Shown piece after piece: positions 1 through 50,348 of a stretch of DNA of 50,348 nt. The notes beneath the pieces are model-generated. The model was not told the DNA's origin. It saw only the letters and a program-made list of their open reading frames with translations, and made no database searches. The first letter of the stretch is position 1; the number at the start of each line of letters is the position of its first letter. The position numbers and the translations under genes were made by a program. Source of the stretch: Bacteroidota bacterium (GTDB lineage: Bacteria > Bacteroidota > JABWAT01); assembly GCA_017303995.1 (NCBI GenBank), contig JAFLBE010000031.1, forward strand, positions 1-50,348, written 5' to 3'.

Positions 1-54
1 CTTGGCATCGCCCCAAAATCGCTCAGCCGGATCCGCAAAGAAATGATGGGCTGA
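1..54 (+). CDS. Crp/Fnr-family transcriptional regulator, C-terminal fragment
   Basis: Only the last 17 codons are inside the window, ending in TGA at 52-54. The readable peptide, LGIAPKSLSRIRKE followed by MMG, matches the recognition-helix end of the Crp-type helix-turn-helix in Bacteroidetes-type Crp/Fnr proteins, where an LGI-PESLSRIRK-like string is typical. The effector-binding cupin domain and start lie upstream of the window. The family call rests on this short motif alone. Confidence 0.6.
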   Translation, partial: LGIAPKSLSRIRKEMMG

Positions 55-134
55 CTTTATTTGGTAACAAATGCGGAGCAAATGTCCGCTTTTTTCTCCC
101 GACCTTTGTACTATCATTTTTGAAAGGTTAGGTT

Positions 135-740
135 ATGAAAAAACAACTTGTCAGTTTTGCAGCGTTTATCCTTTGGTCGGTCACCGCTTTTGCCCAGGCC
201 GATTCAACTGAAGGAACGTTCTGGAATCCCATCCCCGCCATGCATGAAGCCAAACAGGCCATCGAGGTTGAATCTCTTTTCCCAATGTTTTTTACGGGCG
301 GATTTCATGCCGGCGTGGGTTACCGGTATGAAAACTTCCGGGTGAGAATCAGTGTGATCAATGGCGGAACCTACGACGCCGAACCCGCCGGCACAAAGAA
401 CTCATCCCCCGACTACAAACGGTATTACAAAACATCGCCGGGCTTCTTCCTGGGCTACTCCGTCTGGCGAACCCTCGAAATTTACGGCTACCTCGAATTG
501 CACACCTTCGAAATCACCCAGAAAAGCACCGGACTCACCCGGGATATTCACAGCACGGATGTCGGTGGTGGAATCAGCTACCAGTTCTTTTTCGGACGTC
601 ATCTGTACCTTCAGCCGGGGTTTCATATTTACCTCAGGGGTGATCACAGTGCCGGATTCAACGGCGAAACCTACAAAATCCCCAACGTTGATCTTGCCCC
701 GGTTATCCGCATTGGATACCGCATTTGGAGCACCTACTGA
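135..740 (+). CDS. Putative outer-membrane beta-barrel protein
   Basis: This 201-residue protein begins with a clear Sec signal peptide (basic MKKQ, hydrophobic stretch, cleavage near FAQA at residues 19-22). The mature part has alternating aromatic and glycine-rich strands (GGFHAGVGYRYENF, YLQPGFHIYLRGDH, PVIRIGYRIW) as in small 8-10 strand outer-membrane barrels, and it ends in an aromatic residue, as such barrels do. No enzymatic motif is visible. It is a single gene downstream of the Crp/Fnr fragment and is probably transcribed alone. The substrate or partner cannot be inferred. It could instead be a periplasmic lipocalin-like protein, but the length and strand pattern favour a barrel. 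Confidence 0.55.
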   Translation: MKKQLVSFAAFILWSVTAFAQADSTEGTFWNPIPAMHEAKQAIEVESLFPMFFTGGFHAGVGYRYENFRVRISVINGGTYDAEPAGTKNSSPDYKRYYKTSPGFFLGYSVWRTLEIYGYLELHTFEITQKSTGLTRDIHSTDVGGGISYQFFFGRHLYLQPGFHIYLRGDHSAGFNGETYKIPNVDLAPVIRIGYRIWSTY

Positions 741-881
741 TTTTTTTTCGCTGAACTTGAAAAGTTAAGCCGAATAAACGATATTTTTATCGGGATATAG
801 CTGCATGTCAATCCGCTGACGGCAACTGCTTTAGTGACTTGAATGGATCGGGAAAATTTGAATCCCGGAGTCTAAAAAACG

Positions 882-1946
882 ATGGAAACTTACTCCAAAA
901 TCAAAATTTATTACTTCACCGGCACGGGAAATTCACAAACCGTCGCCCGGTGGGTTGAAAAAGTCGCCACAGAGAAAAAGATGGACTGCGGTATTATCAA
1001 TATCGCTGACATTGAATCGTTTCCGGTTGAAAATCCTGAGCCCGGCGCCCTTCTGATCTTTGTTTCTCCGGTACACGGATTCAACTATCCGCCGGTGATG
1101 CTGCAGTTTCTTTCCCACTTCCCCAAAGGGAAAAATAAAGTGATTCTGATGAACACCCGGGCGGGCATGCTGATTGGTAAGTGGGTGACGCCGGGATTGA
1201 GCGGAATTGCCTTTTACCTCTCCGCCTTCATCCTGAAAAGCAAAGGTTATTCAATTCAGGGGATGCTTCCGGTGGATTTGCCTTCCAACTGGATGTCGCT
1301 TCATCCCGGACTTAACAAGCCCACCGTCCTTTTTCTTCATGAAAAGATGAAAGCAAAGGTGGCGGCAATTGCCGGAAAGGTGCTTGACGGAAAGAAGTCG
1401 TTCACCGCCCTCCGGGAAATCGTGCAGGATCTGGCAGTTTCACCAATTTCGCTATTGTATTACCTCATTGGCCGGTTTGTTTTAGCCAAAACGTTCTATG
1501 CTTCTGCCGCCTGCAACAATTGCGGTGCCTGCATCAAAAAATGCCCCGTGAAAGCAATCATTTGGGTGGATGAAAAACCGTTCTGGAAACTCACCTGCGA
1601 AAGCTGCATGAGGTGCATGAGCAACTGTCCGCACAAAGCCATTGAAACCGCGCACGGATTTATCATTCTGGTGGCCGTTCTGTTTCATCTGGGCATTTTG
1701 GGACTTCTGAATGCGTTTGGTGCCGATTTCATCACCAGCCTGAATCCGCTTTTCTATGAGCTGATTATTCAGTCCGTTTTGTTCCTGGGACTTCTGGCGA
1801 TTTGTTACCGGGCGATGCATCTGCTCAAGCGGTTCCGTTGGTTTGAAAAAATGCTGGTTTATACGTCGCTGACTCATTATCGTTTCTGGGGAAATAGGTA
1901 CAGGAGTTTGGGGGTTGGGGGGAAGGGGAAAGCTGTTAGCTTTTAG
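882..1946 (+). CDS. EFR1-family ferredoxin with flavodoxin-like domain and membrane tail
   Basis: The 354-residue protein starts with a flavodoxin-like FMN-binding segment (YYFTGTGNSQ, residues 10-19) and a second conserved loop (VSPVHGFNYPP). Two 4Fe-4S ferredoxin motifs follow: CNNCGACIKKCP at about residue 211 and CESCMRCMSNCP at about 239. This flavodoxin plus 2x4Fe-4S layout is that of the EFR1 (ferrodoxin) family. C-terminal to the clusters are two hydrophobic segments (about residues 258-280 and 288-312), which suggests membrane anchoring. A GGAG-like site lies about 11 nt before the ATG. It probably shuttles electrons between a soluble donor and a membrane partner; no partner is encoded nearby. 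The end of the gene runs into G-rich repeat DNA, and the last ten residues may be fortuitous. Confidence 0.75.
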   Translation: METYSKIKIYYFTGTGNSQTVARWVEKVATEKKMDCGIINIADIESFPVENPEPGALLIFVSPVHGFNYPPVMLQFLSHFPKGKNKVILMNTRAGMLIGKWVTPGLSGIAFYLSAFILKSKGYSIQGMLPVDLPSNWMSLHPGLNKPTVLFLHEKMKAKVAAIAGKVLDGKKSFTALREIVQDLAVSPISLLYYLIGRFVLAKTFYASAACNNCGACIKKCPVKAIIWVDEKPFWKLTCESCMRCMSNCPHKAIETAHGFIILVAVLFHLGILGLLNAFGADFITSLNPLFYELIIQSVLFLGLLAICYRAMHLLKRFRWFEKMLVYTSLTHYRFWGNRYRSLGVGGKGKAVSF

Positions 1947-2141
1947 GTAAATGCCAAATTAGTTGTTGGAAATTTATTGATTCCCCTCCTTCCCAAGGAG
2001 AGCCAGCCCCGAACGCTTTCGGGGGGTGCCGAAGGCGGGGTGGTTTGGTATTTCACCAATTTCCGGTCATTCAACAAACAGCAAATTTCATTCCCTTCGG
2101 GGAGGTACTTTTCACGGGCGAAAAGTACCCAAAAGCCCTGA

Positions 2142-2278
2142 CCGCCGCTTTCCATCTTTGGCTTATGACTGCGTTTCATATCGGAACCCGGCGAACTCAT
2201 CAGGCTTCGCCTGACTCAAACACGCCGGCTTCTTACCGATATTGCACTTGTCATTGGCGCCGATGGAAAGAATGGCGG
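2142..2278 (-). repeat. 137 bp nested fold-back repeat, copy A (reverse)
   Basis: Reverse-oriented copy of the family seen at 11386, 11689, 14682, 14983 and 15307. It is bounded by imperfect terminal inverted repeats (CCGCCGCTTTCCATC ... GATGGAAAGAATGGCGG). Nested stems inside are GTCAT/ATGAC, ATATCGG/CCGATAT, CCGGCG/CGCCGG and an apical TCAGGC-TTC-GCCTGA hairpin. It is followed on its own 3' side by a GGTACTTTT/AAAAGTACC hairpin (2104-2129). Confidence 0.85.
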
Positions 2279-2422
2279 TAAAATGTGGAATGACTTTTTT
2301 CTAGTCAAGCATTTTTTTCGTCTTTCTGCCAGAATCAGGGCAGGTTCCGAAATATGTTTGCATTTTTCCTCGCTCCAGAGGAGCGACCTCTTGGTAGAAA
2401 AAATAGAATTCCAAAACCCAAA

Positions 2423-2470
2423 CCGCCCGGCAAAAAAATTTGAATTCTGGCAGAATCTTTTTCCGGGCGG
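2423..2470. repeat. CCGC-ended stem-loop (CCGCCCGG / CCGGGCGG)
   Basis: A perfect 8 bp inverted repeat encloses a 32 nt loop that itself contains GAATTC-TGGCA-GAATC. It belongs with the elements at 2499-2546, 11122-11168 and 11198-11245, which have the same length and layout but different, self-complementary stem sequences. Confidence 0.65.
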
Positions 2471-2498
2471 AACAGGTACAAATGCAATGTTACTCCTT

Positions 2499-2546
2499 CC
2501 GCACGGAATCTGGGAATCGAAATTAAAAAAATTTGTGGCCGTGCGG
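2499..2546. repeat. CCGC-ended stem-loop (CCGCACGG / CCGTGCGG)
   Basis: Perfect 8 bp inverted repeat with a 32 nt AT-rich loop, lying 28 bp after a sister element. The stem differs from its neighbour at one position and the opposite arm carries the matching change, so pairing is preserved. Confidence 0.65.
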
Positions 2547-2972
2547 TTTTTGCAATGATGATCCTTACCCCGGGTTTTGTAAATCCGGCGACTGACGGAG
2601 ACACCCGGGGCTACCAACATGTCACCCTTTTAACCCGCGACCAATGGTCTTGGGCGCTGGGGTGAGGACTTGCATTTCTGCCAGAATCAGGGCAGGTGCG
2701 GCTGCGAAGGTTCGTGCGTTCCGGAAAGTGACCGAAAGACCCGATCTGTAAAGGGATTAAAACGAACTTTATCCGGTCAGTTTCCGCGGCAAGCGGGACT
2801 TTTGAAACCGCAGGTTTCAAAGGCAAGGAACCTTTGCGTTTGGATTCTGGCGAGCTTTTTCCCCCCTTTTTCCAGAAAAAGGGGGCCGTCGGAGACAAAG
2901 AAATTTTGGTTTTAAAATGAGTTCAGGTAGGACGGAAATGACAAAAGAACTTCAAAAACAACAGAGAACAAC

Positions 2973-3818
2973 ATGAAATCACTTTCAAAAACATCAAAAA
3001 CATGGGTATTCATCATGTCTATCTTCATTCTGAACGCCTGCAGTTCTGCAGAAAAAACAGCTCAGTCGAAACTTGCTGAAGAATTTGCGAGTCAGCCTCT
3101 TCAGCCTGAAACGATTCTGACTTTGGAAGACATTGCCCATCTTCCGAAGCCGGTACAAGCTTATCTGACTTACACGGGGGCCATCGGGAAGGCGATTCCC
3201 CAGAATGTGCGGATTGAGTTTGAGGCGGACATGTTCAATAAACCCGGTGATTCCCCCATGAAAGCCACGTCTACCCAGACCAACTTTTTTGGCAGTTTCA
3301 GCCGGATTTTCCTGATGAAAGCCAGTAAAATGGGACTTCCCTTTCAGGCCAGGCATATTTACAGCAATCAGCAGGCGACTTTTATTGTCCGGGTGGCAAG
3401 TCTGTTCAATGTGGTGGATATCAGCGGAGAGGAACTCACCCGGGCTGAAACGGTGACGGTTCTGAATGATCTCTGTCTGTTTGTTCCGGGCATTCTGGTC
3501 GATAAACGGTTCACCTGGCGGGAAATTGATTCGTTAACCACAGAAATCTCGCTGACCAACGGCGCTTATTCAGTTTCTGCCCTGCTTTTCTTTAACACCA
3601 AAGGCGAACTGATCAGCTTTGTTTCGGACGACCGCTCTGCCCTGCAGGATGACGGTTCCCTGAAAAAAGCCCGGTGGACAACTCCGGTCGGTAACTATAA
3701 AGACATCGACGGCAGAAAAATCCCCACCTACGGCGAAGCCATCTGGAACTACCCGGAAGGCGACTTCACCTACGGCAAATTCAAACTGAAATCCATTGTG
3801 TATAATATAAGTAAATAG
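2973..3818 (+). CDS. DUF6544/DUF6920-like lipoprotein
   Basis: The 281-residue protein has a lipoprotein signal: basic start, hydrophobic IMSIFIL, and lipobox LNACSS with the lipidated cysteine at about residue 23. The mature part opens with LPKPVQAYLTYTGAIG, then SFSRIFLMKASKMGLPFQARHIY, and a C-terminal stretch of WTTPVGNYKDIDGRKIPTYGEA type. This series of motifs is what I recall from the DUF6544 (formerly DUF6920) family, whose biochemical role is unknown. The fold probably carries lipophilic cargo, but that is inference. The protein should sit in the periplasm anchored to a membrane. It stands alone between repeat-rich DNA and the AT-rich island. Confidence 0.6.
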   Translation: MKSLSKTSKTWVFIMSIFILNACSSAEKTAQSKLAEEFASQPLQPETILTLEDIAHLPKPVQAYLTYTGAIGKAIPQNVRIEFEADMFNKPGDSPMKATSTQTNFFGSFSRIFLMKASKMGLPFQARHIYSNQQATFIVRVASLFNVVDISGEELTRAETVTVLNDLCLFVPGILVDKRFTWREIDSLTTEISLTNGAYSVSALLFFNTKGELISFVSDDRSALQDDGSLKKARWTTPVGNYKDIDGRKIPTYGEAIWNYPEGDFTYGKFKLKSIVYNISK

Positions 3819-4372
3819 CTGACGTTTTCTGGTTTCCCTTGGCTGTCATCCCAAATGGCTGTCACCCCCGCGTCGAAGATCCGGCAACCGACGGAGAGGC
3901 GGGGGTCCATCCCTCCGGCATTCCCCCATCTTCCACCAGTGGTTCCCACATCGAAAGACCAACGAAGGAACGATATACAAAGACCAGTCCCAGGTAAACC
4001 AAAAGTGGAAGGCACCTATAAAAACCTCAACAATGTCATCCTCAACTTGATTGGGGATCCATTATAAGGAAAAGAAAAAGGTTTTTAGAGGTGCCCCAAG
4101 CTGAGTCTGGTCTGCATTTCCACACCCAATTGCCCTAAAATAATTGCCTTTCACATAAAATATAGATGAAAACATGTATTTGAATTGACAATAAAATTGC
4201 AAATCTTACAGAATTAAGAAAGGTTGATTCTGGATGGGAATAAGATTACATTTAAGGTATGGACTAAAATATAACTCGAACACGACAAATAAAACACTTT
4301 CTGGTTTTATAAGTTAAATTATGATTTACAAATAGATGAGTAGCAATTTTACCAACGTTAAAAACACGAAAA
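3819..4372. other. Intergenic junction: hairpin repeat, then entry into AT-rich island
   Basis: No gene seen. The left half is GC-richer and holds a CCCCCGC ... GCGGGGG stem-loop (3865-3905) around GTCGAAGATCCGGCAACCGA, a module that recurs inverted at 15222-15258. From about 4040-4080 the composition turns AT-rich and stays so to about 10190. I found no obvious direct repeat or attachment site that would mark an integration boundary. Confidence 0.6.
3865..3905. repeat. CCCCCGC/GCGGGGG stem-loop
   Basis: Perfect 7 bp inverted repeat. The interior sequence (CGAAGATCCGGCAACCGACGG) reappears in reverse complement at 15222-15258, where the stem is CCCGC/GCGGG. Related stems CCCCCGT/ACGGGGG occur at 11602-11642 and 14897-14937. 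Confidence 0.6.
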
Positions 4373-5119
4373 ATGCCAATTATAAGTGAATCAAAATCAT
4401 TTCAAACTTTTAGAAGTGAAATTCAATATCTAAAACAACACTTACAAGTGATTGATGCTAGCTTGTCAAATTCAGGACGATGGTTGGCAAAGTATAAAAC
4501 TAAATCAGACAAGATTACAAAAGCACTTGGAACTGTCGCAAAAAAATACGACACTTTAAACCATCCAGTTTCAGATTTTATTAGGATTTTTAATTATACT
4601 CGTTCTAAAAATGCTGAGTTTTCGATAATTGAGTTATACAATGCATTTTCTGTGTATATGAAAAGCATTTTAACAGAAATGTATAAGCACAACCCAATTC
4701 AAATCGTTGGAAAGGCGATTGGTAATCCAAATTTCACATATGTTGAACTGGTGAAATTTGGTAGTTTTCAAAAGGTAGAAGAGGAAATGATTTCAAAAGT
4801 TTTCAGGAAGCTTGAGGATGAAAAAAGCACAACCAAGTTGTTGGAGAAAATATTAAATCACACAGACATAATCCTTCCTAGCTTATTGAAAACAAATGCT
4901 TTAATGTATTTGGAGATGAGACATTTGTTTATACACAATAACGGGAAAGCGGACGAACAATTTGTAAAAGAATATGGTAGCCTCATATCCGTTAAAGCAA
5001 ACGCAAAATTACCAACTAATTTTGACACTGTAAGTAATGCAATTCAATCTGTTTTCAATCTCATTGAATTTATTGACAAAGAATTGGTAAATAAAAAATT
5101 AGTAGACAAAAGACATTAA
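4373..5119 (+). CDS. HEPN-like protein, putative RNase or defence accessory
   Basis: A 248-residue, lysine- and asparagine-rich, all-helical-looking protein. Residues 183-188 read RHLFIH, an R-x4-H motif in the context EMRHLFIHNNGKAD, which resembles the catalytic motif of HEPN-domain ribonucleases (such as the RiboL-PSP/MAE_28990-like proteins). The N-terminal half (residues 10-60) is charged and probably coiled coil. It is the first gene of the AT-rich island, 287 nt before the methyltransferase and on the same strand, so it could be a companion, toxin or regulator of that operon, or an independent gene. No convincing ribosome-binding site precedes the ATG. The HEPN call is by motif only; a catalytically inert HEPN is possible. 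Confidence 0.5.
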   Translation: MPIISESKSFQTFRSEIQYLKQHLQVIDASLSNSGRWLAKYKTKSDKITKALGTVAKKYDTLNHPVSDFIRIFNYTRSKNAEFSIIELYNAFSVYMKSILTEMYKHNPIQIVGKAIGNPNFTYVELVKFGSFQKVEEEMISKVFRKLEDEKSTTKLLEKILNHTDIILPSLLKTNALMYLEMRHLFIHNNGKADEQFVKEYGSLISVKANAKLPTNFDTVSNAIQSVFNLIEFIDKELVNKKLVDKRH

Positions 5120-5406
5120 AAAAAAACTGGAAGACTATATTTATTGGGTTTGGGACAAACGTTAAATATTAATCATATTTGTTGTTTTCAGACCGTTACA
5201 TACTTTTAAAGTCTAAAATTGCTGAACTCGAAGCGTATTTAGAAACTCATTTTTACATCAGAAATAAACTTGTTTAAAATCAATCGGCATAAATAGAAAA
5301 TTTTCAAAATAATTTTTAAATCTTAAAAATTAAAAAAAACAAAAATAAATGCAATTCCACAACATCTGAAACCAATGTAGTTTGCGGTTTGTTTTACGAG
5401 GTTTAA

Positions 5407-6702
5407 ATGCTCGCGTTTCAGCAACCAGGAAGTATGGAATTTTTACACAGCGATATTGGGTCAGCAAAAGACAATTCAAAAAGCCCAATACATAATTGGT
5501 ATAAGTTCACTGCAGGCTATTCTCACCGTTTTGTTGATGAAATTATTCTTTTGGAGAATCTCAAAAGAAAAAAAAATTCTCAAATTTTTGACCCATTTGC
5601 AGGTTGTGGAACAACACTTGTTTCCAGTCAAAAAGTTGGCATTTCTGCTGTTGGAAATGAGGCACAAGAATTTATGTATGATGTTATCAGAGCAAAGTTG
5701 AATTGGAAACTTGAAGGCTCAGAAGTTAAAAATTATTTACAGTTCATCAAAGAGGAAATGACTGAAGGGGTTGCAGACTTTGACAAGGAAAATACACCTC
5801 ACAAACTATTAAAGACACTTTACACAGAGCAAACACTTTCAAAACTATATTTGATAAAGAAATCAATTTTATCAATAAGTTCATTGAAATATAAATTGTT
5901 TTTTAAGTTGGCATTGAGTCAAACACTTCACAAAGTTTCCATTCATCCTATCGCAGTTCCATATATTTCAAGAAACAAAACCCTTACTCACACAGACGAG
6001 CCATGGGAATTTTTTGAAAGTATAACAAGGCAAATGTTCACTGATACAATAGAGCATTTTGATAAGAAAAAAACTTCGAAAATTTTTTTACATGATTCAA
6101 GAATCCCAAATAAACGAATTGAAGATGGTGAATGCAACATGTGCATTACTTCTCCACCATATTTAAATAATCTTGATTATGGTGAAGTTTCAAAGGTACA
6201 CACGCACTTTTTTGAAATCACAGATAACTGGAATGATATTACTCAAAAAGTAAGACATAAACTTGTAACAGGTGCTACAACTCATTATAGTGATTCAGAA
6301 TTTTTAATTGACGAATTTAGAAAATCAGAATTCTATTTATCAAATAAAATCATTGCTGAAGAACTAATTGCCACTTCAATTACAATTAAAAGTGCAGCAG
6401 AACAAAAATCTGGAAAAAAAAGTTTTGATATTCTGACTCTTCTTTATTTTCAAGACATGTTTGATGTACTGAATGAAATTCGCAGAGTAGTTAGGAGTAG
6501 AAATAATGCATATTTAATTTTAGGAGATTCAGCACCTTATGGTATTTATGTTCCGACAACAGAAATTCTTGGAAGAATTTCGCAAAACATAGGTTTCAGT
6601 TCTTTCAACATTCACAAGATAAGAACAAGGGGAACGAAGTGGAAGACATTAAAACACCGTCATAGTCTTGAATTATCGGAAAATGTTTTAGTATTAAAAT
6701 GA
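5407..6702 (+). CDS. DNA methyltransferase (N6-adenine or N4-cytosine type)
   Basis: 431 residues. Motif I, the SAM-binding loop, is IFDPFAGCGTTL at residues 60-71. The catalytic motif IV, TSPPYLNNLDY, starts at residue 248. The N-terminal SPIHNWYKFTAGYSHRFVDEII is typical of a stand-alone family of DNA methylases with this layout. About 180 residues separate motifs I and IV and could hold target recognition, an alpha-class-like order, although SPPY is commoner in beta-class enzymes. A GAGG lies 6 nt before the ATG at 5407. The next gene overlaps its stop by 4 nt (ATGA). In the operon it probably marks self DNA, or it may modify DNA as a regulatory signal. No restriction endonuclease is recognisable next to it. 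Confidence 0.8.
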   Translation: MLAFQQPGSMEFLHSDIGSAKDNSKSPIHNWYKFTAGYSHRFVDEIILLENLKRKKNSQIFDPFAGCGTTLVSSQKVGISAVGNEAQEFMYDVIRAKLNWKLEGSEVKNYLQFIKEEMTEGVADFDKENTPHKLLKTLYTEQTLSKLYLIKKSILSISSLKYKLFFKLALSQTLHKVSIHPIAVPYISRNKTLTHTDEPWEFFESITRQMFTDTIEHFDKKKTSKIFLHDSRIPNKRIEDGECNMCITSPPYLNNLDYGEVSKVHTHFFEITDNWNDITQKVRHKLVTGATTHYSDSEFLIDEFRKSEFYLSNKIIAEELIATSITIKSAAEQKSGKKSFDILTLLYFQDMFDVLNEIRRVVRSRNNAYLILGDSAPYGIYVPTTEILGRISQNIGFSSFNIHKIRTRGTKWKTLKHRHSLELSENVLVLK

Positions 6703-7709
6703 TTAAGTATATTGACCTTAATAAATCAAGGGAATTTGCACTTCCATTTTTTAATGAGGAACAGGCTAAACTATATTCTTCTTTAGAAAAGGGTTGGAGT
6801 TTTTCTTATGTTTATCATTTTACTGAAATAAAAAATGTTTTCATTGCATTAAAAAATATCCCTTATCAGGGTAAAGACGATTTTACTAGAAAAGCAATTA
6901 ATTCAGGACTACCCTTTGTAAAGACTCCGTGGGATAGCAGAAGAATTTTAGAACAGCTAAATGCACTGATAAATTTTGAACTAATAACAAAGTATTACCA
7001 GATTGAAAGTAATTATTTTATTGAAGATGAATACACAAACAATTTAACAAAGAAGGACATCGAATTATTTTCAAATATTTATCACGAGTATTTTCGATTT
7101 AAAGAAATTCACTCTTGGTTATTAAATCCATTTCAATCTGACCATGCGGGATTTTTAAATCAAGTCACGGCAACCAATTTATCAAAATCTTCAATACCTA
7201 TTTTCCCCTTTTTTATCGAAAACCGGTTCAATGATGCTTTCATTTTTTCATTAACTGACAATACAGATATTTTTAGAATTCCAACCGAAAAATACAATAA
7301 AAATGGTGGACTTATGAGATTTTGGGATGTGTATGTAAAATGGGGTCAAGAATTAAAGTTACTTGAAAAATTTAATCTAAAAAATCTTGATTTTGAACTT
7401 TCAAACAATTTAAAATCACTTTCTTGTGTATACTATGTCAATCAGGAAAAGCCTAAATTTAAATTACTTGATTTTATCAAATCAGAATACAAGGGGAAAC
7501 ATATTCATATCCCAAACTTAGTTTTTAAAATTGCAATTAAAAACAGGTACAGAATAAACGATATAAAAGACTTAATTATACAGCAAGCCTTGGAGGACAA
7601 TAGTTCGTTTAGTCTACAAAGAACTTCAGAGATTTTTATCAGGAACACCGAAATCAATTTTGTGCCAAAATTCAATGATTCATACATTTCACATTTACTA
7701 TTACAATGA
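6699..7709 (+). CDS. Unrecognised protein of the methyltransferase-ATPase-PIN operon
   Basis: 336 residues, rich in Phe, Asn, Lys and Ile, with no signal peptide, membrane segment or cysteine cluster. I do not recognise the family. A stretch around residues 75-130 (TPWDSRRILEQLNALINFELITKYYQI) looks like a winged-helix segment, as in DNA-binding or adaptor subunits. The C-terminal part is also helix-rich. It overlaps the methyltransferase stop by 4 nt and the ATPase start by 4 nt, so it is translationally coupled to both and very likely a structural part of the same system. It could be a specificity subunit or a divergent nuclease; I see no catalytic triad that I would defend. Confidence 0.6.
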   Translation: MIKYIDLNKSREFALPFFNEEQAKLYSSLEKGWSFSYVYHFTEIKNVFIALKNIPYQGKDDFTRKAINSGLPFVKTPWDSRRILEQLNALINFELITKYYQIESNYFIEDEYTNNLTKKDIELFSNIYHEYFRFKEIHSWLLNPFQSDHAGFLNQVTATNLSKSSIPIFPFFIENRFNDAFIFSLTDNTDIFRIPTEKYNKNGGLMRFWDVYVKWGQELKLLEKFNLKNLDFELSNNLKSLSCVYYVNQEKPKFKLLDFIKSEYKGKHIHIPNLVFKIAIKNRYRINDIKDLIIQQALEDNSSFSLQRTSEIFIRNTEINFVPKFNDSYISHLLLQ

Positions 7710-9043
7710 CTGAAAACACAGACAACAATCTACTAAAAAATCTGTTGGCAAACAGAGGAATTAAATCCGATCCATCAATGCAATATTCAAAGTTGGGATT
7801 ATCATTTAACCCATTTCCAAGAGCAGGAATTTCCGATTTAAACAGTACACAATATTTAATTGGACGATTAGAACCGATTGATGAGGATGTAAAAAAAGGT
7901 ATTGAGGAATTTATTATTGATTCCCTCTCGCTTCAAAATATTATATCAAAAGATAAATATATTAGTGCTGTTATACACGGAGATTATGGTTTAGGAAAAA
8001 CTCAGACATTACTTTATGCAAAATATATCCTTGAATTGTTTAACCAGAATAATGAATTAAACAAACGACCGTATGTTGTTTACATTGATAATCCAGGTGC
8101 AAAGCTCAATGAATTAATTGGAGCAATAATTTCACAAATTGGTGAGGAAAATTTTAAACGCTATTTATGGAACATTGCATTTGAAACGATTGCAACAAAT
8201 AAATCCTTTAAAGAGGAATTAATTAAATTTCGACCTAGGGGAATTAGTTTATTCGATGATGTTACGGACCCTTTTGACCCAGTTAATCTTGTTAGCTATA
8301 AATCCTTTTTAGACGCTTGGTATTCAAAAATTCTATACGCTGATCAAAAAAAGAAAAGGGAATTTCAAGACAAGCTAAAAGGTATTGTCGTTTCAATTTT
8401 TACAACTCACTTTGACAATACAACAATTGCCATGTATTTCTATGATTTACTTTCAGAGAATATTGGAATAAATAAAACATGGGAAGCCCTAACCTCTGGC
8501 AGTGCAAAAGAGTTAGACAAAAAAGAAGTTTTCATTATTCGTGCGATTGTAAAATTAATTGAGTCTCAGGGCTACACTGATTTTTTTATTTTGGTTGATG
8601 AGTTTGAAAATGTTACAGCAGGTCGTTTGTCACAAATAGAAATTGATAGATATGTAACTAATCTGCGGGCATTGATTGATAAAGAAAGGAATTGGTGTTC
8701 GTTGTTTGCAATGACACCTCCAGCCTTACAAAGACTAAAATCTGTATCACCGCCATTGGCGGAGAGAATTAGCAGCAGAATAATTGATTTAAAATCTTTA
8801 AATGACGTGAGAGCAAAATCTATTGTTCTAAACTATCTCAATCTTGCTAGAGAGGAATCTCAAAGTTTATTTCCTTTTGATGAGACTGCTATATCCGCAC
8901 TGAGGAAAAAATCTCACGGAATTTTAAGGGTATTTCTTAAAAGTTGTTTTTCTTTTATTCAAAGAGCATCGGAGGAATTAAAGGAAGGCCAATTAATAAA
9001 CGAACAATTTGTATCCCACCATTTTCAAATAGAAGAAGAGTAA
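7706..9043 (+). CDS. AAA+ ATPase, Orc/Cdc6- or BREX-ATPase-like
   Basis: 445 residues. Walker A is GDYGLGKT at residues 92-99. Walker B is FFILVDEF with the acidic pair D298/E299. A sensor-1-like segment (SLFAMTPPAL) follows, then an arginine-containing LAERISSRI that could supply the Arg finger. The N-terminal LGLSFNPFPRAGI resembles the opening of Orc/Cdc6- and ExeA-like ATPases, and the overall shape also recalls ATP-binding proteins of BREX systems. The C-terminal 80 residues look like a winged-helix lid. Start and stop lie close to the neighbouring genes (4 nt overlap upstream, 8 nt gap downstream). It probably senses or remodels DNA and switches the PIN nuclease next door; that is inference from context. 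Confidence 0.75.
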   Translation: MTENTDNNLLKNLLANRGIKSDPSMQYSKLGLSFNPFPRAGISDLNSTQYLIGRLEPIDEDVKKGIEEFIIDSLSLQNIISKDKYISAVIHGDYGLGKTQTLLYAKYILELFNQNNELNKRPYVVYIDNPGAKLNELIGAIISQIGEENFKRYLWNIAFETIATNKSFKEELIKFRPRGISLFDDVTDPFDPVNLVSYKSFLDAWYSKILYADQKKKREFQDKLKGIVVSIFTTHFDNTTIAMYFYDLLSENIGINKTWEALTSGSAKELDKKEVFIIRAIVKLIESQGYTDFFILVDEFENVTAGRLSQIEIDRYVTNLRALIDKERNWCSLFAMTPPALQRLKSVSPPLAERISSRIIDLKSLNDVRAKSIVLNYLNLAREESQSLFPFDETAISALRKKSHGILRVFLKSCFSFIQRASEELKEGQLINEQFVSHHFQIEEE

Positions 9044-9051
9044 TTTTCAGA

Positions 9052-10134
9052 ATGGAACCATGGAGTGACTTACTACCAGTAAGGGAAAGATTTAGAATTA
9101 AGTTTTACCTTGATACTAACATACTTGTATACTTAGTTGATAATACTTATTCTGGTGTTTTACAAACAATAAACTATTTAAAGGATTCTAATTTTTCTGA
9201 TTTAGTAAGTTCAAAATATGTAATCTTTGAATTTGTAGGAATCCGAAAAAAGGAACACTATTTGAGAGCTGTCGTAAGTAGCGGTGGGCTCCATGTCAAC
9301 ATGAGTTCTCTACTCAAGTACCGTGATGATTTTAATGCATCTGAAGTGGATTTCAATTCTGTCAAAACTGCAATAAAGCAGAAAGTTATGCAAGAACTAG
9401 AAGAAATCACAAACAACTTTGGAATTGAATATGAAAGAAATATCCTTCATGATTCTTTGCTAGCACCGACATTTGATATTACTCTTAGCACAAAAATTTC
9501 GCGTCATGATGCATTGATGTATGTTTCTTCCGTATGGGGTGATGCTGAATTAAAAGAGGAATATGTTTTCGTTATAAGTAACGACCAAGGTTTTGTTCAA
9601 AATTGCTCTGATGAAGAAATTGACATTGCTTTACAAAATCACAATTTGCAAAAGCCACAAGTAGAGTGGATCAGATCAATGCAAGAAAATGATGTTCATA
9701 GATTAAATTTAACAGTTCCTGAAGATGATGTTCACTTAACCAGTTTTTTACCTAGTAAACTTAAAGAGCTAATCATAAAAAAGAATAACAAATTTTTCTT
9801 AGGAAAAACTATTCAATGTGGCAACGGTGCCAGATTCCCTACAGATGTGGTCTGTTTCCGGCTTCCAGCAAACACCGAATTGCAGAGCAACTTATACTTG
9901 ACAATTATTGGAAGAGATTTAGATTTTATTTACTCAACTAAACTTCCAGTGTCTGATTTTTGGGATCAAATACCAATTAATAATTATCCTTTTCATAAAC
10001 CAGATGCTACTGACATTTCATTTAGACCAATGGAGGATAATTATGGAACCCCGTCTCCGCTACCTACGAATGTTATTAGTCGGTTAAGGGAAAGTGGTAA
10101 TCTCGTTTTCATTAACCCAGACGGAAACGTATAA
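9052..10134 (+). CDS. PIN-domain nuclease, effector candidate
   Basis: I take the start at ATG 9052, 8 nt after the ATPase stop; an in-frame start at 8944 would lie inside the ATPase gene and is unlikely. The 360-residue product opens with a PIN core: FYLDTNILVYLVD (D21), VIFEFVGIRKKEHYLR (E60), SRHDALMYVSSVWGD (D153) and VFVISNDQGF (D178). These four acidic residues fit the metal-binding site of PIN RNases. The extra C-terminal half (about residues 200-360) is not recognised and could be a beta-rich substrate- or ATPase-binding domain. This is the last gene of the operon and the most likely effector, cutting RNA or single-stranded DNA. It is longer than toxin-type VapC proteins (about 130 residues) and lacks a VapB-like partner. 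Confidence 0.7.
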   Translation: MEPWSDLLPVRERFRIKFYLDTNILVYLVDNTYSGVLQTINYLKDSNFSDLVSSKYVIFEFVGIRKKEHYLRAVVSSGGLHVNMSSLLKYRDDFNASEVDFNSVKTAIKQKVMQELEEITNNFGIEYERNILHDSLLAPTFDITLSTKISRHDALMYVSSVWGDAELKEEYVFVISNDQGFVQNCSDEEIDIALQNHNLQKPQVEWIRSMQENDVHRLNLTVPEDDVHLTSFLPSKLKELIIKKNNKFFLGKTIQCGNGARFPTDVVCFRLPANTELQSNLYLTIIGRDLDFIYSTKLPVSDFWDQIPINNYPFHKPDATDISFRPMEDNYGTPSPLPTNVISRLRESGNLVFINPDGNV

Positions 10135-10256
10135 TACAAACTCCTCATTTTTTAAAATTTTATTTTCATTAAAGTAGCGACGGTTTAAAGGTTCGTGCAA
10201 GAAACCCCACCCGAACTCAAAGCTTGAAATCGTCCGATCCAACCAACCCAATTATT

Positions 10257-10769
10257 ATGAACCTCCTTCTCCGCCCCTGGAAACCATCAGACCTGGACAG
10301 TCTGGTCCGTTATGCCAACAACTGGCAGATTGCCAAAAACATGACCGATCAATTTCCGTTTCCTTATACCGAGGCCAACGGAAAAGCCTTTATTGAATTC
10401 GCCACCAAAGACGATCCCATTCATATTTTTGCCATTGAGGTCAACGGAGAGGCAGTGGGTGGTATCGGCATACATCCGCAGACGGATATCCACCGAAAAA
10501 ATGCCGAACTCGGTTACTGGCTGGCAGAACCTTATTGGGGAAAAGGGATCATCAGTCAGGCGATCAAACTGGCGGTCGATTTTGCGTTTGAGACCTATGA
10601 CATCGACCGGGTTTTCGCCCGTCCTTTCGGTACCAACATTGGCTCACAAAAAGTGCTCGAAAAGAATCACTTCATACTAGAAGCCCGGTTCGAAAAAAAC
10701 CTCATCAAAAACGGTGAACGCATCGATGAATTGGTTTATGCATTTAGAAGGGAGAACTGGGGAAAATAG
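10257..10769 (+). CDS. GNAT-family N-acetyltransferase (RimJ/RimL-like)
   Basis: 170 residues from the ATG at 10257; an in-frame TTG at 10224 would add 11 unconserved residues. The protein begins LLLRPWKPSDLDSL, the standard opening of RimJ/RimL-type acetyltransferases. It carries the acetyl-CoA motif GYWLAEPYWGKGI (V/I-x-x-x-x-Q/R-G-x-G-like loop) and the C-terminal GSQKVLEKNHF that follows it in this family. It transfers an acetyl group from acetyl-CoA to an amine, often a protein N-terminus or small molecule; the substrate cannot be told. It lies just beyond the AT-rich island, in DNA of normal composition, and is probably not part of the island's system. Confidence 0.8.
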   Translation: MNLLLRPWKPSDLDSLVRYANNWQIAKNMTDQFPFPYTEANGKAFIEFATKDDPIHIFAIEVNGEAVGGIGIHPQTDIHRKNAELGYWLAEPYWGKGIISQAIKLAVDFAFETYDIDRVFARPFGTNIGSQKVLEKNHFILEARFEKNLIKNGERIDELVYAFRRENWGK

Positions 10770-10870
10770 AGATTTGGTTTCTTTTTCACTTTTCAGATAA
10801 ATAACCAATTAAAATTTCTTTCCCTTCGGGGAGGTACTTTTCACGGGCGAAAAGTACCCAAAAGCCCTGA

Positions 10871-11039
10871 CCGCCCACCCGCTCTATGACTTGCAACTGG
10901 CACTCCGGCCCTGATCGAATCTGAACTCAGTCGGCAGTAGCCTCCTTCAAACACAGATTCGATTTAACCGGGCATGGAGTAGGTTGCTGAGCCTGCCGAA
11001 GCATGGTTGTCCCGAAAATCGGGAACCGGCTGACGGCGG
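10871..11039 (+). repeat. R2 repeat, copy 1
   Basis: 169 bp element bounded by CCGCC ... GGCGG, near-identical over most of its length to 14413-14574 in the same orientation. Inside is a perfect 10 bp stem ATCGAATCTG (10914-10923) / CAGATTCGAT (10954-10963). The two copies differ mainly in a short segment near the 3' end, where this copy has a CCCGA-TCGGG hairpin. Confidence 0.8.
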
Positions 11040-11121
11040 TTTCTAAATCCTCACCCCAGCGGGGTGATATGTTTGTAGCCCCGGGTTTTAAACCCGGGGT
11101 AAACGATTCAACAAAATAATC

Positions 11122-11168
11122 CGCACAGCCACAAAGCTCCTTTGTTTCTGTTTTCTGAATCTGTGCGG
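11122..11168. repeat. CCGC-ended stem-loop (CCGCACAG / CTGTGCGG)
   Basis: Perfect 8 bp inverted repeat with a 31 nt loop. The stem sequence differs from those at 2423, 2499 and 11198, yet pairing is kept on both arms. Confidence 0.65.
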
Positions 11169-11197
11169 AAAATAGCCAAACACCATTGGTTCAAGTT

Positions 11198-11245
11198 CCG
11201 CCCGGAATAAGATCCTGTCAGGATTCTAGTATTGTGGCCGGGCGG
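11198..11245. repeat. CCGC-ended stem-loop (CCGCCCGG / CCGGGCGG)
   Basis: Same 8 bp stem as 2423-2470, with a different loop containing GATCCTGTCAGGATT, itself a small hairpin. The 3' arm is preceded by TTGTGG, as at 2539. Confidence 0.65.
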
Positions 11246-11385
11246 TTGGGTTTTAGAGGTACCATATTCTACAAATAGGTCACCCCTATGGGGTTACGAA
11301 ATGCCTTTCTCCTCACTCCAGCGGGGCAAGAAAGATGCAAATAAATCCGAAAAAGGTTTGTTAAAAAAAGCCATTCCGCATTTTA

Positions 11386-11522
11386 CCGCCATTCTTTCCA
11401 TCGGCGCCAATGACAAGTGCAATATCGATCAGAAGCCGGCGTGTTTGAGTCTGGCGAAGCCCGATGAGTTCGCCGGGTTCCGATATGAAACGTAGTCATA
11501 AGCCAAAGATGGAAAGCGGCGG
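11386..11522 (+). repeat. 137 bp nested fold-back repeat, copy B
   Basis: Forward copy, exactly 137 bp between CCGCC and GGCGG. The apical loop has TCTGGCGAAGCCCGA, a slightly mismatched version of the family hairpin. It is followed by the hairpin CCGACTTTTG-TGCCGT-CAAAAGTCGG (11535-11560) and a CCCCCGT/ACGGGGG stem (11602-11642), the same order as in copies D and E. Confidence 0.85.
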
Positions 11523-11688
11523 AAAGGCATTTTGCCGACTTTTGTGCCGTCAAAAGTCGGTCCCCGAAGGGAAAGAGAAGTAATGGAAACGGTGGGATGG
11601 ACCCCCGTCTTCCAGTCGGGTGACTGATTTTCAACACGGGGGTGACATTACAACATGGCATGAGTAAAAAAATCAATTCCGTCTTTTA

Positions 11689-11827
11689 CCGCCATTCTTT
11701 CCATCGGCGCCAATGACAAGTGCAATATCGGTTAGAAGCCGGCGTGTTTTGGGTAGAGACGTTGCATGCAACGTCTCCCGGGTTCCGATATGAAACGCAG
11801 TCATAAGCCAAAGATGGAAAGCAGCGG
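11689..11827 (+). repeat. 137 bp-family repeat, copy C, with replaced apical hairpin
   Basis: Outer and middle stems match the family, but the tip is replaced by a different segment carrying the perfect 20 nt palindrome AGACGTTGCATGCAACGTCT (11757-11776), flanked by GGG/CCC. Total length is 139 bp. The downstream hairpin is lost here, and the sequence instead runs into a CCTGAGCGGAGTCGAAGG repeat (about 11868-11886). Confidence 0.8.
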
Positions 11828-11972
11828 AAAGGGCTTTTGCCGATCCCGAACGTTGAAAACCTGGTATCCTGAGCGGAGTCGAAGGACGGCCTTTGACGGG
11901 CTTTCTGGATTGGCTAATTCTTCCCCATTATTAATACCCCAGTTGAGATAAAACGTTCTTCCCCTATTGTAC

Positions 11973-12003
11973 TCGTCCCAAATATTCACTAAATTTGGGA
12001 CGA
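11973..12003. promoter_or_regulatory. Perfect 11 bp inverted repeat, probable AbiEi operator
   Basis: TCGTCCCAAAT (11973-11983) and ATTTGGGACGA (11993-12003) are exact reverse complements separated by 9 nt, ending 54 nt before the AbiEi-like start. AbiEi-type antitoxins are known to repress their own operon by binding inverted repeats in the promoter, so the position fits an operator. A role as transcription terminator for upstream DNA is possible, since the right arm is followed by AAAATAAAAA, but there is no upstream gene on this strand within 1.2 kb. Confidence 0.55.
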
Positions 12004-12057
12004 AAATAAAAACCATGGATTCAATTAAAGCAAATTTCCGTAAGCAGATTAATCGAA

Positions 12058-12660
12058 ATGGAACGACCTGTAGTAGAAAATAAAATTGCCGATGTGCTGA
12101 AAACACAATTAAAAGGAAGTGTCCTTTTTGTGGACGATTTCTTAGACTATGGAAATCCCGAAAGTGTTAAGAAAGCCTTGTTAAGATTGAAAAAAAAGGG
12201 AATACTTGTGCGCCTGGCTCACGGTATTTACTTTTATCCCAAAATTGACAAGGATTTAGGAGTTCTGTTCCCTTCAACCGAAGATATTGCAAAGGCAATT
12301 GCCAGACGGGACAAAGCCAGAATTGTCCCAACCGGAGTTCATGCATTGAATAAATTAGGTTTATCGACCCAGGTCCCAATGAAAGTAGTCTATCTAACTG
12401 ATGGAGCAACAAGGAGCGTTAAAATTGGAAAACGAACCATAGTTTTCAAAAATACAAGTCCAAAAAACTTATTGACGCAGGGTGAAATAAGCAGTTTGGT
12501 CATTCAGGCTTTAAAATCTATTGGTCAGTCAAAAGTAGATAATGAAACGATTTCGAAAATCCACTCGATTCTAAAAAAAGAGAAGACAGAGAATGTGTTG
12601 AAAGATGCAAAACTGGCACCAGCCTGGATAAACAAAATATTAGTACAATCCATTCGATGA
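12058..12660 (+). CDS. AbiEi-like antitoxin / DUF6088 transcriptional regulator
   Basis: 200 residues. The N-terminal part reads as a winged helix: FVDDFLDYGNPESVKKALLRLKKKGILVRLAHGIYFYPK (residues 22-61), where a KGI-hydrophobic-R-hydrophobic-GIY string is the usual wing of AbiEi/DUF6088 antitoxins. The second domain (residues 62-200) matches DUF6088 in length and pattern (PTGVHALNKLGLSTQVP, FKNTSPKNLL). The stop codon overlaps the start of the AbiEii-like toxin by 4 nt, the classic type IV abortive-infection arrangement. A perfect inverted repeat upstream (11973-12003) is a likely autoregulatory operator. The pair stands between arrays of fold-back repeats, away from the AT-rich methyltransferase operon. 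Confidence 0.75.
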   Translation: MERPVVENKIADVLKTQLKGSVLFVDDFLDYGNPESVKKALLRLKKKGILVRLAHGIYFYPKIDKDLGVLFPSTEDIAKAIARRDKARIVPTGVHALNKLGLSTQVPMKVVYLTDGATRSVKIGKRTIVFKNTSPKNLLTQGEISSLVIQALKSIGQSKVDNETISKIHSILKKEKTENVLKDAKLAPAWINKILVQSIR

Positions 12661-13664
12661 ATACCAATTGGCTAACCTTATCAAAGGAAAGAAGAATTGA
12701 CATTCTGAATCAGGCAACAGAATTAACTGGTTTGCCATCAGTCGCAATTGAAAAAGATTGGTGGGTAACGTTGGCATTGAACGCTTCGTTTTCATTGCAA
12801 TACAGCAAAAACATGGTTTTCAAAGGCGGAACATCTTTGAGTAAAGGATGGAATCTGATAGAAAGATTTTCAGAAGATATTGACCTGGCAATTGACAGAA
12901 AGTTTTTCGGTTTTGATGGCGACATCAGTAAGAGTCAAATCAAAAATCTAAGAAAACAATCCTGTGAATTTATTTCAACGACTTTCCTGGCAGATTTAAT
13001 CCACACCCTTATTGAATGGGACGCAATAGAGGAATGTAAACTCAATGCTCAACCTGTAAAGGATTCAGACAAGGATCCACAAATAATTGAAATACATTAC
13101 AATTCAGTTATTGACACATCGGAGTATTTACAACAAAGGGTTTTGATTGAAGTAAGCTCACGGTCAATGATAGAGGCGTTTGAGGAAAGAAAAATCAACT
13201 CGATTTTAAGTGATAATTTTAACGGCCAAAGTTTTGTAACCTCTCCATTAGCAATACCAACTGTGCTTCCGCAAAGAACATTTTTAGAAAAGATATTCCT
13301 GCTTCACGAAGAATTTTCACTGGAACCAGGGAAAATCAGAATCGACAGATTGTCAAGGCATTTGTATGACCTTGAAAAATTGATGGACACAGAACATGGG
13401 ATTAACGCATTTGTAAACAAAGATTTGTTTACAAATATAGTTGAACACAGAAAAAAGTTTAATCCATTGAGAGGACTTGACTATTCTGATCATATTCCAG
13501 GTAAAATATGCATCACTCCACCGGACGAAGTAATGAAAGATTACGAAAGAGATTATGAAGTCATGACTGGATTTATGATTTACGGTGAACCATTAAAATT
13601 TGACCAGCTACTGAAAAGAATTTCGGAATTGCAAACAAGAATAAATGAAATCAGCCTTCACTAA
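12657..13664 (+). CDS. AbiEii/AbiGii-family nucleotidyltransferase toxin
   Basis: 335 residues. The nucleotidyltransferase signature is visible as VFKGGTSLSKGW (residues 58-69) followed by RFSEDIDLAI (about 74-83); the G-G-[ST]-x9-13-D-x-D core is catalytic in AbiEii. The middle contains the basic segment DRLSRHLYDLEKLM, typical of the family. The toxin in known pairs transfers nucleotides to tRNA or another target and arrests growth, and the upstream AbiEi-like protein represses the operon. The ATG overlaps the antitoxin stop (ATGA), implying coupled translation. Length agrees with the family, and both key motifs are intact, so the toxin looks functional. Confidence 0.8.
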   Translation: MNTNWLTLSKERRIDILNQATELTGLPSVAIEKDWWVTLALNASFSLQYSKNMVFKGGTSLSKGWNLIERFSEDIDLAIDRKFFGFDGDISKSQIKNLRKQSCEFISTTFLADLIHTLIEWDAIEECKLNAQPVKDSDKDPQIIEIHYNSVIDTSEYLQQRVLIEVSSRSMIEAFEERKINSILSDNFNGQSFVTSPLAIPTVLPQRTFLEKIFLLHEEFSLEPGKIRIDRLSRHLYDLEKLMDTEHGINAFVNKDLFTNIVEHRKKFNPLRGLDYSDHIPGKICITPPDEVMKDYERDYEVMTGFMIYGEPLKFDQLLKRISELQTRINEISLH

Positions 13665-13794
13665 AAGTAAGTCAATTTGAAATTCAGATGAACCAACGAA
13701 AATTGTAAACATTGAATATACCTTCCAACTCTCCTGCCCTTTCCATTTCCAACGATCCACTATTATCTTTATTAGAAATAAAAAAAGGAAACGT

Positions 13795-14235
13795 ATGCCA
13801 TCCAGCAATCCACATTCATCAGCTTATACCGAACGGATCATTTCTGCTACACCGGCACAGGTATTTAACGCTTTTCGGCAGCCGGAACTGCTGGCAACCT
13901 GGTGGGGTCCGGATGGATTTACCAATACGTTTGAAAAGTTTGAGTTTAAGCCCGGCGGAGAGTGGGTTTTCGTCATGCACGGTCCGGATGGAACCAATTA
14001 TCAGAATGCGAGCAAATTTATTGAAATTGTACCGGAGAAACTTGTCATTCTGGAACATGTGGTAAAACCGTGGTTCCGGTTAACTGTAACTTTTGCTGCA
14101 TCCGGGGAAAACACCCTTTTAACCTGGAATCAGGAGTTTGACTCACCCGAGACGATTAATCCGATGAGATCGTTTATAGAGACGGCCAATGAGCAGAATC
14201 TGAACCGGTTAGAGAAGTTGGTATTGGGATTTTGA
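13795..14235 (+). CDS. SRPBCC / AHSA1-type ligand-binding protein
   Basis: 146 residues with the typical opening ERIISATPAQVFNAFRQPELLATWWGPDGFT, then FKPGGEWVFVMHGPDG and a C-terminal helix (ETANEQNLNRLEKLV). This is the SRPBCC fold of the activator-of-Hsp90-ATPase-homolog-1 (AHSA1) subfamily, which binds hydrophobic ligands; individual bacterial members rarely have a known ligand. AAAAAAGGAAACGT before the ATG gives a good ribosome-binding site (AGGA, 6-7 nt spacing). It is followed directly by repeat DNA. It is close to the AbiE pair but is separated by 130 nt and has a different composition, so it probably belongs to the host background. Confidence 0.8.
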   Translation: MPSSNPHSSAYTERIISATPAQVFNAFRQPELLATWWGPDGFTNTFEKFEFKPGGEWVFVMHGPDGTNYQNASKFIEIVPEKLVILEHVVKPWFRLTVTFAASGENTLLTWNQEFDSPETINPMRSFIETANEQNLNRLEKLVLGF

Positions 14236-14412
14236 TTTTAAATTCCCCCTCCAACGGAGAGCCTGTCCCGCTATTGCGGGAGGGTAAGGGGGTGGGTCAT
14301 TCTTTTCATCCTAACTTTCTATTAAACTACCAAACCGATTTCGTTTTTCTTCGACGACCCCCTTTTGACTGGCCAAAAGGGGCAACCCTTCGACTCCGCT
14401 CAGGGTCCGTTA

Positions 14413-14574
14413 CCGCCCAGCCGCTCTGTGACTTGCAACTGGCACTCCGGCCCTGATCGAATCTGAACTCAGTCGGCAGTAGCCTCCTTCAAACACAGAT
14501 TCGATTTAATCAGGCACGGAGTAGGTTGCTGAGCCTGCCGAAGCATGGTTGCTACGTCGAGTGGCTGACGGCGG
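14413..14574 (+). repeat. R2 repeat, copy 2
   Basis: 162 bp direct copy of 10871-11039 with the same CCGCC/GGCGG ends and the same internal ATCGAATCTG/CAGATTCGAT stem. The CCCGA-TCGGG hairpin of copy 1 is replaced by TACGTCGA. The two copies bracket a 3.4 kb segment containing the AbiE pair and the SRPBCC gene. Confidence 0.8.
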
Positions 14575-14681
14575 TTGGAAACCAAAACCTTCAAGGTTTT
14601 CTTGATTATTTGCACTTGCCCTGATTCTGGCAGAAAGACAAAAATAAACGGTTGTGGTGTAAAAGGAGATTCCGTCTTTTA

Positions 14682-14818
14682 CCGCCATTCTTTCCATCGG
14701 CGCCAATGACAAGTGCAATATCGATCAGAAGCCGGCGTGTTTGAGTCAGGCGAAGCCTGATGAGTTCGCCGGGTTCCGATATGAAACGCAGTCATAAGCC
14801 ATAGATGGAAAGCGGCGG
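14682..14818 (+). repeat. 137 bp nested fold-back repeat, copy D
   Basis: Forward, exactly 137 bp, with the intact apical hairpin TCAGGCGAAGCCTGA. Followed by CCGACTTTTG/CAAAAGTCGG (14831-14856) and CCCCCGT/ACGGGGG (14897-14937). Confidence 0.85.
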
Positions 14819-14982
14819 AAAGGCATTTTGCCGACTTTTGTGCCGTCAAAAGTCGGTCCCCGAAGGGAAAAGATGTTTCGGAAACGGTGGGATGGACCCC
14901 CGTCTTCCAGTCGGGTGACTGATTTTCAACACGGGGGTAACAATACAACAAAACCTGAGTAAAAAAGCCATTCCGCCTTTTA

Positions 14983-15119
14983 CCGCCATTCTTTCCATCG
15001 GCGCCAATGACAAGTGCAATATCGGTCAGAAGCCGGCGTGTTTGAGTCAGGCGAAGCCTGATGAGTTCGCCGGGTTCCGATATGAAACGCTGTCATAAGC
15101 CAAAGATGGAAAGCGGCGG
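14983..15119 (+). repeat. 137 bp nested fold-back repeat, copy E
   Basis: Forward, exactly 137 bp, 301 bp after copy D in tandem. Followed by CCGACTTTTG/CAAAAGTCGG (15132-15157) and then by a different CCCGC/GCGGG stem (15222-15258) in place of the CCCCCGT one. Confidence 0.85.
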
Positions 15120-15306
15120 AAAGGCATTTTGCCGACTTTTGTGCCGTCAAAAGTCGGTCCCCGAAGGGAAATGAAGTTTTGGGAAACGGGGGGATGGATG
15201 AGCTTCGCAGAACTTCGTTAGCCCGCCTTTCCGTCGGTTGCCGGATCTTCGACGCGGGAATGACAATAAATGGGGGTCTGAGCTAAAAAGGCCATTCCTC
15301 ATTTTA

Positions 15307-15443
15307 CCGCCATTCTTTCCATCGGCGCCAATGACAAGTGCAATATCGGTCAGAAGCCGGCGTGTTTGAGTCAGGCGAAGCCTGATGAGTTCGCCGGGTT
15401 CCGATATGAAACGTAGTCATAAGCCAAAGATGGAAAGCGGCGG
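15307..15443 (+). repeat. 137 bp nested fold-back repeat, copy F
   Basis: Forward, exactly 137 bp, 324 bp after copy E. Its downstream hairpin is the other type, GGTACTTTT-CGCCCGTG-AAAAGTACC (15456-15481), the same as in reverse copy A. Confidence 0.85.
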
Positions 15444-15633
15444 AAAGGGCTTTTGGGTACTTTTCGCCCGTGAAAAGTACCTCTCCGAAGGGAAATGAAG
15501 TTTTGGGAAACGGGGGATGGATGAGCTTCGCAGAACTAAGTTAACCGGATCAGGTCGGGGATGACAGCCGTTAAAAAGCCGGTGAGATGGACCCCCGTCT
15601 TCACGTGGATGACATGAAAAGTTTTCCTAAAAA

Positions 15634-16272
15634 TCAATCCGGTTCAAAATTACTTATTTTGATATCATCAAACCGAACTTCAATTCTCTTTTTCGGATTG
15701 GTGTTTCCGTTTCTCACACCAAGTTCTACCGTCCGGATCAAACCAGCTTTAAAGTCGATGGAACCCGGAATTTTTCCCCAGTTGTCATAGTACAGCGCGG
15801 CCAGATTGATTTTAATCCGTTTCCACCCACCCGGAACAACCGGAAATAAGGTTTTGGATCCCCATTTTCCGGCATGATCTTTCGTCAGGAATAACGGCTG
15901 AATCCAGACTGTATCGCCTTCACCTGCAGTACAAAGAAAGGAAATCCACGGAGACGCCAGAAATGCCTTCCGGATTGAATCGCCTGAATCAGGAAGTAAA
16001 ATCCCGTCCGCTTTGATATCCGTCATCCAGCTCATAGGTTTACTGTCCGGAACCGGATTCCAGGAAATCACCAGACACCCTTTTGATTGAGATGTTGCCT
16101 GATCTTCCGGTTTGGAAGAAATTGAAAACTGAATCTGATCATTATCCTTAAACCAGCCATTAAAATCAGGCTGCGTTTCAAAATCAAAAACCATCACAGA
16201 AAGTGGCGGATTCTGGGCGTATCCAGCAACAGACAGAAAAAGAACGGAAAGAAAAGTAATAAGTATTTTCAT
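15634..16272 (-). CDS. Secreted carbohydrate-binding-like protein of the mannan operon
   Basis: 212 residues with a signal peptide (MKILITFLSVLFLSVAGYAQ, cut after about residue 20). The mature region looks like a single jelly-roll domain: it starts VFDFETQPDFNGWFKDNDQ and ends with RIEVRFDDIKISNFEPD, a pattern common in beta-sandwich carbohydrate-binding modules (an opening acidic-aromatic strand and a closing FDDI strand). No catalytic residues are apparent. It is the last gene of the minus-strand mannan operon, 15 nt after the GlcG-like gene, so a glycan-binding role outside the cytoplasm is likely. The specific CBM family is not identified. Confidence 0.5.
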   Translation of the reverse strand: MKILITFLSVLFLSVAGYAQNPPLSVMVFDFETQPDFNGWFKDNDQIQFSISSKPEDQATSQSKGCLVISWNPVPDSKPMSWMTDIKADGILLPDSGDSIRKAFLASPWISFLCTAGEGDTVWIQPLFLTKDHAGKWGSKTLFPVVPGGWKRIKINLAALYYDNWGKIPGSIDFKAGLIRTVELGVRNGNTNPKKRIEVRFDDIKISNFEPD

Positions 16273-16287
16273 GGATTTTATCCTAGG

Positions 16288-16722
16288 TTATAATCCGGCA
16301 GCAGCTTTGACGGCAATTTCAAGATCACTGGTACCTCTGAATCCGCTGAAACCGACAAAAAGTTTGGTTCCATCCTTCAGCGTGAGGGGTTGTCCACCTT
16401 CCCAGCCAATCAGATCCGGTTTTGAAATACCAAAATCCCCCTCCTCAAATTCCCCATTGAATAGCCGTTTTTCGTAATCGCCCGTTTTCATTCCGGTAAT
16501 CCAAACCTGAGAAGCTTTTGTGCAGGCCAGATTAAAATACCGCCGTCCACGAATTTTATCCGTTCCCCAGATTTTTCCGTGAAAGGTCCCGGCTTCATCC
16601 ACAACACAAACTGCACAGTTCCCGCCCCCGTTTGCATCCAGCGGATTAGCCAGATAAACCGGAATCAATTTTTCGATTGCAGTGATGAGCTGTTCGATGG
16701 TCATGGTTGATGCTGGTTTCAT
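16288..16722 (-). CDS. GlcG/HbpS-family protein
   Basis: 144 residues from the ATG at 16722, chosen because ACAGGAGCAGAT supplies a strong Shine-Dalgarno at correct spacing; an in-frame upstream start (16812) would run into repeat DNA. The sequence TIEQLITAIEKLIPVYLANPL, then GGNCAVCVVDEAGTFHG and the closing SDLEIAVKAAAGL fit the GlcG/HbpS fold, whose members bind haem or small ligands and often accompany sugar or glycolate genes. Exact ligand unknown. It has no signal peptide from this start. It sits inside the mannan operon between the GH26 mannanase and a secreted binding protein, an odd place for a haem protein, so a sugar-derived ligand is worth considering. Confidence 0.6.
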   Translation of the reverse strand: MKPASTMTIEQLITAIEKLIPVYLANPLDANGGGNCAVCVVDEAGTFHGKIWGTDKIRGRRYFNLACTKASQVWITGMKTGDYEKRLFNGEFEEGDFGISKPDLIGWEGGQPLTLKDGTKLFVGFSGFRGTSDLEIAVKAAAGL

Positions 16723-16913
16723 ATCTGCTCCTGTTTGATGACTGTTGTGGGTAGGGGTTTTTGTGTTTTGATTTTCTTTATAAACCACCCCTAACCTATG
16801 AATCGGACTCAAGAAATCCGGGCACTTCGACTTGGTTACTGAGCGTCGTCGAAGTACCGCTCAGTGTCCGGATTTCTTCTATCTTCTTACTTCTATCTTC
16901 TAACTTCTTCCTT
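16723..16913. repeat. Intergenic insert in the mannan operon with interlocked inverted repeats
   Basis: A 191 bp gap between otherwise tightly packed genes. It holds an outer 10 bp stem AGAAATCCGG (16812-16821) / CCGGATTTCT (16868-16877). Inside are two interlocking pairs: ACTTCGAC (16824-16831) with GTCGAAGT (16848-16855), and ACTGAGCG (16838-16845) with CGCTCAGT (16858-16865). Next to the GH26 stop lies a TTCT/TTCTTC-rich pyrimidine tract (16874-16917). The ACTTCGAC...CTCAGTG words resemble widespread bacterial intergenic repeats. Confidence 0.65.
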
Positions 16914-18860
16914 CTACCGCACCAATACCACTGTTCCCGATTTCTGCTGATTCCCGAACTGAAGCGAAAAGGTGTACAAGCCGCTCGCCAGATTTTCACC
17001 GGAGAAAGTAAACAAACCGTTGCCTGATGTACTTTGAAACTGACTTCCGGTGTAAACCATCTGACCGAGCACATTATAAACTCTCAGATCAACTTTTCCC
17101 GATTCAGGAGTGAAAAACGGAATCCGGGTTTCTGGGTTGAACGGATTCGGATAGGCCTTTCCGAGTGAGAATTCATTGGGTATTTCAACGGTTCCCAATC
17201 CGGTTTGCTGCGCTTCAGGAACCGGTTCTGCCGATGCATTTTCTTTTCCCCACACTTCAAATTCCCAGATGGAATACCCATAAGTCGTGTGGCGCTGGAG
17301 TCCGTACATTCTGATCCATTGTGCGCCGCCTTTTAGCTGGTCAATAACATCGGTTCTGGCTCCGGCTGGCAGATTGGTGAATGATTTTACCGTTGTCCAG
17401 TTGAGACTGTCATTCGATTCTTCAATCCGGTAAGATTTTGCGGAAGCTACTTCCCAGGCAATGACCACTTTTTCGATATCACACCGTTTTTTCAGATTGA
17501 TCGAAAACCATTGCGGATCGGCGTACAGACTGGACCAACGGGTTGCACTGTTTCCGTCAACGGCATTCACTGCAAGATTTCCGAGTCCGGCTTCTGTTGA
17601 GGAGACTCTGATCGGTTTTTTGTAGGACAAACTTGGCGATTTAATCGTGATGATAACGCCGGCAGTTTTGCTGGCGCCGGTACTGGTGGTAATGGTTAAC
17701 GTGATGTTGTGGACTCCAATGCCAAAGGAAACGACGGGTTTGGGTCCTTCGGCAATCTGGGATCCGTTTTCCGTCCAGATATAGGACGTGATCGTGCCAT
17801 TATCAGTGTAACTGTTGCTGGCGTCAAGCTGAACCGATTCCGTCCCGTTTCCATCCAGATCAAAAATAAGCTGACTGGTTCCGGCATAAGCTTTAGGTCC
17901 GGGCGTCAGATCATCCAACGTTAACACTCTCGGGTCATTGTAAACTTTGTAAATCCAGTCTTTGGGATTTTTGCCGTCTTTGTGATCTTTCGGATCCTGA
18001 ATCATGTATGCCCAGGTCATGAAAAACAACCAGGGCTGACTGGTAAAAGTGGCCGGATCAGTTAACTTTCCGTCTTCTGCGATGCCGAATAATTTCCCTT
18101 TGGAGCCGAACAGTTTGTTGTACTGATACCAGGATCCGGTTGCAGAATAATCGGGATAATCCCACGCAATAATGTCGACAGTATTATCTCCCGGATACCA
18201 GTTTTGTTTCGTTGTGCCATAACTGTTCCAGATCCAGAGCAGGTTGTTGATGCCATGATGCGTAACCAGGCGTTCATACATGATGTTCCAGAGTTCTTTG
18301 CAGGCATCACCGCCAGCCATTCCCCACCAGAACCAGGCACCTTCTGCTTCGTGCAGCGGCCGCCAGAGAATTGCAATTCCAGCATCCTGCATTTTTTTCA
18401 TTTCGCCGGCAACCAGATCAATATCCCGGATGAGATTTTTGTAGGATGAACTGTTTTTATCAGCCAACGCCAGATTCAGTTTGTAATTTTTGGTGTAGTA
18501 ATCACCGTTGGCATCCGGAGAAATCCAGTGCCACTGAAACTGGGCAATTCCGCCTTTTTCCTTCACCCATTTGATGGCTTTTGATGCATCATTATTTCCA
18601 CCCTGAGACGGACAGATGCCGTTGAAATCATACCCCATAATGGCCGGAGATTTCCCGCCGGAATTCGTAATGATATACTGAAGATAAGCTTCATCCATCT
18701 GACCCGAAATTAGTTTTTTACCGTAAAGGGAATCCAGCAGTGATTTCAGTTTGAGAGCAGCCGGAGTCGCATTCGGGTTGATTGGTGCCTGGGCCTGAAC
18801 AGAAAATGTCAGGCAAACGGCAGATAAAATCAGCAAAATTGCCGGTTTCATGAGTTTCAT
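16914..18860 (-). CDS. Secreted GH26 beta-mannanase with Ig-like, F5/8C and T9SS sorting domains
   Basis: 648 residues. Signal peptide at 1-24 (ends VQAQA). The GH26 catalytic domain spans about 30-320: the acid/base is E171 in WRPLHEAEGAWFWWG, and the nucleophile is E262 in LFGIAEDGK, both standard GH26 positions. Then come a PKD/Ig-like domain (about 325-408), a discoidin-type F5/8C (CBM32-like) domain (about 412-538), and a C-terminal type IX secretion sorting domain starting YPNPFNPETRIPF (about 570-648). It hydrolyses internal beta-1,4 linkages of mannan or glucomannan at the cell surface or outside. GAGGA lies 6 nt before the ATG. It is downstream of a GH2 gene by 48 nt in the mannan operon. 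Confidence 0.88.
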   Translation of the reverse strand: MKLMKPAILLILSAVCLTFSVQAQAPINPNATPAALKLKSLLDSLYGKKLISGQMDEAYLQYIITNSGGKSPAIMGYDFNGICPSQGGNNDASKAIKWVKEKGGIAQFQWHWISPDANGDYYTKNYKLNLALADKNSSSYKNLIRDIDLVAGEMKKMQDAGIAILWRPLHEAEGAWFWWGMAGGDACKELWNIMYERLVTHHGINNLLWIWNSYGTTKQNWYPGDNTVDIIAWDYPDYSATGSWYQYNKLFGSKGKLFGIAEDGKLTDPATFTSQPWLFFMTWAYMIQDPKDHKDGKNPKDWIYKVYNDPRVLTLDDLTPGPKAYAGTSQLIFDLDGNGTESVQLDASNSYTDNGTITSYIWTENGSQIAEGPKPVVSFGIGVHNITLTITTSTGASKTAGVIITIKSPSLSYKKPIRVSSTEAGLGNLAVNAVDGNSATRWSSLYADPQWFSINLKKRCDIEKVVIAWEVASAKSYRIEESNDSLNWTTVKSFTNLPAGARTDVIDQLKGGAQWIRMYGLQRHTTYGYSIWEFEVWGKENASAEPVPEAQQTGLGTVEIPNEFSLGKAYPNPFNPETRIPFFTPESGKVDLRVYNVLGQMVYTGSQFQSTSGNGLFTFSGENLASGLYTFSLQFGNQQKSGTVVLVR

Positions 18861-18908
18861 GGGGTTCCTCAGTTTAGTTTAAAAAATTGGCATGTGAATC
18901 TGCACTGA

Positions 18909-21905
18909 TCATTTTGATCCCAACTCCACAGTCAGCGCTTTCACTGAACCAAACGGCTTCACTGTCAAAACCGGGGTCTCTGTCACATCTTCCGCAGCAA
19001 TTTCAACGGTCAAGGTTTTACTTTCACCCGGAAGCAGATTCAGATAATTATCCGACCAGAGTGAAGGAAGCAGTTCTTCCCCGGATGCCTTTCCAACAAC
19101 TTTCAAAGCAGTCATAAAAGCAAGAGTGGATCCTGTATTGCTGACTTTCACCGTGACTTTCAGCTTTCCGGCTTCAGACAGAATTTTTGCAGTCACTGCA
19201 AGTTTTGGATCGGTCAGTTTATTCAGATCACTGAACTCATTCGTTTCATTCAGCCAGTAGAAATTATCGGCAAGCAATTGTCCGGTTTTATCAGTTGCCG
19301 TCAGTTTCAGAAATTCGACCGATTTACTTTTGGGCACCGTTATCCCGGAAACCATGACGGTATTGGATGCGGATGTCACTTCCTTTTTATCAGACCAGAT
19401 TGGTTTCAGTTCCTGATTATATAACGTGGCGGAAAGGGTTACGCCGTCAAGATTCCGGTTCAGCAAATTGAGGAAAGAAACGGTTTGATCATCCCGGTTG
19501 AGCTGAACGTTGAGAAGTCCAGCAGCCTTTTTGGTGCCGTAATAACCGGCGTGGGATTGCAGATACCAGTCGTAAACCTGCCAGGTGATGCTTGGCCAGC
19601 TTGAGTTACCCTTCCAGAGCAGAATTCCGCTTGAATTCGTCCAAAGCTGCCGGTTGATCGATTCGATGGACGACCGGTAAACGTCATAATTCACAAGCTG
19701 ACTTTTGGCGATATAATCTTGAAATCCGGCTTTTACATTTGTTGAATCTGGTGCACCGTAATAACCCCGCACGATATTATCGTAAGAAGAAAACTTCCGG
19801 GTATCCGATCCCGGCCAGTCATTGGCGTCATGATACGCCCAAACGCCATCCAGCGGAAAACGTCCCGGCATCCAGGTTTTGCCATAGTCAGGAATAAACT
19901 TTTCAATACTTTCAAAAACGGGAATGCCGCTGGGTCCGATCTCACTGCTGAAACCTGAAAGTTTCCGGTGAGAAAAATAGTCTTTGGGTTCCAGCGTGTG
20001 ATAAGGTCCGCCGCCATGAAGTCCGTCACCATCCGACTGTTTCAGGTAATGGCGGAATTGCCGGCTGTCGTGTTTTTTCAGGATGGAATTGACAATCAGC
20101 TCTTCTCTCGGGTTCGGACCTTCATTCCCGCCACACCAGATAATCAGCGACGGATGACTCCGGTATTTTTTCACAATTCCGGTAGTGGCTTTTTCGAAAA
20201 GTGAAATTTCAGGCTGGTAACCGGGTGTATTTTTAAACGTCCCCCAGAAATCATTCAGAAAATCCTGCCAGATCAGAACGCCGTGCTTGTCTGCCGCCTC
20301 ATAAAACGGTTTTGGCGCAACTCCGGTCGGACCCCAGACTCTGAGGATATTCAGGTTGGCATTTTTCGTCAGCAGAATTTCTTTTTCGTACCGGGAAGCC
20401 GTCCAGTTCAGCAGCATATCGATGACCCAGTTGCCGCCTTTCAGATAAATTTCCCTGCCGTTGATTTTGTAAACCCGTTCTTTGGCGCCGATGTAAGTTT
20501 CCACCTGACGGATTCCGGCCATGGTTTTCACCGATGCCGTCACCACCGATCCGGTTCTTGCTGAAACTGAAACGTCGTACAGATTTTGTTTCCCATAACC
20601 GGCCGGCCACCACAATTTTGCATTGAATATGGCCAGTTTAGCAACTTTTTTCGCATCCCAGATAACTTCCCGGGTTGAATTTGCTGCAATCTGGTAAGGT
20701 TCTTCAACCGTTATCAGTCCGTCTTCATTCTGGATGGAAAGTTGTAAAATTCCGGTTTGTTCTTTTGCGGAATGATTCACCAGATCTGCAGAAACGGTGA
20801 ATTCAGCCCGTGAGGTGTCAGGTAAAAACAGTTTTGAGGTCACGTATAAATTCTGAAGCTCAACGTCATCGGTAACCGAAAGCCAGACGTCCTCAGTAAT
20901 TCCCATATCCCGGTCCCGGATGGAAGGCTGCCAGTCCCAGCCCATGACATCCCATTTGGTATAATCCCGGCCAATCACACCGTCAGCCATGTTGGTTCCA
21001 GGGTCGGCAAGCGGGGTTACTGGGTCAGGAGCAGGTTTTCCCGGGTTGTTAGGCGGATAAATGGCGACCGCCAGAACATTTTTGCTGCCTTTTTTCACAA
21101 CTGATGTGACATCAAACCGGAAATGACGTTCCATCCCGATGACTTCAGCTGTATCCGCAATAAGAGTTCCGTTCAGCCAGATCTGGGCTTTATAATTGAG
21201 TTCACCAACATTCAGCCAGATATGTTTGCCTGTCAGTGTTGCAGGAATTTCAACTTCATTCCGGTACCAGTATGGCTGCAGCCACGGATTTTTCCCGGGA
21301 AGGTGACTGTACTTCAGCAACCCATTTTCTGCGTTGAACTCCTCGTTCATATCGGGAATCTGCAAATTATTCATCCCGATGTACGGATTCGGATATACGC
21401 CGTTTCTGACCAGAGCCGTTAAAACAGTTGCCGGAAGACTGGTTGCTGCCCAGTTTTTCGTATCAACTCCGGACTCAGAAAGTTTTTTTCCGTCCAGTCC
21501 GGTTTCAACCGACGACTTTACTTTCCATCCGGAACGGATCAGTAAAGCACCTTCCGGAACATCAGAAAGGGGTTTATCTTCAACTGTAAATGAACGGGTG
21601 TCCGATTCTAATCTGCCGGTTTGGGTTACCGCAATCACGTGCCAGATATGTTTCCCGAAAGAAAGCGGAAAAGGAACATAGGAATGCTGTCCGGAAGGAA
21701 CGCTTCCCATTTTGATGCCGTCAATCCAGATTTCAGTTTCTGAAGCGTCAACTTTCTGCCATGACAGAACGGGCATGTTGTTGGGCAAAGTCATTCCATC
21801 ACGGGGAGCAATGAGTTTGAAGCCAGATTGTGCAGTGGTAACCAGAGGAAGCAACGAAAGGCATAGTATCAGAATTTGGCGGAAAGGTGGTCGGTTCATG
21901 GTCAT
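18909..21905 (-). CDS. Secreted GH2 enzyme, exo-beta-glucosaminidase/mannosidase-like
   Basis: 998 residues with a signal peptide (ends VTTAQ, residue 26). An extra N-terminal Ig-like sandwich (about 28-110) precedes the GH2 sugar-binding jelly roll (about 120-330; WLNVGELNYKAQIWLNG), an Ig-like linker and the (beta/alpha)8 barrel. The acid/base is in IIWCGGNEGPNP and the nucleophile in SGFSSEIGPSG. The arrangement and motifs resemble GH2 exo-beta-D-glucosaminidase (CsxA) and mannosylglycoprotein endo-beta-mannosidase-type enzymes rather than beta-galactosidase. In this operon it probably removes terminal mannose (or a related sugar) from oligosaccharides released by the mannanases. The CBM6-like gene lies 14 nt upstream. 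Specificity is inferred from context. Confidence 0.8.
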   Translation of the reverse strand: MTMNRPPFRQILILCLSLLPLVTTAQSGFKLIAPRDGMTLPNNMPVLSWQKVDASETEIWIDGIKMGSVPSGQHSYVPFPLSFGKHIWHVIAVTQTGRLESDTRSFTVEDKPLSDVPEGALLIRSGWKVKSSVETGLDGKKLSESGVDTKNWAATSLPATVLTALVRNGVYPNPYIGMNNLQIPDMNEEFNAENGLLKYSHLPGKNPWLQPYWYRNEVEIPATLTGKHIWLNVGELNYKAQIWLNGTLIADTAEVIGMERHFRFDVTSVVKKGSKNVLAVAIYPPNNPGKPAPDPVTPLADPGTNMADGVIGRDYTKWDVMGWDWQPSIRDRDMGITEDVWLSVTDDVELQNLYVTSKLFLPDTSRAEFTVSADLVNHSAKEQTGILQLSIQNEDGLITVEEPYQIAANSTREVIWDAKKVAKLAIFNAKLWWPAGYGKQNLYDVSVSARTGSVVTASVKTMAGIRQVETYIGAKERVYKINGREIYLKGGNWVIDMLLNWTASRYEKEILLTKNANLNILRVWGPTGVAPKPFYEAADKHGVLIWQDFLNDFWGTFKNTPGYQPEISLFEKATTGIVKKYRSHPSLIIWCGGNEGPNPREELIVNSILKKHDSRQFRHYLKQSDGDGLHGGGPYHTLEPKDYFSHRKLSGFSSEIGPSGIPVFESIEKFIPDYGKTWMPGRFPLDGVWAYHDANDWPGSDTRKFSSYDNIVRGYYGAPDSTNVKAGFQDYIAKSQLVNYDVYRSSIESINRQLWTNSSGILLWKGNSSWPSITWQVYDWYLQSHAGYYGTKKAAGLLNVQLNRDDQTVSFLNLLNRNLDGVTLSATLYNQELKPIWSDKKEVTSASNTVMVSGITVPKSKSVEFLKLTATDKTGQLLADNFYWLNETNEFSDLNKLTDPKLAVTAKILSEAGKLKVTVKVSNTGSTLAFMTALKVVGKASGEELLPSLWSDNYLNLLPGESKTLTVEIAAEDVTETPVLTVKPFGSVKALTVELGSK

Positions 21906-21919
21906 CTTTCTTAGGTGAT

Positions 21920-22594
21920 TTACTTTTTCAGTTCTTCAATCAGGACAAAATCGAAGTAGGCCAGATTGGATCCGGCATTGTATTTTAACGTTAACAGATT
22001 GAGTCCCGATTTGGGAAAAATTATTTCGCCGACCGTCGCCTGTGTCCAGTAATGCCAGTTCCCGGTATCTTCTGGTAAAACCAGATCCACCGCTCTTTTG
22101 TTATTTAGCCAGAGTGACGATTTGTTGTCTTTATAGCCGTAAACCGTGATGATTTTGTATTTTCCCGGTGCCTTCACATCCACCGTATAATTCGTCCATT
22201 CCCCGTCAGATTCCCAGCCGATGTACAGCTGATTGACAGCCGGATCGACTTTATTCGGATGGTTGAAGTCGGCCCAGTCTTTGGTGAAAGAAATATCAAC
22301 ACCTTCATTTTCACGAAAAAAAGCCAAATAAGCAGAAATTCCCGGGCGGTGATGACTACCGTAGTCGTGAACTTCGTGATTCAGTTTTGCACCTTCATTT
22401 TCGGGAGTGGTGTCATGATAGGCGATTCCTTCCCCGCCCAGATCGAAGTATGCCAGTTCAACCCGGCCCGGAATGGCCTGCGCACCACGGGTATAAACGG
22501 TATCCTGAAACGGTTTTCCTTTGTAATCTGCCGGAAGCTGGGCAAAACCGGTTGCTGATAGGAACAGGAAACTGAGCAGAAAAAGTGGCTTCAT
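21920..22594 (-). CDS. Secreted CBM6-like carbohydrate-binding protein
   Basis: 224 residues from the ATG at 22594, which is preceded by AAGGAAAAACG and starts a clean signal peptide (MKPLFLLSFLFLSATGFAQ); a longer start at 22696 would overlap the upstream GH2 gene and hide the signal. The mature protein is a single beta-sandwich of CBM6/CBM35 type: VELAYFDLGGEGIAYHD, then YIGWESDGEWTNYTVDVKAPGKYKI, and a closing GLNLLTLKYNAGSNLAYFDFVLIEEL, all hallmarks of that fold. Catalytic residues are absent. It lies 14 nt from each flanking GH2 gene and is probably a sugar-binding helper for the enzymes. Confidence 0.7.
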   Translation of the reverse strand: MKPLFLLSFLFLSATGFAQLPADYKGKPFQDTVYTRGAQAIPGRVELAYFDLGGEGIAYHDTTPENEGAKLNHEVHDYGSHHRPGISAYLAFFRENEGVDISFTKDWADFNHPNKVDPAVNQLYIGWESDGEWTNYTVDVKAPGKYKIITVYGYKDNKSSLWLNNKRAVDLVLPEDTGNWHYWTQATVGEIIFPKSGLNLLTLKYNAGSNLAYFDFVLIEELKK

Positions 22595-22607
22595 CGTTTT
22601 TCCTTTT

Positions 22608-25600
22608 TTAATTGACCGGCTGACTGAATTGAACCGGTACATTCCATCCTTCGAGCTTAATCTGAACTGGCTCAACTGGGCCGGTTTCCGGTTCAAGGGT
22701 AATCACTTTGGTTTCGCCGGGAATGAACGACACGTAATTTTCAGAATAATGAACGGGAAGAATTCGTTTTCCATCTGTGGTTTTTACCAGACTTAACCGG
22801 GTCATTAACGCAATGCCTGATGTGGAATTGGTGAGGGTAACCTGGTACTTGGTTTTTCCGTTTTGCTTGAGAACTTTCGAAAGGGCTGTTAGTCGGACTT
22901 CCTTCAGATCATTGAGCTCCCTGTACCGTTGTGACTGACGTCCCCGCCAGTAAAAATTCCCGGAAAGCAACTGTCTGTTTGCTCCGGTGAGTTTCAGGTT
23001 GAGGAATTGAATGCCGTTTGCCGCCGGAAGGTTCAGTTCAGACAATACCAAAGCAGAATTGGATAAAACGGAAACAACCTGACTTTTTGCGAAAATTTTC
23101 TTTCCGTTTAAATCAAACAATTCTGCTGAAACCGTAACCTTTTTCAGATTTTTCAGCGTGTTGTTGGCCACCTGAATCTGATTCGTCACCGGATTCCAGA
23201 ACACATGAACAGGTTCACTTCCCCTTTTGATGGCGAAAAAAGCCGCCGTCGGTTCCAAAAAATAATCGTAAGTCTGGCAGATCAGAGACGGCCACGCAGG
23301 ATGTGACATCCAGAGCAAAACCCCGCCGCCACGTTGACTTTGCCACGTTTCCATCATGGCTTTGGGTGCTTCCATGTTCAGCATCTGAGCCTTCCGGCAA
23401 AAATCATCCAGACTGGTTGCTTTTCCGTAGGCAGAATCCATGGTTTCGGTGTAAATTCTCACCCTCGGTTGAGTCCAGTCGTGCACCCCCCACATGTCAT
23501 TCACCGGCCAGAGTTTATCCGCCGGCATCATGTCACGCATACTTTCTGCAACCGGAACGGCAACAATACCCTGCTCACTGTGAAAAGTGGTTCCCCGGTT
23601 GGTGAAATACCATTCCGGCGATTTGTTCTCGTACGGACCCAATCCCGTCACCGGCCGGTCGGCTGAACTTGACAGATAATGGCGTGAATTATCGAGCGAA
23701 GACAACATCACCCGGAGACTGGAATCCAGAACCGCAGGCGGATATCCTTCATTCCGTCCGACCCAAAGTGCCACAGAAGCATGATTTCTGAACCGTTTTA
23801 CTTTGTCGGCTGCATTTGACATGAAAAGGGTATTGTCTTTCGGATGGGGTCCGTCAACCGGATTCGCCAGCCAGAAATCATCCCAGATTAAAAGTCCGTA
23901 CCGGTCACAGGCCTGATAAAAGGCGTCATCGCCCACCATCCCGACCCAGTTTCTGATCATATTCAGATTCATGTCACGGTGCAGTCTGACCCAGAGATCA
24001 TATTTCCCGGCATCGGTTCTCAGCATGGATTCTGCCATTCCCCAGTTTCCACCCCGGATTACAATCGGGAATCCGTTTATTGATATTTTCAAATGATTCT
24101 GATCATAAGTGTAGGTGAACTTCCGGATTCCAAAGACGATTTCTTTTTTGTCGGATGGATGGGAATCTGTTGTAAACTGAAGCTGAAGGGTGTCGAGATG
24201 CTGGGATCCGTAACCGGCAGGCCACCAAAGTTTTGGATTTTTCACCGAAAGTTGTGGAAAGTCAGTTTTGTTCAGGCGGATGGTTTTCCGTTCTCCGGCT
24301 GATAAACTGACGGCTTTTTGGAAGGAAAAAGTTTTGGAGCTTCCGACGAGATTGCCGGAAATTGAACCTGCAGACTGATTAACGAGGGTAACTTCAAGGG
24401 AAATGTCACTTCGGGTGGTATCAGGCAGATTCAGATCAGTGATCAGATAAGGATCTTCAAGGGTCACAGATCCGGTTGCTTCAAGAAAAACCGATTGCCA
24501 GATACCGGCATTTCGCCCACGGATGGTTGGCATCCAGTTCCAGCCAATACTGGCGACAATTGATGGACCGTCAAGTCCGATGATGCCGCCGTTTCCATCC
24601 GGGTCGTTCAGATGTTGCTCGGTAACGGCACCGGGATTTTCATTCGGCAGAATTAAAACGGCAAGTCCGCAGGGTTTTCCGGGTTCGGCAAGTCCGGTCA
24701 GATCAAATTTTCCCCGGATGAAAGCACCGGTGATATCGCCAACTCTTTTTCCGTTCACGAAAATCTGTGCTTTCCGGTTGATGCCGTCAAAATTGAGCCA
24801 GATTTTCTTCCCGGAGTATGATTCAGGAATCGTAAACGTATTCCGGTACCAGAATGGCGCCGTGAAAAATTCCTCTGAAATCATGAGCTGCTGATCGCCG
24901 TAATTCGGATCTGGTAAAGACCCGTTGTTCAGATAACTCACCAGCACCGTTCCGGGAACTGTTGCCGGAATCCAGTCTTTGGCTTTAAAATCTGACCGTG
25001 AAAGCTCATCACCGGATTCATTAATAAATGACTGCCGTTTCAAAACCCAGTTGCCACCCGATAAAACAAGTTTTCCATCCGGTTGAACCGGTTTCTGTGG
25101 AATGATTACAGGCTGAGCCCTGTCGGTTCCATAAACTTCAAATTCGGCAATTTCAGGTCCGTTTCCTTTTTCTCCGTTCAGGCACACCAGCCGAACGTAT
25201 CTTGCCGAAACCGGTTTGAAGGAAATGGAATCCACTCCGCCGTTACCCGTTTGAGTTTCGAAAATGACCTGCCAGTTTTCGGGTTTTACCGCCGGACCAG
25301 AAGTTGAAATTTCAATCTGGTAAGCAGATGAAAAAACGGATTTCCAGTAAATAATTACGGAAGCAATTTTTGGTTCAGTCCCCAGATCGGTATAAATCCA
25401 ATCGGCAGGTTCACCCTTTCCTTTCCAGTAAGTTGACTGATAACCGTCTGCCGTCAAATGAGCCGTGTGATCATAATCGGCTGCCCCCGACTGATAAACA
25501 GCCCGGTTCAGTGCAGAATTCACGTACTCATTTGTAAAAGCAGAAACGCAGGTTGAGTAGCCGGCCAAAAGAGAGATCAGCAGAATTTTGAAACCGGTAG

Positions 25601-25610
25601 AAGTTTTCAT
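22608..25610 (-). CDS. Secreted GH2 enzyme with N-terminal F5/8C domain
   Basis: 1000 residues from the ATG at 25610, where a signal peptide begins (MKTSTGFKILLISLLAG, cut near VSA); a start at 25646 would add 12 residues and overlap the aldo/keto reductase gene. Residues about 25-145 form an F5/8 type C (CBM32-like) domain (NRAVYQSGAADYDHTAHLTADG, YVRLVCLNGEKGNGPEIAEFEVYG). The rest is a GH2 enzyme with jelly roll, Ig-like linker and barrel: acid/base in VALWVGRNEGYPP, nucleophile in TTFHSEQGI. It is a distant paralogue of the other GH2 enzyme in the operon and probably attacks a different terminal linkage. The SD site is weak. Confidence 0.8.
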   Translation of the reverse strand: MKTSTGFKILLISLLAGYSTCVSAFTNEYVNSALNRAVYQSGAADYDHTAHLTADGYQSTYWKGKGEPADWIYTDLGTEPKIASVIIYWKSVFSSAYQIEISTSGPAVKPENWQVIFETQTGNGGVDSISFKPVSARYVRLVCLNGEKGNGPEIAEFEVYGTDRAQPVIIPQKPVQPDGKLVLSGGNWVLKRQSFINESGDELSRSDFKAKDWIPATVPGTVLVSYLNNGSLPDPNYGDQQLMISEEFFTAPFWYRNTFTIPESYSGKKIWLNFDGINRKAQIFVNGKRVGDITGAFIRGKFDLTGLAEPGKPCGLAVLILPNENPGAVTEQHLNDPDGNGGIIGLDGPSIVASIGWNWMPTIRGRNAGIWQSVFLEATGSVTLEDPYLITDLNLPDTTRSDISLEVTLVNQSAGSISGNLVGSSKTFSFQKAVSLSAGERKTIRLNKTDFPQLSVKNPKLWWPAGYGSQHLDTLQLQFTTDSHPSDKKEIVFGIRKFTYTYDQNHLKISINGFPIVIRGGNWGMAESMLRTDAGKYDLWVRLHRDMNLNMIRNWVGMVGDDAFYQACDRYGLLIWDDFWLANPVDGPHPKDNTLFMSNAADKVKRFRNHASVALWVGRNEGYPPAVLDSSLRVMLSSLDNSRHYLSSSADRPVTGLGPYENKSPEWYFTNRGTTFHSEQGIVAVPVAESMRDMMPADKLWPVNDMWGVHDWTQPRVRIYTETMDSAYGKATSLDDFCRKAQMLNMEAPKAMMETWQSQRGGGVLLWMSHPAWPSLICQTYDYFLEPTAAFFAIKRGSEPVHVFWNPVTNQIQVANNTLKNLKKVTVSAELFDLNGKKIFAKSQVVSVLSNSALVLSELNLPAANGIQFLNLKLTGANRQLLSGNFYWRGRQSQRYRELNDLKEVRLTALSKVLKQNGKTKYQVTLTNSTSGIALMTRLSLVKTTDGKRILPVHYSENYVSFIPGETKVITLEPETGPVEPVQIKLEGWNVPVQFSQPVN

Positions 25611-25626
25611 AAAAGTTGGGTTTGGT

Positions 25627-26616
25627 TCACGACAGAATTTGTTCAATCGCTTTCAGTTCTTCCGGAGAAAACTGCAGATTTTTCAAAGCCTCAAAACAAT
25701 CATCAATCTGGGAAACTTTACTGGCGCCGATTAAAACAGAGGTGATCCGGTGATCTTTCAGCAGCCAGGCAATTGCCATTTGTGCCAGAGTTTGATTTCT
25801 CTGGATTGCCAGATCGTTGAGCCGGCGGATTTTACTGATTTTATCCGCAGAAACCTGATCCGCCTGAAGCGCCCCGTGACTTTTTGCCGCACGGGAATCT
25901 TCCGGGATGCCGGACAGATATTTATTGGTGAGCATGCCCTGTGCAAGAGGAGAAAATGCAATGCATCCGGTGCCGGTTTCTTCAAGAACATCAAGAAGTC
26001 CACCTTCGACCCACCGTTCAAACATCGAATATTTGGCCTGGTGAATCAGACAGGGCGTCCCCAGTTCTTTCAGAATGGCAATTGCTTTTTTTGATTGCTC
26101 AGCCGGATAGTTCGAAATTCCCGCATAAAGTGCTTTCCCCGACCGGACTGCATGATCAAGGGCCATCATGGTTTCTTCGAGCGGAGTTTCAGGATCAGGC
26201 CGGTGAGAATAAAAAATATCCACATAATCCAAGCCCATCCTCACCAGACTCTGATCCAAACTGGCAATCAGATATTTGCGCGATCCGAAGTTTCCGTAAG
26301 GACCCGGCCACATGTCGTATCCGGCTTTGGTTGAAATGATGAATTCATCCCGGTAGGCCAACAAATCCTGCTTCAGAATCCGGCCGAAAGTTTCTTCTGC
26401 AGAACCGGGAGGCGGACCATAATTATTTGCGAGGTCAAAATGGGTGATGCCCAGATCAAACGACCGGTGAACCATTTTTCTGGCATTTTCAAAGACATCA
26501 ACTCCGCCGAAATTGTGCCAGAGTCCCAGTGAAAGAGCCGGAAGTTTAAGTCCGCTTTTTCCGGTCCGGTTGTAACTGATTTTATCGTAACGGTTTTCTT
26601 CGGGTAAATAAGCCAT
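25627..26616 (-). CDS. Aldo/keto reductase, L-glyceraldehyde-3-phosphate reductase-like
   Basis: 329 residues; ATG at 26616, with a GTG immediately before it at 26619, directly abutting the stop of the upstream GH5 gene. The (beta/alpha)8 aldo/keto reductase pattern is clear: ALSLGLWHNFGG, FDLANNYGPPPGSAEE (catalytic D and Y), IISTKAGY (catalytic K), YVDIFYSHRPDP (catalytic H), and the NADP-binding tail SVLIGASKVSQIDD. The opening and the ANNYGPPPGSAEE loop match the YghZ/GpR branch, which reduces L-glyceraldehyde 3-phosphate or methylglyoxal. Here it may reduce a sugar aldehyde from mannan breakdown. It has no signal peptide, so it acts in the cytoplasm, unlike its operon neighbours. Confidence 0.8.
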   Translation of the reverse strand: MAYLPEENRYDKISYNRTGKSGLKLPALSLGLWHNFGGVDVFENARKMVHRSFDLGITHFDLANNYGPPPGSAEETFGRILKQDLLAYRDEFIISTKAGYDMWPGPYGNFGSRKYLIASLDQSLVRMGLDYVDIFYSHRPDPETPLEETMMALDHAVRSGKALYAGISNYPAEQSKKAIAILKELGTPCLIHQAKYSMFERWVEGGLLDVLEETGTGCIAFSPLAQGMLTNKYLSGIPEDSRAAKSHGALQADQVSADKISKIRRLNDLAIQRNQTLAQMAIAWLLKDHRITSVLIGASKVSQIDDCFEALKNLQFSPEELKAIEQILS

Positions 26617-26619
26617 CAC

Positions 26620-28143
26620 TTACTTAACCTCCAGAACGGGAGAATAATCGGTTTCACCGGCTTCATTCACTGCTTTGATGCGGTACCAGTAAGGTTTTCC
26701 TTTATCTGCAGATTCATCTGTGTAAAGAATCAAAGGTTCAGAAGCTTCGGGCGACGGTTCAAATTTTGCTACATCCCAGATCACAGAATCATGCAAACCG
26801 GAACGAAGAACTTTCCAGGGACCTTTGGGTTTTTCGGCACGTTCAATGGTGTAGGATGAAGCGCCGGCTGATCCTCTCCAAGTAAAACCGGTGTCCTTTT
26901 TAAACAGAACCGGTGCAGGTGCAGGTTTTGCAATGGGTTCAGGTTCAATGCCTCTGATCAGGAAGGATTCTTTTCTGAGCAAGTCGAGAATTCGGGTTGC
27001 TTCGAAGGACGTTCCGTCAGCAAATCCGGGAACGTGAAATGAATTGACGGGGGTGCCGCCTTCGTTGTGATAATACCAGCCACCATCTCGGCGGTGACTT
27101 CTGATACTCCACATGAGTCCGCCAGAAATTCCGGTTTCTCTGATCACTTTCATGAGTTCACGCTGATTTTCAACAGATGCAAGTCCGAATTCATCAACAA
27201 GAAGGGGTTTGATTCCTTTGCATTCTTCCCAGGAAGCTTTTGCAATCGGAGCCAGTTCCCAGGGTTTTCCGCCCATGCGGTTCCAATATTCATACAGGTG
27301 ATCACTGATCAGATCAATGTTCGGATCTGCAAGCAAGGCTTTCCGGTCGCCGCCGTTTGCTTCCATAATCAGGTGGTTCGGATCCACTTTTTTGATGTAA
27401 GCTGCCATTTCAAGACTCCAGGCCAGAATCTTCGGACTCCATTCGTCCCAATTCAATCCACGGTCGCCAATGTAACTGGCAAATTCATTTCCAAGCTGCC
27501 AGCATAAAATGGCAGGATCGTCCTTGTAGAGTAATCCGTTTACGGTATTTTTCCGGTTCAGCAGATAATCGAGAAAATGCCGGAAATCAGCTTTGACCTC
27601 TTCATCGGTCCAGAAAGAACCTTTGGGTTTGCCGGATAAAGTCGAAAATTCATCAACACCCCGGATGCCGCCAAAAGTTTGGGAGGCGATGAATGGAAGA
27701 ATGATTCTGATCTCATAATCGTGAGCGTAGGCAATGACCCGGTCAAGACACTGAAAGGCTTCTTCATTATAGGTGCGTCGTGCCGTGATATAAGCCGGCA
27801 TGCCGTTATCATCAGGGGAATAAACAGAAAGGGAAAAAGTCCGGGTTGCAAGTCCGCCGGTACGCTGAATTCCGCTGTAAATATCCCGGATTTCATACTC
27901 GTCAGGGAAACGGTTGGTGCGGTCTGCCCGGATCTGGGATTCATTCTGCTGGATGTTGGGTGCCGCCAATCCAAAAAACCGGAAGACTTTTTTCCCGTCC
28001 ATGAGTTTATCGCCGTCACGGGTTATAAAATTGGCGAGCCGTTTCCCTTTGTATGGAGTTTGGGAGTTGGCCTTGTCAGCCGGAAATAAGAAAAGTGAAA
28101 AAACAAAAAGAAGTGAAATGATGCGGGTGGAGGAAGATAACAT
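26620..28143 (-). CDS. Secreted GH5-type beta-mannanase-like enzyme
   Basis: 507 residues from the ATG at 28143; AGGGG lies 5 nt upstream and a signal peptide follows (hydrophobic IISLLFVFSLFLF, cleavage near ANSQ). The catalytic domain resembles the mannanase branch of GH5: acid/base in LCWQLGNEFASYIGD, nucleophile in KPLLVDEFGLAS, plus ISDHLYEYWNR. After about residue 400 there is a fibronectin-type III-like domain (TGFTWRGSAGASSYTIERAEKPKGPW). Members hydrolyse beta-1,4-mannan backbones; an exo-mannosidase-like activity cannot be excluded. It is the first gene of the operon, following the 421 bp control region at 28144-28564. Confidence 0.78.
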   Translation of the reverse strand: MLSSSTRIISLLFVFSLFLFPADKANSQTPYKGKRLANFITRDGDKLMDGKKVFRFFGLAAPNIQQNESQIRADRTNRFPDEYEIRDIYSGIQRTGGLATRTFSLSVYSPDDNGMPAYITARRTYNEEAFQCLDRVIAYAHDYEIRIILPFIASQTFGGIRGVDEFSTLSGKPKGSFWTDEEVKADFRHFLDYLLNRKNTVNGLLYKDDPAILCWQLGNEFASYIGDRGLNWDEWSPKILAWSLEMAAYIKKVDPNHLIMEANGGDRKALLADPNIDLISDHLYEYWNRMGGKPWELAPIAKASWEECKGIKPLLVDEFGLASVENQRELMKVIRETGISGGLMWSIRSHRRDGGWYYHNEGGTPVNSFHVPGFADGTSFEATRILDLLRKESFLIRGIEPEPIAKPAPAPVLFKKDTGFTWRGSAGASSYTIERAEKPKGPWKVLRSGLHDSVIWDVAKFEPSPEASEPLILYTDESADKGKPYWYRIKAVNEAGETDYSPVLEVK

Positions 28144-28564
28144 AGAGCCCCTGATTTTAAATTGAAAAAAGGACAATCAATCTTCACTTAAAAGCAGGAA
28201 TCGTGCCGGATTCTGACAAATCTGACTTTTTTATTCAGGTATGGTTAAACCGGGGATAAGGTGTTGTTTTTGTTTGAATTATGGTATGTGAGATGATGGA
28301 AATTGAGAAGTTGGGATGTTATTTTTTCGATAACCGATTATCACAAAAATAAAAACTATTGATGTAAAGTCGGGTCATTTGGGGAGGATGAAACAGGTCG
28401 CTCCTACGGAGCTTTTTTCGGGTTGAGTGTTGTGGTTTCTACAAACAGGCCGCACCTCTGGTGCTTCAAAAGGTCTTACCAGGTTTTGGGGTTTTGCATT
28501 TTGTCACTTGTCCCCCGGCATTTTGTCCCTCCGGTAACCCGTAATCCGTGACCCGTAACCTTAC
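28144..28564. promoter_or_regulatory. Control region upstream of the mannan operon
   Basis: 421 bp between two minus-strand genes; the promoter of the mannan operon must lie here because the GH5 gene is its first member. It contains a near-perfect palindrome GATAACCGATTATC (28329-28342, 12 of 14 positions symmetric around a central CG, the usual style of LacI-family operators) in an A/T-rich tract. Two GC-rich mini-hairpins follow, GCTCC-TAC-GGAGC (28400-28412, followed by six T) and GCACC-TCT-GGTGC (28452-28464), then a GTAACCCGTAATCCGTGACCC-type repeat (about 28535-28562). No gene is seen. Confidence 0.5.
28329..28342. promoter_or_regulatory. Possible operator palindrome GATAACCGATTATC
   Basis: 12 of 14 bases are symmetric about a central CG. 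It lies about 186 nt upstream of the GH5 start in the only control region of the mannan operon. No regulator gene lies nearby, so the assignment is tentative. Confidence 0.3.
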
Positions 28565-29599
28565 TCAAACTACATTAATCTTCACGCCTTCGGTACAGTT
28601 TCTGCACATTTCATGCTGACTCCGGTCATCCAAAAGCGATTGACGAAAATCCTGATAGGGTTTACTCGTCCAGATTTCCCGGAAGGAATTCGAGTTCATC
28701 GACCCAAGGACAAAATGGGCATCTTTATCAAAACAGCAGGGTACAACTTTTCCGTCCCAGGTAATTACACTTGTACGCCAAAGGGCAAAACACTCATTCC
28801 TGAACGTTCCCTTGATTCTGAGTCCATTTGCATCCACCAGATAACGGCGGAATTTTTCGTCCGTCGGAAGAAAATGGTCAGCCGATTCCTTGGAATAAAC
28901 CTGCATGGTTTTCAGCGTTACCTTATTCACGCCATGTTGTTTTCCCAACGCAAAAACTGCATCAAGCTGATGTTCGTTCTGCTTCATGACGATAAACTGA
29001 AATTCCACAAACGGACGGGTGAGTTTCATTGCCCGTTTCTTTTTCATCAGCCGTTCAAGTCCTGAAAAAGCTTCAGAAAAGGTTCCGCCGATCCGGTAAT
29101 TCTGATACGTTTCCTCGTCAAGACCATCAATTGAGAAAATGAGTTTATCCGGCGGATCCTGCAAAATGGCATCAATCCGGTCATCATCGAGCAGAATTCC
29201 GTTGGTTGAAATGGCAACGTAAAGGTTATTCTTGTGGGCGATTCTGATCAGTTCGGGCATGAACTTGTTGACGAAAGGTTCGCCCTGAAAAAACAACTGA
29301 ACGTAAAAAGCGTGTTTTTTGATGGATTTGGCATAAGTTTCAAACTGTTCCGGCCTTAAAATCCCGAGCGGACGAGTAAGTGCTCCAAGTCCTGAAGGAC
29401 ATTCCGGACATTTCAGATTGCAGTGATTCGTAGGTTCAATCGAAAATGACCACGGTCCGCCCCAGACGATGGGTCGTTTTAAAACTCTCGAAATCTGGTA
29501 AGATGTCAGGATTTTTATCGCATTCCAGAGTCGTCCGAAGGTAATATACCCGAGAATTCCCCATTCATATTTTGAACTCAAAGTTTTTCCTTCAGCCAC
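28565..29599 (-). CDS. Radical SAM / SPASM-domain protein
   Basis: 344 residues. The radical SAM cluster motif is CNLKCPEC (C-x3-C-x2-C) at about residues 58-65. A SPASM-type C-terminal cluster region follows (CFALWRTSVITWDGKVVPCCFDKD, then MCRNC near the end), whose cysteines bind auxiliary 4Fe-4S clusters. Proteins of this build modify peptides or sugars, or mature enzymes; the substrate here is unknown, and no small precursor peptide gene was seen beside it. The start overlaps the end of the S9 peptidase gene by 22 nt on the same strand, so the two are probably co-transcribed. Confidence 0.8.
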   Translation of the reverse strand: MAEGKTLSSKYEWGILGYITFGRLWNAIKILTSYQISRVLKRPIVWGGPWSFSIEPTNHCNLKCPECPSGLGALTRPLGILRPEQFETYAKSIKKHAFYVQLFFQGEPFVNKFMPELIRIAHKNNLYVAISTNGILLDDDRIDAILQDPPDKLIFSIDGLDEETYQNYRIGGTFSEAFSGLERLMKKKRAMKLTRPFVEFQFIVMKQNEHQLDAVFALGKQHGVNKVTLKTMQVYSKESADHFLPTDEKFRRYLVDANGLRIKGTFRNECFALWRTSVITWDGKVVPCCFDKDAHFVLGSMNSNSFREIWTSKPYQDFRQSLLDDRSQHEMCRNCTEGVKINVV

Positions 29600-31593
29600 T
29601 GAAACACATTGTCATGCCAGAACTTTGAGTTTTGTGGTTTCAAAATCCAGTGTCCTTCGTCAGGGAAATAAAGCAATTTTGAATCGACATTCATGTATTG
29701 CAAAGCTGTAAAATATTCAAAAGCCTGTGCTTCAGGAACACGAAAATCAAGAGCCCCATGAACAACCAAAGTTGGCGTTTTGAAATTCTTCACATATTCG
29801 GAAGGTGACCATTTTTTGTACTGGTCAGGATTATCCCACGGTGTTCCCCTGAATTCCCATAAAGGAAACCAGACTTCTTCGGTTGTGCCGAACATCGTGG
29901 CAAGATTGTAAACGCCGGCATGGCTCACCAGAGTTTTAAACCGTGTCGTGTGTCCCTGAAACCAGTTCATCATGTATCCGCCGTACGAGGCACCGGCAGC
30001 AGCCATGCGGGTGGTGTCAATCGGGAAATTTTTAATGGAATAGTCGAGTCCTTTGATCAGATCGGTGTAAACTGCTCCACCCCAATCGCCAGAAATCCCG
30101 TCGGTAAATTTCTGTCCGTAACCGGTTGAGCCGGTCGGATTGGGTGCAACCAGTATGTAGCCCTGTGCTGCCCAGGCCTGCGGATTCCAGCGGTAACTCC
30201 AGCTATCGCCCCAGGCGCCTTGTGGTCCGCCGTGAACGTAATAAACAAGCGGATATTTTTTATTCGGATCGTAAGCCGGCGGAAGAAAAACGAATGCATG
30301 ATTTTGGATTCCGTTTGCACCTTCATACCAGATCTCTTTCGGAGTTGGCATATCAAGCTGAGAAATTAATTCTTTGTTTACGGATGTCAGCTGCTCAGTT
30401 TTCCCTGACTTCAGGTCCAGTTTGAAAAGTTCGGTTGGTAAATTGCTTTTATTGGCGGAATAAATGACCGATCCGCTCCCTGCAAATTCATAACTTCCCA
30501 TGTTCACTTTATCAAGAACGATAACCGGCTTTGACGTTGCCGGATCAACTTTATAAAAAGAATTGTAACCCAGATTTCCGGCAGTAAAATAAAGGGTTTT
30601 TCCATCGGGTGACCATTTCGGATCACTTGCAGACCGATCCAGCGAGGAAGTCAGGTTGGATATTTTTCCTGATTTCAAGTCTTTTAAAATGATATCCGTT
30701 TTATCGGCTTCAAATCCAGGACGTTTCATCGACATCCAGATCAGAAAATTTCCGTCTGCAGATGGCAATGGGTTGTTGTCATTTCCTTTATTGTCGACTG
30801 TCAGGTTGGTAAGTGTACCTGAAGTCAGATCATTCACAAAAACATCATTATTGGTCGTCCATGCAACGTTTTTCTCTGCATTCCGGACGAAGTACAACAA
30901 CTTTCCATCCACAGAAAACCGGTAATCCAGCGATCCACCAAGATCAATCGGTGGTGTATCAAAATCGCCAGGCGTGGCATCGGTGTAGGTTTTGGCTGTC
31001 AGATCGTAAATCCAGACGTGATTTCTCATGCCATTTTTCCAGGATGCCCAAACTCTGAACGGGTGCTTCGTAATCAGTTGTGCCTTGACTTTATTCGCAT
31101 CAACGGCATCCGCCTTGATCTGATTTCCTTCACTGGTCGATTCATCCGGATAGACTTCAGATTCAAAAGCCAGTTTTGTTTCATCGGCTGAAAAGGTAAA
31201 TCCACCGACGCCCATCGAAAAATCGGTGATCTTTTCAACTTTTCCATCTGCCGGATTCATTTTGAAAACCTGTGGGGACCCATCCCTGCTTGACAAAAAC
31301 CAAACCGATTTGCCATCCTTGCTGAAAGCCGGACTGAAATTACTTTTTGCATTTTCTGTCAGCCGTTTTACAGTTTTGTCTGCCAGATTCAGCATAAAAA
31401 GATCATTGACAATTTTGTTCTCTTCAAACCGGACTTCCCCAAGGGTATAAACGACTGATTTCCCATCGGGGGAAACGGTGAAACTGCTCAGACGTTTCAT
31501 TTTGAGCATATCCTCTATAGTAAGCGGTCGTCCCTGTCCGAATGTGAGTCCGGAAATGAATACAAAAAGTGAGAATAAGAGGAGTTTTTTCAT
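29578..31593 (-). CDS. S9-family prolyl oligopeptidase-type peptidase
   Basis: 671 residues with a signal peptide (MKKLLLFSLFVFISGLTFGQ). The N-terminal two-thirds is a WD40-like/TolB-type beta propeller (repeated SPDGKSV-, SKDGKSVWF-, SPDGKTLYF-like blades). The C-terminal alpha/beta hydrolase holds the triad: serine in GASYGGYM, aspartate in HGALDFRVP and histidine in DEGHW. This is the dipeptidyl-peptidase/acylaminoacyl-peptidase branch of S9, acting on short peptides in the periplasm. It is the first gene of a two-gene unit with the radical SAM gene. Confidence 0.88.
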   Translation of the reverse strand: MKKLLLFSLFVFISGLTFGQGRPLTIEDMLKMKRLSSFTVSPDGKSVVYTLGEVRFEENKIVNDLFMLNLADKTVKRLTENAKSNFSPAFSKDGKSVWFLSSRDGSPQVFKMNPADGKVEKITDFSMGVGGFTFSADETKLAFESEVYPDESTSEGNQIKADAVDANKVKAQLITKHPFRVWASWKNGMRNHVWIYDLTAKTYTDATPGDFDTPPIDLGGSLDYRFSVDGKLLYFVRNAEKNVAWTTNNDVFVNDLTSGTLTNLTVDNKGNDNNPLPSADGNFLIWMSMKRPGFEADKTDIILKDLKSGKISNLTSSLDRSASDPKWSPDGKTLYFTAGNLGYNSFYKVDPATSKPVIVLDKVNMGSYEFAGSGSVIYSANKSNLPTELFKLDLKSGKTEQLTSVNKELISQLDMPTPKEIWYEGANGIQNHAFVFLPPAYDPNKKYPLVYYVHGGPQGAWGDSWSYRWNPQAWAAQGYILVAPNPTGSTGYGQKFTDGISGDWGGAVYTDLIKGLDYSIKNFPIDTTRMAAAGASYGGYMMNWFQGHTTRFKTLVSHAGVYNLATMFGTTEEVWFPLWEFRGTPWDNPDQYKKWSPSEYVKNFKTPTLVVHGALDFRVPEAQAFEYFTALQYMNVDSKLLYFPDEGHWILKPQNSKFWHDNVFQWLKEKL

Positions 31594-31615
31594 TGAAGTA
31601 ACCTTTTATTTTTTA

Positions 31616-32089
31616 TTAAAGCTTTGTTCCAAACCAAAGTCCTTTTCCGACCGGCAAAAAGGAGCCTTTTAATCCGGATGCCGTAAAAGTGTCCACCCAT
31701 TGCTGAACCATTTCTTTACTATCGGGAAGATGTCCGATGACAAAAACACTTCCCTTTTTCCCGGCACCGAGAATTTTGGTAAACTGTTCAGCAGGAAGGG
31801 TTTCTTCGGAAAAGGAAATGACGAGATCAAAAGATTCAGGATTTAATTGTTGAACCATTTTCCCGTCAAAGAGCAGATTTAAAACATCTGTTAAGGACTG
31901 ATCAGTTTCTGTCGAAACCAAAACATGCTGAATGGAAAGTGAAGAAGAAACAAATTGGAGAAACCGGATGATATCCCGTTGATAGAACTCCTGTGTTTCA
32001 GGAGTTTCCGGTTGGATGGGGGAAAGGGAATAAAGACAATCGAGATAGTCAGCAATTTCGGGTAAAACTGCTGACGGAAGCGAACTCAC
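31616..32089 (-). CDS. Small protein with SAM-dependent methyltransferase-like fold, function unknown
   Basis: I place the start at GTG 32089, which overlaps the stop of the upstream AlkZ-related gene in the order GTGA; a further in-frame GTG at 32125 lies inside that gene. The product (157 residues) has a Rossmann-like alternation: QHVLVSTET, then FDLVISFSEETL and GSVFVIGHLPD, loosely like the second half of an O-methyltransferase, but I find no glycine-rich SAM loop, so it may be a degenerate or non-catalytic member. Translational coupling to the AlkZ-related gene suggests a shared task. There is a 22 nt gap to the S9 peptidase gene downstream. Confidence 0.45.
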   Translation of the reverse strand: MSSLPSAVLPEIADYLDCLYSLSPIQPETPETQEFYQRDIIRFLQFVSSSLSIQHVLVSTETDQSLTDVLNLLFDGKMVQQLNPESFDLVISFSEETLPAEQFTKILGAGKKGSVFVIGHLPDSKEMVQQWVDTFTASGLKGSFLPVGKGLWFGTKL

Positions 32090-32955
32090 TTCAAAAGATC
32101 CTGAACAGTATGATGAGCTAACCACCTGCCTCTGGAAGCAACAAGTGAAATCGGAACAAGATGCCCCTGAGCACGGAGGTTTTCAAGGGCATTGTCAATG
32201 TCCTTGGGCTGCCAGTTGAACAAGGCTTGTATTCGTTTTTCGTTTGAAATAACCTGAACCTGAAAATATTTTTCCAGAATCCGTTCACGGGCAAGATCTT
32301 CGGTTAACGGGTTGATTTTGTCATTCAATCCGGCAAAATGAGACACAACCATATCCCAGATTGGGGTGTATGGGTGCTCCTGACGGCCTACTTCCATGAT
32401 GTACATTTTCCGTTCAAGTTCCTGAAGAGATTTATCAAAAACAGGACGAATATACTTTCCGGTTGATTCCATCTTTCTTCTCAGCTCGATGGTGGTTATC
32501 GGATGTTCTTCGAGAATCGTATCCAAAACACGCTTTTCAGCTTCTGAAATATGCTTGTGAACAAAATTTTCCCATGAACTGTCGGCACTGCCAACATTTG
32601 CATTTAAAACAAAGAAGTAAGGAACGTATTCTACAGAAATAAAAGTGGGTTGTTTTTTCAGAAATTTGCCATAAAATGACTTTTTATTCTGCGGAAGTTT
32701 ATCCTTCAAGGACCAGGTAAAGGTCACATCAGGATCCTGATTGATACTCGTTGGAATTTCAGGACGGCGCTCGCCCTTTACTGCATTCCAGATAGAAGGT
32801 AATTCAGAAAGTTCAGATTTAAAGGCAAAACAGAATCCCACACTGTTGATGAAATCAACGGCATCTTGTTCGGTTTTTATGGAAAGTGCTTTGGTCCGCC
32901 GGAAACTTTGGTCGCGCAGCTTTTCCAGATAGTCCTGTGAGATTTTTAAAGCCAT
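32086..32955 (-). CDS. AlkZ-related winged-helix protein
   Basis: 289 residues. Segments such as TFTWSLKDKLPQNKKSFYGKFLKKQPTFISVEYVPYFFVLN and the later ISEAEKRVLDTILEEHPITTIELRR winged helix match what I recall of AlkZ-related (HTH_42, YcaQ-like) proteins. The family's best-known members are DNA glycosylases that open interstrand crosslinks, but the canonical catalytic QxQ motif is not apparent to me, so a repair activity should not be assumed. A divergent 96 bp promoter region separates it from the outer-membrane-like gene at 33052. Confidence 0.6.
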   Translation of the reverse strand: MALKISQDYLEKLRDQSFRRTKALSIKTEQDAVDFINSVGFCFAFKSELSELPSIWNAVKGERRPEIPTSINQDPDVTFTWSLKDKLPQNKKSFYGKFLKKQPTFISVEYVPYFFVLNANVGSADSSWENFVHKHISEAEKRVLDTILEEHPITTIELRRKMESTGKYIRPVFDKSLQELERKMYIMEVGRQEHPYTPIWDMVVSHFAGLNDKINPLTEDLARERILEKYFQVQVISNEKRIQALFNWQPKDIDNALENLRAQGHLVPISLVASRGRWLAHHTVQDLLK

Positions 32956-33051
32956 ACAGTTTAACTTGTCAGTTACCTGAAATTAGAGTTTTAGAAATAA
33001 AATAAGTAAATTAAGATACGAAATTTATTAAGTATTTACAATTCAAAAAAA

Positions 33052-33789
33052 ATGAAAAGTCAACTGTATTGCAATTATGGTTTAATTACAATCTTGAATT
33101 TTCTGGTTTTCCTTCCCCTTTTTCAGGAAAAATCAGAAGCTCAGGTATTTTCATCAACCAAATTTTCTGAATTTGCCTTCCAATCTGTTGAAGGTGGCGT
33201 AGTGAACTCAGTTTTTGATTCCAAATCAAAAAATCTGTCACCACTAATTCTTGATAACAGGGCAACGATAAGCAACTGGGCTCTGGTGTATTTTAGTCCA
33301 ACTACAGAAATCAGAATCAGCTTTGGTAAAACTCAGGAAAATTCTGGCAGCGGAAATTATTTTCTTGGTACCGCCGGATACCTGATACACGACTTTCCTT
33401 TGGTAACATCTTACAAACCACTAAAAATTCCCCTTTCTGTGCTTACCGATTTTACAAGTTGGAAACGAAAAGGTGAAAACAACAGTGATAAATTTGAAGC
33501 GTCATCAATCGGATTGCAATCCGGTTTAAGTTTTAACCAAAACTGGAAAGCAGCCCAGATTTTTGCCACCATTTTGGTTGGGGCGGGGTTTGGAATCTCT
33601 TCAGTTGGATATGAAACCGGATCTGAATTGCGGGGATCCGGGAGTTTTCGAACCTTTTTTCCTGAACTCTGGAGTGGAATGGGAATATCAGTTTCCATCC
33701 AGTCTGAATTTCAACGCTGGAGTCTTGGCGGCAAAAACGGGGAATTAAATCTGATAGCCCATCAATTGACTGCGGGAGTGTGCTGGTAA
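33052..33789 (+). CDS. Exported barrel-like protein of unknown function
   Basis: 245 residues. The N terminus is hydrophobic (residues 8-24, LITILNFLVFLPLF) and cleavage is possible near KSEAQ. The mature part has alternating aromatic/glycine strands (GSGNYFLGTAGYLIH, AAQIFATILVGAGFG, WSGMGISVSIQSEFQRW), as in small outer-membrane barrels, and ends in Trp. No motif identifies a function. It is coupled to the downstream small gene: their stop and start overlap by 1 nt (TAATG). Confidence 0.45.
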   Translation: MKSQLYCNYGLITILNFLVFLPLFQEKSEAQVFSSTKFSEFAFQSVEGGVVNSVFDSKSKNLSPLILDNRATISNWALVYFSPTTEIRISFGKTQENSGSGNYFLGTAGYLIHDFPLVTSYKPLKIPLSVLTDFTSWKRKGENNSDKFEASSIGLQSGLSFNQNWKAAQIFATILVGAGFGISSVGYETGSELRGSGSFRTFFPELWSGMGISVSIQSEFQRWSLGGKNGELNLIAHQLTAGVCW

Positions 33790-34052
33790 TGAAAAAACAG
33801 GAAATTCTTGCAGAACTTGAAACACTTGCAAAAGAACTGGGTTATAAAATCAGATATGAACTCGGTGATTTTTCTGGCGGAAGTTGTTTATTGAACAGTG
33901 AAAAACTGATTCTCATCAACAAAAGACTACCACCAGAAATCAGGATGGCGACTCTCGCCAGAATCTTCTCTGATATGGATATAAATTCAGTTTTTATTAA
34001 ACCTGCAGTCAGAGAATATATCGAAGACGAAAAAGCCCGGCAAAATTTGTAG
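33789..34052 (+). CDS. Small conserved protein, function unknown
   Basis: 87 residues from the ATG at 33789, which shares one base with the stop of the gene before. It is acidic and helical, with a recognisable core LAKELGYKIRYELGDFSGGSCLLNSEKLILINKRLPPEI (residues 11-49) that I recall as a conserved hypothetical family in Bacteroidetes/Chlorobi-type genomes. No function is known to me. The GGSC motif invites the idea of metal or nucleotide binding, but that is speculation. The gene is followed by a GTAACCCGTAACC-type repeat at about 34100-34125, like that at 28535. Confidence 0.6.
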   Translation: MKKQEILAELETLAKELGYKIRYELGDFSGGSCLLNSEKLILINKRLPPEIRMATLARIFSDMDINSVFIKPAVREYIEDEKARQNL

Positions 34053-34124
34053 AAACGGGTATGAGACCCGTCTTTACAAATTTATTGCCATTTTCCCTGT
34101 GACCCGTGATCTGTAACCCGTAAC

Positions 34125-35963
34125 CTACTCCACTGTTACTGATTTTGCCAGATTTCTTGGCTGATCAACATTGCAATTTCTCAAAACTGCAATATGATAG
34201 GACAATAACTGCAACGGAATTGAGGTCAGAAGCGGAGTCAGCGGTTCAATGGTAACCGGAATTTTGATCACAAACTCAGCCAATTTGTCAATATACTCAT
34301 CACCTTCATTTGCGATAACAATGACTCGTCCCTTCCGCGCCCGAACTTCCTCAATATTTGAAATGACTTTGTGATAAGTGCTATCCTGAATAGCAACAAA
34401 AACCACAGGCATATTCTCATCAATCAGTGCAATCGGACCGTGTTTCATCTCAGCTGCCGGGTATCCTTCAGCATGGATGTAACTAATTTCCTTCAGCTTT
34501 AATGCACCTTCAAGCGCAACAGGGAAATTGTACCCACGACCCAGATATAGGAAATTCGTAGATTGATAAAAAGTTCTGGCAACTGCTTCAATTTCAGGGT
34601 TAAGTTCCAGCGTTTTGCGAACCAGATCCGGAATAGTTTTGAGTGCATCAACAAAAGCCCGGCGTTTATTGATATCTAAACCGGTGTAAACACCCAACAT
34701 CAATGCCAACTGAGCCAAAACCGTAACCTGAGCAGTAAATGCTTTGGTTGAAGCCACACCAATTTCAGGACCGGCGTGGATGTAAACGCCGCAATCGGTT
34801 TCCCGTGCAATCGTCGAACCCACCACATTCACAATCCCAACAACCAATGCGCCTTTAGATTTGGCTTCCCGGGCTGCAGCAAGTGTATCTGCTGTTTCAC
34901 CAGATTGGGAAATCACAATAACAACATCATCCGGGTAAATAATCGGCTGGCGGTAACGGAATTCAGAGGCATATTCAACTTCTACCGGAATTTTTGCATA
35001 TTCCTCAAGCAGATACTCGCCAACCAGACCCGCATGCCACGACGTTCCGCAGGCCGCAATAATAATCCGCCTTGCACGTAACAACCGGCCAAGATGGGTT
35101 GAAATTCCGCCTAAACGAACAGAAAGCGTTTCATAATCAATCCGGCCACGCATCGAGTTAAAGATCGATTCCGGCTGTTCAAAAATTTCCTTCAGCATGA
35201 AATGCGGATAGCCGCCTTTCTCGATCTGATCGAGATCGTAGGTAATCCGGTCAATTTCAGCATCAAGTGCCTTATTTTTCATATCTCGAACCGAATAGCC
35301 GGTTCGGGTAAGAACCGCCATTTCGCCATCGTTCAGATAAACAACATCACGGGTGTGTTCGATGATGGCAGAGGCATCAGAAACGGCAAAATATTCACCT
35401 TCTCCAATACCCAGAATCATCGGACTTCCCTTTCGGGCCACAACAATTTTGTCGGCATCCCAGGTTGCCATGATCACAAGACCATAGGTTCCCACAATTT
35501 CTTCGAGCATGATCGCAACCACTTCATCCAAATTTCTGTCAGGATGGTCTTTATGGATGGATTCAATCAGGTGAGCAACAACTTCAGTATCGGTTTCCGA
35601 CCTGAAAACATGTCCTTTTGATTTCAGATCACGTTTCAGTGAATCATAATTTTCGATGATTCCGTTGTGAATGACCACAACTTCACCGTTAGTATCAATA
35701 TGCGGATGCGCATTGATATCATTTGGCTGACCGTGGGTTGCCCAGCGGGTATGACCAAGTCCGCAGGTAGACACCAGATGATCCAGGTTGATAATTTCTT
35801 CCAACTCCGCAACCTTACCCCGGCGCTTCCTGACAGTAAACTCTCCGTTTTGTAAAACAGCAATACCTGTAGAATCATATCCACGGTATTCCATTCGTTT
35901 CAGTCCGGTGAGAATGATATCAATCGCGTTTTTCTTACCGATATATCCGATAATTCCGCACAT
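34125..35963 (-). CDS. glmS: Glutamine-fructose-6-phosphate aminotransferase
   Basis: 612 residues, close to the family's usual 609. The N-terminal glutaminase begins MCGIIGYIG, with Cys2 as nucleophile, and contains GHTRWATHGQPN. Two SIS domains follow (ISQSGETADTLAA with the phosphate-binding serines, and a second with SIPLQLLSYHIAV). The end, VDQPRNLAKSVTVE, is the standard GlmS C terminus. It makes glucosamine 6-phosphate, the entry to peptidoglycan and LPS amino sugars. The gene lies 12 nt after the DAHP synthase gene on the same strand. I looked for a glmS ribozyme upstream; the gap is too short. Confidence 0.96.
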   Translation of the reverse strand: MCGIIGYIGKKNAIDIILTGLKRMEYRGYDSTGIAVLQNGEFTVRKRRGKVAELEEIINLDHLVSTCGLGHTRWATHGQPNDINAHPHIDTNGEVVVIHNGIIENYDSLKRDLKSKGHVFRSETDTEVVAHLIESIHKDHPDRNLDEVVAIMLEEIVGTYGLVIMATWDADKIVVARKGSPMILGIGEGEYFAVSDASAIIEHTRDVVYLNDGEMAVLTRTGYSVRDMKNKALDAEIDRITYDLDQIEKGGYPHFMLKEIFEQPESIFNSMRGRIDYETLSVRLGGISTHLGRLLRARRIIIAACGTSWHAGLVGEYLLEEYAKIPVEVEYASEFRYRQPIIYPDDVVIVISQSGETADTLAAAREAKSKGALVVGIVNVVGSTIARETDCGVYIHAGPEIGVASTKAFTAQVTVLAQLALMLGVYTGLDINKRRAFVDALKTIPDLVRKTLELNPEIEAVARTFYQSTNFLYLGRGYNFPVALEGALKLKEISYIHAEGYPAAEMKHGPIALIDENMPVVFVAIQDSTYHKVISNIEEVRARKGRVIVIANEGDEYIDKLAEFVIKIPVTIEPLTPLLTSIPLQLLSYHIAVLRNCNVDQPRNLAKSVTVE

Positions 35964-35975
35964 TTATAAAACCTT

Positions 35976-37028
35976 TCAGAATCGTTTTGTTTCAATAAAA
36001 CTATTGGGGTTCACATGAACGTCCCGGTCAATAGCCATGGCAATAGCCCGTACCTGTTTGGCCAGTTCGGTAAATTGTTCTAAGTATAAAGACTGTGCAC
36101 CATCTGATTTTGCCTTTTCGGGGCAATTGTGCACTTCTATCATCAGTCCGTCGGCACCAGCAGCAACTGCAGCCCGTCCCATCGGAATGACTTTATCTCT
36201 GATGCCAACACCATGAGATGGATCTGCAATAATTGGCAGATGCGATTTTTTATGAATAACCGGAATGGCTGAAATATCCATCGTATTCCGGGTTGCTGTT
36301 TCAAATGTTCTGATTCCTCTTTCGCAGAGAATGACATCGTGATTTCCAGCCGCCAGAATATACTCTGCTGACATCAACCATTCTTCAATAGTGGCAGAAA
36401 GACCGCGTTTCAGCATCACCGGAACCCGGGTTTTCCCGATATCCTTCAGTAATGCAAAATTCTGCATATTTCGTGCCCCCAGCTGGAAAATATCCGTATA
36501 TTTTCCAATCAAATCAATCTGACTGCTGTCCATCACTTCGGTAATAACCTGAAGTCCGTTGGCATCAGCTGCTTCACGCATCCACTTCAGAGCCGGCTCA
36601 CCCAATCCCTGAAAAGCATAAGGTGATGAACGAGGCTTAAAAGCACCTCCACGAAGCACAACAGCACCTTGTTCAGCAACATGTTTGGCAATCAGATGAA
36701 TCTGTTCTTCTGATTCAACACTGCATGGACCCGCCATCAGAACGACTTCCGGTCCGCCAATTTTTACCCCATTCACATTGATGACAGTGCCATCTGTATT
36801 GAATGACCTTGAGCTGAGTTTGTAGGGTTCAGTAACCCTGAATACTTTTTGAACACCCGGGAGCAGCTGAACTTCCCGCTGATCAAAATCAGGTTTTACC
36901 CCGATTGCACCTAAAACAGTCTGATTCACACCCGACGACCGGTGAACATCAAACCCAAATCCGTTTAGAAACCCGATCACCTGCTGGATCTGTTCTTCGG
37001 ATGCACTTTTTTCAATGACGACTACCAT
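35976..37028 (-). CDS. aroF: 3-deoxy-7-phosphoheptulonate synthase with N-terminal regulatory domain
   Basis: 350 residues. Residues 1-70 form a ferredoxin-like (FL) regulatory domain (VVVIEKSASEEQIQQVIGFLN), as in the Thermotoga-type enzymes. The KDPG/DAHP barrel follows with VVLMAGPCSVESEEQ, KPRSSPYAFQG, LKRGLSATIEEW and PIIADPSHGVGIRD. It joins phosphoenolpyruvate and erythrose 4-phosphate in the first step of the shikimate pathway; the FL domain is often where aromatic end-products bind. It shares the fold with KdsA upstream, but the RSSPYAF motif and FL domain separate them. The gene follows a 263 bp gap after lptB. Confidence 0.92.
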   Translation of the reverse strand: MVVVIEKSASEEQIQQVIGFLNGFGFDVHRSSGVNQTVLGAIGVKPDFDQREVQLLPGVQKVFRVTEPYKLSSRSFNTDGTVINVNGVKIGGPEVVLMAGPCSVESEEQIHLIAKHVAEQGAVVLRGGAFKPRSSPYAFQGLGEPALKWMREAADANGLQVITEVMDSSQIDLIGKYTDIFQLGARNMQNFALLKDIGKTRVPVMLKRGLSATIEEWLMSAEYILAAGNHDVILCERGIRTFETATRNTMDISAIPVIHKKSHLPIIADPSHGVGIRDKVIPMGRAAVAAGADGLMIEVHNCPEKAKSDGAQSLYLEQFTELAKQVRAIAMAIDRDVHVNPNSFIETKRF

Positions 37029-37291
37029 AGTATATTACCTTTTTCAATTCTATAAAGTTATAACAAAATATGAGGGTGTAAAAGTTTTCCACCTTGCCGG
37101 GGCAATAATTTTGCCTGCGAATAGAAATAATGGGAACAGTTGTCTCAGTGGGAAAAAAAGATATGGGCTTATGCCCAATAAAAATACCAGGTAGAAAAAG
37201 AAGGGCGGTAATTTTGAGGAATTTGTAAGTTTTTCATGACTGCGTCGTTAATGACGTAGCAAAAATAAGGAAATAAAACCTGATAAAGCAA
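37029..37291. other. 263 bp intergenic region upstream of aroF
   Basis: No gene seen. It is AT-rich near the aroF start, and holds a small GGGC-TTAT-GCCC hairpin (about 37165-37176) and a TGCGTC-GTTAAT-GACGTA hairpin (about 37242-37259). Neither is followed by a T-tract on the minus strand, so I do not call a terminator. It probably carries the aroF-glmS promoter. Confidence 0.4.
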
Positions 37292-38083
37292 CTATGCCTT
37301 ATATCTTTCAAGGGTAAAATTCTCACCAAGATACAATTTTCTGGCATTTTCGTCCTGGGCAAGGTGTTCGGCGGTCCCCTGAAGCAGGATTGAACCATCA
37401 AAAAGCAAATATGCCCGGTCGGTAATACTCAAAGTTTCGTGAACGTTATGGTCAGTAATCAGAACACCAATGCCACGATCTTTCAATTTTGAAACAATCG
37501 ACTGAATGTCTTCAACTGCAATCGGGTCAACTCCGGCAAAAGGTTCATCCAAAAGAATAAACTTGGGGTTACTCGCCAAAGAACGGGCAATCTCACACCG
37601 CCGGCGTTCACCGCCTGAAAGCATATATCCAAGTGATTTTCTGATGTGCCCAATATTGAAATCTTCAAGAAGTTCTTCAACACGGGCTTTTCTCTCTGCC
37701 TTGTTTAATGGCATAAATTCAAGAATAGCCATAATGTTATCTTCAACCGAAAGTTTTCTGAACACACTGGCTTCCTGTGGCAGATAACCAATTCCCTTTT
37801 GTGCCCGAACAAACATAGGATCATCAGTAACTTCAATATCATTGATAAAGATTTTCCCGGATGTTGGTTTTACCATTCCGGTAATCATGTAAAAAGTTGT
37901 GGTCTTGCCGGCGCCGTTTGGTCCTAACAACCCAACAATTTCGCCCTGTTCAACTTCAACTGAAACACCTTTTACAACCCGGCGTTTTTTATATTGCTTG
38001 ACGAGATTTTCACCACGAAGAACCATTTTCCTGGCTGGTTTTGGTTCAGTTGCCTGATTTTCTGAAACTTGATTATCTGACAT
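37292..38083 (-). CDS. lptB: LPS-export ABC transporter ATPase LptB
   Basis: 263 residues. Walker A GPNGAGKTT, signature LSGGERRRCEIARSLA, Walker B FILLDEPFAGVDPIAVEDIQ, and the H-loop VLITDHNVHETL; the last two are the LptB versions of these motifs. The N-terminal 18 residues (SDNQVSENQATEPKPARKM) are an extra polar extension. It energises LPS extraction from the inner membrane with LptF/LptG, not seen in this window. The start overlaps the OstA-like gene's stop by 11 nt. Confidence 0.93.
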   Translation of the reverse strand: MSDNQVSENQATEPKPARKMVLRGENLVKQYKKRRVVKGVSVEVEQGEIVGLLGPNGAGKTTTFYMITGMVKPTSGKIFINDIEVTDDPMFVRAQKGIGYLPQEASVFRKLSVEDNIMAILEFMPLNKAERKARVEELLEDFNIGHIRKSLGYMLSGGERRRCEIARSLASNPKFILLDEPFAGVDPIAVEDIQSIVSKLKDRGIGVLITDHNVHETLSITDRAYLLFDGSILLQGTAEHLAQDENARKLYLGENFTLERYKA

Positions 38084-39323
38084 AAACTCTTAACTCCGCT
38101 GGTGTTGGGCGTTCTTTTCCAACCCATTTGAAATTTTTTAGTAAAATGGGTTCTGCAATCATCATCCGTTCCGGATAAAATTTACCTTCAACCCCACTTA
38201 AAACTCTGATGTGATCAACTTCATTGTTCAGGAAATTGATGAGAATGTTGTCACCGGTGATGAAGTTTGCACCCGATGGCTTGCCATCCTGATCAAGGTA
38301 ATATAAACTTTCAGCAGTTTGTTCAACCGAAACCTGATTGATTTGTCTGTTCTGAAAAAAATACCGGATAGTTTTCCCTCTGAGCTGATTGTATTTTTTA
38401 GTAGATTCATCTTTTAATGAAACAGAAAAGGCATTACTGAAACAGTCCATTTGCCGAAACTGGTTATTCTCGGTAATAATATCAATTGAGTCTCCCACAA
38501 CCTGATTCACATCATACCAGACAATGGGTTTCTCCCGAAGTTTAATAACACCTGTATTCTTAAAGAAAATCATCGTATCTGAGATTGCAGACATCTCACC
38601 CTGAATCATTCTTACTTTACCGGTAGCCATATACTGATTCACAGAATCCCGCCGGTCTGAATCAAGCCGCAGACTTTGAATCATCAGGGTATCATCACCT
38701 GCTTTAGCCGGTAACTGATATAAAAAAGCGTCCTGTTCTACAAATGCCGTTTGCTGAATATTGAAATTCTCAGCATAACGGCCCCTGATGATTGTATTAT
38801 CCTTAGGAGAAAAGATCCGGATATTTCTGAACATTTTGCTATGACCGAGATTCCGGTTGTAATCGAGTGAATCAGCACGGATTTCATTACTCTGCGAATC
38901 GAAAAGTTTTACCCGGCTCCAGAATCCCGCCAGATTGGTCCCGAAATTGAAATTTCCAAAATCGGAAGTCAGCAGATTGCCTTCTGAATTGAGTTTAACG
39001 TTTCTTTCCACATAAATGAATTTAGAATCAGGAAAGTAACGGGCAAAATCTGAGGTCAGGATGTCGGCATTCTGAACAATTTTAACATGGCCGGTTGCTT
39101 CAATGACTCTCCGGTTAACAAACTCAATCATCCGGTCACAATAAAGATTGATTCCGTCACGTTCAACATGCACACTGCCAATGAATTCCCGGATAGCTTC
39201 CCCGTTCAGCATTGATCCGGTAAAGGAATCTGCATAGATTAGCCTGACAAGGTCCCTGCCCTGACCCAAAACGGAAAAGGAAATACCCAGAATAAGTAAA
39301 GAAAGAAGTGATTTCAATTTCAT
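38073..39323 (-). CDS. OstA-like LPS transport protein (LptA/LptD N-terminal-like)
   Basis: 416 residues with a signal peptide (MKLKSLLSLLILGISFSVLGQ). The mature part is a long beta-jelly-roll (OstA) repeat, with strands such as VHVERDGINLYCDRMIEFVNRRVIEATGHVKIVQNADILTSDF and IRADSLDYNRNLG. This is the extended OstA-like form found in Bacteroidetes and relatives instead of a short LptA. It should bridge LPS across the periplasm between LptC and LptD. It lies between lptC (4 nt overlap upstream) and lptB (11 nt overlap downstream), which supports the role. The C terminus lacks the LptD barrel. Confidence 0.85.
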   Translation of the reverse strand: MKLKSLLSLLILGISFSVLGQGRDLVRLIYADSFTGSMLNGEAIREFIGSVHVERDGINLYCDRMIEFVNRRVIEATGHVKIVQNADILTSDFARYFPDSKFIYVERNVKLNSEGNLLTSDFGNFNFGTNLAGFWSRVKLFDSQSNEIRADSLDYNRNLGHSKMFRNIRIFSPKDNTIIRGRYAENFNIQQTAFVEQDAFLYQLPAKAGDDTLMIQSLRLDSDRRDSVNQYMATGKVRMIQGEMSAISDTMIFFKNTGVIKLREKPIVWYDVNQVVGDSIDIITENNQFRQMDCFSNAFSVSLKDESTKKYNQLRGKTIRYFFQNRQINQVSVEQTAESLYYLDQDGKPSGANFITGDNILINFLNNEVDHIRVLSGVEGKFYPERMMIAEPILLKNFKWVGKERPTPAELRVYVR

Positions 39324-39901
39324 TTGGATTCCACCGCTGCTTCACCACTGGCTTTGAATATTTTGAAATTGATAACATTGCGGTCGGATTCAAATCCGGT
39401 ACCACGCAAAATCTGGGTTGGTTTGGTAATGGTAACAAATCGATCTGAGGAAATTTTACCGGTAGTTTGCAAAAATTTTAAATATTCACTTTCCAGAATG
39501 GTGCCATCCTGGGTAACCAGCTTAACCCGGTCGAAGGCTTCCATGTCTTTGGTAATGTCGTCAATAATGCCACGACCACATGTCAGTGTAGAAGTCAGAT
39601 TGCCCTCTTCATCAAACATTTGCACATAAACTGAACTGTCCATGTGGGTTTTACTTTCTTCTGCTCGGCCAAATTTGGCAGTGTAACCGGCTTTAATGAT
39701 CGACTTCACCAATCCGGAATCGGTAAGTGTGGTGGTCATATTCCAAAGCTGATTAGTTGGTGCACCTGACGGTAGAAGTTCAGTTACAATTTTCTGGTCA
39801 GAATCCGCACAGGATGAAAAGGAAATGAATATTAAAAGAGCAAATCCGGAAATCCAATACTTACATTTTGCAAAAAAAGAGGGTTCTAGTTCTGATTTCA
39901 T
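39320..39901 (-). CDS. lptC: LPS-export protein LptC
   Basis: 193 residues. The signal is of lipoprotein type, hydrophobic WISGFALLIFISFSSC, with the lipidated Cys near residue 31, instead of the usual single anchor; a cleaved lipobox (SSC) is plausible. The rest is a single OstA-like jelly roll (GLVKSIIKAGYTAKFGRAEESKTHMDSSVYVQMFDEEG and ILESEYLKFLQTTGKI), the LptC pattern. The gene overlaps kdsD by 4 nt and the OstA-like gene by 4 nt, in the order that pairs Kdo synthesis with LPS export. Confidence 0.85.
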   Translation of the reverse strand: MKSELEPSFFAKCKYWISGFALLIFISFSSCADSDQKIVTELLPSGAPTNQLWNMTTTLTDSGLVKSIIKAGYTAKFGRAEESKTHMDSSVYVQMFDEEGNLTSTLTCGRGIIDDITKDMEAFDRVKLVTQDGTILESEYLKFLQTTGKISSDRFVTITKPTQILRGTGFESDRNVINFKIFKASGEAAVESK

Positions 39902-40869
39902 CCGTCGAGACCTGCTTTTATCAGTTCGTGAATATGAACAATACCAACAGGCCGGCTTTCACTGTCAACAACAGCAAGCTGGGTGATGTTAAATGCTTCC
40001 ATTTTACCAAGAGCAACACTGGCAAGCGTTTCAGAGTTGATGGTTTTGGGGTTTTTCCCCATAACTTCAGCTGCCTTCAGACTGAAAAAATCAGATGATT
40101 TTTCTATAGAACGCCGAATGTCTCCATCTGTAATGATTCCTGAAAGTCCACCTTTTTCATCAACAATCAAACACGATCCCAGGCGTTTACTGGTAATAAT
40201 GAACATGATTTCTTTGATGGGCATGTCGGGCGTGCCGATTGGCAATTCATCACCTGATGCCATAAATTCTTTAACGGTTAACAACAACCTTCGGCCAAGC
40301 GCGCCACCCGGATGGAAAAATGCAAAATCTTCTTTGGTGAATTTGCGTGCTTCAAGTAAGGCAACGGCAAGAGCATCTCCCATTACAAGTGTTGCAGTTG
40401 TCGAAGAAGTTGGTGCAAGATCATGCGGACAAGCTTCTTCCTGAACATGAATATTCAAAACAATATCTGCAACTTCAGCCATTTTGGACTTTAAATTTCC
40501 AACCATGCAAATGATCGGAACCGGAATTCTTTTCAGTAACGGAAGAAGATAAACCATTTCCTCTGAACTTCCGCTTTTTGAAATGGCAATAACGGCATCT
40601 TCTTTTCTCACCATTCCCATATCACCATGAATGGCATCGGTTGGATGCAGATACATAGAAGGGGTTCCGGTTGAATTCAATGTCGCCACCATCTTTTGGG
40701 CGATAATACCAGATTTCCCGACACCGGTGACAACCAAACGGCCTTTGATTGCAAGGATTTGCTCCACCGCTTTTTTGAAATTTTCATCAATCCGGTCTTT
40801 AAGTGCAGAAATGGCCTGCTCTTCAATCCGGATGGTTTTCAATCCGCTTTCGATAATCGGATCAGACAT
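39898..40869 (-). CDS. kdsD: Arabinose-5-phosphate isomerase KdsD/KpsF
   Basis: 323 residues. A SIS domain (RLVVTGVGKSGIIAQKMVATLNSTGTPSMYLHPTDAIHGDMGM and AISKSGSSEEM) is followed by two CBS domains from about residue 205 (VKEFMASGDELPIG and AAEVMGKNPKTI). The PTDAIHGD loop is diagnostic for KpsF/KdsD/GutQ. It converts ribulose 5-phosphate to arabinose 5-phosphate, the Kdo precursor for KdsA just upstream. The CBS pair is the usual place for regulation. Confidence 0.94.
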   Translation of the reverse strand: MSDPIIESGLKTIRIEEQAISALKDRIDENFKKAVEQILAIKGRLVVTGVGKSGIIAQKMVATLNSTGTPSMYLHPTDAIHGDMGMVRKEDAVIAISKSGSSEEMVYLLPLLKRIPVPIICMVGNLKSKMAEVADIVLNIHVQEEACPHDLAPTSSTTATLVMGDALAVALLEARKFTKEDFAFFHPGGALGRRLLLTVKEFMASGDELPIGTPDMPIKEIMFIITSKRLGSCLIVDEKGGLSGIITDGDIRRSIEKSSDFFSLKAAEVMGKNPKTINSETLASVALGKMEAFNITQLAVVDSESRPVGIVHIHELIKAGLDG

Positions 40870-40889
40870 GGTTTTCTTTCATGAGCTGG

Positions 40890-44141
<3,252 letters not shown>

Positions 44142-44145
<4 letters not shown>

Positions 44146-44435
44146 AGTTGATCAATTACTTTTGGAACTCTGAAAAACGGACCAATTTTCGATGGTGCAT
44201 TTGACAATGCTTCTTCATTTGTCAACATCTGATGGGGCTGATCAGCACGAAGTACATTTTCAGCATCAGTTACGGCTGTCAGTGGTTCAACCTGATCTGT
44301 ATTTAACTCATTCAGTTTTTCCATGTAGGTCAGGATATTATTCATATCGGTGACCATTTCAGTTTTTTCAGAATCTGAAAACTGAAGATTAGCAAGTGCT
44401 GCAATGTATTCGACATCTTTTTGCGTAATAACCAT
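44142..44435 (-). CDS. gatC: Asp-tRNA(Asn)/Glu-tRNA(Gln) amidotransferase subunit C
   Basis: 97 residues, usual GatC size. The sequence VEYIAALANLQFSDSEKTEMVTDMNNILTYMEKLNELNTDQVEPLTAVTDAENVLRAD is an unmistakable GatC pattern, and it closes with PFFRVPKVID. It stabilises GatA/GatB, which amidate Glu-tRNA(Gln) or Asp-tRNA(Asn); those partners are outside the window. The gene lies 8 nt downstream of plsC and overlaps kdsB by 4 nt. Confidence 0.94.
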
Positions 44436-44443
44436 AATCTACC

Positions 44444-45148
44444 TCAGGAAAGCCTGTGGTTTTTTACCACGGCAGAATGAGTAACTTCTACAATTTGTTT
44501 TCTGTCTGCGTCTGTTTTTCCGGCCGTATCAATTGGTGAGGAAAAGATGACTTCAACCGTTCCGGAATGAACACGAAGACGGTCTTTTTCCATAATGGTG
44601 TGCGTAAAGTTTAACGTTACCGGAACAATCTGTGCCTGAGCATTTATTGCAAGTAAAAACGGACCAACTTTAAAAGGACCCACGTTACCGTCAACGCTTC
44701 TGGTTCCTTCAGCAAACATGAGAATACTACGTCCGTTTTTTAATTTATCTGCGGCTTCATCAAGTGAACTTCTGGATTTTGATTTGTTGTCTCTGTCAAT
44801 CAGGATGTAGTCACCAAACTTCAAAGACCAACCCAGCATAAATACTTTTTCAAGTTCCTTTTTTGCAACAAGCCTGATCTGATAAGGAATAGCATTGATC
44901 ACAACCGGGATATCCATTGCACTGGCATGGTTTGAAACGAAAACATAATTAGCGTTCGGATCGAGAAGGTCGAGACCTTTAACAACAACCTTTACACCAA
45001 TTACTTTTAAAATCAGCCAGCTCCAAAGGCGCCCAATAAAATGGTAACCCCGACCCTGAGGAACAAAAAAAGCTGCAATTATGGAAACAAAAGCACAAAA
45101 AACAGTCCAGGGTAATAAAATCAGACCTGACCAAATCGTTTTTATCAT
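44444..45148 (-). CDS. plsC: 1-acyl-sn-glycerol-3-phosphate acyltransferase PlsC
   Basis: 234 residues. Starts with a membrane segment (TIWSGLILLPWTVFCAFVSIIAAFF). The catalytic NHASAMD is the H-x4-D motif, and MFAEGTRS the phosphatidyl-substrate binding motif. It acylates lysophosphatidic acid to phosphatidic acid at the inner membrane. It is the first gene of the gatC-kdsB-pyrG-kdsA-kdsD-lptC-OstA-lptB run, and a terminator-bounded gap separates it from the mgl operon. Confidence 0.9.
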   Translation of the reverse strand: MIKTIWSGLILLPWTVFCAFVSIIAAFFVPQGRGYHFIGRLWSWLILKVIGVKVVVKGLDLLDPNANYVFVSNHASAMDIPVVINAIPYQIRLVAKKELEKVFMLGWSLKFGDYILIDRDNKSKSRSSLDEAADKLKNGRSILMFAEGTRSVDGNVGPFKVGPFLLAINAQAQIVPVTLNFTHTIMEKDRLRVHSGTVEVIFSSPIDTAGKTDADRKQIVEVTHSAVVKNHRLS

Positions 45149-45260
45149 ATAATATTTTCAGTTTTAGTCTTCAAAAATAGAAAGAAGGGATTTGAAAAGA
45201 AAACGCAGATTCAGTAAGTCTTGAAATGAGTGAAAACAATTTGAGAATCCATACGGTCAT

Positions 45261-45298
45261 AAAATAAAAAAGGGGATTAGCCGGAAGCCAATCCCCTT
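45261..45298 (-). terminator. Rho-independent terminator after mglA
   Basis: Perfect 9 bp stem AAGGGGATT (45270-45278) / AATCCCCTT (45290-45298) with an 11 nt loop. On the minus strand the stem is followed by TTTTATTTT. It lies 20 nt past the mglA stop codon, so it ends the chemosensory/mgl transcript. Confidence 0.85.
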
Positions 45299-45317
45299 GC
45301 AAAAAGAAACCTGATAC

Positions 45318-46277
45318 TTATCTGTTATCCATCCTATTGATCAGATTTTTAAAGAACGTTCCACCTTGTTGGGGCGCAGGAGCAGGATTTGGCTGTGGAG
45401 CCGGTGCTGGAGCCGGTGCTGGCATTGGTGCAGGTGGCGCGGCCTGTGGCACAGGTGCCGGTGCAGGTTGCGGAACTGGTGCTGGAGCTGGCATCGGTGC
45501 AGGTGGTGCGGCCTGTGGCATAGGTGCCGGTGCTGGTTGCGGAACTGGTGCTGGAGCTGCCATCGGTGCAGGTGGTGCGGCCTGCGGTATAGGTGCCGGC
45601 GCTGGTTGCGGAACTGGCGCTGGAGCTGGAGCCGCCTGCGGTGTTGGAGCAGGTGCAGATGAAGGCTGAGCACCAGGTTGTGGTGCAGGACCTGCAGGCT
45701 TGTTGATACGCGCCAATGTTTCACGGCTGATTGCTTTAAGAACTTCAAAAACCCCAATATTTTTGATAACGGAAGCTTCAACAGCAGGTACGTTATTCGG
45801 ATTCAGATTTTTGTTCAATTCTTCAACACTGTAAACATTCTGAAGATCACGCTTATTGTACTGAAGAACAATAGGGAAATTATTCAGATCTATGCCGTAT
45901 TCTGCAAGGTTATCTCGAAGGTTTTGAAGAGATTCAATATTCTCATTCATTTTGCCTACACCTGAGTCAGCAACAAAAACAACACCATCAACTCCTTTTA
46001 ACACGAGCTTACGGGTTGCATTGTAATAAACCTGACCAGGTACAGTGTACAACTGGAACTTGGTATTAAAACCCTTTACACTTCCCAAATTCAGGGGAAG
46101 AAGGTCAAAGAAAAGTGTCCGGTCTGCCTCTGTGGCAAGGGAAATCATATTTCCGCGGGTATTATCAGGTACGTTCTGGTGAATAACCTGAAGATTGGTC
46201 GTTTTACCGCTCAACCCTGGCCCGTAATAAACAATCTTTATTACAATTTCTCTGTTTGCATAGTTAATTGATGCCAT
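45318..46277 (-). CDS. mglA: MglA-type small Ras-like GTPase with Pro/Ala-rich repeat tail
   Basis: 319 residues; canonical MglA is about 195. Residues 1-193 form the GTPase: P-loop GPGLSGKTT (19-27), TEADRTLFFDLLPLNLG (switch I with the MglA-specific TLFFD), PGQVYYNATRKLVLKG (G3, 80-95), NKRD (141-144). Residues 194-304 are a low-complexity Pro/Ala/Gln tail with three near-perfect 23-residue units (Q232, Q255 and Q278 mark the period). The last 14 residues, GTFFKNLINRMDNR, are a potential amphipathic helix. MglA controls cell polarity and surface motility in Myxococcus with the GTPase activator MglB and the Frz chemosensory system. Here it is the last gene of a Che-like operon, 52 nt after a roadblock gene. 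Confidence 0.9.
   Translation of the reverse strand: MASINYANREIVIKIVYYGPGLSGKTTNLQVIHQNVPDNTRGNMISLATEADRTLFFDLLPLNLGSVKGFNTKFQLYTVPGQVYYNATRKLVLKGVDGVVFVADSGVGKMNENIESLQNLRDNLAEYGIDLNNFPIVLQYNKRDLQNVYSVEELNKNLNPNNVPAVEASVIKNIGVFEVLKAISRETLARINKPAGPAPQPGAQPSSAPAPTPQAAPAPAPVPQPAPAPIPQAAPPAPMAAPAPVPQPAPAPMPQAAPPAPMPAPAPVPQPAPAPVPQAAPPAPMPAPAPAPAPQPNPAPAPQQGGTFFKNLINRMDNR
45375..45650. repeat. 69 bp in-frame tandem repeats coding the MglA tail
   Basis: The DNA of the MglA tail contains a 69 bp (23-codon) tandem repeat with partial copies at both ends and few differences, mostly silent or in a single residue. The low divergence implies recent duplication or gene conversion, so repeat number may vary between strains. 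Confidence 0.75.
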
Positions 46278-46329
46278 CTCAACCCCTTGATCTATTCTTT
46301 ACCAAATATTCACACTTTGCTTGATTTTA

Positions 46330-46698
46330 TCAAGCACCCTGACTCGACATGTGTAAAAACTGTACAATTTGCCGGGCGACTGAAAGAAGACGGCTTTGCA
46401 GTTCGTCCAGATTATTTTTTTGAGTATACAATACCAAAATCACATCTTCAATTTTTTGCACAAGAATCAACTTTTCATCTGTTGAAAAGAAAATTTGATT
46501 AGCTGATTCTCCAAGTTTGACAAGTTGTCCCTGAACGTTTAATTCAAGAATAGCATAGATTGATCCAAGCAAATCAGTATCCTGATCTTCCGGAAAGGTA
46601 TTCTCCATTACCAGTCCATCCTGATCAATAATCATAACTCCAATAACTGATTGCATTTCGGTTAGTGGTGCAAGTATGTCTTTCAGTTGTGCAGTCAT
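46330..46698 (-). CDS. Roadblock/LC7-domain protein (MglB-like)
   Basis: 122 residues making up a single roadblock/LC7 domain: LAPLTEMQSVIGVMIIDQDGLVMEN (first helix and strand), a central helix with LLGSIYAILE, then IFFSTDEKLILVQKIEDVILVLYT and a C-terminal helix. Roadblock proteins of this size next to mglA are usually the MglB GTPase-activating partner, although sequence alone cannot distinguish MglB from other roadblock proteins. It lies 15 nt after the response-regulator gene and 52 nt before mglA in the same operon. Confidence 0.8.
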   Translation of the reverse strand: MTAQLKDILAPLTEMQSVIGVMIIDQDGLVMENTFPEDQDTDLLGSIYAILELNVQGQLVKLGESANQIFFSTDEKLILVQKIEDVILVLYTQKNNLDELQSRLLSVARQIVQFLHMSSQGA

Positions 46699-46713
46699 AA
46701 TATCTTCAAACCT

Positions 46714-47955
46714 TTAAATTAAATTGGTTAGATTTTGCGCTTCAGCTTCAACTGTCGGCAAAATATTGTCGAGTTTATGACTGGAGGGTGCAGAAATTAC
46801 AAAAAGAAGATCACTGTTTGGAATAGCTTTTACAATAATATACTTATTTTTAAAGGATAAAACCACGTGATCAAGTGCCCCTGAATACATATTCTCACCC
46901 AGTGCAATCATTGCAGAAAGGGTTCGTGAAATATTTTCACCTGACTGGTCAATCTGCAAAGACTCATCTGTTAATCTTCTGTCGATAACAAAGCCATCGG
47001 GAGTCATTATAAATGCTGCATCAGCATTCGTCTTTTTCAGCATTCGCTCAAGTAAATTTGAGGTGTCATTGGCCGGCTCCATATTTGGAGTCATATCCAT
47101 ACCAGTTTCAACAGGACTAACCGGCGTTAACGGTCCTTCTTCAGCAGCACTGGCTTTTACGGTGGTTCCAGAGGGAGGTTGGCCAAAATCAAAGTCGAAA
47201 TCGTCACCCGATACATTATCCTGGCTTCCATCATCCAGAACCTGAAGGGCCTCAATCAGAAGTTGTTCCCAATGATCAAGAATAGTAACCTGAGTCGAAA
47301 TCTCATTGATCATATCAAAACTGCCACCCTTCCAGCCGGCAATGTTAAAAAAGGCCTCTTTCCCGACCATGCCACTGGTTTCAGCGTGTACAATATCACC
47401 CTTCTTAAATACGATGATACCATCTTTTTGTCCGTCGGCAACTTTCAATGTACAGGTAATACGGCCAAGACAATTCATCTGAACCACATCCATCAACTGA
47501 AGTGACCCTATATTTCCTTTAAAACTGTCTTCGTTACCGGTAAATTCTTCTTTTTGAGAATTTGGTTTAATTTCCTGCTTTTTTGAAAAGAAATCTGATA
47601 TTGCTTTTTTCAGTACTTTAATGTCAAACGGTTTTTCAATATAATAAATACTTCCCCGTTTACTTGCTTCCTGTTGTACCTCGGTTGATCCGTAGGCAGT
47701 CATAATGATAACACCCGTTTCCGGATATCTTTCTTTTACTTCCTTAAGCAGATCTATACCAGACATTTCCGGCATACGGATGTCGGTAATGACAAGGTCA
47801 TACTTTTCAGTACTCAACATCGTCAGCGCCTGGCTTGCCTTTACGGTATAGGCTGTTTCTACACCAAGGTCTGTACTTTGGGCAAGGGTCTTGCTTATTC
47901 CCCACGCAATGGTTTCTTCATCATCAACAATGAGAATTTTTTTCTTGGCTTCCAT
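46714..47955 (-). CDS. Response regulator fused to DUF4388 (PATAN) and roadblock domains
   Basis: 413 residues in three parts. A receiver (6-120): acid pair DDE at 11-13, phosphoacceptor D58 in DLVITDIRMPEMSG, conserved T in MTAYGS and K in IEKPFD. A DUF4388/PATAN-like domain (about 143-240: KGNIGSLQLMDVVQMNCLGRITCTLKVADGQKDGIIVFKKGDIVHAE). After an acidic/Pro linker, a roadblock/LC7-like domain (about 300-413: LLERMLKKTNADAAFIMTPDGFVIDRR). It links a chemosensory phosphorelay to a roadblock surface, a plausible bridge to the roadblock/MglA pair just downstream. It sits 12 nt from the CheW gene upstream and 15 nt from the roadblock gene downstream. Confidence 0.82.
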   Translation of the reverse strand: MEAKKKILIVDDEETIAWGISKTLAQSTDLGVETAYTVKASQALTMLSTEKYDLVITDIRMPEMSGIDLLKEVKERYPETGVIIMTAYGSTEVQQEASKRGSIYYIEKPFDIKVLKKAISDFFSKKQEIKPNSQKEEFTGNEDSFKGNIGSLQLMDVVQMNCLGRITCTLKVADGQKDGIIVFKKGDIVHAETSGMVGKEAFFNIAGWKGGSFDMINEISTQVTILDHWEQLLIEALQVLDDGSQDNVSGDDFDFDFGQPPSGTTVKASAAEEGPLTPVSPVETGMDMTPNMEPANDTSNLLERMLKKTNADAAFIMTPDGFVIDRRLTDESLQIDQSGENISRTLSAMIALGENMYSGALDHVVLSFKNKYIIVKAIPNSDLLFVISAPSSHKLDNILPTVEAEAQNLTNLI

Positions 47956-47967
47956 TGTCTGGTTCCT

Positions 47968-48420
47968 TTAATTTGCAAGTGTGTAGACAAGCAGTTTTTC
48001 TGTATTCACAGAAAAAATAGTTTGTCCGTCACTTTCAGTAAATCCACTTATAAACGCAGGGTCAATTCCGTTCAGAAATTGAACATCAGGGTCTACTGGC
48101 TTAATATCTTCGTCTTTGACTTTTTTAATACCTTCAATTGCATCAACTCTGAACCCAAAATAATAACCATCGTAATTAATGATGACAACAGATTCATCCA
48201 GATTCGTGTAGTAAATGTTACTACCTTGAAATCCAAGTGAGTCTGCAAGTTTAATAATGGGAATCAGTTTGTTTTCAAAAATGAATAATCCTTCAAATTT
48301 ATCTTTTAACAAAGGAAATGATCTGGATTGAAGCGTATCCACGACTCGTGCAACACGGGAAATGGGGATCGTGAAACTTTGATCACTGATCCTGAAAATG
48401 AGCAGTTGAATTTCATCCAT
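47968..48420 (-). CDS. cheW: CheW-like coupling protein
   Basis: 150 residues from the ATG at 48420, which overlaps the preceding CheW-like stop by 8 nt; a longer start at 48483 would add 21 residues inside that gene. The single CheW domain is seen in ILIFRISDQSFTIPISRVARVVD-like opening, LFIFENKLIPIIKLADSLG and VVIINYDGYYFGFRVDAIEG. It scaffolds a receptor or input to the CheA-type kinase. Two CheW-like genes in tandem are typical of Frz/alternative chemosensory clusters. Confidence 0.85.
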   Translation of the reverse strand: MDEIQLLIFRISDQSFTIPISRVARVVDTLQSRSFPLLKDKFEGLFIFENKLIPIIKLADSLGFQGSNIYYTNLDESVVIINYDGYYFGFRVDAIEGIKKVKDEDIKPVDPDVQFLNGIDPAFISGFTESDGQTIFSVNTEKLLVYTLAN

Positions 48421-48895
48421 GAAGCTGTCTTTGTTCCTGTAAACTATTAATCTCGATAATTTTTTGGATATTAACAACTTCAAACCAGGGTTCCTCAGTT
48501 GTGATAATGTGCGTTATCACACCGTCAGGAAGTTTAAAAATTCCATCCGGAACCGGGAAAAGATCAGAGAAAGAACCTACTCCATAAACACGGTCAACAA
48601 TAATCCCGTTAAGGCGCGTTCCGTCTGATTTCAAAACAATAAGTTTCTTCTCATCTGACTGGTTCCCGATTTCTTCAGGAAAATAAAGACTTAAAAGATC
48701 AACCAGGTTGATTTTTGCACGGGTATCGCTGGTATCCTGACTCTCTGAATCACTGAGCACCAGCATACTTTCTTCAAGATCTGCAATGGTACGCACAATA
48801 TCTACAGGAGTCGCAAGACGTTTCGATCCGACTTCAAAGACGAGCAAACGATGAAAACCCTTAATTTGGGTCGGTGTTGATTTAAATGAACTCAT
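48413..48895 (-). CDS. CheW-like coupling protein (second copy)
   Basis: 160 residues: HRLLVFEVGSKRLATPVDIVRTIAD, KINLVDLLSLYFPEE and GIIVDRVYGVGSFSDLF reproduce the CheW fold, diverged from the copy just downstream. The start overlaps the CheB stop by 4 nt. The C-terminal extension (VNIQKIIEINSLQEQRQLHG) is helical. Two copies may couple different inputs or form rings of different geometry. Confidence 0.8.
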   Translation of the reverse strand: MSSFKSTPTQIKGFHRLLVFEVGSKRLATPVDIVRTIADLEESMLVLSDSESQDTSDTRAKINLVDLLSLYFPEEIGNQSDEKKLIVLKSDGTRLNGIIVDRVYGVGSFSDLFPVPDGIFKLPDGVITHIITTEEPWFEVVNIQKIIEINSLQEQRQLHG

Positions 48896-49968
48896 AATTC
48901 GGATTTTACCGCATAATGTTTAAGAAAACGGGCGATTTCCCTGGGTTGAAATATGTAATGCTGATAGCCGCCTGCAATAACTGAATCTGGCATTGAACTC
49001 ACATTGGTAGAGGTTGGATCCTGAACGATTACCAATCCACCTGTTTGTCTTACAATTTTGGCACCTTCGGTTCCGTCTCTTCCCAATCCTGATAAAATGA
49101 CAGCCGTAACATTTTTCCGGTAACAAAGTGCAACACTTTTAAATAAGACATCAATATTTGGCATAAACGGATAAAGGTGCCGTGCCGGATCGGGCTGAAA
49201 AAATGAATCTGATCCAAGAATAAACTGTCTTCTTACAGGTGCCAGATAAATATGTCCGGGCAAAAAGGCTAACCGGTCATGAATAATTTCAATTTTTACC
49301 GGACTATAAACTTCGAGTTCCAGAAGAAACCGCTCAAGAAAAATGTGCGAGATATGCTGAGCGATGACAACTGCATACGATTTAATCTGTGGCCCAATGA
49401 TTTTCATAATTTCTAGAATGACCTTAGGTCCGCCAGTTGAAGCACCAATCAATAGAACAGGATATGATTCGCTAACTGAAGTTACTTCCGCTTCCTTCTG
49501 TAAATTTTCCGGGATTATTTCAATTGAGTCCTGAGTTAAGACTGTATCATTTCCGGTGACATAGGAATCCAGAATTTCCTTACTTACATAACTGCCAATT
49601 CTGATATTTTCACGAAGGATTTCTTTTCCTTCAGGCAAAAAAAGTTCGCTGGTTGTAAGCAGGCCAATAACAGGAAAGGACGTATGCCAATTTTCTGTGT
49701 CTGAATAAAGATATTCTTCGGTTACGAGAATGACTGGTTTTCTAAACACGACGAAACAGTTTTTTAAAACCTGAAACATGTGCTTATCAGCATCAATATT
49801 TTCAAAGAACGCAAGAATAACATGAACAGAATTAACCAAATCATCCTGAACAATTGAATCCAGATTTGTCCAGAAACCAGCAATTACAAGGTCGGGTGAA
49901 TCATTTAATGTATTTCTGATCCAGGAATCAAACCTGCCCGAAACAGAAATCACCCCAATTTTTATCAT
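48892..49968 (-). CDS. cheB: CheB-type protein-glutamate methylesterase with degenerate receiver
   Basis: 358 residues. The C-terminal methylesterase (about 168-358) carries the catalytic serine in LLIGASTGGP, histidine in VVIAQHIS and aspartate in ILSGLGRDGTEG. The N-terminal 110 residues resemble a receiver in size and order (IKIGVISVSGRFDSWIRNTLNDSPDLVIAGF, VHVILAFFENIDAD, PVILVTEE), but the acidic pair and the phosphoacceptor Asp are not where expected, so it may be a pseudo-receiver not activated by CheA phosphorylation. It removes methyl groups from chemoreceptors; no receptor or CheR is in the window. It overlaps both neighbours by 4 nt. Confidence 0.85.
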   Translation of the reverse strand: MIKIGVISVSGRFDSWIRNTLNDSPDLVIAGFWTNLDSIVQDDLVNSVHVILAFFENIDADKHMFQVLKNCFVVFRKPVILVTEEYLYSDTENWHTSFPVIGLLTTSELFLPEGKEILRENIRIGSYVSKEILDSYVTGNDTVLTQDSIEIIPENLQKEAEVTSVSESYPVLLIGASTGGPKVILEIMKIIGPQIKSYAVVIAQHISHIFLERFLLELEVYSPVKIEIIHDRLAFLPGHIYLAPVRRQFILGSDSFFQPDPARHLYPFMPNIDVLFKSVALCYRKNVTAVILSGLGRDGTEGAKIVRQTGGLVIVQDPTSTNVSSMPDSVIAGGYQHYIFQPREIARFLKHYAVKSEL

Positions 49969-50348
49969 TTTCCAAGCAGACTATGAATAGTATTCAACAA
50001 TTCATCAACATCGAACGGTTTATTTAAAAACGCATTGGCTCCAAGTTCCAACCCACGACGACGGTGTTTTTCACCTGAACGGGCAGTCAGAATAACAATT
50101 GGTATTGAATTAAACTGTGATTTTGACCGTAAAGCACTGATAAGCTCATAACCGTGCATTTTTGGCATCTCAAGATCGGTCATAATCAGATCATATTTAC
50201 TTTTTTCTGCAAGATCGTACGCTTCGGCACCATCCTGTGCGGTTACAACTTCATATTCTTCACGTTTAAGCAACGATTCAACATATTTCCGGATAGAAAC
50301 TGAATCATCCGCGCAAAGTACTCTGATCCGGCCTCTAACCCTTGTCTT
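49965..50348 (-). CDS. CheA-type hybrid kinase or response regulator, C-terminal receiver (partial)
   Basis: The gene runs off the right edge; 127 codons are visible, in frame to position 50348. They form a whole receiver: VLCADDSVSIRKYVES (acid pair DD), DLIMTDLEMPKMHGYEL (phosphoacceptor D), LTARSGEKHRRRG and FLNKPFD (conserved K). The SGEKHRRRGLELGA stretch is characteristic of the receiver at the end of hybrid CheA kinases (FrzE/PilL-like), which makes a CheA-receiver fusion the best guess, and the CheB and CheW genes downstream fit. The kinase core is outside the window and unseen. It overlaps CheB by 4 nt. Confidence 0.7.
   Translation of the reverse strand, partial: KTRVRGRIRVLCADDSVSIRKYVESLLKREEYEVVTAQDGAEAYDLAEKSKYDLIMTDLEMPKMHGYELISALRSKSQFNSIPIVILTARSGEKHRRRGLELGANAFLNKPFDVDELLNTIHSLLGK

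Follow-up and report, generated by a model that had tools for sequence, protein, structure and literature searches.

The intergenic DNA of a 4.31-Mb draft genome of a Bacteroidota bacterium (G000) contains a repeat of about 200 bp which we consider, with a probability of roughly 60%, to be a non-autonomous, hairpin-forming DNA element that is ERIC/MITE-like in its behaviour and whose most likely active form is folded single-stranded DNA. The repeat was recognized in a contig of 50,348 nucleotides (contig C53), which was analysed at its full length and is referred to here as the window. Its copies share a covarying fold, they are present or absent at orthologous sites, they have exchanged hairpin tips and in one instance a copy has lost its apex by deletion.

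Copies in the window and in the genome

The first-pass annotation of the window had listed six copies, five of them exactly 137 bp long, and both blastn and the sequence bore this out. Copy D (14682..14818, +), the reference copy for blastn and folding, shares 97–98% identity (blastn) with the other 137-bp copies, namely copy A (2142..2278, −; 98% identity), copy B (11386..11522, +; found by blastn and covariance model), copy E (14983..15119, +; 301 bp after copy D) and copy F (15307..15443, +; 324 bp after copy E). Copy A scored 146 bits with R1, a covariance model built from copies of G000 and of genomes G002 and G003. At a spacing of 303 bp from copy B is copy C (11689..11827, +), which is 139 bp long and 86% identical to copy D (R1, 91.6 bits) and carries a REP-like palindrome, GTAGAGACGTTGCATGCAACGTCTC, in place of the apical module. 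The covariance model added two inverted, diverged copies of a second subfamily, one of 141 nt (10870..11010, −; R1, 35.4 bits) and one of 164 nt that is inverted with respect to copy D (14412..14575, −; R1, 46.4 bits). The window also holds imperfect tandem repeats of another family (D3; 45390-45629), which overlap an ORF at 45318-46277.

Copies proved to lie outside the window as well when, as the first-pass annotation had proposed, they were counted genome-wide: copy D gave 10 blastn matches, and R1 found 30 places in G000 at E<0.01, including the second subfamily. Blastn located at least 12 places in G002, which belongs to the same genus; contig ends truncate five of these, so that short-read assembly undercounts the copies and the figure is a lower bound. 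Contigs C6, C8, C12, C15, C23 and C28 of G002, and several contigs of G003, end in or near an element, which makes the repeat a systematic cause of assembly breaks. Some copies are paired divergently, with about 50 bp between them (L092, L093). All copies examined were intergenic, and gene decay was rejected since none of 87 copies or clusters was overlapped by, or lay within, an ORF of at least 200 aa. Convergent gaps were somewhat over-represented (21/80 vs 22/165).

Fold, covariation and a second domain

The unit is an irregular long hairpin of about 137 nt with the base CCGCC/GGCGG and a conserved asymmetric apex, in which a variable hairpin stands between TGTYTGAG and CGAGTTC; most lineages also have a GTTAAA bulge. 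The nested stems described in the first-pass annotation all pair, except that in copy D ATATCGG reads ATATCGA and one pair is lost. Copy D folded better than 200 of 200 dinucleotide-preserving shuffles (z-score −6.8 with parameters for RNA and −5.3 with those for DNA), and the folds of the window copies have z-scores of −5 to −7. Thirteen 137-bp copies, taken from two species, varied at 11 of 94 stem sites and at 11 of 43 loop sites. Compensatory double changes were found at 28 of 43 pairs by RNAalifold (11 copies, two genera). When 57 copies were aligned to R1 (set A2), 41 of 44 pairs had double compensatory changes and 93.7% of cells were paired, against 62.8% after shuffling (0/500); sliding the partners by 1–3 columns as a register control brought pairing to 29–45%. 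A further 55 copies from other taxa were collected with the apical motif pattern (set A3), the fold having been derived without them, and here too 41 of 44 pairs had double compensatory changes, with 91.4% of cells paired vs 58.0% shuffled (0/500), both alignments being fitted to the model. The conservation of the apical motif in A3 is partly due to its use as the search pattern; the same unpaired apex is also found in copies recovered without that pattern. The first-pass annotation had named an absence of covariation, stems no better conserved than loops and copies confined to the window as findings that would tell against it, and the reverse was found on all three counts.

Directly downstream of each unit there is a second covarying hairpin, absent from the first-pass annotation. 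It has the form xxxxCTTTT..AAAAGxxxx, stands 10 to about 60 nt downstream and has a loop complementary to bases just upstream. In copy D (domain at 14819..14870, +) the stem is CCGACTTTTG/CAAAAGTCGG, the loop TGCC (14841-14844) pairs with GGCA (14822-14825) and a terminal mini-hairpin, TCCCCGAAGGGA, follows. The domain of copy B (11523..11574, +) has the same stem and the same GGCA/TGCC pairing. Those of copy A (2090..2141, −) and copy F (15444..15494, +) have GGGTACTTTTC and GAAAAGTACC as stem with GGGC/GCCC, and that of copy E lies at 15120..15171 (+); the domain of copy A was assigned from sequence and complementarity. Further loop/upstream pairs seen are TGGG/CCCA, AGGA/TCCT, GGGA/TCCC and CTTGAT/ATCAAG. 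The longest loop/upstream complementarity, averaged over 57 distinct copies, was 3.53 nt, compared with 2.82 ± 0.11 nt when loops were swapped among copies, and none of 2000 loop-swap trials reached the observed mean. In single-stranded form the second domain is an H-type pseudoknot.

DNA element or RNA

The first-pass annotation had suggested that the repeat is mobile or active as RNA and not a decaying gene. Dispersal, presence or absence at orthologous sites and structure-preserving evolution uphold the mobile part of this suggestion; the RNA-active part is not supported. According to the RNA reading, the long hairpin and pseudoknot would be transcribed as an sRNA or a protein-binding RNA that multiplies as a useful or selfish sequence. 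The conserved asymmetric loops, the tandem-GA-like apex and the covarying pseudoknot speak for it, as conserved unpaired motifs with a pseudoknot would fit an RNA too, and so does the stronger z-score with RNA than with DNA parameters. Moreover, BRE, a superficially similar repeat of Betaproteobacteria, overlaps the sRNAs bprJ1 and bprJ2 (PMC3110155). Compensatory base-pair changes, a criterion for non-coding RNA, are present but are equally expected of a DNA hairpin.

The types of base pair argue otherwise. With the conserved apical U-G pair excluded, G-T made up 61 and A-C 31 of 2,261 stem cells in A2, and 41 and 38 of 1,759 in A3, so that G-U amounts to only about 3% of stem cells and is nearly balanced by A-C. 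In 15 tRNAs from the fetched loci, a small control obtained with ARAGORN, which favours well-paired tRNAs, 33 of 323 pairs (about 10%) were G-U and none was A-C. Since each A-C reads as G-T on the complementary strand, the repeat shows almost the same pairing pattern on both strands, as palindromic DNA would. More columns contain G-T than A-C (28:16 in A2 and 22:13 in A3), a point in favour of RNA which we regard as a weak pull to the stated strand. In co-directional gaps the elements show no sense bias (22 lie sense to the genes and 22 antisense), reading the upstream flanks by eye revealed no shared promoter, and stems change through replacement of whole tips. Rfam gave no match in the window at the gathering threshold and, at E<1, a single chance-level match at the element copies (E 0.61, 20 bits vs a cut-off of 46). 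The repeat looks like a DNA-level element, and we consider a structured RNA unlikely. Strong covariation alone is no proof of a functional RNA.

Mobility and exchange of hairpin tips

The gap between nuoD and nuoC (names based on reading the protein sequences) is 457 bp with an element in G000 and 53 bp in G001, and G003 gives a near-contiguous match. A G000 copy situated between two operon genes is missing in G002, as is the element which G000 carries in the acr3-arsC gap. The nuoD/nuoC gaps of G000 and G002 have near-identical flanks and three hairpins with wholly different self-complementary tips (L085 6750-7260 vs L104 280-760), and in one of these swaps a REP-like hairpin replaces the apex of the element. 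Copy F and its orthologue (G002:C23:4414-4550) share 98.5% identity over the 137-bp core, with neighbouring DNA about 90% identical, and in G002 a different self-complementary set has taken the place of all second-domain stems, pseudoknot included. Block replacement of this kind accounts for part of the covariation.

Deletion between direct repeats is the usual outcome of hairpin instability, and one G000 copy has lost a 70-nt apex between AGCC direct repeats. Only two copies, L188 and L161 of Desulfobacula, showed clear terminal inverted repeats (CTGGATATTTGC or a variant of it) together with target-site duplications, the flanking direct repeats being AGGTACAA and AGCTTAAAAC, 8 and 10 bp long; looking for an autonomous partner by exact terminal repeat gave only three matches in the Desulfobacula maris genome. 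Clean ends were not found for the G000 copies because their gaps hold several repeat types. Presence and absence, tip swaps, the apical deletion and the terminal inverted repeats together favour a mobile, hairpin-forming DNA element. It flags gaps prone to insertion, and the loci with exchanged hairpin tips form natural pairs.

We hypothesize that the single strand, where exposed, for example on the lagging strand, would fold, and that its unpaired motifs may mark the strand for a putative recombinase or a replication-linked process. Such a process would spread copies into intergenic gaps, duplicate them in tandem and swap whole hairpin tips. Folding in the cell, a single-stranded intermediate and an enzyme are all presumed here, and any benefit to the host would likewise be conjectural. 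It is tempting to go further and to propose that these repeats are selfish hairpin DNA, an ancient family that spans phyla and whose apical and pseudoknot hairpins are cut and swapped in place as whole units by a dedicated, putative single-strand recombinase. We think this improbable; if it were true, the RNA-style covariation would be the footprint of hairpin exchange.

As regards a mobilizing enzyme, no transposase was identified and no neighbouring gene was common to the copies. One candidate is a RAYT (Y1 tyrosine transposase), which would make the repeat a REPIN or REP element. The intergenic palindromes do occur as inverted pairs and tandem clusters, Y1_Tnp genes are present in 32 of 40 element-bearing genomes, and both copy C and its C24 relative contain nested REP-like hairpins tagged with GTAG. 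However, the other eight genomes, all at least 97% complete and including the many-copy genomes G239, G003 and G393, are without Y1_Tnp (PF01797), and no element was found in the fetched surroundings of 28 Y1 genes. Furthermore, the element has no GTAG/CTAC foot, is three to five times as long as a REP and contains GTAG in the nested insertion only. With both co-occurrence and adjacency failing, a RAYT is strongly disfavoured as mobilizing partner, and we give this explanation very little credence. GTAG-tagged REP-like palindromes (GTAGAGACGTTGCATGCAACGTCTCTAC and kin) also stand alone in the same genus (L089 5270-5420, L112 near 4700).

Distribution among bacteria

A covariance model from a wider set of copies (R2) found the element in 39 of 392 Bacteroidota genomes, belonging to 21 of 178 genera (E<0.001), and the motif pattern recovered the same architecture in Ignavibacteria and Desulfobacterota. 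Carriers include Draconibacterium, Ancylomarina, Gramella, Amniculibacterium, Melioribacteraceae and Desulfobacula. Tandem arrays with a spacing of 330-470 nt occur in one genome (G211), and another (G239) has an array of nine copies over 23 kb. Blastn with the window copy gave no match in phages and plasmids; with other copies, at least seven places were found on a plasmid of Ilyobacter polytropus (Fusobacteriota), and the two places read share the apex and the pseudoknot hairpin. IMG/VR holds one genuine copy (L199). These findings suggest that mobile palindromic DNA of this class is widespread and, as judged from literature other than that of subscription journals, apparently without a name. 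With this range the element, which is absent from Rfam, would be among the widest-ranging bacterial intergenic repeats, extending over Bacteroidota, Ignavibacteria, Desulfobacterota and Fusobacteriota.

Accessory genes between elements

Genes lying between elements in the window include a methylase and a BrxC/D-like ATPase (5407-9043) and AbiE-type genes (AbiEi/AbiEii, 12058-13664). Gene content at 2300-10241 and 11827-13725 is wholly unlike that of G002, which has HerA/RmuC-type genes and an orphan ORF. A segment of about 1.2 kb (733-1930) with a flavodoxin/4Fe-4S gene (882-1946) is missing at the syntenic G002 site (L101 8545-8589). In the G239 array (G239:C2:303-326 kb; L253, L254) the nine elements are interleaved with small accessory genes encoding Fic, DUF4143 and DUF234 ATPases and HigBA-like proteins, and near-duplicate DUF234 ATPase genes adjoin two of the elements (G239:C2 319997-321346 and 324787-326136). 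Fic proteins with AbiEi-like N-termini, 48% identical to one another, are encoded near elements in two distant Bacteroidota (L092 11405-12886 and L253 14693-16210).

One possible explanation is that the repeat is a recombination site which flanks and shuffles gene cassettes, as does the structure-recognized, strand-specific attC site of integrons. A fold kept while the sequence varies would fit, as would the G239 array, where eight of the nine copies have the same orientation, the differing genes between elements at one locus of G000 and G002, and the related Fic genes of distant genomes. On the other hand, the copies are dispersed along the chromosome and occur in either orientation, inspection showed no GTTRRRY/RYYYAAC core at copy ends, and a look through the ORFs listed for the G239 array turned up no integrase. 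Nor do the immediate neighbours share a family or show one clearly enriched relative to genes further away: Pfam and PADLOC scans of 125 adjacent and 120 more distant proteins gave no dominant family, defence and toxin–antitoxin families included, so that the cassette idea is only anecdotal. The congeners of G239 are too diverged in DNA for cassette junctions to be mapped. A cassette-shuffling site seems to us highly improbable; the accessory genes suggest insertion-prone gaps and are not proof of cassette exchange.

Comparison with known repeat systems

Fold-based recognition, as in integron attC sites, would account for stems that covary while unpaired motifs stay fixed, although the element differs from attC in having no core sites, in its dispersal in both orientations and in having no integrase noticed nearby. 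It resembles the REPIN and REP sequences associated with RAYTs in being a non-autonomous extragenic palindrome, in pairs or clusters, with predicted single-stranded DNA hairpins (PMC3116915, PMC3733652), yet at about 137-200 bp it is longer than REPs of 20-40 bp, has no GTAG foot and neither requires nor adjoins a RAYT. BRE (PMC3110155), compared by description, is likewise intergenic, scattered, variable in tandem number and suspected to be mobile, with some copies transcribed, but it is about 75-91 bp long, GC-rich and reported in Betaproteobacteria. The BrickBuilt MITE of Porphyromonas gingivalis is likewise a repeat of a Bacteroidota species and has been described with inverted repeats and an internal tandem array (PMC4596501).

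The ERIC or RU-1 sequence of enterobacteria, of 127 bp, has been described as small, mobile and MITE-like (PMC2759123). Both ERIC and the present element are dispersed, imperfect palindromes of about 130 bp found in many intergenic regions. The element differs in its conserved apex, its pseudoknot domain, its multi-phylum range and the lack of detectable sequence similarity, blastn against 5,426 E. coli genomes having given no match. The kind of repeat is known from ERIC, REPIN, BRE and MITE-like sequences, and the family is a member of none that could be tested; it works most like ERIC and MITE repeats but is a different family.
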